DNA of 64,000 bases, from assembly GCA_003024785.1 (NCBI GenBank), contig PUQB01000426.1:153696-217695 (forward strand). The letters run 5' to 3'. Source of the stretch: Selaginella tamariscina (lineage: Eukaryota > Streptophyta > Lycopodiopsida > Selaginellales > Selaginellaceae). Positions 1 through 64,000 of the stretch are shown here, piece after piece. How positions within the stretch are numbered: position 1 is the first letter of the stretch; the number at the start of each line of letters is the position of its first letter. The position numbers and the translations under genes were made by a program. The notes beneath the pieces are model-generated. The model had not been told where the DNA came from. It made no database searches and saw only the letters and a program-made list of their open reading frames with translations.

Positions 1-689
1 AACTAGCGATAGTCTTCCGACTACTAGGAGACGGCCTCACCTTAGGGGAATGTTTGGACACGAAGATTCAACAGCCCACACCACATGGACCCATGGGCTA
101 CGAGGTATACAAGAAAAGAGAAAGCAGCTGAGTTCATAGGGCTAGTGGCCTTCATGCTTATGGGAAGAACAAGGAGATAATTCACTAGATGGTTGGTGAA
201 CGGTCTCTGCAGGGCTTGGGAAGGAGTCACGATAAATTGGATTGACTGTCTTAAGTAGTACTTGGTTCCGGCTCTAACCAGTGGAATTCACGGAGTTCGG
301 ACTGGGACTGAGCAAAGGCTCTCCACGACCGGCCACATCAATATTATGACCATAGGCTCGTTTGGCCAGACAACAATTAGAGCACCACCACCACTCCAAA
401 CAAGGGACGAAGAACAAAGGAGGAAAAGTTAGTATAACTGTAGGGAATAGCCAGGGTGCTCGGGGTCGACAGAGGAACAGGCAGAGGGTAGCCCCTTCCC
501 TGACCAGGAACCACTAGAGCATGGGACGTCGAAACCCATACACGTGATTCCCCTGGCTGTAGGATCCCCACTACCACCAGAATCCCCGATAGAAACACCT
601 GAGCAATCAACTAGATCCGGCCAGGGAGAAAAGGGAGGCAAGTCTGAGGATAACTCAAAGGGTAACTATCAACATTTCCAGGCCGACGG

Positions 690-1510
690 ATGATGGCCCT
701 CCATGGCCTATACTAAGCTCGCGGAGGCCTTCGACCAGCTAAAGGAAGCAATGGCAATATATGACAACGTCAATCTCCAGTGGTGGCGAAGGAACACAAT
801 GACATAGTGGCGGAGCTCATGGAACGACGGTAGGAAGCACGGGAGGATACCCAAAAGGCTAAGGAACTGTTGGGTCAAGGGGGCTGACTGTGTATGATAA
901 CATTAAAAAGGAAGGACACCTGGAAACTTTGGAGTGAGAGGACAGTAGAATTCCAGAGGTTATACAGTGAGTGCAAAACCCTCCTAGGGCTACTCAATGA
1001 TGATCGGCACACCCGCAGCCAGGCCATAGCAGAGAAGGAACAACAAATACACGAACTTAAATCCTAGTTAGAGCGGGGGAGTGGGGAGCTCGCAGAAGCA
1101 CAAGCAGAACTGAAGGCGGTCAGAGAGGAGTTGCGAATAAGGGCTCAACTCGCAAAGGCCAATACCACCTACGTCCAGCCAGCTAGGACCCCTACTCGGG
1201 GAGCTAGAGGCGAGCAATGCAGTTCCATCAAGTACAAGACAGGAGCACGGCTCAACCAGGAAATTGGACTCACCACAAATCACCGCTTCAGGGCTGAGGG
1301 AGCACGCTCGACAACAAGCCCAACTACTCACAACAAAGGAACAGGAGTTATAGCACTCGCACGAGCAAGTCCGGGGGCTGGAGGCTCAGGTAAAACACAC
1401 ATAGGAACAGCAGGAGCAGGGTTCCAGAGGGAGCTACATAAGGCTACCAAGCTATAGGAGGCAATGATATAGCTCTGAAGCAGAAGCTAGCCGCTGTGGA
1501 AAACGAAGCC
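690..1510 (+). pseudogene. Decayed coiled-coil ORF, probably from a retroelement
   Basis: Translation of the plus strand, allowing frame changes and a few stops, gives Leu/Ala/Glu/Lys-rich text with heptad-like spacing, for example LAEAFDQLKEAMAIYDNVN near 715, then AIAEKEQQIHELKS near 1025 and ELAEAQAELKAVREELRIR near 1085. This is typical of a long coiled coil such as those in Gag-like proteins. At least three stops or frame breaks interrupt it (near 807, 840 and 1065), so it is not functional as written. The family was not recognised. Its place just upstream of a TATA-like motif and a gypsy remnant suggests retroelement debris. Confidence 0.35.
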
Positions 1511-1873
1511 TCTACTTACCGTAGATACTCGGACATAGCCTAGGGGGAGGGAACACATGGCCCAAGGACGTGCCAACGAATAAGTCCGGGCATCTGGTTG
1601 ACAGTGGTCTAACACTGTCAAACTGCCAACCAGCATGGACGAGTGACGGGACAAAGCGCCAGATAAGAAAGGTACTGCAAGTATAGATTGATGATGACAG
1701 ATGTTAGGCGGTGACGTAACCAGGTGTAGATCCGATCGTCCGGACCAACTACCCAGGGTACGCAGGATAGCACGTGTGAGGGAGGCACATAAATGAGACA
1801 AATAGGACTCTATCATAGAGCAGCAGACCAGTAAGAATGCGCCACCTGTACCTAGGATCTAGTGCTGACCCAC

Positions 1874-1881
1874 TATATAAG
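1874..1881 (+). promoter_or_regulatory. Possible TATA box of an LTR-like sequence
   Basis: The motif TATATAAG lies in a GC-richer background, followed about 230 bases later by an ATG reading MDPRGARVEA before a stop. This spacing resembles an LTR promoter and leader, but no matching second LTR is seen, so the assignment is tentative. Confidence 0.2.
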
Positions 1882-2309
1882 CAGGAGGCTGGTAGTGGGT
1901 TGGGATCTTTTTGGGAGTCAAGTCTGCTTGTATCTTGCTCCCCTATCGGAGATAGTTTGTACTCAGGCAGGCATTATAAATAGATATATGGATGAATACT
2001 CCTTCTGTTCACCTTCTTATCGGTGATTCCCTGCTTGTCCCGCTCCTAGGCTGAGCAACACACTCTGCCAACCATCACAATGAGACCTTGGTAGAACTTC
2101 CCCACCACTGTACATGGACCCTCGCGGCGCCCGGGTAGAGGCCATTTAGCACCTTCTAATATTGCCGAGGTAAGGCCAGCTTGTCAATTCAGACCCCTAG
2201 AGTTGGACGTTATCCACAGCATCCTGACAACCACCAAGGCTTCCTAAGAAGCACCACATCTGGCTTGCAGAGTCCCCGACGACCACAAACCTCCTTGCTC
2301 TTGGATTGT

Positions 2310-3690
2310 GGCTTGACAACGGGTGCACTTTGCTGTACGCGATGGAGTTCTTTATTATAAAGAAAAGAGACTCTATGTTCTAGAAGGGACATGGAGGGAG
2401 AGGCTGTTAAGAGAGCATCACGACGTTCCTTTGGTAGGACATGGTAGAAGGCATAAAATGTTGGCTTTGTTGAAACAGGGATTCTATTGGCCGGGTATGA
2501 TAGAAGATGTTGACAAATATGTTAAGACATGCCCAACATGTCAACAAGTGAAGAATCGGTCGCAAAAATGAGCTAAGAAGTTGCAGTGTTTACCAATTTC
2601 AAAGCGGCCATTTCAAAGTGTTACTTTGGACTTTATCATGGGATTACTAAAATCTTGTGGTTTTAATGCGCTCATGGTAGTGGTTGATCGGTTTTTTAAA
2701 AGTTGCTCATTTTTTCCAACTGTAGACATAATAAATGCAATTCAAGTAGCAAAGTTATTCTTTCGAAATCATAAGAGTACACGGGCTACCAAAAACGATG
2801 ATCTCAAATCGGGATCCTCGATTTACGGGCAAGTTTTAGGGAATCTTGTTTAAGTAGTTTGGTACGATGTTGAAGTTCAATATGGTTTATCATCCGCAAA
2901 CAGATGGTCAAACAGAGAGGGTGAACCAGCAAGTCGAGGATTATCTTAGATGCTATGTTCAAGGTGATTAACTTAATTGGGCTAAACACTTGGATATGGC
3001 TAAGATATGTTACAATAACTCAACACACACTGCGATTGGGTGTAGCTCGATGGAGGTGTTAACTAGGAATAAGGGTGGTATTCCTCAAAGTATGGTGTTG
3101 CCGAAAGACAATATCAATCGAGTTCTCTCTGTAGCAGAGTTTATTGGACAGTTGTATTGGACATGGGAAGCTTTCTCGTTAAGCAATGGCATCAGCACAG
3201 GAAAGGTATCGTCGACAGTATGATAAGCATTGAGGGATGTAGAGTATCAGGTTGGAGATATGGTATTGTTGAGTACCAGAAACTTGAAGGTTCCGACAAC
3301 TCTTTCAAGGAAGTTTTTATCGCACTACATAGGTCCATACAAGGTGGCGAAGCGAGTAGGGAAGTGGCTTAAGGGTTAGATCTTCCTCTGGAGTTGGGAG
3401 CAATAAACAATGTGTTTCGTGTGAATTTACTCGAACCATTTCACAAGGATGAGAAATATCCATAAAGATATGAAAACTTACATCTGCTTCCTGAGTTGGT
3501 CAGTGATGCAAAAGAGTTCGAAGTTGAGTCAATTTTGGAGGCAAAGGATATTAAATGCCGAGGGTTGCAAAGACATAAATGTGAATATCTGTTAAGTAGA
3601 AAGGTTGCCCAACATGTGAGTTGACATGGGAACCATTGGTGAATCTACAAAACATGATGGAGTTGGTGAATGAGTTTGAGGCAAGGTCTC
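2310..3690 (+). pseudogene. Ty3/gypsy chromovirus integrase and chromodomain remnant
   Basis: The remnant reads through an integrase zinc-binding region (LLREHHDVPL, then CPTCQQVK, the HHCC pattern) at about 2400-2560, a partial integrase core (LDFIMGL, then MVVVDRF) at 2620-2700, the region after the catalytic core with GPYKVA-like text near 3330, and a chromodomain-like end (EVESILEAKDIKCRGLQRHK) at about 3520-3600. Stops and frame breaks near 2570, 2850, 2970, 3220 and 3370 inactivate it. The same protein is encoded in opposite orientation at 30289-31580, and this copy keeps the chromodomain that the other has lost. Upstream of about 2310 the match stops, so the 5' two thirds of the element are missing. 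Confidence 0.85.
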
Positions 3691-4045
3691 AAGCTGATTA
3701 AGAAATAAAGTTATTTCTTCTTAACCTAAGGGCCAAAAGACAACATTAACTAGAGGCCTCCGATATAAATTCTAGTTAACTTAAAGAAATTAACTAACTT
3801 GTTGTTTGTGTCAAGTGACAGACTTTGTAGACATGCAAAAGGTCTCCAAGTGACTTCTTGTTGCAGGTGGTACCTCCGGCAACTGAGTTATCGCTCAACG
3901 AATGACGGTTCTGAAGTACTTGGCTCTGCGTAATGCAAGGGAGATAATAAAACTTATGAACTTTTTGTTGACTCCGCATAGAGTGATTAGCATTAGTTTT
4001 TGGTTAATTTTTTCTAACCTAGTCGTCAACGAAGACGTTGACATT

Positions 4046-4062
4046 TTCAAAGGCGGGGAGTG
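4046..4062 (+). other. Polypurine tract before the LTR
   Basis: The run AAAGGCGGGGAGTG lies directly before the LTR start TGTCATAG. The same tract, reverse complemented, borders the LTR at 29883, which supports its role as the plus-strand primer site of this gypsy family. Confidence 0.7.
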
Positions 4063-4678
4063 TGTCATAGTTTTTATTATGATTCGACCCTTTACTTTGG
4101 GGTTTGATTGTTGTTACCTAACGAGATGTGTGACAAACCATAGTTGTAATGAGAAAAGCCCCACTTAGTGCACTTAGGTGTTTAGGGGTAATCCAACTGA
4201 ATGTCATTAGGTACCTTGAGAAACTCTAAGTGAAGGTAATACTTACCTTTTAGAAAACTCTCCCCTAGTTTGACATTACAAGATAGGTTTTTCGTTAAAT
4301 ATAGCTTGTCAAAAAAGGGTTAGATTAGGGTTATGGTTAGGCATCTCATTCGTTAAGGGCTGGCATTTCCGTGCTAGCCCACTTACTCATTTAGGAAAAC
4401 GGGGGGGCTCTGTCACATAATTAAGGTAGAGTATATATAGTGAGGCTTTCTGGGTTCAAAAGAGAGCTCGTTAACCTCTTACTAGTGCAAGCTAAGCTTT
4501 TATCGTCAAGGCACAACCCTTTGTCATGCCGCCCAAACTTTCACATGACATGGGTAACGTTCCACCTTTGGATTAAACTATCCTTATTGTTGACAGGATC
4601 TTGCCTTTGTGGACAGGGGTACATTACTTCCAAGGAGTTAGTCAATTCTTTGGGCCGAAAACTTACTCGCAAGCTTAA
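4063..4678 (+). repeat. Left part of a split gypsy LTR (family A)
   Basis: The segment begins TGTCATAG, the start of the family A LTR, and follows the internal chromovirus sequence and polypurine tract. It matches the reverse complement of the intact LTRs at 28910-29883 and 35203-36146, including the TATATAG motif near 4435, up to CGCAAGCTTAA at 4678. There the 14.86-kb DNA element begins; the LTR resumes at 19540. Confidence 0.9.
4675..4678. repeat. Left target-site copy, TTAA
   Basis: TTAA lies immediately before the terminal repeat starting ATGCA and is repeated immediately after the right terminus at 19536-19539. The restored LTR needs only one TTAA. Because the termini continue with ATGCA, a 5-bp TTAAA reading with slightly asymmetric ends is equally compatible. 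Confidence 0.8.
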
Positions 4679-4705
4679 ATGCACGTTGTAACTAAAGTGG
4701 GCATG
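4679..4705 (+). repeat. Left terminal inverted repeat
   Basis: It matches the reverse complement of 19509-19535 at 25 of 27 positions; the differences are at positions 6 (C/A) and 19 (G/A). Both ends are followed inward by AT-rich DNA with GAATATT and ATTAAT motifs. Confidence 0.85.
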
Positions 4706-4964
4706 ATACGTGAAAATGGGAATATAAATAAATTACTAATTAATACTTAAGTTTTAATTATTAATTAATCATTAATTAATATGTAATTAAGCCTTAAATA
4801 TTAATTAATTAATTAATTAATCCTTCAATAACCTTACTTAGTAAGGAATATTCCTAAAATATCTTAGAATATTCATATTATTCTAAAAATAGTTTACAAT
4901 AATGAAGAAATACTATCAAACATAATTACAAATGAAATCATTTTCTTATCAACATGTTAATTTT

Positions 4965-6330
4965 TTATAAATACTTTCTTTCTATCATACAAAGAAATCT
5001 TTTTATTTTGTCTAAATCATCACTCTCCGGATTAATCTCATTTTGGTCAATATCTTGATGTTGTTGCCACCACTTAACACTCTCACGAATGCAATTGGAG
5101 TTGCCATCCTTTGTTAATACATAAGATGTGATAAGAGAAGGTCTGCATAAAGGCTCATCTAAAAACTGACGTTCCTTAAGAAAATAATATATAAAGCGCC
5201 CGGTTGCTATCCTTCATTTTATAAAATTCAATATCACGAGAAAGAAAAAGCTTCAGGAAATGTATGATACGTTGGATACTGCTCACAAAAATTTTCGAGA
5301 TTCTTCTTTCTTGAGGCACGTATCCAAGTAGTTCACTAGCTCATCCATGATATCGGTATCAGAATATGGATCGAAAGTGATTGGATGAATACAAGCAATG
5401 TTTTGGTTGAGCATAGCCTTCTGAGGAGAGTCGTCTACTACTAACATCTGTGCGTTCTTCATTATCCTTAAGCGACTGATCTCCCCATGAGTCCCAATTA
5501 TTCTTTCATTCTTGAAGAAGTATGGCTTGCTTTCCTTTCTTATATTCTGAAATTCGAGAGGTTTATGACACATTCGCTGGTCAAAAATCCAATCTTTACG
5601 AATCACCTCTTCTGCAACACTACAATGTTTCTTAAGTAAACTCAACAGCGGTGTTAAGTTATGAATCTGCATGCATGACCAAATCCCCACAAGCGCACCC
5701 ATCTCCTTAAGCTTTTGAAAGAGACGATCCAACCCTGGACGAAAAATAATATCATATCGAAATTTACCATGACAAGGAATGAAATCTCCTTGTTTGATTT
5801 CTGTTTTTCTATCCTGGGGCCTTTGTCGATGAAGCAGAACACCATTGACATCCAACAACACAATATGGCCATGAGTAACATGAGAGCGTTGCCTCTTGAA
5901 TACTTTGCAAATCACTTGTTTGCTCCCTTTCACATTTATCCGTTGCCACTATCTCGTTGCCTATCCCTTCATCATTTAATTGTACATCATCCTTACAAGA
6001 TTCAGATATTGCATGCGCTGAAGAAATTGATTTCGGAACTGAAGCCAATAAAAATGATGATGAAGTGGCCCCCATGGTAACGATGTTTTGAGCTGCATTA
6101 TTATCCATTTCCTGCATGAACTCTGTCATTCTGACATGTGGCACAAGAAATTGTCGCCAAACCCCTCTCTTACCTCATGGCAATGCTGAAAATCCATGTT
6201 CTCAATTATTTCATTACATCTGCAAAATGATAATTAGCTGACCTTAAAATTATCAAGGTATATTATTTACCTTGTTAATGTGTGACCCATGTTTGAACTA
6301 AAAGCTTCATTAATCCTTGAGAATTTATTT
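4965..6330 (-). CDS. FCP1/NIF-like (HAD) phosphatase, frame-broken
   Basis: The 5283-5933 part encodes a near-complete FCP1-like HAD phosphatase domain: LLDVNGVLL (motif I), RPGLDRLFQKL, LVGIWSCM, and MLVVDDSPQKAMLN (motif IV). Such enzymes dephosphorylate Ser/Thr, often on the RNA polymerase II tail. The second aspartate of motif I (DxD) is asparagine here, as in a plant DLNG-type subgroup, so activity is doubtful. An upstream exon in another frame starts at 6144 (MPHVRMTEFM). Short introns are plausible: a donor GTAAAT near 6270 with acceptor TTTTGCAG near 6223, and GTAAGAG near 6175. Below 5283 coding text continues in shifting frames (EQYPTYHTFPEAF, SLITSYVLTKDGN, DLDKIKRFLCMIERK) to a stop at 4965-4967. 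The shifts fall largely near base runs, so either decay or assembly error is possible. It is cargo of the giant element, in tandem with the next gene. Confidence 0.7.
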
Positions 6331-6401
6331 TCTGTACAAATATAAAAGAAATATACAAAAATGCCTTATGTTACACTCATTTACAACTATTCGTCACTCT
6401 A

Positions 6402-9400
6402 TCAATTCATTATCAATTCTTCTTCGCTATTACCTTCTGAGTGAGGCGAAGAAGGTCTAAGCCGCTTGTGAGATGGTTCAAGATCTTCTGCATCTTCTAT
6501 TGATGTTTCCATGGGTCCTGGAGTGTGCGAATGTTCTGTACTCCTCGAGATAACTTCCGGTCTAATATCTGATTGAAGTTCGTTCTCAGACTCCGAGATT
6601 GAACCAGATTCACCTTCAGAGCTATCGCACTTATCTGGAGGGAACTTTCTCAAATACGCCTTTATGGAATCGTTGGGGTACTCAGTTGAGACCCAATCTA
6701 TCCACTTGTTCAGGTCCTCAACCATGGTCTTATCCTTTTCAACGGCAAACACACATGTATGCCGAAGGTAACACTCCTTCAAGACGGACCCCCTAGTGCA
6801 GTAGTCAAAAACCCACGCATCACTGTGAGGACCCCTAATCAAGTTGACGATGCTCCGTGCCGCTTGACTTGTAATGTTTGGATAACGTACATTGTCGAAT
6901 ACGTCACTCATACCTATCGGTGTATCGGATGGAGGTTCAGGGCCGTTGGAGTGCAAACAGATGCCTGGCCAGTCATTTGGAAGCTTGAAATTGTTTGGCG
7001 CATTCCTAACAACCAAGTGAACAACGGTATCAATGCACTTGGGATTAGCATCGTTCATATAAAATCCTGTCCAACGATGTCTATTCTTCTTGGCGAAGGC
7101 GAAGGCAAAAGTATCGGTGACATGAGCAAGAATCAAGAAATAAATACCTGAAAAAGTAGGTATCAGTGAAGAGCGCAAGCATGAATTCAATAATAAATAC
7201 CTTCTATGTATATGCTTGCACGGCTAAGTTTCTCCACCAGATCCTCTAGTGCCCTATCTGTCGAAAGATTTTTTGACACCCGCCGATCCATCACGAACAA
7301 TTGAAACGGTTTCCTACAAGCAGTGATGTTACCCCATAAAGTCTCCGAATCTAACAACAAACATCTGTAGGGCTTGTCGTGATTTGTAGCATCCTCCTTT
7401 ATAAGGTTCAATTCGGTTCTCCGCTGCTGAAGGACTGCCATAAGAGAAGGCGTCATCCCAATGTTCTCCTTTTTGGCGTTGGCGTGCAATAGATTCTTGC
7501 CCAGATCTTCCGATTGGTTCACCCATTCGACAAGCATATCATCGTTCGTCACATGCAAATATTTGCTGACCTCTTCATATGTTGAAGTCGAGGTCCAACC
7601 CAGTTTGTGGCAGTGTATTCCCAACCACTCCTTGAAATGCCTGACCGTCTTCAACTCCATTGCCTTGAGATGAAAAGGAGAGGTTGGGCTGCTGTTATTA
7701 ATTTGTAGTTTGCCATCGATCACCAAATCAGCCAAGACTTCCATCTCCTCCATCGTTGTTCCATTTAAAGGCTTCAACCATGTGAGCTTGAAATCGTTGT
7801 CTACATCCTTTGTAGATTGAACAGACTTAGCCTTCGGCGTCTTACTGGGTTTCTTTGCAGACTTTTCTGAGGGCTCCCCTTCACTTGTCTGCTTCTTCTT
7901 CAGTGTTCCTTTTGAAAAGGATTCCATAATCCCCAACCATTTGGCAAAGATCTTATCTTCGGGGCAAGAAATCAACATCATCAGAAAGGATGTTTCCTTC
8001 CCGCCCACCTGGGCAAAATCAACTGCTGCAATTTCTTCAACTCTCTGAGGAAAAAGACAGATTAATATACCGGCGAGATAAATCCCGCCCAAACAATTTG
8101 CTTACCCGGTATTCCGCAGATTGTGTATTCCCTGCGGTAGCTCTTTGTGGTCGCTGAAGAGATTCCCACACGGCTCGCGTGTGTTTAAACTTCTCCCATA
8201 TTTTGCTGTTGTAGTGGTTGGTGTCGGCAGCGTCCCATTCCGCCGATAACTTATGGTACTGCTCGATTGTGAGATTCGGCTTAGCTAAAAACGCCGATCT
8301 TTTTGTCAGCTTCTCACGGGTATGCTCGGAAAGTTTTGTTGCCATCGTTCCTTTGTTGTGTTCCTCGAGAAGTCGTTGGGCTGCCGTTATTGTGTGCTGG
8401 CCACTAATGATGTAGTACTTGATAGATTTTTTATTCTCCGTCTGAATCTTCATGAGTTGTTCTGGTGTTGTGATCCAGACTTTGTCAGCGCCCTTCCTTC
8501 TTTCATAGTATGGACACAAAACAGCATTATGTGGAACGGTATAAGAATTGTCGTCCTTCATCTTCTCCATGAGCTCAGCTACACGTTCCTGGTTGAGTGG
8601 CCTGTAATTGAAGTTTGGGTTGACGCTGCAATATTTAACCCTACAAGGATAAATCTTATCATCCAACATCATTTCCTTGTGACTTATTGCAGCATGAGAT
8701 GCCACAGGTGCAGCTGACAAAACGATTGATGATTTTCTTTTGCGATCCGAATCAACATGTGTGATCCCCGACTGCAGCTGTTCTAGTGTTCTCGGTACAC
8801 TCTTCCAGCTCCCAAAGCTCCCTAAGCAAATTGAACGTGATCTGTAGAGAACCTGAGACCGAGCCACCCTCTCAATCTCCATTATGATGTCGCTGTGTTC
8901 TTCTTCAATGTGAAGAGGGACGATTGCTCCACTTGCTGATTTTCTGTATTGTGAAGCAATATCTCCTGACAATACACCTACTCGATGAGTCTGAAGATTT
9001 TCGAAGTAGACATCCAGATGGATCCCCTCCATAGATGGGCTTTCGTTGAGTTGAAGAAGAACTCCAAGGTCAACATCATTAGTGAACACGTGAACGTCAT
9101 TATCCACAAGTCGACAAAACCACCCGAAATTAATGTTGTAACTGACGACCTCTGGATCCGAGAACGTGACATTGGATGGAACAAGGCATATGTGTCGAGC
9201 ATCGTCCAATCTGGGTTCGCAGCCTGCTTTCGGGTGCTTGACTAGCGAATCTACTTTCCATTGTTTTGCTTGTCCATGAGATGTGACAGAGGTTAATTTG
9301 ACAGCAGCCATGGTTGCTCCAATGCGCTTCCCATTTATCTTAAAATATGGCCAAGTTGATTCCAGAATCCCCCTGCCCATCTCTTCTCCTGCTCTTGTCT

Positions 9401-9507
9401 TTAATGTCACCTCAATTCCACATCTGAATACAAAAATGATTAGTTCAAGTATCCGAGTATAACAGATTTTATTTTAATTCTTACCCAGAATTTGACGACG
9501 ACTCCAT
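6402..9507 (-). CDS. ParB-like / DNA-methyltransferase-like fusion, 4 exons
   Basis: Exons (complement) 9485-9507, 8106-9423, 7201-8044 and 6402-7147 join at GT-AG introns of 61, 61 and 53 bp into 2931 bases, an uninterrupted 976-residue frame. The start was chosen as the ATG in the first exon (MESSSNSG). Residues ~263-360 resemble a ParB/Srx N-terminal domain: RPLNQERVAELMEKM, then IISGQHTITAAQRL, where G-Q-H stands for the usual G-x-R/H nucleotide-binding motif. Residues ~671-870 resemble a permuted N4/N6 adenine/cytosine methyltransferase: FLILAHVTDTFAFAF, then DYCTRGSVLKE and AVEKD as the SAM-binding motif. The expected DPPY/DPPW motif seems replaced by DSET at ~679, so catalysis is doubtful. 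A Lys/Ser/Pro-rich linker (~500-540) and an acidic Ser-rich tail (~885-976) flank the domains. ParB-methylase fusions are known in bacteria and phages; the plant form is inference from motifs. The open frame contrasts with the broken neighbours. Confidence 0.8.
8070..8091. repeat. Palindrome-type motif inside an intron
   Basis: The 61-bp intron 8045-8105 of the ParB-like gene contains a near-copy of the palindrome, CGGCGAGATAAATCCCGCC, differing from GGCGGGATTAATCCCGCC at two or three positions. It links the gene physically to the palindrome family clustered just upstream. Confidence 0.75.
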
Positions 9508-9649
9508 ACTAATGACTCGATCTCCTTGTTTGATCAAATCGTCCTTCTGCAAAATAATACACTATAAATATAAATTATATAAAAACGCACACACACTTGT
9601 ATAAACCCGAATATACAAAAATAATACACAGAGAGAAGTAGACGTAATT

Positions 9650-9736
9650 AACTGTCCGAAGCTCACATTTGTGTTAGTGCAAAAGAAAGATAACATTTCG
9701 TTTTAGAACCACCACAAATGTGAGCTCTGGACAGTT
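9650..9736. repeat. 24-bp inverted repeat, loop of 39
   Basis: Arms 9650-9673 and 9713-9736 pair at 22 of 24 positions (the arm core is GCTCACATTTGTG). It lies just upstream of the first recognised exon of the ParB-like gene. It could be a foldback insertion or a structured leader; nothing decides which. Confidence 0.7.
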
Positions 9737-9839
9737 TTACATAGATTCCTAGCTTTTACTCGAAATATTATGATAAGATGATAAAAGTAAATAAAATGAG
9801 ATATGCAACTTATATATACTAATACACATATATATTCAC

Positions 9840-11470
9840 ATGGAAGGTGCGGCGGGATTAATCTCGCCACCCCTTCAATGCCTCCTGAAAGAGTGGGCGG
9901 GATTAATCTCGCCACCTTTCTGGAGGCCTTGAACGGGAGTGCGGAATTAATCTTGCCACCCTTCTCGGTTTCAGAGAGAACTGGGCAGGATTTATTTCTC
10001 ACACCCCTTCAGTGACTCCAGAAAGGGGCGGGATTAATCTCGCCCACCATGTAAGTGATGGTTAAATGAATTTCCCCACCCTTCCCAATTCTCTCCATTG
10101 GTATGTTGAAAACCTTCTACGTCTCAGACAGAAACGTTTGGGATTGGTCCGACTCACCAATGGAGAAAAAAGGAAGGGTGGCGGGATTCATTCCTCCAAC
10201 AGGCATTGAAGACTCGGCGGGATTAATCCCGCCGCCCAGGGCCTTCACTCGGTCCCTATGCGGCGGGATTAATCCCGCCGGACGCCAATTCCCTGCGCGG
10301 AATCGGGCGGGATTAATCCCGCCGCCTAGGCACTTCAGGCAGGCCAATGGCGGCGGGATAAATCCCGCCCGATTCCGCCAGGGCATGCGTACGCGCGAGA
10401 TTAATCCCGCGTCCCAGGCCCTTCACTCAGGCCTTAGTCGGGATTAATCCCGCCGAACGCCAATGCCCTGTGCGAAATCTTGCGGGATTAATCCCGCCGC
10501 CTAGGCCCTTCAGGAAGGCCAATGGCGGCGGGATAAATCCCGCCCGATTCCGCGCAGGGCATGCGTACGCGGCGGGATTAATCCCGCCCACCATGTAAGG
10601 GATGGTGAAATTAATCCCACCACCCTTCTCAGTTCCCTCCATTGGTATTTTGTAAACCTTCTCCGTCTCAGACAGAGTTAGTCGGGATTGATTCAACATA
10701 CCAATGGAGGAAAAAAAGAAGGGTGGCGGGATTAATCCCGCCACCGGGTAATGAAGGTTCGGAGAGACTAATCCCGCCGCCCTCTCGTAAATCATGCGCT
10801 CACACATATATATTGGCTGCGGCATTTTGAACAGGGATGGGTGGGGGCGGGATTAATCCCGCCGCTTATATCCTGCGGAAGTGCCTGAGCGGCGGGATTA
10901 ATCCCGCCGCCCTCCGCGAAGGGCATGAGCGTGGGGCCGGATTAATCCCGCCGTTCATGTCCTGCGTGAATTCCCTGGGCGGCGGGATTAATCCCGCCGC
11001 CTTACGCGCAGGACATGTCATGCAGGCTCTTCGGTTAGCCTTCCGTGCAGGATCTTTCATGCAGGCTCTTCGGTTAGCCTCATGAGCGGCGGGATTAATC
11101 CCGCCGCCCATCCCCTGTAAATGCCCTGCGCGGAATCCGGCGGGATTAATCCCGCCCATTAGGGCCTTCACACAGGCCATTGCCGGCGAGATAAATCCCG
11201 CCGCATTCCGCGCAGGGCATGGGTGAGCGGCGGGATTAATCCCGCCGCCGAGGCCCCTCACGCAGGCCATGGGCGGCGGGATTAATCCCGCCGCTCTTCG
11301 GTTTGTCGTAGAGCGGCGGGATTAATCCCGCCGCCCATAGCCTGCGTGAAGGGCCTCGGCGGCGGGATTAATCCCGCCGCCATGGCCCCAACCATATAGC
11401 GGCGGGATTAATCCCGCCGCCGAGGCCATAAACCTATAGCGGCGGGATTAATCCCGCCGCTCGAGGGGCT
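9840..11470. repeat. Cluster of ~25 copies of an 18-22-bp perfect palindrome
   Basis: The core GGCGGGATTAATCCCGCC equals its own reverse complement, and many copies extend to a 22-bp palindrome with outer GC pairs. About 25 exact or slightly changed copies are spaced roughly 35-90 bases apart, facing the upstream side of the ParB-like gene. Common variants are GATAAATCCC and GATTAATCTC. Spacers form larger units: 10028-10215 and 10568-10755 are direct repeats, each holding a foldback around CCATTGGTA, and 10320-10395 recurs at 10497-10570. Open frames here (GGINPA repeats on both strands) are artefacts of the palindrome. No gene is seen. Confidence 0.95.
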
Positions 11471-11536
11471 GCGAGAGATAAAATTAATAAATAAAAAAAT
11501 TATACAGATAAAAACACACACATATATATATGTGTG

Positions 11537-11567
<31 letters not shown>

Positions 11568-12202
11568 GTATGTATAGGAGTGTACGTGTGTGTGCAAGAG
11601 ATAGATAAATAAATAAAATTATACAGTACTGGTACACATAATATATGTGTGTACATAGGTATATATATGTGTGTATATGTATATCGTGTGTATGCGTGTG
11701 AGCGAAACAAATAAAATCATACAGATAAACAAACACACACACACACATATATATACACAGGAGTGTGCGTGTGTGTGCGAAAGATAAAACTAATAAATAA
11801 ATAAAATTATACAGATAAACACACACATATATATGTGTGTATATAGATATATAATCCATAGAGAAAGAGAGAGAGTCTGTGAATATATAAGCATATATAT
11901 AAACTAGTGTTGTATGTATGTATATATGTATATAGGTATATATATATGTGTATATGTATATTGTGTGTATGCGTGTGTGAGCGAAACAAATAAAATCATA
12001 CAGATAAACAAACACACACACACACACACATATACATACACAGGAGTGTGCGTGTGTGTGCGAGAGATAAAACTAATAAATAAATAAAATTATACAGATA
12101 AACACACACATATATATATGTGTGTATATAGATATATAACCCATATGAATATATAAGCATATATATAAACTAGTGTTGTATACTATTTGTTAATATGCAT
12201 TG

Positions 12203-12247
<45 letters not shown>

Positions 12248-12514
12248 GCAGTGTGCGTGTGTGTGGGAGAGATAGATCAATAAAAAAAAATTTACAGATA
12301 CTGGTACACATAATATATGTATGTATATATGTATATAGGTATATATATATATGTGTATATGTATATCGTGTGTATGCGTGTGTGAGCGAAACAAATAAAA
12401 TCATACAGATAAACAAACACACACCCACACACACATATACATACACAGGAGTGTGCGTGTGTGTGCGAGAGATAAAACTAATAAATAAATTTATACGCAC
12501 ACTCCTATACATAT

Positions 12515-12545
<31 letters not shown>
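11470..12545. repeat. Microsatellite-rich tandem minisatellite
   Basis: TA and TG runs are embedded in a longer unit that includes AGGAGTGTGCGTGTGTGTGC and AATAAATAAAATTATACAGAT. The unit recurs near 11575, 11757, 12040 and 12445 with variable length. No coding sequence is credible here. Confidence 0.85.
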
Positions 12546-12598
12546 GATCTCACCTGTGTGCACAGCCGCCGCCGCCGATTTCACAGCCGCCGCCTCTT

Positions 12599-13515
12599 GA
12601 AACCCTAAGAATATACCTAAACCCTAAAGGAATTAAATATATATATTAACCCTAATAGAATATTCCTTCTGAGAATATACTTAAACCCTAAAAAGAATAA
12701 AATATAGATTCGCCCTAAACGAATATTCTTTCATTATATTATTAGCGTGCGTGTGCGTGGGTGTATCACATACACCCCAAAAATATAAATCATGCAGGGA
12801 TTTAACATGTGTGTGTCCATGAGAGTGTTAAAGTTTCATGTGTATCAATACATACATACACATTGCATATATTAATACACATAATATATACATACACACG
12901 TGTATACACACAGACATACATACATATTACATGGGTTTAGGGTTTAGGGTTTAGGGTTTTGGATTTAGGATGGATCATGCATGGTGTGTATGTATGAGAG
13001 AAGAGAGAGTGTTGAAAAATTATTTTTGTACACATTGCATATATTAGTACACATATATACTTACACATATTATACACAGATATACATACATAGTATATGA
13101 GAGAAGAGAGACAGTACATATTATGGATCATGCATGGTGTGTATTATACACACAGACATACATACATATTAGTACATAATATTGAGAGACCGAGTACATA
13201 TTATAGATCATGCATGGTGTGTATGTTTGAGAGAAGAGAGACAGTACATATTAACATGGATCATGCATGGTGTGTATGTATGAGAGAAGACAGAAAGTAC
13301 ACATATATACATACAGAGTACACATATATACATGCACACGTGTATACACACAGACATACATACATATTACATGAGTAAATTCATTGTGTTACATATTAGG
13401 GTTTAGGGTTTAGGGTTTAGGATGGATCATGCATGGTGTGAAGAGAGAGTGTTGAAAAATTATTTTTGTACACACATGTATACACAGGGTTTAGGGTTTA
13501 GGGTTTAGGGTTTGC
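12599..13515. repeat. Telomere-like TTTAGGG runs in repeated DNA
   Basis: Short uninterrupted runs of the plant telomere unit occur at 12933-12960, 13398-13420 and 13487-13513, with AAACCCTAA motifs near 12600-12630 on the other strand. Between them a unit containing GATCATGCATGGTGTG and AGAGAAGAGAGA recurs about four times (near 12970, 13126, 13206, 13258 and 13424). The whole lies inside the giant element, so it is interstitial. Confidence 0.85.
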
Positions 13516-13756
13516 TCCCAACAAGCTTAATATAAATATTACACATGTAAATTCAATGTGTTACATACACACAGATTGAGTACATATATCATACATGCGT
13601 TGAACATGATGTTTTCAATAAAGAAGCAACATATTTCTTCTTAGGGTTGTGCATGTGTGTGCATATGTGTTTTTGTAAGTTCTTGTAATGCGTGTGTAAA
13701 TTTATGATTGTGTTTATATATGTGTGCAAAACAAACATCGAATAATTAAGAAAATA

Positions 13757-14183
13757 ATATTAATAAACACACTATGAACATATTTTAAATTATACATAAT
13801 AATATATGATTTTATCTAATATATAGCCATATATAGTTTTAATAATATATATTAATTTAATATTGATAAAAAGGTTTAACATTGAAATATTCTTGAAATA
13901 ATAAGAAATTAATTGAGAAAATCCCATTAATATATACAAATGTAAATTAAGTACTCAAATAATTAACTAAATTAATTATCATAATCATGTTTAATATTGG
14001 AATATTCTTGGAATAATAAGAAAATAATAAAGAATATCCCATTAATATAAAGAAGATTAATTACTCAAGTAATTAAGGAAATGATATTAATATATATATT
14101 ATTAAAACTATATATGACTATATATTAGATAAAATGATGTATTATTATGTATAATTTAAAATATGTTCATAGTGTGTATTAAT
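13757..14183. repeat. AT-rich inverted repeat
   Basis: About 13757-13852 and 14083-14183 are reverse complements with few differences, including CACACTATGAACATATTT against its complement. A third partial arm lies near 14430-14480. It resembles a foldback or MITE-like insertion. The interval 13600-14640 is otherwise AT-rich with no gene seen. Confidence 0.7.
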
Positions 14184-14748
14184 TTAATATTGATAATAAG
14201 GTTTAACACATGAATATTCTTGAAATAATAACAAATTAATTGAGAAAATCCCATTAATATATACAAATGTAGAATAATTACTGCAATAATTAAGAACAAG
14301 ACTAATTTAATTATGATAATCAGGTTTAATATTAGAATATTCTTCAAATATTAATAAAATATTAAAGAATATCCCATTGATACTAGGAAATGAAAACTAA
14401 ATACTCGAGTAATTAAGAAAATAATAATAATAAACAGACTATGAATATATTTTAAATGATACATAATAATATATCAATTTATTTATTGTATAAGTATATA
14501 TTTATATATATATATAATATAAATATACTTGAATACTAAGAATGTAGAATATAGTCTAAAATTTCGTAATATTAAACAGCTTGAATCACTTGAATAACAT
14601 TAAATGCAATTTTAAAATACTCATTGGAACTGGAGAGTATATATGTCAGAGTGTCGGATATTTGTGTCAACTCATCTTAAATTTTATTTTCTGTTCTTTT
14701 TAAAAATTTGAATTTCTGACATATGTATTGTCGGTCTGACATGTAAAT

Positions 14749-14940
14749 TTGAAAATGCATTTAATTTCCCACTCAAATTCAGATCTGGTTCTTTCTCCGG
14801 CAAGGGTTTCTTCATTTCTGTATTTTTCACTCTTTAGATCTTCTTTTTTCTTCATAGTGATCATCTCAGGAGCGAGATTAAATTGGGTGCTATTCTTTAT
14901 AGGAAAGCACGGCGCCTTCAGTGCTGTTTACAAGTAAGTA
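14749..14940 (+). pseudogene. Possible protein-kinase exon fragment (Gly-rich loop)
   Basis: The frame ends FIGKHGAFSAVYK, matching the kinase ATP-loop pattern GxGxFxxVYK except that the second glycine follows an inserted histidine. It is followed at once by GTAAGTA, a strong splice donor. No other kinase motif follows, because palindrome cluster two begins within 170 bases. It may be a host exon captured by the element. The match is short, so chance is possible. Confidence 0.3.
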
Positions 14941-15094
14941 TTATAAACAAATTTAAAAATACTTATAAAGATTCACTCTCTTACATTCTCTCTTAAAATT
15001 ACAATTTAGGGGTTTAGGAATGCATTAGGATTATAATATATTCCGTTAGGGATTTATCCCGTTTAAATATCCTTTTAACTTAATATTCTAGGTT

Positions 15095-15790
15095 AACCGG
15101 GGCGGCGGGATTAATCCGGCCATTTCTTTTTCGCCTCTTCGAAGAGGTGGCGGGATTAATCCCGCCACCATCTCTCGGGCAATGCTTCTCCGCCACTGAA
15201 AAAGAGTGGCGGGATTAATCCCGCCGATAACCTTCTCAACTGATGAAGAGTTACCAGAATTTATTAGAAAGAGTTGTCGGCGGGATTAATCCCGCCAACC
15301 ATTTTAGGAGGCAGGGAAGGGGTGGCGGGATTAATCTCGCCACCACATCCCTGTTTTAAGGATTTGGGGACAGGATTTATCCCGAGATCTCTTTGAAATC
15401 ATAGTTTTGGAGAGAGTTATGTGCGGGTTTAATCCCGCCACCCATTCCCCGTCGTAAGAATTGTGGGCGGGATTAATCCCGCCTTGGACTCCCTCCGACA
15501 AGGAAGAGCCGGCGGGATTAATCCCGCCGCCTCTTCTCCTCGGGGGAGTCGGCGGGATTAATCCCGCCGACTCCTTCTCGTCGGAGAGAGTCGGCGGGAT
15601 TAATCCCGCCGGACCCCCCGAGGAGGAGAGCGGCGGGATTAATCCCGCCGGCTCTTCCTTGTCGGAGGGAGTCCAAGGCGGGATTAATCCCGCCGACTCT
15701 CTCCGAAGGGGTTGAGTCGGCGGCGGGATTAATCCCGCCGACCGTTCCTCGTCGGAGGGATTCGTGGGCGGGATTAATCCCGCCCATCAG
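15095..15790. repeat. Second palindrome cluster with a 229-bp hairpin
   Basis: About 15 copies of GGCGGGATTAATCCCGCC or close variants lie just upstream of the transposase-like gene. From 15466 to 15694 they form a large hairpin: arms 15466-15529 and 15631-15694 are perfect 64-bp reverse complements, spacers included, and the 101-bp loop is itself imperfectly self-complementary. Confidence 0.95.
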
Positions 15791-15938
15791 TTGTATTAAT
15801 CAAACATGAGATATTATCTTTAAACATAATTATGTATTATTGCATATGCATATTATTAAGTAACCGTAATTCAGATTTCTTAGAAATATTGCATAAACAG
15901 ATATCATAAATAATACAATTATTTATGTGCAAGACAAT

Positions 15939-18900
15939 ATGTTTAATACTGGAGATAAAGTATGTCTTCTTCGGAACAACGAGATAGTTGGCACTGGAAC
16001 TGTGGAAGTTCGAGATAATAATGCATCATGTCACAATATTGCCCAAGGATCTTGTGTGTACGTATGGGTGAACACCATTTACAAGCATGTTGAGGTTCTG
16101 GGAATGGAATTTGAGGAGGGTTCTCCTGTATTGTGGAATTTGAATGAAGTCAAGGCTGACACAGAATATGCAGAGTCACAAACAAATAGTAGCACGAGTT
16201 TACCAGATGATGGCTTGCCTGCTGTGATGGATGAGGTGATTCTCTTTCTTCGTGAGATTGAAGTCGGAAGAGGCATCATCACAGCTATAAATCCAATGGA
16301 AGCAGTGTCAGAAGAGAACTAGGGTCCGACTTCGTGGGTGTAGTTGTGACAGAGGTTTTCACCTAATGGCACATTGTATCCTGGATCCCTCGTGAGGTGC
16401 GAACATCTGAATTAAGACAGCAAGATGGTTCAACATATTCTGGGTTGGATTTCAATAATAACAACCCGGAAGAACAACTCATTTTGAAGAGGTTCCTTGC
16501 ATTGGTCCTATTGTAAGAAAAGGCGATTCATGGGTTGTAGATCTTCCCCTGCAAGTTTCAGCAAGAGGGTAAAGATGGATCCTACATCTTCCGAAAGTGT
16601 TACGAGCATTTCCACGATTGACTGTTGCAAGAAGAAGTGTTGTCAGATGGCAGACCGGAATGAAATTACCCAATGTAGACATGTCTTTCGTATGCTCACC
16701 CAAAAGCAAAGCATGAGTTTGTATATGCTGCACTAACTGGGTGTATGATGGAATGGCCTCGGACACAGGTTATCAGAGTACATCCATGGTATTTAATAAG
16801 GTGGCCATCTGCTTCAAAAGCTTGGTACAGTTATACGGGATCCCAAAGACCACGTTCTACCGTCGGAGGGATGAGTGGCTAGATGGAGCGCAACCTCAGT
16901 TCATGGGAACACTCGCTTGGTCAAAACCCGCTCTCACATCATGGCAGCCATAGAGTAAACTCAAGGCTTTTGTGGAAGCAAATGCAACAGGATGCCTCAC
17001 AAATGCCGAACCACAAATGCAGGGGTCAGGGAAAATCTCAAGGTTTTACCTTCAATCTACACTCAATTGAAACTGTGTGAACATGTGAACAAGTGCCTCA
17101 GTTTGATGGGGCTCCAAGCAATCTGCACTGGTACCTTCAACAACATATGGAATACTCATTTTAAGGATGTGGAGATTGCAAAACACTCTAGCTTTTCTAA
17201 GTGTGACACTTGTACATCATTGAAGGCTGCAGAGGCTTGTGCAAAAACTTGGTGGAGATCACTACCATTCAAAGAATGGAGGCCCACATGATTGCACAAC
17301 AAACTTGCCGGTCTCAGTACTATGCACACCGCATGCTTTCTGTGTCACGCCCATCAGAGTACCTGTGCTTGATCCATGACAAGATGGATCATTCAAAGAC
17401 CAGCATTCCAAAGCTCTTTGCAACACCAAAGTGCCTTGGAAATGTCATGAAACTTCCGATTTCATTGACAGTGTGCTAACAATGGACACGGTTTGTGAGT
17501 CATATGGACACTTTTCACTTCCACATTGGTCTAGCGACTCCAATTTCACTATTGGGTCGTTAGCCATGTGTTTCAGAAACCTTGAAGCCCACTCACAACA
17601 AGTCCTATCAGTGATCTCAAAGTGAAGAAACAACACCTTCAACCTTTACATAATGCTCTCATGAACACATCTGCACTTGAGGCTACTTGGGAATATGAGA
17701 GGCATTGTCAGCAACCTGCACAAAAAACAGATGGCCCTGTTGAGAGTTCAGGTTCAGTGGAGGGATCTAGCTCAAATAGTGTACATGTGTCCTCAACATC
17801 AAATAAGCTTCCTCGTCATTTGCTTTTACAGATGGATAATTGTGCAGGCGAGAACAAAAATAGGTAAATCATTTTACTTAAGGGTTTCTCAAGCTCATAC
17901 TTACTTTTATTTTCTAGATATGTGCTAGCATACTTGTCAATGCTTGTTGCCAAAGGTGTGTTTGAAACAATCACGCTCAGTTTCCTTATGGTTGGTCACA
18001 CTCATGAAGATATTGATGCGTTTCAGCAAGGTCTCCAACTCTACAAAAAGGACAAGTGCACTTACCTTACCGCATATGATGAATCTTTTTGAAAATTGCA
18101 TCTCCAAAAAAAGTTGTGCTTTGCTTGTGACTGAGGTGCCAGACTTCAAAAAATTCTCAAGGAGTATATAAAAGAAGGGAGTGATTGTTGGTCACCTTGT
18201 GCCACTACAATTCTTTTCTCCATACGAGATGGTATACCTATTGCAGTACAAGTTACGGCCATCAGAGCAGGAGTGGTTACCGAAAGAGGGCTTAATGCTC
18301 TTCAAAAGTGGAGAGGATGGAAAGCCACTTCTCCCAGAAGGACAACCAGACCCTATTCCATTGAGTGCCCAGCTCAAGGAACAAGAGGTTATTATTGATG
18401 GCATCAAAAAATATGTGGCATGGGTTCAAAAATCGATGCCAAAGAATTCTGATAAGGCAACTGGTTACTCAGAATTAATAAGCATGTGGTCAACTATTGG
18501 GAGACTGTTGTTCGAGAGTTGGAAGGGCCTACTGTCACAAGTACAGAATTGCAACACCCTTTCTGGCCTAAAACAAGGTGGCGAGAGGAGATTGAAATGA
18601 CATCACTGAGCATAGACGACATAGAAGCCAGTAGTGATGTGGAAGTGCAAACCCCACACTTTGTTGGACAAAGGAACCAAAAACCTAAAGCATACTTTGA
18701 TTGCTGCAAGGATCTTCAAAAACTAATGATGGTTCTCATTACTCCAGATGCGTCATATAATCAGCCTATTTGGATGGGTCAAATTATCGACACACCTGAA
18801 GTAATCACAAAAAATAGTATTGTTAAGGTTGCATGGTTCAAACCACAAAAAAGGCGACACGAGAAGGAGAGCGAAAGATATAATGGATGCCTAGAGAAAA

Positions 18901-19050
18901 CATGGTCTCCCAATCAAAAAGACCCAGCATGTTTTAAATGTTAAATCCATTCGATATGGGTGGATGTCAAGAAGCGTTGATAAGTCACGATTAACAAAAC
19001 TGCAAGGGAATGTATGTTTTCTGAAGCTTAAAGCAATTACAAAATTATAA
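15939..19050 (+). pseudogene. DUF7869-type transposase-like gene, decayed
   Basis: The gene reads, across several frames, from MFNTGDKVCLLRNNE (15939) to a stop at 19048-19050. Motifs in order are: a Cys-rich stretch CCKKKCCQ (16620), an HTH-like piece YGIPKTTFYRRRDEWLDG (16836), KCDTC (17200), IHDKMDHSK (17371), a probable core MDNCAGENKNRY (17832) and GHTHEDIDAF near 17998, and a C-terminal QGNVCFLKLKAI. The DNCxEN...GHTHEDID pattern is what I know from DUF7869-type proteins of mosses, algae and cnidarians, thought to be transposon-derived. A 44-bp GT-AG intron (17874-17917) splits N-K-N-R/Y. Frame breaks and stops (near 16320, 16500, 17080, 17480 and 18110) inactivate it. As the only transposase-like gene in the element, it is the probable mobility gene; catalytic residues are inferred, not shown. 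Confidence 0.7.
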
Positions 19051-19508
19051 AATATCATATATTTAATATTCATAATTATTATAACTCTTTAATAATAGTA
19101 CCAAATTGTATACTTAACTATATAAATTTAAAAAATGATATGGAAGATTGACTATATTATTATAGGATTTATTATATATTATTACTACTACAAATTTTTA
19201 ATTAATAATGTTATATTTAAATATTAATATTTTAATAACAACATCAATATTTATATAATGTACCTCTTATGCTCTTCCTTAATTGTTATATTAGGCAATA
19301 TATTATATAATTTAATACATTCTACTTTTATAATGTTATTAATTTTTGTTCAATGAATGTTATAATTTATTAAAGGGTAGAATACAAAATAGAATATTCT
19401 AAAGAATATTCTCTTTTCAAACATATATTCTAAAGAATATTCCTTTAATATTAGAAAATGCTAATTAAATAGCTAAAATTGCTAATTATTAGGAAATGGG
19501 ACTATAGC

Positions 19509-19535
19509 CATGCCCATTTTAGTTACAACTTGCAT
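19509..19535 (-). repeat. Right terminal inverted repeat
   Basis: It pairs with 4679-4705. The last 35 bases (19501-19535) are identical to 28044-28078, the right end of the second copy, which confirms this as the true terminus of a repeated element. Confidence 0.85.
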
Positions 19536-19539
19536 TTAA
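19536..19539. repeat. Right target-site copy, TTAA
   Basis: It duplicates 4675-4678. The LTR continues with AGGCATTGC, where intact family A LTRs have an equivalent sequence. Confidence 0.8.
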
Positions 19540-19823
19540 AGGCATTGCTTGAATCCATGTTCCCTAGAACTAGTGGTTGAGGCCTTGTTCCGACTGCCTC
19601 AACCACTCCAAGTTAGGAACGATACCTATAAGCTCGGCTAGTTCACGTATCCTGATTCACAAGGTAAGCCTCGTTCATAGACTTGGTCAACCAGGGCTTA
19701 AGTTCTTAAGGGCTAGGTTCCTAATACGGTTAACTTTACTAAATTCCGTGGGGTTTCCAGAGAGGGGATTCCAAAGTTGGCACTTGGCAAGCCCCTTTGT
19801 AACACCAGGTAAAAACTCTGACA
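19540..19823 (+). repeat. Right part of the split gypsy LTR (family A)
   Basis: It continues the LTR from 4678 and ends at AACTCTGACA, the standard 3' terminus. The combined length is about 900 bp, against 944-974 bp for the intact copies. Confidence 0.9.
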
Positions 19824-20064
19824 CAAGGTATGTAAAGGTATGTCCCATGGGGTTAGGGATGAGCCTGTCTAGGTCTCTTGGAACATGATTCTAAAGTCTA
19901 CTCAAATTATTCTCTAAGGTTCAGGGGATAATGGGACTTAGCGTGGAACCTAAGTCTTGCCTATTTAGGCATCTGAGTTAGGTTATTGGAGTTATCTTAA
20001 AAGACTTAACGTTGTTCACACATGGTATTAAACACTGAATGGCCATTTTGCAGCCATAGGTAAA
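19824..20064 (+). repeat. Fragment of a longer LTR (family B)
   Basis: It matches the end of the plus-strand LTR at about 57800-58081, including the GTCTAGGTCT block, and ends with a GGTAAAAACTTTAAC terminus. The family A LTR appears to have inserted into it. Confidence 0.6.
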
Positions 20065-21990
20065 AACTTTAACAACCTCCATGGTTTCAGCTAGAAGTTT
20101 GGTCATCTATGTAGAGATATATGGTGTTGTGTGGTTGGCCTTTACTAGGGTCCATGTCTAGGGAATTCGAGTAGGTTCAGAGTTTATTGAAACAAGGGCA
20201 CGAGTTATAGGAGAGAGACAACCCCATGTATAACAATCCTGTGTGCCTGCGCTCATGAGTTTATAGGAAGAGAGAGCCTCCTTTGGTTTGGCCGATAGCA
20301 AATAAAGGAGCATAGAGTATTACCAATTGAGATTACTAAGGGCCCTTACTAGTGCCAACTATCCAAGGCAAAATTCCTTGAATTAACAATGATTTGAGCT
20401 TATCTATGTGACAGCCTACTCACCACCTCATGCCTTATATAGTGATGCTATGGAGTCTTGGATTCTGTCCACTTGGCAAGCTAGATTGGGCATGTAGTCA
20501 TGATGGTCTTGCATAAGGTCAACTATCAAAATACCTCTCCTCCATGCATGCCATCTTCTATACATTGGTAGATTGATAAGACCGTTCGTGAGATTCTTTG
20601 TCCTCCTATTAGAGCCACATGGCACATGTTTCTTTGTATTAGTGCTGCATGTCCACTAACCTGTTGGGGATTGACTTGTGGAGTCCCAGCCTTCCACACT
20701 AATGGTCCATTGGTTAGGGGTGGTTGCACCACCGCTAACCAATAATTAAAAGGAACGTTTAGGCAGACTAATGTGAGAGAGTTTCTCTCACTAATTTAAC
20801 AATCTACAATGTTGATACCACAAGAGCATGACTTTTGATGAGATGTTATAGGTAGATGCTTGGAGGACAAGAAGAAGAAGGACTTTGATCAACAATGTCA
20901 ATTGGATCATTTCCAACTAAGGAGCTTTTAACTCAAGCACAATATATTCACTTAGTAAGAAAATTGCATAAGTTTTATAGAGACTTGTTCGAAGCACACA
21001 ACAATGGCAAGTCTGAAGGTAAACTAGCATTATGGAGTTTTCTAGTAGATATGTCCATAATGTAAGGAAGCCAAGTGGAAGGCGAGATGAAGTACTGCCG
21101 CTAAAGAGTTTATTAAGTAGTGCATATATTAGGAGGGGCACACATGCACAACTTCTGAGTTACACACATGGTTAAAAACTATAATACCATTTCCTTGTAT
21201 ACCTTTGTACATTACAAGTATATGCTTATTTAGCAACACACATAAGCATGCACGCACACAAAAAATAACAGACACACGTGGAATTTACAAATAATAATCG
21301 TAAGTAGCTAGGATGAAACTTAAGGACGACTTTATTAGTAATGAAATTTTCTTAAACATTTAAATTTCTTGTCACTTTATCATCCGTCTCATTAAGCTAT
21401 ACATAAACAAGTTGCTTAGGGGTTTTGTTCCCTTAGAATAATGAAATACCGTATTGTTTTGCTTGATTCTGCTGGTGTTGAAATAATATAGCCTGGTTAA
21501 GATTCAATATAAGCATGAGGTAGACCTCCCATACAATTGAGATAGGTGATGGAATGTTGACATTCTGAAACTATCTTAAGTTGACGCTCTCTTTGTTTAT
21601 TTTTTTCTTCTGAAAGGGTTTTATACCTTTCGTTTTTAGATTAATCTTAATTTTCTTAAGAAAAACTAGTGAAATATATTACTTAAAATATAAACTAAAT
21701 AAGTACATATATTTGATTAAATATAAAAGATGTAAATGAAATGAGAGTATTTATGTGATTAACCTACGTTTGCTTATCTTATGTAAAGAGATATTTATGT
21801 CTTTATTTTTTAAGGACATTTGATTTTATTTCATGAGAAATAGTTAGCATAAGGCAATTAGTTTGATGACTTTATTAAATATTAACGAAGACAACATTAA
21901 CTTGTTATAACAAAAAGAATATTCTTGGTTTTAATGGGACCTTAATTTCACCGTGTTTAAGGTTAGGGTTTACAGATTACATTTAGGTTC
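20065..21990. other. Unassigned DNA, no gene recognised
   Basis: The region 20065-21150 has ordinary base composition and no persuasive coding sequence; the short reverse-strand frames at 20428-20732 show no known motif. From 21200 it is AT-rich. About 21600-21970 recurs, inverted, at 43800-44190. Confidence 0.5.
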
Positions 21991-21997
21991 TTAGAAC

Positions 21998-22480
21998 ATG
22001 GACGATCGGGTGGAGCCGGAGAAGGAAGTGTCGGACGGTAAGAGGGAGTCACATCCTCACAAGACTCTGCTTGATGTTCTCGTAGCTGGAGTGTGGATGA
22101 TCGGATTGGCATTCCTCGGTTGCAGAATCGGCTCCTTTGCAGACTCTGTCCGTGATGCGTCAGCAAAAGGGCACGAATTGGCCGTCACAGGGCATGCGTT
22201 GGCTGCCACAGGTCACGAGTTGGCCGAGACAGGTCAGGAATGGCTGCGGCCATCAAAGAATCGGTTCACGGTGTGGGGCTTGAAGCAGGTCGCAATCTTG
22301 CATCGGCAATGCGGGAATCTGCACATGAGATTGGATCGGCAATGCGGGATTCTGCACATGCAATGCGGGATTCTGTACATGAACTGTCTTCCACTGTGAA
22401 TCAGTTCAAGATGTTGAAGAAGGGGTTAAGCTCAAAAACTGGTCTGTTGTACCCATTGAGTAGCTGGGGTTTTACCAAAT
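21998..22480 (+). CDS. Small membrane protein with repeated amphipathic tail, frameshifted
   Basis: The reading frame starts MDDRVEPEKEVSDGK and has one hydrophobic segment (VLVAGVWMIGLAFLGC, residues ~29-44). Then come repeats of the type GHELAVTGHALAATGHELAETG. Near 22240 the frame shifts to a second stretch with repeats AMRESAHEIGSAMRDSAHAM that ends near TVNQFKMLKKG. A second copy at 43132-43270 joins the membrane segment directly to MRDSAHELSST in one frame, so both halves belong to one protein and the shift here is a lesion. The helical tail may be a coiled coil or a membrane-associating helix. I recognise no family and infer no function. Confidence 0.5.
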
Positions 22481-23524
22481 TCTCTCGAACGAGGTGCGTG
22501 TATAGGTTATACTTGATTTTTGCGATTACTTTACTGAAACTATTAACATTTTGCGTTAATTACATTACCAATTCCTTTTATACCTGTGTACATATATCTG
22601 TGTTATATACGATCGCGTTTGTTATGGAGAGTTTATTATATGTAAATGTAAAATGACACTATTTGCTTAATGATCATTTGTATATAATTTGTTTAATAGC
22701 ATTAGAAGTTGAATGGATAAAGTGACAGAGAGCCTTAGGTAGGTGTGTGTGTGTGAGAGAGAGAGATACATAGTTTATAGGATAAATACAATGGCATGAC
22801 ATAATTAAATACTAATTAATTTATCTATAATAACTTTTTACTCTAGTTTTATCTATGGCATATTTTACAATTCATTATGCTGATAGTACTATATGAAAGA
22901 GCTCTTATACTATGTTATATTCATGAGTATTCATAAGTTATCTCTACTTAATCTAGTGGATATGATATTTATGGTGTATACATACATATGCATTGGCTTT
23001 TTTCATCAGTCTGGAGACAAATGCACGCACATATGCTCACATGTGTATGTAAATATATGGGGTCGCATACCACACGCAAACGTCATACACGCAAGTAGAG
23101 ATTTTTTACACAGGCAAGTACACAGGAGGTATATGACTGTGTGTGTGTGGACGAAGGTATTATGTGGACATATATTACGCTAATGTGAATGCAATACATT
23201 ACATACACGAAGCAATGTATAATGGCATTATTTCTGAATTATGAGCTTTTTTTGGAAGTCAAGTGCTTATTGATAATTATGGACACGTCTGTATCTGTAC
23301 ATACAAACTATATAACATATATACATTTAATCCTTGACACTTATGTCATACAAGACACACACACATGCACGAGCTATCACTTAACCTGGATACCTTATCT
23401 CTTGTCACCTATATTGTGTACATTGTTGTTAATATATAGTCATTAGTCTCTCCCTTCTTGATGTGTGTATGTGTGCACATGCGCATGCACAGGGGTGTTG
23501 TGTGTGAGAGAAGAATGTTGCCAA
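22481..23524. other. AT-rich DNA with GT/GA runs, no gene
   Basis: It holds a GTGTGTGTGAGAGAGAGAGA run near 22745 and CA/TG-rich stretches. About 22950-23400 is repeated, inverted, at 42600-43120. Confidence 0.5.
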
Positions 23525-24690
23525 GTGTATCCTATAAGTCGTATCTTGTAAGCATATCTTGTATTTTGTATTGGGTCGTGACAGCACCTCCTCCTTAAGA
23601 ACGTGGTTTAGCAGGATAATGTTGATGGAAGGCAGTAGCAACCTTGGAAGAAGCGTGGAGTAAATTAGACACAGGTTTTTAATGCAATTGGTAGGCAATA
23701 ACCTTTTCAATCCACTAGTATTAACGATGAAGATGAGAATCAAGGATGGCTACAACTTCATACTCAGGTTCATCATCAATGACCACAGGAGGAAAAGGAG
23801 AAGAAATATGACCAAGAAGAGAAGAAAGATGATACGGTTCCAACAAAGGGGTCTGAAACATAGGATAGAGTGTCATAGTAGATGGTAGCTCTAGTCGGAA
23901 AGCTATAGGATTGACCTTAGTTGCAATCTTGTAAGGGCCCAATCATTAAAAATCCAGCTTAAAAGAAGGCCTGTTGGTGCAAATATGCCGACAAAGAAGC
24001 CACATGAAATCACCAATTTTGTATGCATGTGTCGTCTGATGATGAGTATTAGCGTGACACTTGTACCATTTTTGTGCTTGCTGAAGATGAATTCGGAGAT
24101 CATTTTGTACTTAACAAAGATGCTAAAGACGATCCTGTATTGCAAGAGCGGAAGAAGGAAAAGCATGAGGAGTAAAGTCAAAATGTGGATGGTAACATGT
24201 AAGAGCGAAAAACATGTGTCTAGCCTGTAAATGCATGAACGGAGTTGTTGTAAGCAAACTCCACTATAAAAAGAAGGTCCAACCAGTTGTCCTATTGGTA
24301 ACTGATGAAGCAGTGAAGATACTATTCCAAGGTCTGAATCATGTGTTCTGACTGCCGTGGATGATATCCTGAAGAAAAATCCGCTTTAACTTATAAACTC
24401 TGGAGAATTCTCATCAAAATCTAAACATGAATTGTGGACCTCGATCAAAAACAATGCTCTTAAGAAGACCATGAATTCGGAACTTCACGGATCACCAATT
24501 CAACAATTGTCTGGCAGTAGCTATCTTGTTACATGGGTAGAAAATAAGCATGTTGGTGAAACGGATCTCCAAGAGCAGAGGGAACATGAAAAGGACAAAG
24601 AAGACCAGAGGGCGCGTGACGAGGCATCTTTGACCTATTGCAGGTGTCACAACTCTGTACAAACTTTTCCACAAAACCTCGCAACCCATG
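23525..24690 (-). pseudogene. Gypsy fragment: LTR end, chromodomain, integrase end
   Basis: On the minus strand this gives integrase C-terminal and chromodomain text (GPYKIATKVNPIAFRLELP, then EPEYEVVAILDSHLHR) near 23721-23942. At 23525-23583 is the end of an LTR (TCGGG-like GTCGTGACA) and a polypurine tract. It matches 48920-50180 of the complete gypsy element. It stops abruptly at about 24690, where the second transposase copy begins. Frames are broken throughout. Confidence 0.8.
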
Positions 24691-24699
24691 TCATCAATG

Positions 24700-27600
24700 A
24701 ATACCATTACAAGCATGTTGAAGTTCGGGAATGGAATTTGAGGAGGGTTCTCCTGTATTGTGGAATTTGGATGAAGTCAAGGCTGACACAGAATATGCAG
24801 AGTCACAAAAAGTAGTAACATGAGTTCACCAAGATGATGGCTTGCCTGCTGTGATGGATGAGGTGATTCTCTTTCTTCATGAGATTGAGGTTGGGAGAGG
24901 CATCATCACAGCTATAAATCCAATGGAAGCAGTGTAGAAGAGAAACTAGGGCCGACTTTGTGGGTGTAGTTGTGACAGAGGTTTCACCTAATGCAATTGC
25001 ATCCTAGATCCTTCGTGAGGTGGCGAACATCTGAATTAAGACAGGAAGATGGTTCAACATATTGGATTGGATTTCAAATAATAACAACCCGGAAGAACTA
25101 CCCATATTTGAAGAGGTTCCTTGCATTGGTCCTATTATAAGAAAAAAGGCAATTCATGGGTTGCAGATCTTCCCTTGCAAGTTTCAGCAAGAAGGTCAAG
25201 ATGGATCCTATATCTTCCGAAAGTGTTACGAGCATTTCCACGATTGACTGCTGCAAGAAGAAGTGTTGTCAGATGGTAGACCGGAATGAAATTACCTAAT
25301 GTAGACATGTCTTTTGTACGCTCACTCAAAAGCAAAGGCATGAGTTTGTATATGCTGCACTAACTGGGTATATTGATGGAATGGCCTTGAACACAGGTTA
25401 TCAGAGTACATCCATGGTATTTAATAAGGTGGCCCATCTGCTTCAAAGCTTGGTACAGTATTACGGGATCTTTAAGACCATGTTCTACCGTCGAAGGGAT
25501 GAGTGGCTAGATGGAGCGCGAACCTTAGTTCTTGGGAACACTCGCTTGGTCAAACCCGCTCTCACATTATGGCAGCCATAGAGATACTCAAGGCTTTTGT
25601 GGAAGCAAATGCAAACAGGATCTTCACAAATGCCGAACCACAAATGTAAGGGTTAGGGAAAATCTCAAGTTTTGCCTTCAAACTACACTCAATTGAAGCT
25701 ATGTGAACATGTGAACAAGTGCCTCAGTTTGATGGGGCTCTAAGCAATCTGCACTGGTACCTTCAATAACATATGGAATACTCATTTTAAGGATGTGGAG
25801 ATTGCAAAACACTCTAGCTTTTCCAAGTGTGACACTTGTAAATCATTGAAGGCTGCAAAAGCTTGTACAAAAACCTTGGTGGAGATCACTACCATTCAAA
25901 AGAAGATGGAGGCCCACGTGATTGCACAACAAACTTGCCGGTCTCAATACTATGCACGCCACATGCTTTCTGTGTCACGCCCATCAGAGTACCTGTGCTT
26001 GATCCATGACAAGATGGATCATTCAAAGACCAGCATTCCAAAGCTCGTTGCAACACCAAAGTGCCTTGGAAATGTCATGAAACTTCCGATTTCATTGACA
26101 TGTGTGCTAACACATGGACACAGTTATGAGTCATATGGACACTTTTCACATCCACATTGGTCTAGCGACTCCAATTTCACTATTGGGTCGTTGGCCATGT
26201 GTTTTAAAAACCTTGAAGCCCACTCATAGACAAGTCCTATCAGTGATCTCAAAGTGAAAAAACAACACCTTCAACCTTTACATAATACTCGCATGAACAC
26301 GTTTGCACTTGAGGCCACTTAGGAATATGAGAGGCATTGTCAGCAGCCTGCACAAAAACAAATGGCCCTATTGAGAGTTCTGGTTTAGTGGAGGGACTAG
26401 CTCAAATAGTGTACATGTGTCCTCAACATCAAATAAGCTTCCTCGTCATTTACTTCTACAAATGGATAATTGTGCAGGCGAGAACAAAAATACTTGTTAA
26501 TGCTTGTTGCCAAAGGTGTGTTTGAAACAATCATGCTCAGTTCCTTATGGTTGGTCACACTCATAAAGACATTGATGCATTCTTCAGCAAGGTCTCCAAC
26601 TCTACAAAAGGACAAGTGCACTTACCTTACCTCATATGATGAATCTTTTTGAAAACTGCATCTCCAAAAAAATTTGTGCTTTGCTTGTGATTGAGGTGCC
26701 AGACTCCAAAAATTTCTCGAGTATATAAAGAGGGGAGTGATTCTTTAGTTGGTCACCTTGTGCCGTTACAATTCTTTATCTCCATACGAGATGGTATACC
26801 TATTATGTAGTACAAGTTACGGCCATCAGAGCAGGAGTGGTTACCGAAAGAGGGCTTAATGCTCTTCAAAAGTGGAGAGGATGGAAAGTCACTTCTCCTA
26901 GAAGTACAACCAGACCCTATTCCATTGAGTGCCCAGCTCAAGGAACAAGAGGTTATTATTGATGGCATCAAAAATGTGGCATGGGTTCAAAAATCGATGC
27001 CAAAGAATTTAATAAGGCAACTGGTTACTCAGAACTATATAAGCATGTGGTCAACTATTGGGAAACTGTTGTTCGAGAGTTGGAAAGGCCTACTGTCACA
27101 AGTATAGAATTGCAACACTCTTTTTGGCCTAAAACAAGGTGGCGAGAGGAGATTGAAATGACATCACTGAGCACAGACGACATAAAAGCCAGTAGTGATG
27201 TGAAAGTGTAAACCCCACACTTTGTTAAACAAAGGAACTAAAAACTTAAAGCATACTTTAATTGCTGTAAGGATCTTCAAAAACTAATGATGATTCTCAT
27301 TACTCCAAATGTGTCATAAAATCAGCCTATTTGGATGGGTCAAATTATCGACACACCTGAAGTAATCACAAAAATAGTATGGTTAAAGTTGCATGGTTCA
27401 AACCACAAAAAAGGCGACACGAAAAGGAGAGCGAAAGATATATGGATGCCTAAAGAAACCATGGTCTTCCAATCAAAAAAACCCAACATGTTTTATAAAT
27501 GTTAAATTCATTCGATATGGGTGAATGTCAAGAAGCATTGATAAAGTCACGATTAACAAAACTGTAAGGAAATGTATGTTTTTTGAAGCTTAAAGTAATT

Positions 27601-28078
27601 ACAAAATTATAAAATATTGTATATGTAATATTCATAATTATTATAAACTCTTTAATATAGTACCAAATTGTTTACTTAACTATATAAATTTAAAAACGAT
27701 ATGGACTATATTATTATAAGATTTTATATATTATATATATTATTAATAGTACAAATTTTATGTTATATTTAAATATTAATATTTTAATAACAACATTAAT
27801 ATAATGTACCTCTTAGCTCTTCCTTAATTGTCATATTAGACAATATATTATATAATTTAATACCTTTTACTTTTATAATGTTATTAATTTTTGTTCAATC
27901 AATGCTATAATTTATTAAAGGGTCGATTACAAAATAGAATATTCTAAAGAATATTTTGTTTTCAAACATATATTCTAAAGAATATCCTTTAATATTAGAA
28001 AAGCTAATTAAATAACTAAAATTGCTAATTATTAGGAAATGGGACTATAGCCATGCCCATTTTAGTTACAACTTGCAT
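24700..28078 (+). pseudogene. Second, 5'-truncated copy of the DUF7869-type element
   Basis: This direct repeat of about 16070-19535 carries the same motifs (KCDTCKSLKAAKAC near 25818, IHDKMDHSK near 26003, an MDNCAGENKN-like stretch near 26460) and the identical right terminus at 28044-28078. The 5' part, with the palindromes and cargo, is missing. Where the first copy has its intron, this copy has lost about 60 bases that include the intron and adjoining exon bases, so it is a deletion and not a spliced retrocopy. Numerous stops make it non-functional. After the terminus comes TAGTTT, not TTAA. Confidence 0.85.
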
Positions 28079-28084
28079 TAGTTT

Positions 28085-28396
28085 CAAAACTCAAATAATA
28101 TGCTTGGAATATTCCCAATATGAAGTTGGAAACACCCTGCACATGTTATACACCCACACACATCAGTTTGAACTAACATAAGACTTTCGAACATACCTAG
28201 AATCTCACGTCGACTCACTGAGCATGTGTTTTTCGAAGGTTGATGACTCACAGGATCAAATTCTCTATGCAGAATACAGACATTCAACCGAAAGCAATAT
28301 AGTATATTAAGAATTTAGAGTTGCCTAAACACTAAAACACTCTATGACTTAAGGCAGTTCTATTGACTATAGAGAACTTACTTCGATACCAATCTG
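28085..28396 (-). repeat. Leader of an older family A gypsy element
   Basis: It matches 34890-35202, the leader between LTR and gag in the intact element, including the primer-site complement CGATACCAAT near 28384. It marks the internal side of the older LTR at 28601-36752. Confidence 0.7.
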
Positions 28397-28400
28397 ACAA

Positions 28401-28600
28401 ACAGACATGCTTATGCTCGCACTAGGGTGCTAAGCCTTGGGCATTTGCTCAAGGGAGGTAGGTCTAATCACTATCACTTGTTTATAGTGTTAGTGAACTC
28501 TAAAGTCTCTACCAGTACAAGTGCAATGTTTGCAACTCTATGGTTTTATAAAAACAAGGTCACACATTTTTGAACACCTAAAAGATTTTCAACAACCAAT
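28401..28600. repeat. Short LTR-derived insert between leader and LTR
   Basis: It contains ACTAGGGTGCTAAGCCTTGG, also found near 57445 in a family B LTR. It separates the old leader from its LTR, so it is a later insertion or rearrangement. Confidence 0.5.
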
Positions 28601-28909
28601 TGTTAAAGTTTTTACCTAGTGCTACAAAGGTGGCTTGCCAGGTGCCAACCCTGAAATCCCCTCTCTGAAAACCCCACGGAATCTGGTAAAGTAACCCATA
28701 TTAGGAAACCAACCCTTAGGAACTTAAGCCCCTAGCTGACCAAGTCCACGAACGAGGCTCACCTTGTGAATCAGAATATGTGGACTAGCCAAGATATAGG
28801 TGTTGTTCCTAACTTGGCGTGGTTGAGGCGGCTGGAGCAAGGCCTTAACCACTAGTTCTGCAGAATGTGGACTCGGGCAAATGCCTTTTGAGCTTGTGAG
28901 TAGGTTTTC
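28601..28909 (-). repeat. Older family A LTR, left part
   Basis: It starts (plus-strand reading) TGTTAAAG, the decayed LTR terminus, and runs to GTAGGTTTT. Its continuation is at 36147. Together they give about 900 bp, one LTR interrupted by the full-length chromovirus. Confidence 0.8.
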
Positions 28910-29883
28910 TGTCAGAGTTTTTACCTGGTGCCACAAAGGTGGCTTGCCAAGTGCCAACCCTGGAATCCCCTCTCTTGGAAACCCCACGGAACCTGGTAAA
29001 GTAACCCGTATTAGGAACCCAAGCCTTAGGAAGTCAAACCCCTAGCTGACTAAGTCCACAAACGAGACTCACCTTGTGAATCAGGATACACGGACTAGCC
29101 AAGCTTTAGGTGTCGTTCCTAGCTTGGCGTGGCTGAGGCGGCCAGAGCAAGGCCTCAACCACTAGTTTTGCGGAACGTGAACTCGGGCAATGTCTTTGAG
29201 CTTGCGGGCAGGTTTTCAGACCAAGGAATCTGACTAACTCCTTGGAAGTGACGTGCCCCTATCTCAAAGGCAAGATCCTGCCAACGATAAGGATAGTTTA
29301 ACCCTAGGGTGGGTTGTACCCCTATCGTGTGAAAGTTGGGCGGCACAACGGAGGGTTGCACCTTGACGACACAAGATTAACTTGTACCGGTAGGAGATTA
29401 ACAAGCTCTCTTTGAACCCAGGAAGCCTCACTACATATACTCTACCTTATTTATGTGACGGACCCCCCCCCTGTTTACCTAAATGAGTAAGTGGGCTGGC
29501 ACGGAAATGCCAGCCCTTAGAGAAAATGGTCCTAACCTAATCCTAAACCTAACCCCTAGGGGGGGGTTTAGGACGTGGGGTTAGGGCAACCCTAGGGTTA
29601 GGTCACCCTAGGCGTGTCCCTAACCCTTATTTTGACAAGCTATACTTTGCAAAGAACCCTAACCTGGAACGTCAAACCGAGGGAGAGTTTCTAGAAGGTA
29701 AGTTCTAGCTTCGCCTAGAGTTTCCTGCAAATACCTAATGACACCCGGCCGGACCATCACTAAATACCCAAGTGCACTAAACGGGCCTGTTTCCTACTAC
29801 ATCTAGGGTTCATCACACAACTCGGTAAGTAACAACAGTCAAACCCCAAAGTAAAGGGTCGAGTCATAGTAAAAACTATGACA
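28910..29883 (-). repeat. 3' LTR of the chromovirus element
   Basis: It is 974 bp, bordered by a polypurine tract whose reverse complement is CCAAAGGCGGGAGTG at 29884-29898. It includes a poly-C stretch near 29463 and a TATATACTC motif near 29435. Confidence 0.9.
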
Positions 29884-30288
29884 CACTCCCGCCTTTGGAA
29901 ATGTCAACGTCCTCGTTGACGTCTAACTCCAAGACTAGATTAGGTCAGGAAAAATTAACTGAAAACTAACACTAATCACTCTATGCGGAGTCAGCCAAAA
30001 AGTTCACAAGTTTTATTACCCCCTTGCATTACGCGAAGCCAAGTACTTCAGAACCATCGTTCACTGAGCAACAACTCAGCTGTCGGAGGCACCACCTGCG
30101 ACAAGAAGTCACTTGGAGACCTTTTGCACGTCTGCAAAGTCTGTCACCCGACACAGACAACAAGTTAGTTAATTTCTTTAAGTTAACTAGAATTTATATT
30201 GGAGGCCTCTAATTAAGGTTGTCTGTCGGCCCCTAGGTTAAGAAGAAATAACTTTATTTCTTAATCAGTTTGAGACCTTGTCTCAAAC

Positions 30289-31580
30289 TCATTCACCAAC
30301 TCCATTGCGTTCTGCAGATTCTCCAATGGTCTTCATGTCGACTCGCATGCCGGGTACCCTTTCCACTTCACCAACTAACTCTAGAGGCGGACGTAAATTA
30401 TGATATCTATGTGGATGTTTCTCATCCTTGTGGAATGGCTCAAGCAAGTTGACATGAAACACATTGTGTATTGTTCCCAACTCTGGAGGAAGATCTAACC
30501 TATAAGCCACTTTCCCTACTCGCTTCACCACCTTGTATGGGCCTATGTAGTGTGATAGAAACTTCTTCGAAAGAGTTGTTGGAACCTTCAGGTTTCTGGT
30601 ACTCAACAATACCATGTCCCTAACCTGATACTCTACATCCCGCCGATGTTTATCGTACTGCTGACGATACCTTTCTTGTGCTGCAGCCATCGCTTGACGA
30701 GCAGCTTCCCATGTTCGATACAATTGTCTCGTGAACTCTGCTACAGATGGAACTCGATTGCTATCGTCTTTCGGGTAACACCATACTCTGAGGAATACCA
30801 CCCTTATTCCCAGTTAACACCTCCATCGGGCTACATCCGATTGCAGTGTGTGTCGAGTTATTGTAACATATCTCAGCCATATCCAAGTGTTCAGCCCAAT
30901 CAAGTTGATCACCTTGAACATAGCATCTGAGATAGTCCTCGACTTGTCGGTTCACCCTCTCCGTTTGACCATCAGTTTGCGGATGGTAAGCTGTACTGAA
31001 CTTGAGCATCGTACCAAACTGTTTAAACAATGTCCCCAAAACTTCCCCGTAAATCGAGGATTCCCGATCTGAGATCATGGTTTCCGGAGTCCGCGCACTC
31101 TTATGACTTCGTGGAAGAACAACTTCGCTGCTTGAATTGCATTCACTGTCTCTACAGTTGGAATGAAATGAGCAACCTTTGAAAACCGATCGACTACCAC
31201 CATGAGCGCGTTAAAACCACAAGATTTTGGCAATCCCATGATAAAGTCCAAAGTAACACTTTGAAAATGGCCGCTCTGGAAACGGTATACACTGCAACTT
31301 CCCAGCTCGTTTTTGCGACCGGCTCTTTACTTGTTGACATGTGGGGCATGTCTTGACATATTTGGCAACATCATCTATCAACCCGGCCAATAGAATCCCT
31401 GCTTCAACAAAGCCAACGTCTTATGCCTTCCACCATGTTCTGCTAAAGGAACATCGTGATGCTCTCTTAACAGCCTCTCCCTCCATGTCCCTTCTGGAAC
31501 ATAGAGTCTCTTTTCTTTATAATAAAGAACTCCATCCCGTACCCGCAAAATGCCCTGTTTGAGTGCATCCATTCGACTTT
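30289..31580 (-). pseudogene. Integrase with truncated chromodomain
   Basis: The order on the minus strand is: zinc-binding region (LLREHHDVPLAEHGGRHK, CPTCQQV near 31340), catalytic core including AYHPQTDGQTERVNRQVED (~30961-31017), then GPYKVVKRVGKVAYRLDLPP and FHVNLLEPFH. Integrase inserts the cDNA into host DNA. The frame breaks near 30775 and 31080. After LELVGEVER the frame jumps to MRVDMKTIGES: about 115 bases that encode the chromodomain in the 2310-3690 copy are missing here, so chromatin targeting through that module would be lost. Confidence 0.85.
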
Positions 31581-31693
31581 CTATTCCTGCTGGAACATTA
31601 CCATCTCTTCATAACTGATGAACTTGTTTCCTCTTTGCCACCAGGCTCAAAGCCTCTTTAGCAAACTTGTCCTGAGGATATGCCGTCACAAAT

Positions 31694-32182
31694 TCATCCA
31701 CTAAAGTTGAAATGGGTACTTGACATAATTCGTAGATGACCCTTTCTACTGAGTGAATCAGCTACCACATTGTCCTTTCCCGCTTTATGTTTGATTTCAG
31801 GCTGAAATCGTGCCAACTTCTGCTGCCAAGCATACTTCGACGATAGCTTCGGCTGCGTTTCAAAATACCTTAGAGTTACACTATCTGTCCAAACCACAGT
31901 ACCATGACTTGGAAGATAATGACGCCAATACTCCAAGGAAGCAACAATAGCATACATCTCCTTTTTGTGAGTAGGCCATCGAGTTTGCGCGGCATCTAAC
32001 TTCTTCGAGAAAAAGGACACTGGATGTCCTTTCTGTTGCAATACACCACCAATTGCAAAGTCGGAAGCGTCACATTCTACTTCAAAGGGATCTTTAAAGA
32101 TGGGCAACTGCAAAACTGGCTCAGAAGAGATAGCTCTTTGAGTTTGACGAACGTACGTTGGCACTCTGGAGTCCAATGCCAT
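31694..32182 (-). pseudogene. Gypsy RNase H domain
   Basis: The stretch FEVECDASDFAIGGVLQQ, then YAIVASLEYWRHYL and VVADSLSRK, is the RNase H domain that follows reverse transcriptase and removes RNA from the hybrid. The conserved acidic residues D (CDAS), E (KKEMYAI) and D (WTDS) are present. Confidence 0.85.
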
Positions 32183-32244
32183 GGAATGTTTTTCGTAAGA
32201 TCTGTCAATGGGGCCGCTATTTCCGAGTAACCCTTTATGAATCT

Positions 32245-33060
32245 TCAGTAATACCCTGTCAGACCAAGAAATGATCTAACTTCATGCACATCTTTTAAAG
32301 TCATCCACTCGGTAATAGCTTGAATTTTCTTTGGGTCCATGGCAACCTCCCCACCTGAGATCAAGTGTCCCAAGAAATTTATCTTGGTTGACCAAAATGC
32401 GCACTTGCTTTCTTTAGCATACAACTGGTTCTCTCTCAACCTCTGAAACACTTTTTCTAAGTGTTCCACATGTTCTTCAATTGTTGAACTGAAAATCAGA
32501 ATGTCATCAAATACACCACTACGAACTCGTCTAGATAGTCTCTAAAACATCATCCATCATTGTGCAAAAAGTTGCTGGCATTGCACAACCCGAATGGCAA
32601 GACTAGAAACTCGAATGAATCCATAACGCGTTCGAAAAAGCGGTTTTCTCAATGTCATTCTTCTGCTACCCAAATCTAATGGTACCCCGATCTCAAGTCT
32701 ATTCTTGAAAATACTTTGCTTTTGATAGCCTATCAAATAAGTCGTCCATTCGTGGAAGAGGATACTTATTTTAATAGTTTCGCGTTCAGCGCTCGATAAG
32801 TCCACACACATTCGCATCGTACCATCCTTTTTCATTACAAACAAGATAGGTGCACCATATGGCGATCGACTAGGTCGAATGTGTCCTCGACCAATCAATT
32901 CTGTCAACTGTCTTTTCAGTTCTATTAATTCTTGAGGATTCAACCGATATGGGGCTCTTGCCGGTGGAGACGAACCTGGCAAAATCTCTATCCTATGGTC
33001 CACAACTCGACGTGGAGGTAACTCGGGCGGCAAGTCTTCTGGCAACACATCCTTAAACAT
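32245..33060 (-). pseudogene. Gypsy reverse transcriptase, frameshifted
   Basis: The N-terminal part (PYRLNPQELIELKRQLTEL, SPYGAPILFVMKKDGTMRMC) is followed after frame breaks by LGHLISGGEVAMDPKKIQ and VRSFLGLTGYY. The YxDD catalytic region near 32490-32520 is disturbed by an indel, so this copy cannot make an active enzyme as read. Confidence 0.85.
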
Positions 33061-33483
33061 GTTTCAAGACTTCCAAATAGGCTTAGGAACAGATTCTTGA
33101 CCATCTCCTATTTTGACTTCACCAGTATCCAAAACCATTGCAAGAACACACGTTCTTGATGTCTAACTGCCTTACGCAACTAAGTTAAGGTAAGGAACAT
33201 AGGATTCCAATCCTTATCAGTTAGCGTTTCTATTTGAGCGTGGTCTTTTTAATGTCCTCTTTATTTGCTGCAAGCGTGATCCGATTGTCTCCAGAACCCC
33301 TCATTTCGATTACATATTTATGGAACCATTCCATACCCAAACAAATCAACCCTGTCATATTCAAGACAACTAAGTCTAGCTTAGCCTTCCATTCTTTGAT
33401 TTGGACAGGAAACTGCCCTTGCTATATTATTAATATTTTGAGAACCTTTGCCAAAATTGATCTTTATTTCACACATCTTTACT

Positions 33484-33560
33484 ACATCCAAATTCAATCG
33501 ACGAGCTAGACTTGTCGATATGAAGTTGTATGTTGCTCCAGTATCGATCATCATTCGACT
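33484..33560 (-). pseudogene. Gypsy aspartic protease active site
   Basis: The minus strand reads MIDTGATYNFISTSLARRL, the D-T-G-A active-site signature of retrotransposon proteases, which cut the Gag-Pol polyprotein. The surrounding frame is interrupted. Confidence 0.8.
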
Positions 33561-33749
33561 CGGTCCCCTCGTATCCTCCTATCAAATATAGCAAAGGGTC
33601 AGTTTTGTCTTGAATAGCGAATAAGGCAGGTTATGTCTGGCACAACATTACCTCTTCTGACTCATCTTCCGGATCTTCAAGCGTTTCTGGTTCAGGCAAC
33701 TTCCTCTTCTACCATCGCCTTGAAATGTCCTGATTGTTGTGAGGGTGCC

Positions 33750-34900
33750 TGACACTCTTTAGCAAAATGACCAGGCTTGTTACAATTATAACATTTCACG
33801 CCCCGCCTGCGGAACGCGGGGGAGCAGACTTTGGAGCCGATCCTTTGGCCTGCTGAGGAGGTGGTAACGCCAATGGTTTCCGAAATCCGGTGGGTCTTGA
33901 TGTGTCCGAAAACTTGGAACTGCCGACAAAGGGACTTGCACTTCGAATTGATGGCGATTGATCTGGTCGCCTATCAAACCTTCTGAACCCAGACTTTGGA
34001 GGAAACTCCTTGGTTTAGGTTTTGCTTCCTCCCCTTTGTACAAGTCTTCTAACGACATGCCATAAGCAACCTTTTGAGCTGCCTCTTGACATTCCCGATA
34101 GCTTGTTGGCTTGTACCTTAAGATTTCTCTTCGCGTTTTCTCATTCAAGCTAGCCATGAAGCAACTTCGAGCTTCATCATCGCTCATATTTGGCACCAAT
34201 CGCCGTACACTTTCGAATCGATAAACGTGGTCCATAGGACTTCCCCGAACTCCCTGTTGACAAAGTGCCAGGTCAGCACGCAATCGCAAACCGAGATCAT
34301 CCGGCATATACTGCTTTTTGATCTCCTTTTTCATGTGCTTCCAGCTGTTTCGGTATCCACGTTCACCTTCAACAATTCGCCACCAAGTCTTAGCTTCTTC
34401 TTTAAGAAACTGCTTGGCACATGCAACCTTTTCTGTCTTTCTCACGGAAGCAGCCTCGAAATAGCTTTCCATATCATACAACCAGTCATCCAAAACCTTG
34501 TAATCCTTTGAACCCATGAAATTCGAAGGCTTTACCGGTTTGAATTTACTGGGACCTCACCACCTACTTCCGTCGAAGAATCTGATTCAGAGGAACCTGA
34601 CTCTGAGTCATGCTTCTTCTTCTTTTTCCGTGTGTCTGGTTGCGGAACATCTGGCACTGCGTATTCGTTGGAATCCGAACGGCAACATTATCGATTCGGT
34701 CGTTCAACCCCAAAACATCCCCTCGAAGTTCGTTTAGGGCATCCATCATTATTTCTCGCCAACCAGGTCGTTGTCTAACCTAGGGGGTCGACCTGGATCA
34801 GCCTCATCCATCTCCTCATTTTGAGCCTCTGCGACAGCCCTCTCTGCCTCAGGCTCTGGTTGCTTTCTCTTGCTCATCGTATTGAACCCTAGTGTCAACA
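33750..34900 (-). pseudogene. Gypsy gag with zinc knuckle
   Basis: The start near 34880 (MSKRKQPEPEAERAV) leads through a Gag domain (DYKVLDDWLYDMESYFEAA, AKTWWRIVEGERGY, YRECQEAAQKVAYGMSLEDL) to a CCHC zinc knuckle CYNCNKPGHFAKEC at about 33752-33793. Gag packages the RNA and forms the particle. Frame breaks near 34750 and 34520 split it. Confidence 0.85.
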
Positions 34901-35188
34901 CTCGGAGAATATGCTTGGAATATTCCCAATGTGAAATGGAAACACCCTGCACAGGTTGTACACCCACACACATCAGCTTAAACTAGCATAAGACTTTCGG
35001 ACATACCTAGAATCTCACGCCGACTCACTGAGCAAGTGTTCTCCGAAGTTTGACAACTCACAGGATCAAACTCTCTGCGCAGAATACAGACATGTCAACC
35101 GAAAGCAATAGAGTATAATCAAGAATTTAGAGTTATCTAAACATTGAAACACCTAACTTAAGGCAGTCCTACTGACCGCAGAGAACTT

Positions 35189-35200
35189 GCTCCGATACCA
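35189..35200 (-). other. Primer-binding site for initiator Met tRNA
   Basis: The minus strand reads TGGTATCGGAGC two bases inside the 5' LTR end. The common plant gypsy/copia primer site is TGGTATCAGAGC, the complement of the initiator Met tRNA 3' end, so there is one difference. Confidence 0.85.
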
Positions 35201-35202
35201 AT

Positions 35203-36146
35203 TGTCAGAGTTTTTACCTGGTGCCACAAAGGCGGCTTGCCAGGTGCCAACCCTGGAATCCCCTCTCTGGAAACCCCACGGAATCTGGTAAAGTAACCCG
35301 TATTAGGAACCCAAGCCTTAGGAACAAACCCTAACTGACTAAGTCCACGAACGAGACTCACCTTGTGAATCAGGATACACGGACTAGCCGAGCTTTAGGT
35401 GTCGTTCCTAGCTTGGCGTGGTTGAGGCGGCCGGAGCAAGGCCTCAACCACTAGTTTGCGGAACGTGAACTCGGGCAATGTCTTTGAGCTTGCGGCAGGT
35501 TTTCGGAATCCTAACTCCTTGGAAGTGACGTGCCCTATCTCAAAGGCAAGATCCTGCCAACGATAAGGATAGTCTAACCCTAGGGTGGGTTGTACCCCTG
35601 TCGTGTGGAAGTTTGGGCGGCACAACGAGGGTTGCACCTTGACGACACAAGCTTAGCTTGCACCGGTAGGAGGTTAACGAGCTCTCTTTTGAACCCAGGA
35701 AGCCTCACTACATATACTCTACCTTATTTATGTGACGGACCCCCCCCCCCTGTTTACCTAAATGAGTAAGTGGGCTGGCACGGAAATGCCAGCCCTTAGA
35801 GAAAATGGTTGTCCTAACCTAATCCTAAACCTAACCCCTAGGGGGGGGTTTAGGACGTGGGGTTAGGTCAACCCTAGGGGTGTCCCTAACCCTTATTTTG
35901 ACAAGCTATACTTTGCAAAGAACCCTAACCTGGAACGTCAAACCGGGGGAGTTTCTAGAAGGTAAGTTCTAGCTTCGCCTAGAGTTTCCTGCAAATACCT
36001 AATGACACCCGGCCGGACCATCACTAGATACCCAAGTGCACTAAACGGGCCTGTTTCCTACTACATCTAGGGTTCGTCACACAACTCAGTAGTAACAACA
36101 GTCAAACCCCAAAGTAAAGGGTCGAGTCATAGTAAAAACTATGACA
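35203..36146 (-). repeat. 5' LTR of the chromovirus element
   Basis: It is 944 bp, starting TGTCATAG at 36146 and ending CTCTGACA at 35203 on the minus strand, with the same poly-C block and TATATACTC motif as the other LTR. Its inner border is the primer site. Confidence 0.9.
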
Positions 36147-36752
36147 TTTTGGCCCAAGAAATTTGACTAACTCCTTGGAAGTAACGTACCCTGTCACAAA
36201 GGCGAGATCATGCTAACGATAAGGATAGTCTAACCCTGTCGTGTGGAAGTTTGGGCGGCACAACAAAGGGTTGTGCCTTGATGACACAAGCTTAGCTTGC
36301 ACAAGTAGGAGGTTAACAAGCTCTCTTTTGAACCCATGAAGCCTCACTACATATATTCTACTTTAATTATTTGACGGAGCCCTCCCCCCCCCCCCTTTCT
36401 GTTTTCCTAAATGAGTAAGTGGGCTGGCATGGAAATGCTAGCCTTTAATGAAATGAGATGCCTAACCCTAAACCTAAACCTAACCCCTAGGGGGGGTATT
36501 AGGGCGTGGGGTTACACAAGCTATGTTTAACGGAAAACCTATCTTGTAACGTCAAACTAGGAGAGAGTTTTCTAAACTACCTTCACCTCAAGTTTCTCGA
36601 GGTACCTAATGACAGCTAACCAGACTACCCCTAAACACCTAGTGCACTAAGCAGGGCTCTTTCTCACTAAAACTAGGGTTCGTCATACATCCCAGTAGGT
36701 AACAACAGTTAAACCCAAAGTAAAGGGTCGAGTCATAGTAAAAACTATGACA
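36147..36752 (-). repeat. Older family A LTR, right part
   Basis: It continues 28909 from TTTTGGCCCAAGAAATTTG to CTATGACA at 36752. The join restores the sequence seen in intact LTRs near 29214 and 35500. Confidence 0.8.
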
Positions 36753-38327
36753 CCTTGTGACAGAGCTAAGGCATCATGACTTACCCCTTGAGGAATCACC
36801 CTTATCCCCCTTTAGAGCGACAAGAGGTACCTTGGACCACAACTAACTCTTAAGGGTTTGAATGACCAAGTCGTATCCTAGTCATGTGGCTAGTACTTAG
36901 TGAGAAATACAAGTGTGTCCCTTAGGTGAACATGAGTTTTTTACTCCCTAAAGCTTTGAATAACCGTAAGTACACGCCTTCGCGAGTGCCTCAAAAAAGG
37001 CTCATGCTAATGAATTTAAGTTGTTTAATATTTTTATTGTAAGTATCTAACCCTTAATTTAAATAAAAAAGTTAAGGGTTAATAAATATGAATTAATTGC
37101 CCTTAACAAAATCTCTTAATTTAAGTTAAGGGTTGGTACAAGTTCAAAATCTTTAACTTTTCTTCTTAAGGGAAAGTTATGCAAATCAAATGCACCCTTA
37201 ACCTTTCAACCTTGGATCTCAATGAGAACACCCCATAGACAAATGTGTCAATAGCACACTAGTTACAAGACCTAATTTTTCTTGAGTCGATTCTCAAAGG
37301 CTTAGCACCATGATGTGAACACAAGCACACCTTGCTTTCTAGAGTATCCAACCCCTTATTGTTAACCCCATGAAACAACCCTAAAGAGCATGCCTAGGGC
37401 GTTGCACCATGTGTCACTTAGCTTAGTATCACATATTCATGTGACACTATTTTCAAGATGTGGGCTATCTCATTATAGCCCTTGATTCAAGAGCTACACT
37501 TGGTGCCATGAACATGGCTCACAAATGCCAACTCTAGAACCCTTTTTGTAAACTCTTAAGAACTTGGTAAAGAGAACTTATAATAAGATCCCATGTTCAT
37601 AGTTAAACAAAGATGGATGTGTCTTGTTTAGTTATAAATGTTACTCCTAACTTGACATGGAGGAGGAGGTTGGAAACATGCCTCAACTTCTAACTCTTGA
37701 AACATGTATTCCAATAAGACCATCCAGGCACAGATACACCAACGTTAAAGGTAATTACTTAAAGGTGGGACATACCCATATCATTGAAGTTGAGGTGGTT
37801 CAATAGAGGGTTGTACCTTGACAACACAAGCTAAAGCTTGCATTGGTAAAAGAATAACGAGCTTAGTTATGAACTTAGGAACTCTCACTATATATAGTAC
37901 TTAATATATGTGAAAGAAGACCCCCTCCCCCCTTTTTTCATGTTTTATAAAGTGGGTTAGCACGAAATATTATTCTCAATAAGAATATACTTGATAATTT
38001 TAATTTAATGACTCAAACATTAACCCAAAGGGTTTAGGGCGTGGGTTAGAGCAACCTTAGGGGTGTTTCTACCTATATCTGACATGTTGAACTCACTGGA
38101 ATAATTAGGAACTAACCAAAATAGGGAAAATTAAGGTAAGATTTTTTTAAATGAAAGTGCTAGCTTTGCTAGAGTTTTTTGTAAATACTTAATAACACTT
38201 GACCAGACCATCACTAAATACCCAAATGCATTAAGCGGGTCTACTTTTTCCTTGTCAACATAGTTCAGTATGTAACAATAATCAATGTCCAAAATAAAAA
38301 GCAGTCACAGTAAAATTATGACATTTT
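36753..38327 (-). repeat. Family B LTR, truncated and decayed
   Basis: It is homologous to 55080-56544 in the same orientation, ending at TTATGACA near 38327 with a purine-rich tract on its far side. It lacks the terminal few hundred bases present in the copy at 54713-56544. Confidence 0.75.
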
Positions 38328-39240
38328 TTTCCCTTTATAACACTAATTTGAAAACTATATAATATTAAAAAAAAAAAAACCAAAACTAACATATCACTTT
38401 ATGTAGAGTCAGCAAAAAATTCACATAATTTTATTACTCCCTTGCATTATGTGAAACAAAGTACTTTAAAACTGTCATTCATTAACTCGTAAACTTAGCT
38501 GCCAGAGGCACCACCTATGTCACTTGGAAACCTTTGCACCTTTACAAAGTCTTATAATGGTTAATTATTTACTTAACTAGAATTTATACTGGAGGCTTCT
38601 AGTAATGTTAATTGTTGGCCCCTAGGTTAATAAGAAATAAAGCCTTGCTTTATTCCTTAACAACAAACGTAGTTGACGACCTTATCGTCAAGTGCACAAC
38701 AAGCATTTTGAGTTCATCTTAACCAACACCTTCGTGTTTCCTCGATTTTCTAATGGTTTCACATTTCCATGTGTTACGGTATTATAGCCTTCCATTTTTA
38801 CATCCTTTAATGTTTCTCATTACCTCTTGCATAAGGGTCTGCTACATATCTATCCCCTGTTAGTGTATAGCTACACCATGATGTTTAACGAAATCAAGTG
38901 CTTTTCCGATACAAAGTACTATTCTCGAAACCCTGTTTTTTGTAAACATGTCAATTTGGCCATAGGCGAATGGTTGTACACATGTATACAACAAGGTCAT
39001 CCCAATCTAAATTAGCCATCCACTTGGTGTGTCATTAATATAATTCATTCCCAATAGGAATAAATTCAAGTCAAATCTTGTCTTTTACAACCAACTTTGT
39101 ACTATTTCATAACATTGACTAGTTTAAAGAGCAGATATGTTAACATACTTTTTTTTTTATCAAACTAATGTGGGAACCATGAAACAAAACTTATATCTAG
39201 TGCCTCAACAGGCAATCTCTAGATATCGCATGTGTCGACT
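38328..39240 (-). pseudogene. 3' internal remnant of a gypsy element
   Basis: It matches the non-coding stretch and the integrase end at 29884-30900 (for example the GCGGAGTCAGC-like block near 38406 and the segment after 38740), with heavy decay and many deletions. No usable reading frame remains. Confidence 0.6.
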
Positions 39241-40255
39241 GACCCGTTCCTTTTGTATTCATTCTCGAAACAGCACCGGCATTAATTCATTCAATAATTC
39301 TTTATTATTTATCTAACTGAGTTCAAAATACCAAATTTCAGACTTAGTTCTCACGAATAGAGTTTTTTTGAACTTGTAATATTGCATGCCTCTATAACAT
39401 TATATTTATTTTCAACTTTGATTGTATAAACATTTCCCTGAAGTTATGAAGTATAACCTCTCCATTAATTCCAGTAATTAGTGTTTTTCACAAGCTCTTT
39501 TAGTCTAATCTTTATTCCATAAATAGTTTGTAATTTCTTAGTAATACTCTTAAATTTATAAAGATCATCCAATGTTCAAAATCCCATGTTTACTAATTAA
39601 TTGTTACATTAGCAGACACGACCTTATAATTATATCAAATTATCGAAATGCAAGAACTATCATATAAACTTTGGACTTAGTTAATACAAATCAAATTTCA
39701 ACTTAAGATGGAATATAATGTTACTTTCAGTATTTTAAGATGATGTTTAGCGACTAAGAGGAATCATGAATCATCATTTATTTCATTTAATTAATTTAAT
39801 AAGATATGAACCTCCATACTAATGTTACCATGACATTGGAGTGTCGTATTAACTTTACATTTTAGTTGTATCACATAATTTAGTTAAACACCCCAAACAT
39901 AAGTAAGATATTTAATTCAGTATAATGAATTAAGATATACTCATTTTAAGCACTTAACAATCTCACAAAGTACTGCATTGCTCCCTAAATAATGTATTGA
40001 GAAACTCTGTATCAATTTTAAGGAATTGAAGATCATGTTTCAAGCATAGATTAACTTTTTTGGCTTAGACCATGGTTTTTAGTATTCATGAATAATAAAC
40101 CCTGATTTTTAATATAAAAATATATATTCATAATTTTTATAATTAATAATTAAAAAAGTATTTATAAATTAAAGTATAAGATTAAATTTATGTAATTGAT
40201 TTAATTTAAAATTATTTTAAATCATTATATAAATTAATTTAAAATTTGCTGATCT
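39241..40255. other. AT-rich DNA, nothing recognised
   Basis: I see no coding sequence, RNA gene or clear repeat boundary in this interval. Confidence 0.4.
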
Positions 40256-40259
40256 AAAC

Positions 40260-42480
40260 CACCATGGTTTGTTTGCTGATTTAATAATTGTCTAATTACC
40301 ACACTTTTATACATTTGAAAAGCCCAACCTATGTATCAAGTGACATCCTTTTGGTTTTTATATAGACAATTTATATTAGTACCTATGCTCATGCAAACCT
40401 ATTTACATGTGCTTTTTGCTTTGGACCTTGCTAGTCTATCCTTAGATAAGTAAGATTACCATTTAAGTGAGACACTAGAATTGACTTTGTAATCCTTTTT
40501 GAGTCTTGTTCCACTTAACTTATTATTACTCCTTGCACAACATCTTCTCTTTCTTATCCACCATGATATCAAATGTATGTTTTATTCCAACATTGTTGTA
40601 AGCTCCTCATTAGTCTCTTCAACTATGTTCTTTTCTATTATTTTCTATTCAAGAGAATCTCATCATCTTCACAAATATCCATGTTTTCACATTCATAAAT
40701 TCTTTTTCTTTTGGATGAGCATCCCACCATCTCTTATAAGATTGGACATGAAAGCTCTTAATAGAGATTGTACCTTCCTATACCTTGCCTATATTTTATG
40801 TCGGGGCTAGGGTTCATATGCTAGCCGATGGTTGTTGTGGTGTGGTAGCTCTTACCTGCATGGGGATTGCTGGTATAGCCCTCATCCTATTGGGCCTTGG
40901 GGTTCCCTCTTTGAAACATCGGCCCTTTGAGTTGCTGAGTTTTGGTTCATATGATCATTTCTTAAATGGTTCACTTCCATCAGATTGGTCTTGCAATTGT
41001 TGCTTCCCCTTGTTGGCTGGTGACTACTTCCTTTGGTGTTGGTTGGGCTTTTGTGGTGGTTGAGGCATTAGCTCTCGGTTGAGTGCCATGAATGATAATG
41101 TTAATATGTTCGGTTGTTAGAAAATGTGCTTGTCTCTACTTTAATTCCTTAAGAACAATGTTTCTTAACCATTCCAAGAAAAGTCAAGTTCCTTAAACAT
41201 GGAATCTAGGATCGTGTTGTAATGATGGATGTGAGAGCTTCTAAATGGTGGAACAAGGTATAAATAATTTTTTATTTAATTAATTTTTTTTCTAAACTTC
41301 TTGGATTTATGCAATTAAAATATCAAAGTTGCTCTACCTAAAAATAATCATGTAGAATGAAACACACCAGTTAATTAGTTGCAAGAGGTTATAAATTTCA
41401 TAATAATTTGTATGGTGTTGTTGTGATGATTTTGCAAAGCACTTAGTACAAGATTTTTCAAGATGACAATTCAAGACCAACAGTCATGACATAATGTTCA
41501 AGAGTGTAGTACACCAACAAGTAATTCAAAAATAAGACAAACATATATTTTTTATGTTAATCGTGAAGTTTTAAAACATAAGTTTAATATAAATGAATAA
41601 CATGTAATAATGTTATCAATGTACAACAAAAGACTAGCTATGAACATCTTAAATTCATGACTTTATTTTTAACATTTAATTGGTACATGTGAAATATTAA
41701 TTAAAAAAGATATTTTATAGAGTTTTAGAACCGATCACAAGTTATTTGACATGTGAGGGATTTTTATAAATTTATTTTACATGTTATGTTCCTTCAATGA
41801 AGTTTTTCTTATATTTTATTTAAAAGGAAGTCGATTTGTTTTTAAAAAAATTTAAAAAAAAAGATTTGGCATTTAATTAAAAATACATAATTTAAAAACA
41901 AAGTTATTTTAATTACAACATTAATGTATTTAAAATTTCTTTCAATAATGTTTTTACATTAACGATTAAGACAATTATTAATGGATCAAAACATATGAAT
42001 ATCACCCTGTGGTAATCTATAATGGCAATGAAAACAAATATGAAGTGTTTACATGGTTAAAACTTATTTTGTTGTGTTTCTTAAAATTTTACAATCACCT
42101 GTGAAGTGACAAATCTATACAATATATACTATCATACTAGATTGAATGCAAACATTCTCACCTTTACCTTTATTAGTGTGTGAAACTTGAATAACCTTTG
42201 TAATTGAAGGACTTTTCCTTTATTGATTACATTATTGTCACATTTTTCTAGTGGTTTGTAAAAAAGATAAATTATTGGTTGCATATGTTTTTTGGTTTTC
42301 AAGTAAAAGTTGGTACAACAAAATCTCGTCATTTAAGATTCACAATTTCTTTACCAATTAAGTTGGTACATACTGTAACTAATACTTTCCAAATGTTATT
42401 AATGGATCTTTTAAGTGTTATGAATGTGTGACCTCGTTTTTACAAACCACATTTGTGCTTTACTCCAAATATTTCTCATA
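40260..42480. repeat. Dispersed repeat, rearranged copy of 60330-64000
   Basis: Three blocks match the other locus: about 40260-40790 is the reverse complement of 60330-60870; 41130-41830 matches 62600-63390 directly; 41935-42480 is the reverse complement of 63400-64000. Short frames at 40499-41063 show no recognisable protein. Confidence 0.65.
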
Positions 42481-42599
42481 TTGAGAAGAATATGCTGGCC
42501 GGGTGCTAAAGACCAACACAGGGAAAGTCATGAACAATACAGAAAAGAATTGCACTTTCTGATGTTTTTCAGTCATCTGTATCTATATCTATCTATCTG

Positions 42600-44280
42600 T
42601 ATCTATATATAAATATATATATAAATTGAATACAATTGGGTATTCAAGTAAGTGATAGCTCGTGTATGTGTGTCTCTCTCCATCATGTGTATGACATACA
42701 TAATCAAATGTATACATATGTTATATAGTTTGTATGTATACATGCACCATAGGCACTTCGACTTCCAAAAAAAATTCATACAGAAGCTCATAATTCAAAA
42801 ATAATGCCATTATACAAAATAATATGCATGGAACTATACTTTGTTTATAATAAAATATCGCATCGTTACGTAATGTATTGCATTTACATTAGCGTAATAT
42901 ATATGTCCACATAATGAGATTGTGCATATCTACATTTATAGCACCTTACTCTCTCTCTCTTTCCCACACACACACACATCTCCTGTGTGTTTTGCCTGTG
43001 TAACCTGCGTGTATGCCGTATGTGAGCATATGTATGTGCATTTGCCTCCAGACTGATGGAAAAAGCCAATGCATATGTATGTATACACCATAAATATCAT
43101 ATCTACTAGATTAAGTAGATAGCGGTGCGCATCCTCATGCTTGATGTTCTCATAGCAGGAGCATGGATGATCGGACTGGCATTCCTCGGTTGCAGAATCA
43201 GCTCGGCAATGCGGGATTCTGCACATGAACTGTCTTCCACTGAATCAGTTCAAGATGTTGAAGAATGGGGCTAAGCTCAAAAAACTGGTCTGTTGTACCC
43301 ATTGAGTAGCTGGGTTTTTACCAATTCTCTTGAACACGGTACGTGTAAGGTTATACTCGTTTTTTGCAATTACTTGTTACTGAGACTGTTAACATTTTGC
43401 GTTAATTACAAGTACTAATTCCTTTTATACCTGTGTACATATATGTACAATCGAGTACTTTAATATGGTTATATACCGTTTGTTATTGAGATTTTATTAC
43501 ATGACACTGTTTATTATACGAGCTGAAATTTGTATGATATAGTAAATGGTGATATATATAATTTTTTAATAGCATTAGAAGTTGAATGGATAAAGTAATA
43601 GAGAGCCTTAGATGTGAGAGAGGGAGAGAATCTAATGCTTTATGCATGTATGCGCCATTTAGATGGTTCGTAATACGGGCTTGAAATGTTATAAATATAA
43701 TTTGCATGACATAAGTAAATACTAATGTAATTTAGTTTTATCTATGGCATATTTTATAATTCATTATGTTGATATCACTAGACATATATGAAGAGCTAAC
43801 CTTAAACACGTATTTCCGTTAAAGCCAAGAATATTCTTTTTGTTATAGCATTTATTAAGAACAATGAACTAATAACTGTTTCTCTCTCGCACACATGTGA
43901 ATCAAATGTCCTTATAAAGTAAAGATGTTTACATAACTTAAAAGATAATATTTTCGCAAACATGTGTTTGTGATTAGGACTCTGATTTCATTTACTATAT
44001 ATCATATTTAATATATAAAAAAGGACTTATTTGTAATTAATATATTTCACTTGATGTCATTTATTTGTTTTTAAGAAAATTGAGCTTGTGAGGACAAGTT
44101 AACCTTATATACGGACGTCAATTTGAAAAGAAAGGTATAAAACCTTTTTGAACGAATAAATTCAACAATGACAGTGTCAATTTACATAGTGTAGATTGCC
44201 TATATTAAATCCACTCCAAATTATGTTCTTAATCATTAAGAATATTTAACTAAGTATATTTTGAACTTATAATTAAGAAT
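42600..44280. repeat. Rearranged second copy of the 21.5-23.4 kb unit
   Basis: About 42600-43120 is the reverse complement of 22950-23400 and 43800-44190 is the reverse complement of 21600-21970, while the middle, 43125-43795, is in the same orientation as 22060-22890. The middle encodes an internally deleted form of the small membrane protein. Confidence 0.65.
43132..43275 (+). pseudogene. Deleted copy of the small membrane protein gene
   Basis: The frame MLDVLIAGAWMIGLAFLGCR is followed directly by SSAMRDSAHELSSTES and a stop. Most of the repeated tail found at 22150-22330 is absent. It shows that the membrane segment and the MRDSAHE repeats share one frame. Confidence 0.55.
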
Positions 44281-44651
44281 ATTTTAAAACCTAAACTCTT
44301 TTAGAAAAAAATTTAATTAAAATCTTATATTACCTAATATATCTAAGGGTAAAACTTTAGTAAGTAATGACAACTAGCAAATTCTCAAGTTTGTTCACTT
44401 AATAATAACTATTAAAGATAAAGCTATAAGAATATAAAATTAGAATAATATTTACTTGAATTAGGTTTACAATAATGATAAGTCATAATAAAAATACAAT
44501 GCAAATTAGATCAAAACACATTATAAAGTTTTACACCTAAAACAAAAGACACATTGTATCCAAATTAATAACAGAATATTGTAATGAAAAAAATATTAAT
44601 TAATTACTATTACAATACAATGGTAAATTAATCTAACCTTAGCCTCCTTTT

Positions 44652-44684
<33 letters not shown>

Positions 44685-44836
44685 TTAAAACATGGAGTCT
44701 TAAATTAATAATTGTAGATCTAAATCTAGATGTTTAGTTTTGGATTTGAATATGGATCAATATTATAAATTTAAATATATAATTATGAATCTAAATTTAT
44801 TCTAATCTTAGAATATCCCAAAAAATAATTTTAGTA
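44281..44836. other. AT-rich DNA with a TA run
   Basis: A TA dinucleotide run lies near 44653-44690. Nothing else was recognised. Confidence 0.4.
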
Positions 44837-45950
44837 TTGATATTAACATCAACATCAACTTTGTATATTATAGTGATTCATGATATAATCCCTTATTTAA
44901 CAACAAGTTTCACGAGTTGGACCAAAGTGAACTCCATGCTTATCTATGTACTGAGCATAGAATGTAGCAATGACTTGTTGAGTGTTATCCATGTTCTCTA
45001 TAAGCTCCCAAGTACGGTCATTAAGAAAATAGCCAAACCAATTAACAAGGTAATAAAGCTAATGATGGAAGAGTTTGAAGTCCAAAATAATGTGATATTT
45101 ATATTTAGGTTCACCATTGAGTTCAACAAGTGATAACGATGGTATAATATGGTTGGGAAGGGTATTAGATGTGTATGGCTTAAGGACGGAATCTTTGTAG
45201 AAGGAGAAAGTTGAAAACAAAATGTAATCTTGTTAGCCTTATCGATGATTAGTTATGATTTAAGGCATTGATAATTGAGTTTTTGATATGGTTGAGTGGT
45301 CTTTAAAGTACATTGAAGGAGTCAAGACCAATCACCAACTTGAAAACTAGGGCAGTTTGATTGTGTCAATCAGCAATCACCTTATAGGAGGCTTGGGCTC
45401 GATAGAGGTGATCAATCAATTCCTTATAAATAATCTAAAGATGGTTGGCTAATGGGTTGACCAAAACATTGACACAAATGACAAAAGGGGATGCTAACTA
45501 TTGACTACGAAGAATGATGATTAATCTATAAAAACATGCACCGAATTACTATACGAAAACTATGCAAGGGATAAGAGTTCAAACCAATTGTCATGTTATT
45601 ATTTGTTAAAGCATTGAAGGTATTATTTTAAGGTTTGAATGGTACATTTAGATTAATTGTTAATTTGTATATCCCAAGACAACTTGCATTCAATGTTCAA
45701 AAGCTTGAGTAGTAATTTTCAAAACTTAGAAATAAATTAAGGTCCACAATCTGTGATGATATCTTCAAGTAAATCATGAAATTAAAAAACCTCATTAAAC
45801 ACTAGTTTCATTGTCTTTTCATTTGTAATAAATTTTGTGCATTGGAGAAAATGAGCAATCTTGGAGAATCAATCCACCACAATCAAAGTCACATCAAACA
45901 TTTAAATTGTGAAAGATCATGAAGTTCATAAAGATATTAACAAATTAGGG
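44837..45950 (-). pseudogene. Heavily decayed gypsy integrase region
   Basis: Similarity in order to 49100-50000 of the complete gypsy element can be followed on the minus strand (for example the GGTTTGAAT block near 45635 and the AATCCACCACAATCA block near 45870). No continuous frame is left. Confidence 0.5.
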
Positions 45951-46289
45951 TTCTGTTTCTGTAATAAAGTTGTAACAATTGATTTTATATTTGAAATATC
46001 TTTTTTAACTAAGTCTTATTTTTAATATATATTTACTTATTATATTTTAAGAACCATTATTTATTTATAATTTAAAAGAATGAAAATGCACTACAATACA
46101 CATGAAAATATTTATCCTTTTAAACACTAATTATTTTTCTTTCTTTCTCAATTATTCATCACACAACGATAATTGATAAATTATTACCCTTAAGATAATG
46201 GATTGGTGAAATGGACAAATGGAGTGTTGTGCAACATATTAGGTAAGCTTGTAATGGATAATAAGAAGGATTGGAACAAGTGGTTACTG

Positions 46290-47230
46290 ATAACACCTTG
46301 GGCCTTTAGGATAACACATAAAGTTGCAACCAAGTATACACCATTTCAATTGGTTTAAAATATAAAAATGTGTATGAACATAAAATATTTATGCATAAGT
46401 ATGTTATATATGTATATATGTATATATAAACACACAACATACACACATACATATATGTGTGTGTAAGTGTGCATTTGTACATAGATGATAGATAGTATCT
46501 TCTTTGATACTTTTTGAGTGTGTATGTGTATACACATACACATATATATATATGTATACACAAAGATATTCAATAGAACCTATCTAAATTAATACTGTCT
46601 AAATTGGTATAATTTTTCAATCCCAACTTGGACACGTTAATAAACCTCTATAAATTAATAATTAATAAAATTTTTTGGCCCTAACAATTTTATAAACTAA
46701 TTTTCATTATATATTAAGTATAAAATCGTGTAAATTCACATAATAAACACTTATTAAACACTAATTCAAAAGTCAAAATGGGCATTGTAGGTTGGTTTTG
46801 TGTGTGTGTTAAATATTGAACTAATGATAGCTATTCACTAAGAAATCATTAACATTTTTAATTGAAAATAATATTATAATATTCAGTATTTAAATATACA
46901 ACAAAGGGTAAAATACTCACAATAGTTTGCTTATAATTAGAGTTTATATGTGGTTGTGTGTTAATTCAATAACCATTAATTTTTTCCATTTAACTAACTT
47001 GTTTAAATTAATAAATTGCCTAAACTATTACTATCACTTGGTCCCAATAATATTAATTTAGATAGGTTCTACTATATATATATGTGTGTGTATGCATGCA
47101 TGTGGTAATATCGTAATTTTTTTTTTGTGTGTGTATGAGTTTAAAATTCATATACATGATCATATATGTATATATTTGTGTATGTATATGTATATACACA
47201 AGCATATATGTGTTCTATACAACATATATG
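46290..47230. repeat. Microsatellite-rich TA/TG DNA
   Basis: TATATATG, TGTGTGTATG and ACACATAC runs cluster at 46390-46565 and 47070-47220. No gene was found. Confidence 0.7.
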
Positions 47231-47319
47231 TATTTCTATTGAACATTGAAGTGTGTGTTTGAATGTGCCTTGTCATTGTCCTTGGAACTAGGTGGTATTA
47301 TCTTGCTGAATCCCTCTCA

Positions 47320-47545
47320 CCAAAAATGACATCAATAGGATTAATCTTGCTCAGGCCTGCTCCCAAAAAATGGGCATCAGTGGGATTAATCCTGCCGAGC
47401 CTTCTCACCAACAATGGGCATCGGGAGGCTTAATCCCGCTGAGCCTTCTCACCAACAATGGGCATTGGCGGGATTAAATCTCGCATACCCCTTCTCATCC
47501 TCCTTGAACCTTTGCAGGATAAATTTTGCCACGTTTTAATAACCT
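47320..47545. repeat. Decayed palindrome cluster
   Basis: Five degenerate relatives of the palindrome occur (TAGGATTAATCTTGC, GTGGGATTAATCCTGCC, GAGGCTTAATCCCGC, GGCGGGATTAAATCTCGC, and a weaker one), separated by CTTCTCACCAACAATGGGCAT spacers. It lies outside the giant element, so the palindrome family is dispersed. Confidence 0.8.
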
Positions 47546-48037
47546 CTCAGATAAGAGGCCATGTTCTTGCATTCAAAGGATTCTTACAAGGATTAATCTA
47601 GCAAAACCATCTATATTTTCTCCCACTCAACCAACGAGTTTGCTATGTTAGCTACTCAACTCATCCATTTACATTGGCCATGTGTTTGCAACTACATACT
47701 CTTGAGTTTATAATCATCAGAACTAATGAGAAAACACATGCCAATTGATTAAACTAGCATGTCCTCACCCTCTCTAAATAAAATTTCACAACATCAAATT
47801 ATCAAAGAGGAACATATTTATCGGTTTGCATATGTATTTCATCACGTATGAAAAGTAAAAAATAACAACCACAATGTAATACTATTCTACAACAAAAACA
47901 ACAACTAAACTTTGCTACCTTAGATGCTCTAGCCCTCTCTAATTGTTTGATCATCTTTTCTAGTTCTTGTTCATGCTGGATATGCCTTTCAAGGTCCTCT
48001 TAAAATGAATGATTGCTTACCCTATGCCCAAGTAAAC
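47546..48037. other. Unassigned AT-rich DNA
   Basis: No gene was recognised. The last part, around CTTACCCTATGCCCAAGTAAA, belongs to a repeat that resumes at 58483 after the LTR nest and recurs near 58590 and 59310. Confidence 0.45.
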
Positions 48038-48474
48038 TGTCAAAGTTTTAACTTAAAGGGCCAACACGTGATTACTAAGTGGCCATTTAACGTCATCACC
48101 TTGTGTGAGCAACATTAAGTTTTCCAAGATGACCCCAAGAGTTTGACTTAGATGCCTAAATTAGGCAGAAGACTCGACTCCTAAATGCCAACTCTAGAAC
48201 CCCTTAATAAACCCTCATGAACTAGTAACGAAAACTTATCAGCCAAGATCCCACGCCCATAGTAAGACACGGATGTGCCTTACTTAGCTGTGAGTGCCAC
48301 CTAACTTGACATGGAGGACGAGGCTGGAGACATGTTTCAACTTTTAACCCTTGGAACATGCATTTTGACAAGACCTTCTAATCATGGATTCGCCAACGTT
48401 AAGGGTAGGTTACCTTAAAGATGGGACGCACCCTTACTATCTGGAAGTTAGGGCACACAACAGAGGGTTGTGCC
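48038..48474 (-). repeat. Family B solo LTR, first of three pieces
   Basis: It starts TGTCAAAG and continues at 54522-54634 and 58082-58482, where it ends at TTATGACA (total about 950 bp). TAAAC before and TAAAT after fit a target duplication with one change. It was interrupted first by a plus-strand LTR or by the gypsy element; the order is not resolved. Confidence 0.75.
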
Positions 48475-48983
48475 TGTCAAGCCACGATCCAAGAGCAAAG
48501 AAGCTTGACTCAGGAGTAGAACAAGGACTAGGAACAAGACAAGAGCATGACATAAACTAGGAACAAGAGAATAAATAAGAAGCAAGGAGCAAGACAAGAA
48601 CAAGACAAGATTGATTGTAGAAAGACTAATATTAATAGTAACTAATTGTACAATAATTAAGTTGGAGCTTTTATGCTCACAACTCTAAGAGCTAATCTAG
48701 GCATGAGCTAAAATAATACTCCAAGAGCTAATCTAGTCATGAGCTAAAAGACTAGATCCTGTAGGCATATCCTATAGGAATATCCTGTAGGCATATCCTA
48801 TATCCCATATCTTGTATCCTATATCCTATATCGGGTCTTGTAGGCATATCCTGTATTCTGTATCCTGTATCATGCATCCTGTAGGCATATCTTGTATCTT
48901 GTATCCTGTATCTTGTATCTTGTATCGAGTCCTATAGGCATATCTTGTATCCCGTATCCTGTATTCTGTATCGGGTCGTGATA
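48475..48983 (-). repeat. 3' LTR with internal short tandem repeats
   Basis: The inner half (48760-48975) is made of tandem variants of the unit TATCCTGTAGGCA. The end is TCGGGTCGTGATA, one change from the partner LTR's GTGACA. A purine tract, reverse complement AGGGAGGAAG, adjoins it. Confidence 0.85.
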
Positions 48984-49199
48984 GCACTTCCTCCCTAAGG
49001 ATGAGTTCCATGAGTCCTGGGACCTGTTTTAGAAGGATAACGTCAATGGAAGGCAACAACCTTGGAAGAAGCATGGAGTAAATTGGATGCAGGTTCCCAA
49101 GTGTGATCGGTAGGCAAATAAACCTTCCTAATCCACCAAATATTAAAGTTGACAGCGATGAAGAAGAGAATCAAGGATGGCTACAACTTCGTACTTAGG

Positions 49200-50860
49200 T
49201 TCATTATCAATGATCATAGGAGGGGGAGGAGAAGAAGCACGACTAGGAAGAGAAGAAGATGATACGTTTTTAACAAAGAGGTGTGAAACACATGATGAAG
49301 TTTTATAGAAGATGGTAGCTCTAGTCAGAAAGCTACAGGATTGACCTCAGTTGCAATCCTGTAAGGGCCCAATCGTTGAAAATCCAATTTCGAAGAAGGC
49401 CTACTGTGCGAATATGCTGACGAAAAGCCACACGAGATCACCAATCTTGTATGCAGGTGCCGGCTGATGATGAGCATCAGCATAATGTTTATACCGTTCT
49501 TGTGTCTGCTAAAGATGAACTTGGAGATTATCTTGTACCTGACGAAGATGCTAGAGACGATCATGTACTGCAGGAGTGGAAAAAGGAGAAGCATGAGGAG
49601 CAAGGTCAAAACGTGGATGGTAGCCTGTAAGAGAGAAGGAAGGTGTCTGGCCTGTAGATGCGTGAACAGAGTTGTGTTATAAGCAAACTCCACCATAGGA
49701 AGAAGGTCCAACTTGTTGTCCTATTGGTAACGGATGAAACAGCGAAGGTACTACTCCAAGGTTTGAATCGTGCGTTCTGACTGCCTATCAGTTTGCGGAT
49801 GATATCTTGAAGAAAGATCCATTTTAACTTGTAGACTTCGGAGAAGCTCTCGCCAAAACCTGGACATGAATTGTGGGCTCGATCAGAAATAATGCTTTCA
49901 GAAAGACCATAATGTCGAAACTTCGCGAATCACCAACTCAACAATTGTTTGGCTTGTAGTCCTCTTGTTACATGGTAAGAAATGAGCCTATTTGGTGAAA
50001 TGGTCAACCATCACAAGGACTGCATCAAATCTACGAGAAGGAGGAAGATTTGTGAGGAAATCCATAGAAATGGACCTCCAAGGAGTAGAGGGAACAGGAA
50101 GAGGACGAAGAAGACTAAGAGCAGTGATGAGGCATCTTGACTTGTTGCAAGTGTCACAACTCCGTAAAAACTTTTTCACAAAAGCTCGTAACCTAGGCCA
50201 CCAATAGTTGCGAGTCACCAACTCAATTGTCTTGGCCACACCAAAATGTCCTGTAGCCAGGGTAACATGAACAATCCTATACCACACGAGTCCTGCAAAC
50301 ACTAACAGGAATGTACAAAAGACCTTCCCGGTACAGGAGTCCGTCTTGTATGGCAAACAACTTGTAGTTTGTACGGGAATTGGAGGAAGAGGAACTTGTG
50401 ATGTCAGGATTAATGTGTGAGAACACATTCTTTGCCAAGTCGTCTGTAGCCAACTGCAAACGAATGTCTTGTAAAAGTGTTGAGTTTGTTGGAGCCTAAT
50501 GAACCTGTAATGCCATAAGCCAAAATCGATCAGGACCCAACAACACTTGCTTTTGACAATCCTATGCAGGATTGCCCGGGGTCGGTGCAAGGTAAGAGCG
50601 CTTAGACAATGCATCTGCTTTGCCATTCCAGAAACCAAGCCTATAGATGATGACAAAATCAAAACGTGATAAGAATTCCGCCCAACTAGCTTGTTGCCAA
50701 CTGAGAACTCAGCCATTTGAAAAAACTCCAAGTTCTTGTGATCCATAAGAACTTGTACAGGATGTGTAGCACCTTTTAGGAAGTGCCGCCACTTCTCGAA
50801 TGAATCTACAATGGCCTTGAGTTCCTTATCATGAATCTCATAATTGATCTCCATCGAAAG
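49200..50860 (-). pseudogene. Gypsy RNase H end and integrase
   Basis: On the minus strand: ELKAIVDSFEKWRHFLKG (RNase H), then GHFGVAKTIELVTRNYWWPRL and SCDTCNKSR (integrase zinc-binding region), then SMDFLTNLPPS and VLVMVDHFTK (start of the catalytic core). Further on are LLPMVEFAYNTT and LGPYRIATEVNPVAF. Frame breaks occur between these blocks. Confidence 0.85.
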
Positions 50861-51156
50861 GAACTTATGAGAGTGAAAGGTTACAGAATGAAGTAATTTG
50901 TCTTCTCCAACTTGTGATAAAAAAAACCTACTGTAAAGTCCGAAGCATTTGTTTCAACAAAGAAGGGACGAGAAGGATCAGGATGTGTTGAAATTAGAGC
51001 TGTTGTGAAGGCGTCCTTGAGTGCTGTGAATCTATGTTCTGCCTTATCGGACCAAGAAAATTCTCCTGTGCGCTTGGTGAGTTTCGTGAGTGGAAGTATA
51101 CGCTTGGAGAAGTCCTGTATGAATCGCCTGTAAAAGTTTGTAAAGCCAAGGAAACA

Positions 51157-52001
51157 TTATACGTCTCGTACAGACTTGGACCTCTCCCACTCCACAATAG
51201 TCTTTACCTTGTGCATGTCCATGAAAACGCCAATAGGAGAGACGATGTAGCCTAAGAACTCTACAGTATCCCTGTTAAAGAAACACTTCTGCAACTTCGC
51301 ATACAGGCTATGCTTGCAAAACTTCTGTAAAACTAGTCGTACATGCTTGTCATGTGCCGCCTGGTCCTTGGAGAAAATCAAAATGTCATCGAGGTAGATC
51401 ACCACAAACTGGTCTAAGAAGTCGCAAAAAATGTCGTTCCATGTTTTGGAACATGGCTGAGGTGTTGGTAAGTCTGAATAGCATCACCGTGACTCGAAAT
51501 GTCCATACCTTGTACGAAAGGCAGTCTTCCACTCATCGCCTGGACGAATCCGTACAAGATTGTAGGCCCCTCGTAATCAATCTTCGTGAACACCTTTGCT
51601 CCTCGTAGCGATTAAGAAGTTCGGGATCAATGGCAATGGGTACGGTTTGATGGTGATTGATTCAAACCCTTGTAGTCACAACCAAATGCAAACTCCCATC
51701 TTTCTTCTTGACAAAGAAATAGGTGCTCCTGTAGGGGACTTTGAGTGACAATGAAGCCGGATGCCAAGTTGTCCTCGATGTACTAGCGAAGAACCTCCAA
51801 TTCTGTAAGTGATAATGCATAAATCGGTTTGAATGGTGGAGTCTTTCCTTCTACAAGATCGATAGGACAGTCGTAGGATTTGTGAATAGGAAGAACTGCA
51901 GCCTTATGCTTATCAAAAACGTCCTGGAAGGAGTGATACTTGGATGGCAAGGAAGAAGTAAAGGAGGAGAAGGGGATTGAAAACAAGAGAGTCAGATACA
52001 A
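51157..52001 (-). pseudogene. Gypsy reverse transcriptase
   Basis: The start CPIDLVEGKTPPFKPIYALS is typical of the fingers region. The catalytic box reads MVIYLDDILIFSKD (YxDD type) near 51360-51405, followed by VEFLGYIVSPIG. Frames between 51405 and 51783 are broken. Confidence 0.85.
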
Positions 52002-52689
52002 GAAAGGTAAAAGAGGACATAGGAGTTACTTGAAAAGCAAAGAGAAGAAAAGGAGTAAGATCAAAGGCAAGTTTGTGCATAGTAGTGGTAAGAACTTGGA
52101 GAGGAGAATGAGGGAGCTGTGAATGAAAAAGAGGAAGGATCTTGGGGGATGGAACAAAAGCAGAGTAATGAAAAGAGGCAAGATTAGGGAAAACATGTGT
52201 GGATGTTGATAAGTGTACAAAATTGGAAGAATCTTATATAGAAGTCTGTGAATGCACAGGAGTGAGGAAAGCCTGCGAATGTGCTGGATCTTGTTGAGGA
52301 GGATCCTTCAATACTGATATAGGTTTGGAAGAACCCTGTACAGGAATCCACGAACTTATAGGAGTGGAGAGAGCCTACGGATGTGCAAATGAACTGACAT
52401 GAGGTGAATCCTATCAAGGAGGAATCTTCAACACAGAAACATGCATGGTCAATCCTGTAACTTGTATTGCCTTAGACACTAAGGTCATATTCTGCACGCA
52501 GGAAGGTGTAGGATTGATCTTGGCTATCGAAGAGGAAAACGTGAGCGTCCTGGACCTTCAATCGATCTGAGGATTTGCAACCACAAACCATGGCATGCCC
52601 AAAACAATGGGAGTCATCCGAATCTTGATCAAGTTGAAGAAAATCGAACAGTTGAATGTGTCATGAGTGCAGGTGTGATAGCATGGGTA

Positions 52690-52835
52690 ACTGCGCCAGA
52701 AGCAATCAAATGACCATCTGCAACCTCTACAGGAACTGCACGCTTCAACTTCACCACTAGAATGCCATGCTGAGTTGCAAAAGTGTCATCCATGAAGCAT
52801 GCATTTGCACCAGTGTCTAGCAGGGCAAACTCCTT
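52690..52835 (-). pseudogene. Gypsy aspartic protease
   Basis: The minus strand reads FALLDTGANACFMDDTFA, with the D-T-G-A active site. It precedes reverse transcriptase, as expected in Ty3/gypsy. Confidence 0.8.
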
Positions 52836-52899
52836 GAGCTCTCAATTATTGAAGTGAATGTGTATAGCAAACTTGAATGATGGAATGGTATGAGCAGCA

Positions 52900-53910
52900 C
52901 CAATAAAGCCTGCATCTACATCCAACTTTGTGGCTCTTAGACGAAGTGGACATTGAAGTTTTCCAACTAAACTTCATCTTCAACTTCACGTGTCTTGAAC
53001 TTCTTGACTTTAATAGGACATTTTGCCACCTTGTGTCCTGTTTCACCATAATACAAGCATAAATTCTCACTGCAACGATGTTGCTTCTTCGTGACTGAAA
53101 GTGGGCCATGCTTGTATTTTTCAACCTTCATAGGAACTACTCCAGAAGGTGTCATAAGAACATGTGCTACAGCTACAAGATTGGCTTGCAGGAACTGCTG
53201 ATGGTATTTTTCCTAACGACGCTCAAACAAACGGTTATCGTAGCGAACGGCCTGCTACATAATCTTCATTAAGGTTTGAGCATCCGGTAACATAAGGAGA
53301 AGGTCCTTCACGTCATCCCTCAACCCAAAATGGAAGTGTTCGATCAATGTAGTCTCGTCCCATAGAATGTTTGTGCAAAGTTGCTGAAATTCGGATGCAT
53401 AGACAAAAGCTGGTCGGGATCCTTATGTGACTTCCTTAATTTTGTGCATGCGGAACGGTACTTATCGGGGTCTCCAAAGCAGACTTCAAAGGCAACCACA
53501 ATCCTTCAAAGTCTTCCATCAATGGGTTGTCATGCTCCAGCAAAGGGGCAACCCAAGCCTGTGGAGATCCAACTAGTAGGATGCTAAAAGGTCAAATTTT
53601 GTGCATCAGTTGAGTAGCGGCGTGGTTACATGCGATCAAAAGCTTGATCTGATTCAAGAAACCTTGAAAATCGACGCGATTGCCACTGAACTTCTCTAAC
53701 ATATGATTTTTGGCTTTGAAGAAGAGTTCGATGGAGAGGAAACCACAGATGTTTGAGAGAGAACCTGTGCAGCAGCCTTGGAGGATGCATCAGCAGCTGC
53801 ATGCGCCGCGTTGATGGAACCTTATAGATTTGTGACCACTTGGCACAAAGTGGCCAGCTCAGGAAGTAACATTTGGTGCTCACATTGAAATTGCTCAAAA
53901 TCTGCCATGA
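52900..53910 (-). pseudogene. Gypsy gag with altered zinc knuckle
   Basis: The start is MADFEQFQCEHQMLLPELA near 53908; a stop follows at about 53824. The zinc knuckle near 53040 reads CLYYGETGHKVAKC, in which the second cysteine of CCHC is tyrosine. Gag would be defective as read. Confidence 0.75.
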
Positions 53911-54007
53911 TCCGTGAAAGAAATAAGGAGGAAAACAAGGGGGAAAAACTAACGAGGATAACAAGTAACTGGAAATCGTGGAGCTAAGAAAGCAGTTATT
54001 ATCAAAC

Positions 54008-54516
54008 TGTCAAACCATGATCTAAGAGTAAGGAGGCTTGACTCAAGAGTAGGACAAGGACTAGGAACAAGACGAGCAGGACATGAGCTAGGAACAAGAC
54101 GAGCATGACATGAACTAGGAACAAAACGAGAATAGGAAGCAAGGAGCAAGACAAGAACAAGACAAGATTGATCATAGAAAGACTGGTGTTGATAATATCT
54201 AATTATACAACAATTAGGTCAGAGCTTTTATGCTCACAACTCCAAGAACTAATCTAGGTATGAGCTAAAAATATATTCCAAGAGCTAATCTAGTCATGAG
54301 CTAAAAATGATATCCCTTATCCTATAGGAATATCCTATAGGCATATCCTATAGGTATATCTTGTAGGTATATCCTGTAGGCATATCTGTATCCTATATCC
54401 TATATCGGGTCCTGTAGGCATATCTCGTATCCTATGTCCTGTATCCTGTATCATGTATTGAGTCCTATAGGCATATCCTATATCCCGTATTCTGTATCTT
54501 GTATCGGGTCGTGACA
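54008..54516 (-). repeat. 5' LTR of the 6.0-kb gypsy element
   Basis: It is 509 bp, with the same TATCCTGTAGGCA-type tandem block at 54310-54500 as the partner LTR, ending GTGACA. The equal length of the two LTRs suggests a fairly recent insertion. Confidence 0.85.
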
Positions 54517-54521
54517 GTGCC

Positions 54522-54634
54522 TTAATGACACAAGTTAGAACTTGCACCGGCAAAAGAGTAACGAACTCAATCATGAATCAAGGAACTCTCCTACATATAC
54601 TCTATCTTATTTATGTGATGGAGCTCCCCCCCTT
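54522..54634 (-). repeat. Family B solo LTR, second piece
   Basis: It continues 48474 (TTAATGACACAAG...) up to the poly-C block, where the plus-strand LTR begins. Confidence 0.7.
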
Positions 54635-54712
54635 ATCATAGTTTTTACTATGACTCCTTTTTACTTTGGACGTTGATTATTATTACCTACTGAACTATGT
54701 TGACAAGCCCTA
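54635..54712 (+). repeat. Plus-strand family B LTR, 5' start
   Basis: It begins TATCATAGTTTTTACTATGA, the LTR start with one change, and resumes at 56545 after the inserted minus-strand LTR. Confidence 0.7.
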
Positions 54713-56544
54713 TGTCAGAGTTTTAACCCAAAGGGCCAACACGTGGCAACACGTGGCTGTCAGATGGCCATTCGGCGTCATCACCCTGTGTGAGCAACGC
54801 TAAGTTTCCTAGAACAACCCAACGACCCCTAGGGTTAGACTCTAATGCCCAAGTGGACAAGAGACTTAGGGTTTAGCCTAAGTCTCCCTAGAATGTCTTC
54901 CCCCAGAACCCTTGAGGGATAACCCTAGTTGACTTAGGTTTAGCCTAAGTCTCCTTAGAGTGTCTACCCCCAAAACCCTTGAGGGATAACCCTAGTTGAC
55001 TTAGGGTCTTGCCCTAGAAGACCTAGACATGCTCATGCCCTAACCCCATCAAGGAGACGTGTGTTCCACACATACCCCTAGACAGAGCTAAGGCATCGTC
55101 ACTTACCCCTTGAGGAATCACCCTCATCCGAGAGTACAACCCCTTTAGGGCGACAAGGGGTACCTTGAACCACGACTAACCCCTAAGGGTTTGAGTGGCT
55201 AAGTTATACCCTAGACCTAGGGTTAGTACTTAGTGAGGACACGAGTGTGCGCCGTAGGCGGACACGAGTGTTCTGCTAAGCAAACTCCCTAAGGCTAGGT
55301 TTGGATAACCCTAAGCACATGACCTTGCGAGTGCCTCACGGAAGGGCTCCTGCTAACACGCTTAAGTTGTTCAACCCTTGAATTCCAAGGAGAACACTCC
55401 CCTAGCCAAGTGTGTCAAAGCACACCTAGTTATGAGACCTAACCTCCCTTGAGCGGATGCCCAAGGCTTAGCACCCTAGTGCAAGCACAAGCATGTCTAT
55501 TTGCTAAGGTATCCAACCCCTTGGTGACAAGCCCATGACATAACCCCAAAGGGCGTGCCTTAGGTGTTGCACCATGTGACGTTTAGCCTAGTGTCACATC
55601 TCCATGTGACACTGCCTTCCCCAACGTGGGCTATCATGCCATAGCCCTTAGATTCAAGAGTTGCACCAAGTGCCACAAACGTGGCTCTAAATGCCAACTC
55701 TAGAACCCCTCAATTAACCCTTAGAACTAGGTAACGTGAACCTGTCAAACAAGATCCCACGCCCACAGTTGGACAAGGACACGGATGTGCCTTGCTTGGC
55801 CGTGAGTGCTACACCTAGCTTGACGTGGAGGAGGAGGCTGGAGACAAGCCTCAATCTCTGCCTCTTGGAACGTGCATTCTGACAAGACCTCCCAGGCATG
55901 AATTCGCCAATGTTAAGGGTAAGCTACCCGAAGGTGGGACGTACCCCTGGCATCTGGAAGTTAGGGCGACACAACAGAGGGTTGTACCTTAACGACACAA
56001 GCTAGAGCTTGCACCGGCAGAAGAGCAACGAACTCAATCATAAACCCAGGAGCTCTCCTACGTATACTCTACCTTATTTATGTGACGGAGCCCCCCCCCC
56101 CCCCCCCTTTCCTATATGTGTTAGTGGGCTGGCACTGAATTTTAGCCCCTTAGACAAATTAGCAATATGAGCTTATAACTCACCCTTACTCCTACCCTAA
56201 ACCCTACCCAAGGGGGTGGGGGTTTAGGGCGTGGGTTAGGGCAACCCTAGGGTTAGGTCAACCCTAGGGGTGTTCCTAACCCTACTTAACACGCCGAACT
56301 CATCTACAAAGACCAATCAGCCTATTTGGGACGTCAAAATTGGGGGTGGGTTTCTAGAAGGTAAGTTCTAGCTTCGCTTAAGTTTCCTGCAAATACCTAA
56401 TGACACCGGCCGGACCATCACCAGATACCCAAGTGCACTAAGCGGCCTGTTTCCTACTACATCTAGGGTCCATCAACATAGTACAGTAGGTAACAACAGT
56501 TAACGTCCAAAGTAAAGGGTCGAGTCATAGTAAAAACTATGACA
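54713..56544 (-). repeat. Minus-strand family B LTR, 1.83 kb
   Basis: It runs TGTCAGAGTTTTAACCC to AAAACTATGACA on the plus strand, the longest family B LTR in the window. It includes an 18-base C run near 56091 and CCTAGGGTTAGG-type repeats. Flanks share CCC only, so the target duplication is not clear. Confidence 0.8.
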
Positions 56545-58081
56545 CCCGGACCGCTTAGTGCACTTGGATATTTAGTGATGGTCCGGCCGGGTGACATTAG
56601 GTATTTATAAAAAAAAACTTTGGGCAAAGCTAGCACTTCCATCTAAAAAACTCTTACCCTAGTTTTTCATGTCCTGATTAGGTTTTTGGGTGGTTTCGAT
56701 GAGTTTGGCAGGTAGAAACACCCCTAAGGTTGACCTAACCCTAGGGTTGCCCTAAACCCCTCAGGTTAGGGTTTAGGGGTTAATGGGTCATTAATTAACT
56801 CACCAAGTATATTCCCTCTGGTAATGACATTCCGTGCCAGCCCACTTATGTAAATAAGAAAACAGGGAGGAGGGGGTTCTGTTACATATATTAAGTAGTA
56901 CATGTAGGAGAGCTCCTGGGTTCATAATTGTGTTCATTGCTCTTATGCTAGTGCAAGCTTTAGCTTGTGTCATTAAGGTTGTGTCGCCCTAACTTCTATA
57001 TAATAGGGGTACGTCCTACCTTTGGGGTAGCTCACCCTTAACGTTGGCAAATCCATGGCTGGAAGGTCTTGTCAGAATGCACGTTCCAAGAGGCAGAGGT
57101 TGAGGCTTGTCTCTAACCTCCTCCTCCATGTCAAGCTAGGTGTAGCACTGCCAAGCAAGGTACATCTATGTCCTTGTCCAACTATGGATCTTGTTTAACA
57201 GGTTCACATTACCCAGTTCTTGAGGGTTCATTAAGAGGTTTGAGAGTTGGCATTTAAAAGCCATATTTGTGGCACTTGGTACAACTCTTGAATTTAAAGG
57301 GCTATGGCATGATATCCCACATCGTGGAAGGCAGTGAGATGACTTCACACGATACAACACCTAAGGCAACCCTTTGGGGTTGTGTCATGGGTTTGTTGCC
57401 AAGGGGTTGGATACTCTAGCAAATAAGCATGCTTGTGCTTACACTAGGGTGCTAAGCCTTGGCATAAGCTCAAGGGAGATTAGGTCTCATAATTAGGTGT
57501 GCTTTGACACACTTGGCTAGGGGTGTTCTCCTTGGGATATAAGGGGTTGAACAACCTAAGCTTGTTAGCATGAGCCCTTTCGTGAGACACTTACAAGGTC
57601 ATGTACTTAGGGTTATCCAAACCCAGCCTTAAGGAGTTTATTTAATAAAACACTCTTATCCGCCTACGACGCACACTCATGTCCTCACTAAGTACTAGCC
57701 CTAAGTCTAGGGTATGATTTGGCCACTCAAACCCTTAGGAGTTAGTCATAGTTTAGGGTACCCCTTAAGGAATCTAAGTGACAATGCCTTAGTTTTGTCA
57801 TGAAGGTATGTGTGAGACACATCTCCTTTGTGGGGTTAGGGCATAAGCTTGTCTAGGTCTACTGGGATAAGATCTTAAAGTCTACTTGGATATCCTCTAA
57901 GGTTCGGGGGATGGTCATTTTAGGGGACTTAAGGTAGGACTCTAAGTCTTCTGTTTAACTAGGCATTCTGAGTTAAATTCTTAGGGTCATCTTGGAAGAC
58001 TTAACATTGCTCACATAGGGAATTAACGTTGAAAGACCACTTGGTGGCCACGTGTTAACCCTCCAGGTTAAAACTCTGACA
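56545..58081 (+). repeat. Plus-strand family B LTR, remainder
   Basis: It continues 54712 (CCGGACCGCTTAGTGCACTTGG) to GGTTAAAACTCTGACA at 58081. With 54635-54712 it gives about 1.6 kb. Confidence 0.75.
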
Positions 58082-58482
58082 CCCCCCCTCTTTTCCTATA
58101 TGTGTAAGTGGGTTGGCACGGAATTAGTTAGCCCCTTAGTTAGTTAACGAGATGAACTAAACCCTACCCAAGGGGGGGAGTTTTAGGGCGTGGGTTAGGG
58201 CAACCCTAGGGGTGTTCCTAACCCTACTTAACATGCCGAACTTATTTGCATTAACTAATCAGCCTAATTGGGATGTCAAAATTGGAGGTGGGTTTTCTAG
58301 AAGTGCTACCTTTGCTTAAAGATTTTTGCGATATCTAAGGACATCCGACCGAACTACTTCTAAACACCTAAGTGCACTAAGAGATTGTTTCTCACTACAT
58401 TTAAGGTCTGTCAATATAATATAATAAGTAATAACAATTAACCTTCAAAGTAAAAGGTCAAGTCATAGTAAAAATTATGACA
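58082..58482 (-). repeat. Family B solo LTR, third piece
   Basis: It resumes at the poly-C block and ends TTATGACA, completing the LTR begun at 48038. Confidence 0.7.
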
Positions 58483-59640
58483 TAAATAGCCATGTTTGTT
58501 AATAATAAAAATGAAAATTATGTACACCAACAGCTAGAAAAAACTAAACATATTATTTCATTTCCTTTTTAAAACTAGAAAAATGATTGCTTGCCCTATG
58601 CCCAAACAAACAAATCATGTTTTTTAATACTTTAAATGCAACTTATATAAACCAAAAGCTAGAAAACACAAGACATGTTACTCTACCGTGGCAAACACAT
58701 AGTTTCCACCATGTACGCCTTCTTTTTCGTGTCAAACACATGGTTGTTCACCGTGTACACCTCCTCTTTTGTTTTGGACACATATTTGTCCGTCATGGAT
58801 ATAACACCTAGACAAGGTGCCTTTTTACTCATCCCTTGCATGCACCTAAGTTATAGCTCCATAAATCTCGCCTTTATATGCTCCAAAATCCACCCACTAC
58901 ATGATTGAGTATTGTCACTAGGGGAACTCACCGTCATATCAAATGTTTCATAGCCAACTATCTTTCTAAGGGTGTCTATTTTATTAATTATTTAACTTCC
59001 AAATTTCTTCTTCTTTTGCCGGAAATGTAATCGCATTGCAAAGTTGTCTCCATGCATTATGAAGTTGCATAAAAAATGATTCAAATCTCCATTATGGCAC
59101 CATGCCCGTTTTTCTAGTGCCTCCCCATAGCTTTTGTTCTTGCCATTGCTTAGCTATGATTGCCATCTTCAAGAACCCCTTTTGCAAAATGAAATGAATA
59201 GCTCTTTTGTGAGCCATGCTATATCAACCAAATGTCCAATCAGGTTTGCTAGTACATATTGTACATCAAAATTAACTTTCAAGCATGTGTCTCAAAACCC
59301 TAAATTAATGTACTTACCCTATGCCAAAATAAATAGATGTTCATTAATACTTCAAATGAAAATTACATACACCAATAGCTAAAAAACATTAAACATATCA
59401 CACTTCAGTTTTAAAACACTAAACATGTTACTCCACTTCCGTTTCAAAAAACTAAACATATTACTTCATTTCCGTTTCAAAACCAAAATAATGATTACTT
59501 GTCTCATTCTTGAATAAACAACTATGTTCATTAGACTGTCATTTATATTGAAGGTAAAAAGAGCATGATTGTGTCCACCTAATAAATCTAAGAGTATTCC
59601 TCTTCAGAGAAGTCTTTAGCAAGATATATCCCACTAATGG
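58483..59640. repeat. AT-rich local repeat units
   Basis: A unit containing CTATGCCAAAATAAATAGATG and ACACCAATAGCTAAAAAAC recurs near 58500, 58590, 59310 and, in part, 59460. Short open frames here have no recognised motif. Confidence 0.6.
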
Positions 59641-59740
59641 ACTTCTACTGATTTGGGCAAGATTTATCTCGCCGATGCATTATCGCCCTCCTTGGACTTC
59701 GACATGATTGATCTCATTGAGGCTAACAATGGGCGTCAAC
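59641..59740. repeat. Decayed palindrome copies
   Basis: GGGCAAGATTTATCTCGCC and neighbouring pieces resemble GGCGGGATTAATCCCGCC variants, with spacers like those at 47320-47545. Confidence 0.5.
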
Positions 59741-60329
59741 GGGAATCTGTTTTTTGCTGTATATTGTATACCGGAATTTATTTTCGCACATGCCTCAAAA
59801 CTAGAATAGTTTGCCTCAAACCCAATTTTAAGAAAGAAATCTTCAAGATCATTTTCCATTTCCTTCCCTAAGGAACTAAGACATATGGAGATTGCACCAA
59901 TATTTGAAATCTTTGAATATAAACCATCACCATTGCCTAACAAAGAGATAATCATGGATTGCATCTTACGAATACCTTAAATACCATACATGTACTTTAC
60001 TTGAGAACTTAACCCCTTTGGGTGCATGTATGTGGTTACTACCTAGGTTATAACAATGGCCCAAATCCCACCCTTGGATTTTCTTAACATGCTTGCTTGA
60101 GATTGAGTTGTCATTACTCAGTAAAGTGTTGCCCTTGGACATATAGGTAATATAAAATTCTAAAAATATTTTTAAATTAAAAGTTTTTTCTAAAAGATTT
60201 TAAGTTTTAAAATATTCCTAACTATAAGTTTAAAATATACTTAGTTCTAATTTTGGTTAAATATTCTTAATCCATAATCTTTAAGTATATATAAGCAAAG
60301 TTTATTTTTAGTTAGAAATTAATATAAGC
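59741..60329. other. AT-rich DNA, no gene recognised
   Basis: The short minus-strand frame at 59680-59964 shows no family motif. Confidence 0.4.
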
Positions 60330-63300
60330 AAGATGTGAGAAAGGCACAATTTGTTAGGAGCTCTCAATGTCCAATCTTATAAGAGATGGTGGGATGCTCC
60401 TTGAGAAAAAAAAAAGAAGAATTTTCAAATGTGGAGAAGTTAGATATAAGAAGTTTGCTACAATGTTGGAACTAAAACATACATTTGATATCATGGTGGA
60501 TAAGGAAGAAAATGATGTTATGCAAGGAAATTAAAAGTTATGTGGAATAAGACTAAAAAAGGATTTGCAAAGTCAGCTCTAGTGTCTCATTTAAATGATA
60601 ATCCTTACTTATCTAAGGATGGACTAACAAGAGTCAAATAGAAAGCACATGTAAATAGGTATCCACTTGAAACAACTTATGAATTTAGGTACTAATATAG
60701 CTTGTTTATATAATATCCAAAAGAAAGTCACTTGGTACATAGGTTGAGTTCTTTGAATGCATAAAAAGTGTGGTAATGCTTGGAAAGAATGTTGTGATTT
60801 AGTGGAATGATATACCTTCATATGTCACGAGGTTTAATTACCAATGGCACATGCAAAAAAAAAAAACAAAATAGAAGATAGAGTTATGATCTTATTAATT
60901 GTAACTTTGTCTCTTTATAATGAGTTATTTGTGTTGTTAACATTACATATCATGACATACTAAAAATGCATATTACTTAGATCATGATGATGAGAAACAT
61001 AATGTAAGAATTTAAAATAGGAAAAATAAGAAAATCATGTTGGTATATTATCTAAGTGTGTGTGTGTGCACACACCACATTGTATGTGAGTGTGTGTATT
61101 ATTCTATTAACATTTTATATGTATTTAAAATATATTAATAATATCCTAATAATAAAATAGTTACATGTGCAAAAAGTGGATGAACAAGTGGTATAAGATT
61201 TGTAATTATGTATGGTAAAAAGTATTAAAGGGGTATACATGTTTTATATATTTATGTGGTAATTTTGGATATATTAAAAATTATTTTGAGTATACTTGGG
61301 GGTAATTTTAATATGATGCACATATGTATTCCCCCAAGTTTTTTCTTATTAAGTGAACCCTTAGGGGTGTGAAAACAATTATAAAACCAAACAACAAGGA
61401 CTCTCAACTTTGAAATTTATACTCTATACGTGTGTAATGAAATTAATGTTGCATTGGATAAATTTATGGATGACGATGATGTGATGATGTTATACGGTGA
61501 TTTGAGAAAAACATTAAGAAAACAGAGTCCAAAATATTTCTATAACAATGGCGTTGAAGAACAACTGACCTCTTGTATATAATGCATTTTGAAATTTAAC
61601 ATCCATTGTTTCATTAGTGTAAAGAATAGTTGGCATTTGCTTGCTCAAGAACTACATTCAATAAAATAGTGGATTGCTAACAAAATACAATAGTGATAAA
61701 GTTTTTGAGTTACCACTAGTAACTCCACCTACATATTCCATGCAAGAAATGGAATAATTATTTGATCTATACATTTAGACATGGTCGGAGAAAACAACAA
61801 TCAAACATTTATCGGGTGACATATTGAATTGTGCTAAATTTTTACAATGTGAAATATATTATGTCCGCATGTGTCAATCACAAGCAATGAGAACTAGACT
61901 GACTGGGAAGGAACACTTTATAAAACACCATTGCAAGGAGAACAAGTGTGCACAAAGCACAACATTCTCAAATGCTTGCATTCTCGTAATTAGCTAATTT
62001 ATGTTGAGTTATGTTTTGATATTATGTATTATGCTAAGCTTCACAATGTTAGGTTAAGCAAACTTGTTATATATTATTTTATCCACATGTGTGTAGTGCA
62101 AAGTAGAATAAAAGTGTAAAAAAAAATGAAAAAAATGATGAACAAAAAGGCTAAACAATTAAGATCAAACGACCAAGATTCATTCAAATAAAAGTTATTT
62201 AGGATAAAGCTTTTCACAATGAATGAGAACCAATATAATCCACTATCAACAGAAGGATTTTTCAGTATGTTAGATGAATTAAAACCATTAGCAGATAATA
62301 GAAGGTATATTTGTTCACGTAGTGTTAAATGGTACTAAATAGTACCAATCAATACCACTTGAGCTTGAGTAGTATTTCATATATGTTTGGATATGGTACT
62401 ATACCCAAACATATGTTCCAATGATTCATGATAGATGAAGCTTAGACAAATTGGAATGCTATTAAAGACATCTACTTTAGTGGCAAGAATTGTTTAAAGG
62501 GAAGATCATGTGTCTTTTGTATCACACAATCAAATATATAAATGTAGAACATCAACAAGAACATCTTAAGTTATGTAGGGAATGGTGAATGCTCCAACAG
62601 AAGCCAAGGTAAAATAATGTTTCTTAACCATTCACAATTGGTAGGAAGAAAGGCTAAAGTTCCTCAGACATGAAAATACTTAGGATCGTGGTTGTTATGA
62701 TAATATGTGATAACTTCCAAATAAGTAAATAATAACTTTTAATTTAATCAAAAATTTCTCTAGTACTTCTTGGATTTATGCAAGAAAAACACTTATAAAA
62801 GTTGCTTAAATATCAAAAACAAACCATGTAAAATGAAACACAGTAGTTACAAAATATTATAAGTCTTGTAGTAGCTTGTATGATGCATGTTGTGATAATT
62901 TTGTATAGGCACTTTTGTAAGGCACTCGGTACAAGGATTTTTAAAATGGCAAATCACTGTAAAAAGGTTTAAAATATGCAAGACACCAGCAAGTAGTTCA
63001 AAGAGAAGACAAATAAATATTTTTTATGTTTAATTATGAAGCTTTCAAACTTGAGTTGATGAATAAAACATGTAATAATAAACATACAATGTATAAAAGA
63101 GATAAACATGTGAAACATTTGAAATCGGATCTAACAACACACACTGTTTAGAACATATGAATGTGAATGTCCCTATTCATAATTATATTTCTAATGTAAC
63201 ATCAATTTTAAAGAAACTTCAATTAGTATATGCAAAGTGATAATTAAAGAAAATATTTATGAAAATAAATTGAAAAATTTATTGAGTTCTAAAACAATCA

Positions 63301-64000
63301 CAAGTTACTTGACATGTGAAAAAAATTCTTATAGGCAATAGATAAAATTATTGAATATTGCACTTTGTTTTACATACTTATGTTCCTTCAATGTAAAGTG
63401 CAAACTTGATTTGTGAAAATGAGGTCACACATTTCTAAATCCATAAATGATCCATTAACAACATTTTAAAGATACCTATTGTAACATGTATTAACTCAAT
63501 TGACAAAAAAATTATGGATCTTAAACGAGGAGGTTTTATTTGAAAGAAGATTATTTAAAAGAAATTTAATAGTTCACAATCAATTTCTACTTGAAAACCA
63601 AAAGAACAAATACAATCAATAATTTATCTTTCTTATGAACCACCAATAAAATTTGATGGTAAGGCAATTCAATAAGAAAAAGTTCTTTAATAACAATGAA
63701 GGAGCACCTGAATTAAGCATATGAACTAAGTGTAAAGATTGTTTAAGTTTTGTGCATTAATAAAGGTAAAAGTGAGAAAGTTTGCATTTAATTTGCTATG
63801 ATAGTATATGTACTACAGATTTGTCACTTCCCAATACAAATTGTAAAAGTTTCAAGAAACATAACAAAATAAGTTTTTAACCAGATAATCAATTCATATT
63901 TGTTTTCATCGCCGTTATGGATTAATGAAGGGTAATATTCATAGTTTTCAACCCACTAATTGTTGTCTTAGCCATTAATGTGAATAATTTTAAATAACAT
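60330..64000. repeat. Dispersed repeat, second copy, running off the window end
   Basis: It matches 40260-42480 in three blocks of mixed orientation. The start (about 60330-60480) reads in broken frames like AQFV...SMSNLIRDGG, which may be a decayed mobile-element protein. Between 60880 and 62600 I recognise no protein despite scattered short frames, for example DDDDVMMLYGDLRKTLRKQ near 61470. Confidence 0.5.

Follow-up and report, generated by a model that had tools for sequence, protein, structure and literature searches.

What kind of mobile element occupies positions 4679-19535 of the 64,000-nucleotide stretch of Selaginella tamariscina DNA analyzed here (the window), and what might its genes and palindromes do? 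The original prediction described a 14.9-kb DNA transposon with terminal inverted repeats (TIRs) of about 27 bp (25/27 matching) and TTAA on both sides. The element is real and has these borders (Table 1).

Ends, insertion site, and genomic copies of the element

Aligned locally, the two 300-bp ends scored 44, against at most 43 in 1,000 shuffles, a thin margin taken alone. Pairing the TTAA sites of the window gives 192,632 combinations, 11 of them with at least 25/27 matches, and several of these 11 are inverted LTR copies or parts of arrays. On its own, the TIR/TTAA pair is not decisive for an element. As predicted, a host LTR is restored upon removal of the element: the flanks, joined with a single TTAA, align to at least three paralogous LTR stretches in the window, each match spanning the junction at 83% identity, with small gaps adjoining it in the third. 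The junction site in the paralogous stretches reads CTCAAAG or nearly so among the matches listed.

The recurrence of the same ends across the host genome establishes the element decisively. In the 300.7-Mb host assembly, the right 236 bp yielded at least 40 full-length matches (40 of 1,030 first-look candidates scored) and the left 222 bp at least 40 matches, 39 of which span the query completely (40 of 163 candidates scored), with the window copy included in both cases. Both ends were recovered in 11 of the 20 other copies that we fetched, 13,831-15,609 bp apart, and the left end was not recovered within the stretch fetched in the remaining nine. An exact 4-bp duplication flanks eight of the 11 two-ended copies and differs in sequence among them (TTAA, AAAT, CATT, AAGT, AAGC, TAGA, ACAT, and TCTT); it is absent in two, and one copy has an irregular end. 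TTAA follows the right end in only 1 of the 20 copies, the sole TTAA duplication among the two-ended ones is that of copy L023, and copy 2, in which the left end is missing, has a right flank other than TTAA. The expectation of further copies with both termini was thus borne out, but that of TTAA borders was not, and with seven of the eight exact duplications having other sequences, TTAA does not stand as the target. Because the 4-bp duplications vary among copies, the TTAA at the window copy is incidental. An older member of this family, now truncated, lies further along the window, and its right end keeps the last 26 bases without change, at 28053. The family has recently multiplied and has many near-identical copies.

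Table 1. Coordinates of the element's features within the window
Feature	Position	Strand	Remarks
Left copy of 4-bp target duplication	4675..4678	.	TTAA here
Left TIR, 27 bp	4679..4705	+	25/27 vs right TIR; in 11/20 other copies
Accessory gene: open frame of a NIF/SCP-like HAD phosphatase	5283..5933	-	PF03031, E 2.3e-12; 5' exons not resolved
ParB/methylase-like gene (putative), 976 aa	6402..9507	-	4 inferred exons (9507-9485, 9423-8106, 8044-7201, 7147-6402); GT-AG introns
Lone 18-bp palindrome, 2 mismatches	8072..8089	.	In second intron of ParB-like gene
Left palindrome array	9851..11458	.	30 copies of GGCGGGATTAATCCCGCC, upstream of ParB-like gene
Right palindrome array	15104..15784	.	14 copies of GGCGGGATTAATCCCGCC, upstream of transposase gene
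DUF7869 transposase gene (likely)	15927..18941	+	54-nt intron at ~17864-17917; frame broken many times in window copy
Right TIR, 27 bp	19509..19535	-	25/27 vs left TIR
Right copy of 4-bp target duplication	19536..19539	.	TTAA
Truncated older relative (transposase 3' part and right end)	24698..28079	+	93% and 92% to 16069-19536

The DUF7869 protein as likely transposase

Pfam matches supported the proposal of a large DNA transposon that carries genes and has a DUF7869 protein for its likely transposase. PF25273 (DUF7869) matched the frame-joined window gene (E = 1.2e-35) and two open exons of another copy (E = 2.6e-12 and 1e-26). At E ≤ 1, it was the only Pfam match in the long transposase frames, and no piggyBac-type transposase domain was found there. 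The model obtained for a relative points to Tudor/Agenet-like domains in tandem, together with a BAH-like domain and a core resembling an integrase. The fold comparison stayed below Z = 8, which according to the tool may reflect a common arrangement, and a Foldseek search returned no match at E ≤ 0.001. Among the 50 entries listed by VIA-align, Mos1 was the only transposase, which excludes nothing. The DUF7869 protein is likely a DDE-type transposase that would bind the TIRs and join the ends to the target with a 4-bp stagger, and its predicted Tudor/Agenet-like and BAH-like domains would likely dock it on host chromatin.

In the transposase gene of the window copy, the count of lesions varies with the guide protein, from 8 to 13 for frame breaks and from 1 to 4 for stops. 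Compared with another copy, the window copy differs by 22 gap runs (17 of a single base, 10 of these in homopolymers) and only 14 substitutions. Open stretches of 660 aa and 382 aa occur together in 2 of the 20 other copies, and stretches of 660 aa and 392 aa were read as open in a copy other than that of the window. We considered and dropped the idea of an intact accessory gene beside a decaying transposase, as the window differences are mostly indels and the ParB-like gene, intact in the window, has frame-breaking indels in all six other copies that cover it fully. The frame breaks could equally well stem from errors in the assembly or from decay.

Our literature search found no mention of the name DUF7869 and no work in which four of the terms transposase, BAH domain, Agenet, transposon, and DDE occur together. 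Pattern searches for DUF7869 loci elsewhere gave 180 matches in viral contigs, none of them confirmed, and 68 in genome contigs, three of them confirmed. The independent contig L002 encodes a DUF7869 protein 52% identical to one from Physcomitrium.

Accessory genes and palindrome arrays

The multi-exon cargo genes that had been predicted inside the element were recovered, with exons predicted from open reading frames and GT-AG splice borders. Of the two identities proposed for them, that of the phosphatase was upheld by its Pfam match, and its frame is present in both other copies examined at 98% identity. The ParB/methylase label was not confirmed statistically. This gene and that of the transposase occupy opposite strands, and the former is present in all eight other copies fetched at that region, two of which cover it only partly. 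No Pfam, NCBIfam, or PHROGs model named domains in its product, and searches of protein, phage, and PDB sequences found no relative. In profile comparisons, the motif IISGQHTITAAQRL aligned with IIAGHTRLKAAELL of phage ParB at a score of 13.8, whereas reversed windows did not exceed 11.7; the highest-scoring window in forward orientation (196-325, score 14.6), however, aligned in a different register. The methylase motif I region scored 20.0 against phage enzymes, hardly above the reversed sequence (at most 19.1). The usual methylase motif is DPPY; by eye, it was not seen in the protein, and MDRR occupies its place. The N-terminus was best among 16 windows as a Tudor domain, but at E = 0.017, and exon 2 gave no usable model (pLDDT 33). 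These comparisons weakly suggest that the 976-aa protein is ParB/methylase-like.

The palindrome clusters noted originally form two arrays, one upstream of each divergent gene, with 44 copies of the 18-bp palindrome GGCGGGATTAATCCCGCC in total (up to four mismatches allowed in the left array). Intervals of 44-46 bp account for 15 of 29 on the left, where the array is largely self-inverted, and for 7 of 13 on the right, where 15423-15738 is self-inverted at 87% identity. Both the ParB-like gene and the transposase gene would escape silencing if the ParB/methylase-like protein recognized these palindromes and marked or kept open both promoter/intron regions, a possibility that we advance tentatively and consider somewhat unlikely. 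Hypomethylation of the arrays was considered but found no support, as the spacer CpG observed/expected ratios of 0.65 and 0.78 are within the outside-window range (median 0.47, 95% 0.87). Viral contigs contained one exact match to the 18-mer, a single phage site that we took as chance.

Instead of serving a ParB-like protein, the palindromes could be sites for the transposase itself, for assembly or autoregulation, which we regard as a substantial possibility, if short of probable. L002 has its own, different palindrome, TTTAGCTCGASTCGAGCTAAA, near its DUF7869 gene, with seven sites at up to five mismatches versus none in 30 shuffles, the pattern having been derived from L002 itself; three good sites precede the gene and four with 4-5 mismatches follow it. 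No ParB-like gene was found on this 4.3-kb contig, but given its shortness, and as no ends of an element were recognized there, such a gene may lie beyond it. In two further loci, L003 and L004, no 21-base palindromes resembling these occur. Against a role as transposase sites, the arrays in the window element are internal rather than subterminal, and one site is inside an intron of the ParB-like gene.

It is less likely, in our judgment, that the arrays act as RNA or arise passively, as hairpins in 5' regions or introns that propagate through inverted duplication and have no binding protein of their own. Compared with 20 shuffles, the right array does fold very much better (z = -27), and array spacers recur as reverse complements. 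Arrays are present in 20 of 20 other copies, and the number of sites differs even between near-identical ones (11-18 in the right cluster and 3-28 in the left, split at the largest gap, with some left clusters incomplete). However, the 18-mer is much better kept than its surroundings (~1.5-2.0 bits per position inside versus at most 0.64 outside), which argues for selection on it, although sites were chosen by likeness and the contrast is partly built in.

The accessory genes might also be captured host genes, Pack-type cargo of no use to the transposon. In line with this, phosphatases of the NIF type are common among eukaryotes. However, both genes were present in every other copy examined for them, and ParB-methyltransferase genes are described for other giant algal transposons (PMC12477816). 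We consider captured cargo improbable.

Relation to known transposons and a possible self-marking system

Kolobok elements duplicate TTAA, and a TTAA-specific element with cargo, piggyBac- or Kolobok-like, would suit the TTAA on both sides of the window copy and of L023, but the varying duplications refute it. The single TTAA among 20 right ends and the finding of DUF7869 as the sole Pfam domain in the long transposase frames also speak against this reading, which has next to no chance. A 4-bp target duplication, as in the Sola superfamily, was found in eight of the 11 two-ended other copies and at the window copy. The element probably belongs to a family of giant (~14-15.6 kb) DNA transposons that move by cut-and-paste and were amplified recently. 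Among known kinds, giant Sola-type elements with a ParB-methyltransferase gene come nearest to it.

The closest published element that we found is Sola1-1_Ec32 of Ectocarpus, likened here by size and gene layout rather than by transposase sequence. According to the available part of its description, it is a 21.5-kb Sola-1 transposon with an opposite-strand 1104-aa protein that has ParB-like and DNA-methyltransferase domains (PMC12477816). The element studied here resembles it in being giant and in its putative ~1000-aa ParB/methylase-like protein opposite the transposase, and differs from it in host lineage and in its phosphatase gene and palindrome arrays, which that part of the description does not mention. 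The ParB-methyltransferase proteins encoded by transposons of green and red algae are presented there as accessory proteins with a possible role in binding and modifying the transposon that encodes them (PMC12477816); compared with these, the methylase motif here looks degenerate. Sola2-Fanzor elements, as far as their available description goes, likewise have 4-bp, AT-rich duplications, TIRs, and a passenger gene, but the passenger is Fanzor, the TIRs are 12-21 bp rather than 27 bp, and the duplications read AWWT and similar (PMC3627910).

Returning to recognition of the palindromes by the ParB/methylase-like protein, the element could be a self-marking transposon, in which its own palindrome-reading, ParB/methylase-type chromatin protein would act on two fast-evolving banks of sites at two promoters. 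Each family would have a private palindrome and mark only itself, and the transposase, through its Tudor/Agenet-like and BAH-like domains, would read the resulting chromatin state. We consider this scheme speculative and rather doubtful. VANDAL elements of Arabidopsis, which belong to the MULE superfamily, encode the anti-silencing protein VANC, with a non-palindromic motif. The proposed system would be similar in that a protein encoded by an element targets short motifs repeated in the non-coding parts of that same element, but the superfamily differs, the protein is unrelated, and the motif is palindromic.

For giant algal transposons, the ParB-methyltransferase has been suggested to act on its own element, with no DNA site named in the available part of that work (PMC12477816). 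Here, the candidate site is explicit, a single 18-bp palindrome that recurs in every other copy fetched, and the idea of self-binding or self-modification is therefore directly testable, in a family whose youth would allow it to be active still. The analysis also links DUF7869, a widespread unnamed domain, to a transposon whose ends are mapped and which is flanked by a 4-bp duplication.

Ends, copies and target duplications of the element

Once rejoined, the flanks of the element form an LTR that also occurs, free of the insertion, at other places in the window, bearing out the host LTR rejoining described in the original prediction. The inverted ends are 27 bp long and match at 25 of 27 positions, with TTAA bordering each. 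We searched the host assembly (300.7 Mb, 1,391 contigs) for both ends. The right 236 bp gave at least 40 full-length matches, including that of the window, at 100% after rounding (40 of 1,030 first-look candidates scored), and the left 222 bp gave at least 40 matches at 97-100%, of which 39 of 40 span the whole query (40 of 163 candidates scored). Starting from right ends, we retrieved 20 other copies. The right end and the arrays are present in all 20, and the left end was recovered in 11, using an 800-base stretch placed by prediction. These 11 copies measure 13,831-15,609 bp.

An exact 4-bp duplication flanks 8 of the 11 copies with both ends: TTAA, AAAT, CATT, AAGT, AAGC, TAGA, ACAT, and TCTT. 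The probability of this occurring by chance is ~5e-17 under the assumed base frequencies. Copy L038 has an apparent ACGT duplication with one extra base at the element end, and the duplication is absent in L035 and L042. The eight exact duplications therefore establish a target duplication that is 4 bp, AT-rich, and without fixed sequence; the originally proposed TTAA target is ruled out, TTAA being one of eight sequences.

Positions of the element and associated features in the window
Feature	Position	Strand	Length	Description
Element	4679 to 19535		14,857 bp	Inverted ends and TTAA on both sides
Phosphatase frame	5283..5933	-		NIF-type open frame
Leftward gene	6402..9507	-	976 codons	ParB/methylase-like; four inferred exons
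Left array	9851..11458			
Microsatellite block	11480-12560			Between arrays; large, TATG/CA-type; includes 165-nt repeat in three copies
TTTAGGG runs	12936-13510			Between arrays; short, plant-type telomere repeat; 9 runs within element, 10 elsewhere in window
Right array	15104..15784			
Transposase gene	15927..18941	+		DUF7869 protein
Truncated relative	24698-28079			Older; last 26 bases of right end identical
Its left side	24686-24698			Joined to a repeat
Other copy of that repeat	49429-50193			80-83%
Diverged 18-mer matches	47379-47440			Outside element; 3 and 4 mismatches, 44 bp apart; perhaps remains of another array

Age of the family

Taking one of the 20 copies as reference, we counted 1-12 substitutions across the transposase region in 17 of the 19 others, and 24 and 85 in the remaining two. 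This region is mostly 3.1-3.2 kb long, with one copy of 2.2 kb. Comparison of the copies indicates that the family amplified recently. Single-nucleotide gaps between copies are numerous, often in homopolymers, and look in part like assembly errors; we therefore call no gene of the window copy dead. In the truncated relative, C>T and G>A account for 114 of 220 substitutions against the main element (the reverse, 42), as expected of old methylated DNA.

Palindrome arrays and accessory genes

The 18-mer GGCGGGATTAATCCCGCC occurs exactly 27 times and, with up to four mismatches, 44 times in two arrays (30 + 14) upstream of two divergent genes. Beyond the arrays, a single site lies within a ParB-like gene intron, and three weak matches fall outside the element; shuffled sequence contained none at up to three mismatches. 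Neighboring sites lie 44-46 bp apart in 22 of 42 intervals. The spacers between them show weaker conservation than the 18-mer and in many cases are inverted. The number of sites differs among copies, and a right-array transcript is computed to fold strongly.

ParB-like and methylase-like motifs were found in the leftward gene product, arranged as in permuted N4/N6 methylases. No library searched recognized these motifs, and no DPPY motif was seen. A comparison with 10 phage proteins (four for the methylase part) yields correctly registered but low-scoring alignments of the ParB motif and of methylase motif I. The single best ParB-scoring window, however, is aligned out of that register, and the score of the methylase part is only just above that of reversed sequence. 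Given these two results, we slightly lowered an already low estimate that the ParB-like protein recognizes the array palindromes, and consider this step possible but rather unlikely. The phosphatase frame is well supported and was found in both other copies inspected.

Relatives and known systems

The closest named homologs of the transposase are from one liverwort and one moss, which suggests that the host is plant-like. An unrelated contig, L002, has a different palindrome around its DUF7869 gene, well kept before the gene and weak after it. Judging from this one further contig, palindromes specific to each family may be more widespread among such elements. Two other contigs with DUF7869 relatives, L003 and L004, have no 21-base palindromes of the L002 kind. 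L004 (4929-5162), labeled Bacteroidetes, ends in two tandem copies of an 89-bp repeat, each with two shorter, imperfect palindromes. Tubulanus polymorphus protein P0096 has a protein-kinase domain fused to DUF7869.

The element is alike in layout to the 21.5-kb Ectocarpus Sola-1 element, which is reported to encode, opposite in strand to its transposase, a ParB-like/methyltransferase protein of 1104 aa; according to that paper, proteins of this type may act on their own transposon by binding and modifying it (PMC12477816). The 4-bp duplications likewise agree with Sola, as described for Sola2 (PMC3627910). As far as the portions of the literature searched extend, three features are new: explicit arrays of a palindrome, the phosphatase and, for a DUF7869 element, ends and duplications that have been mapped.
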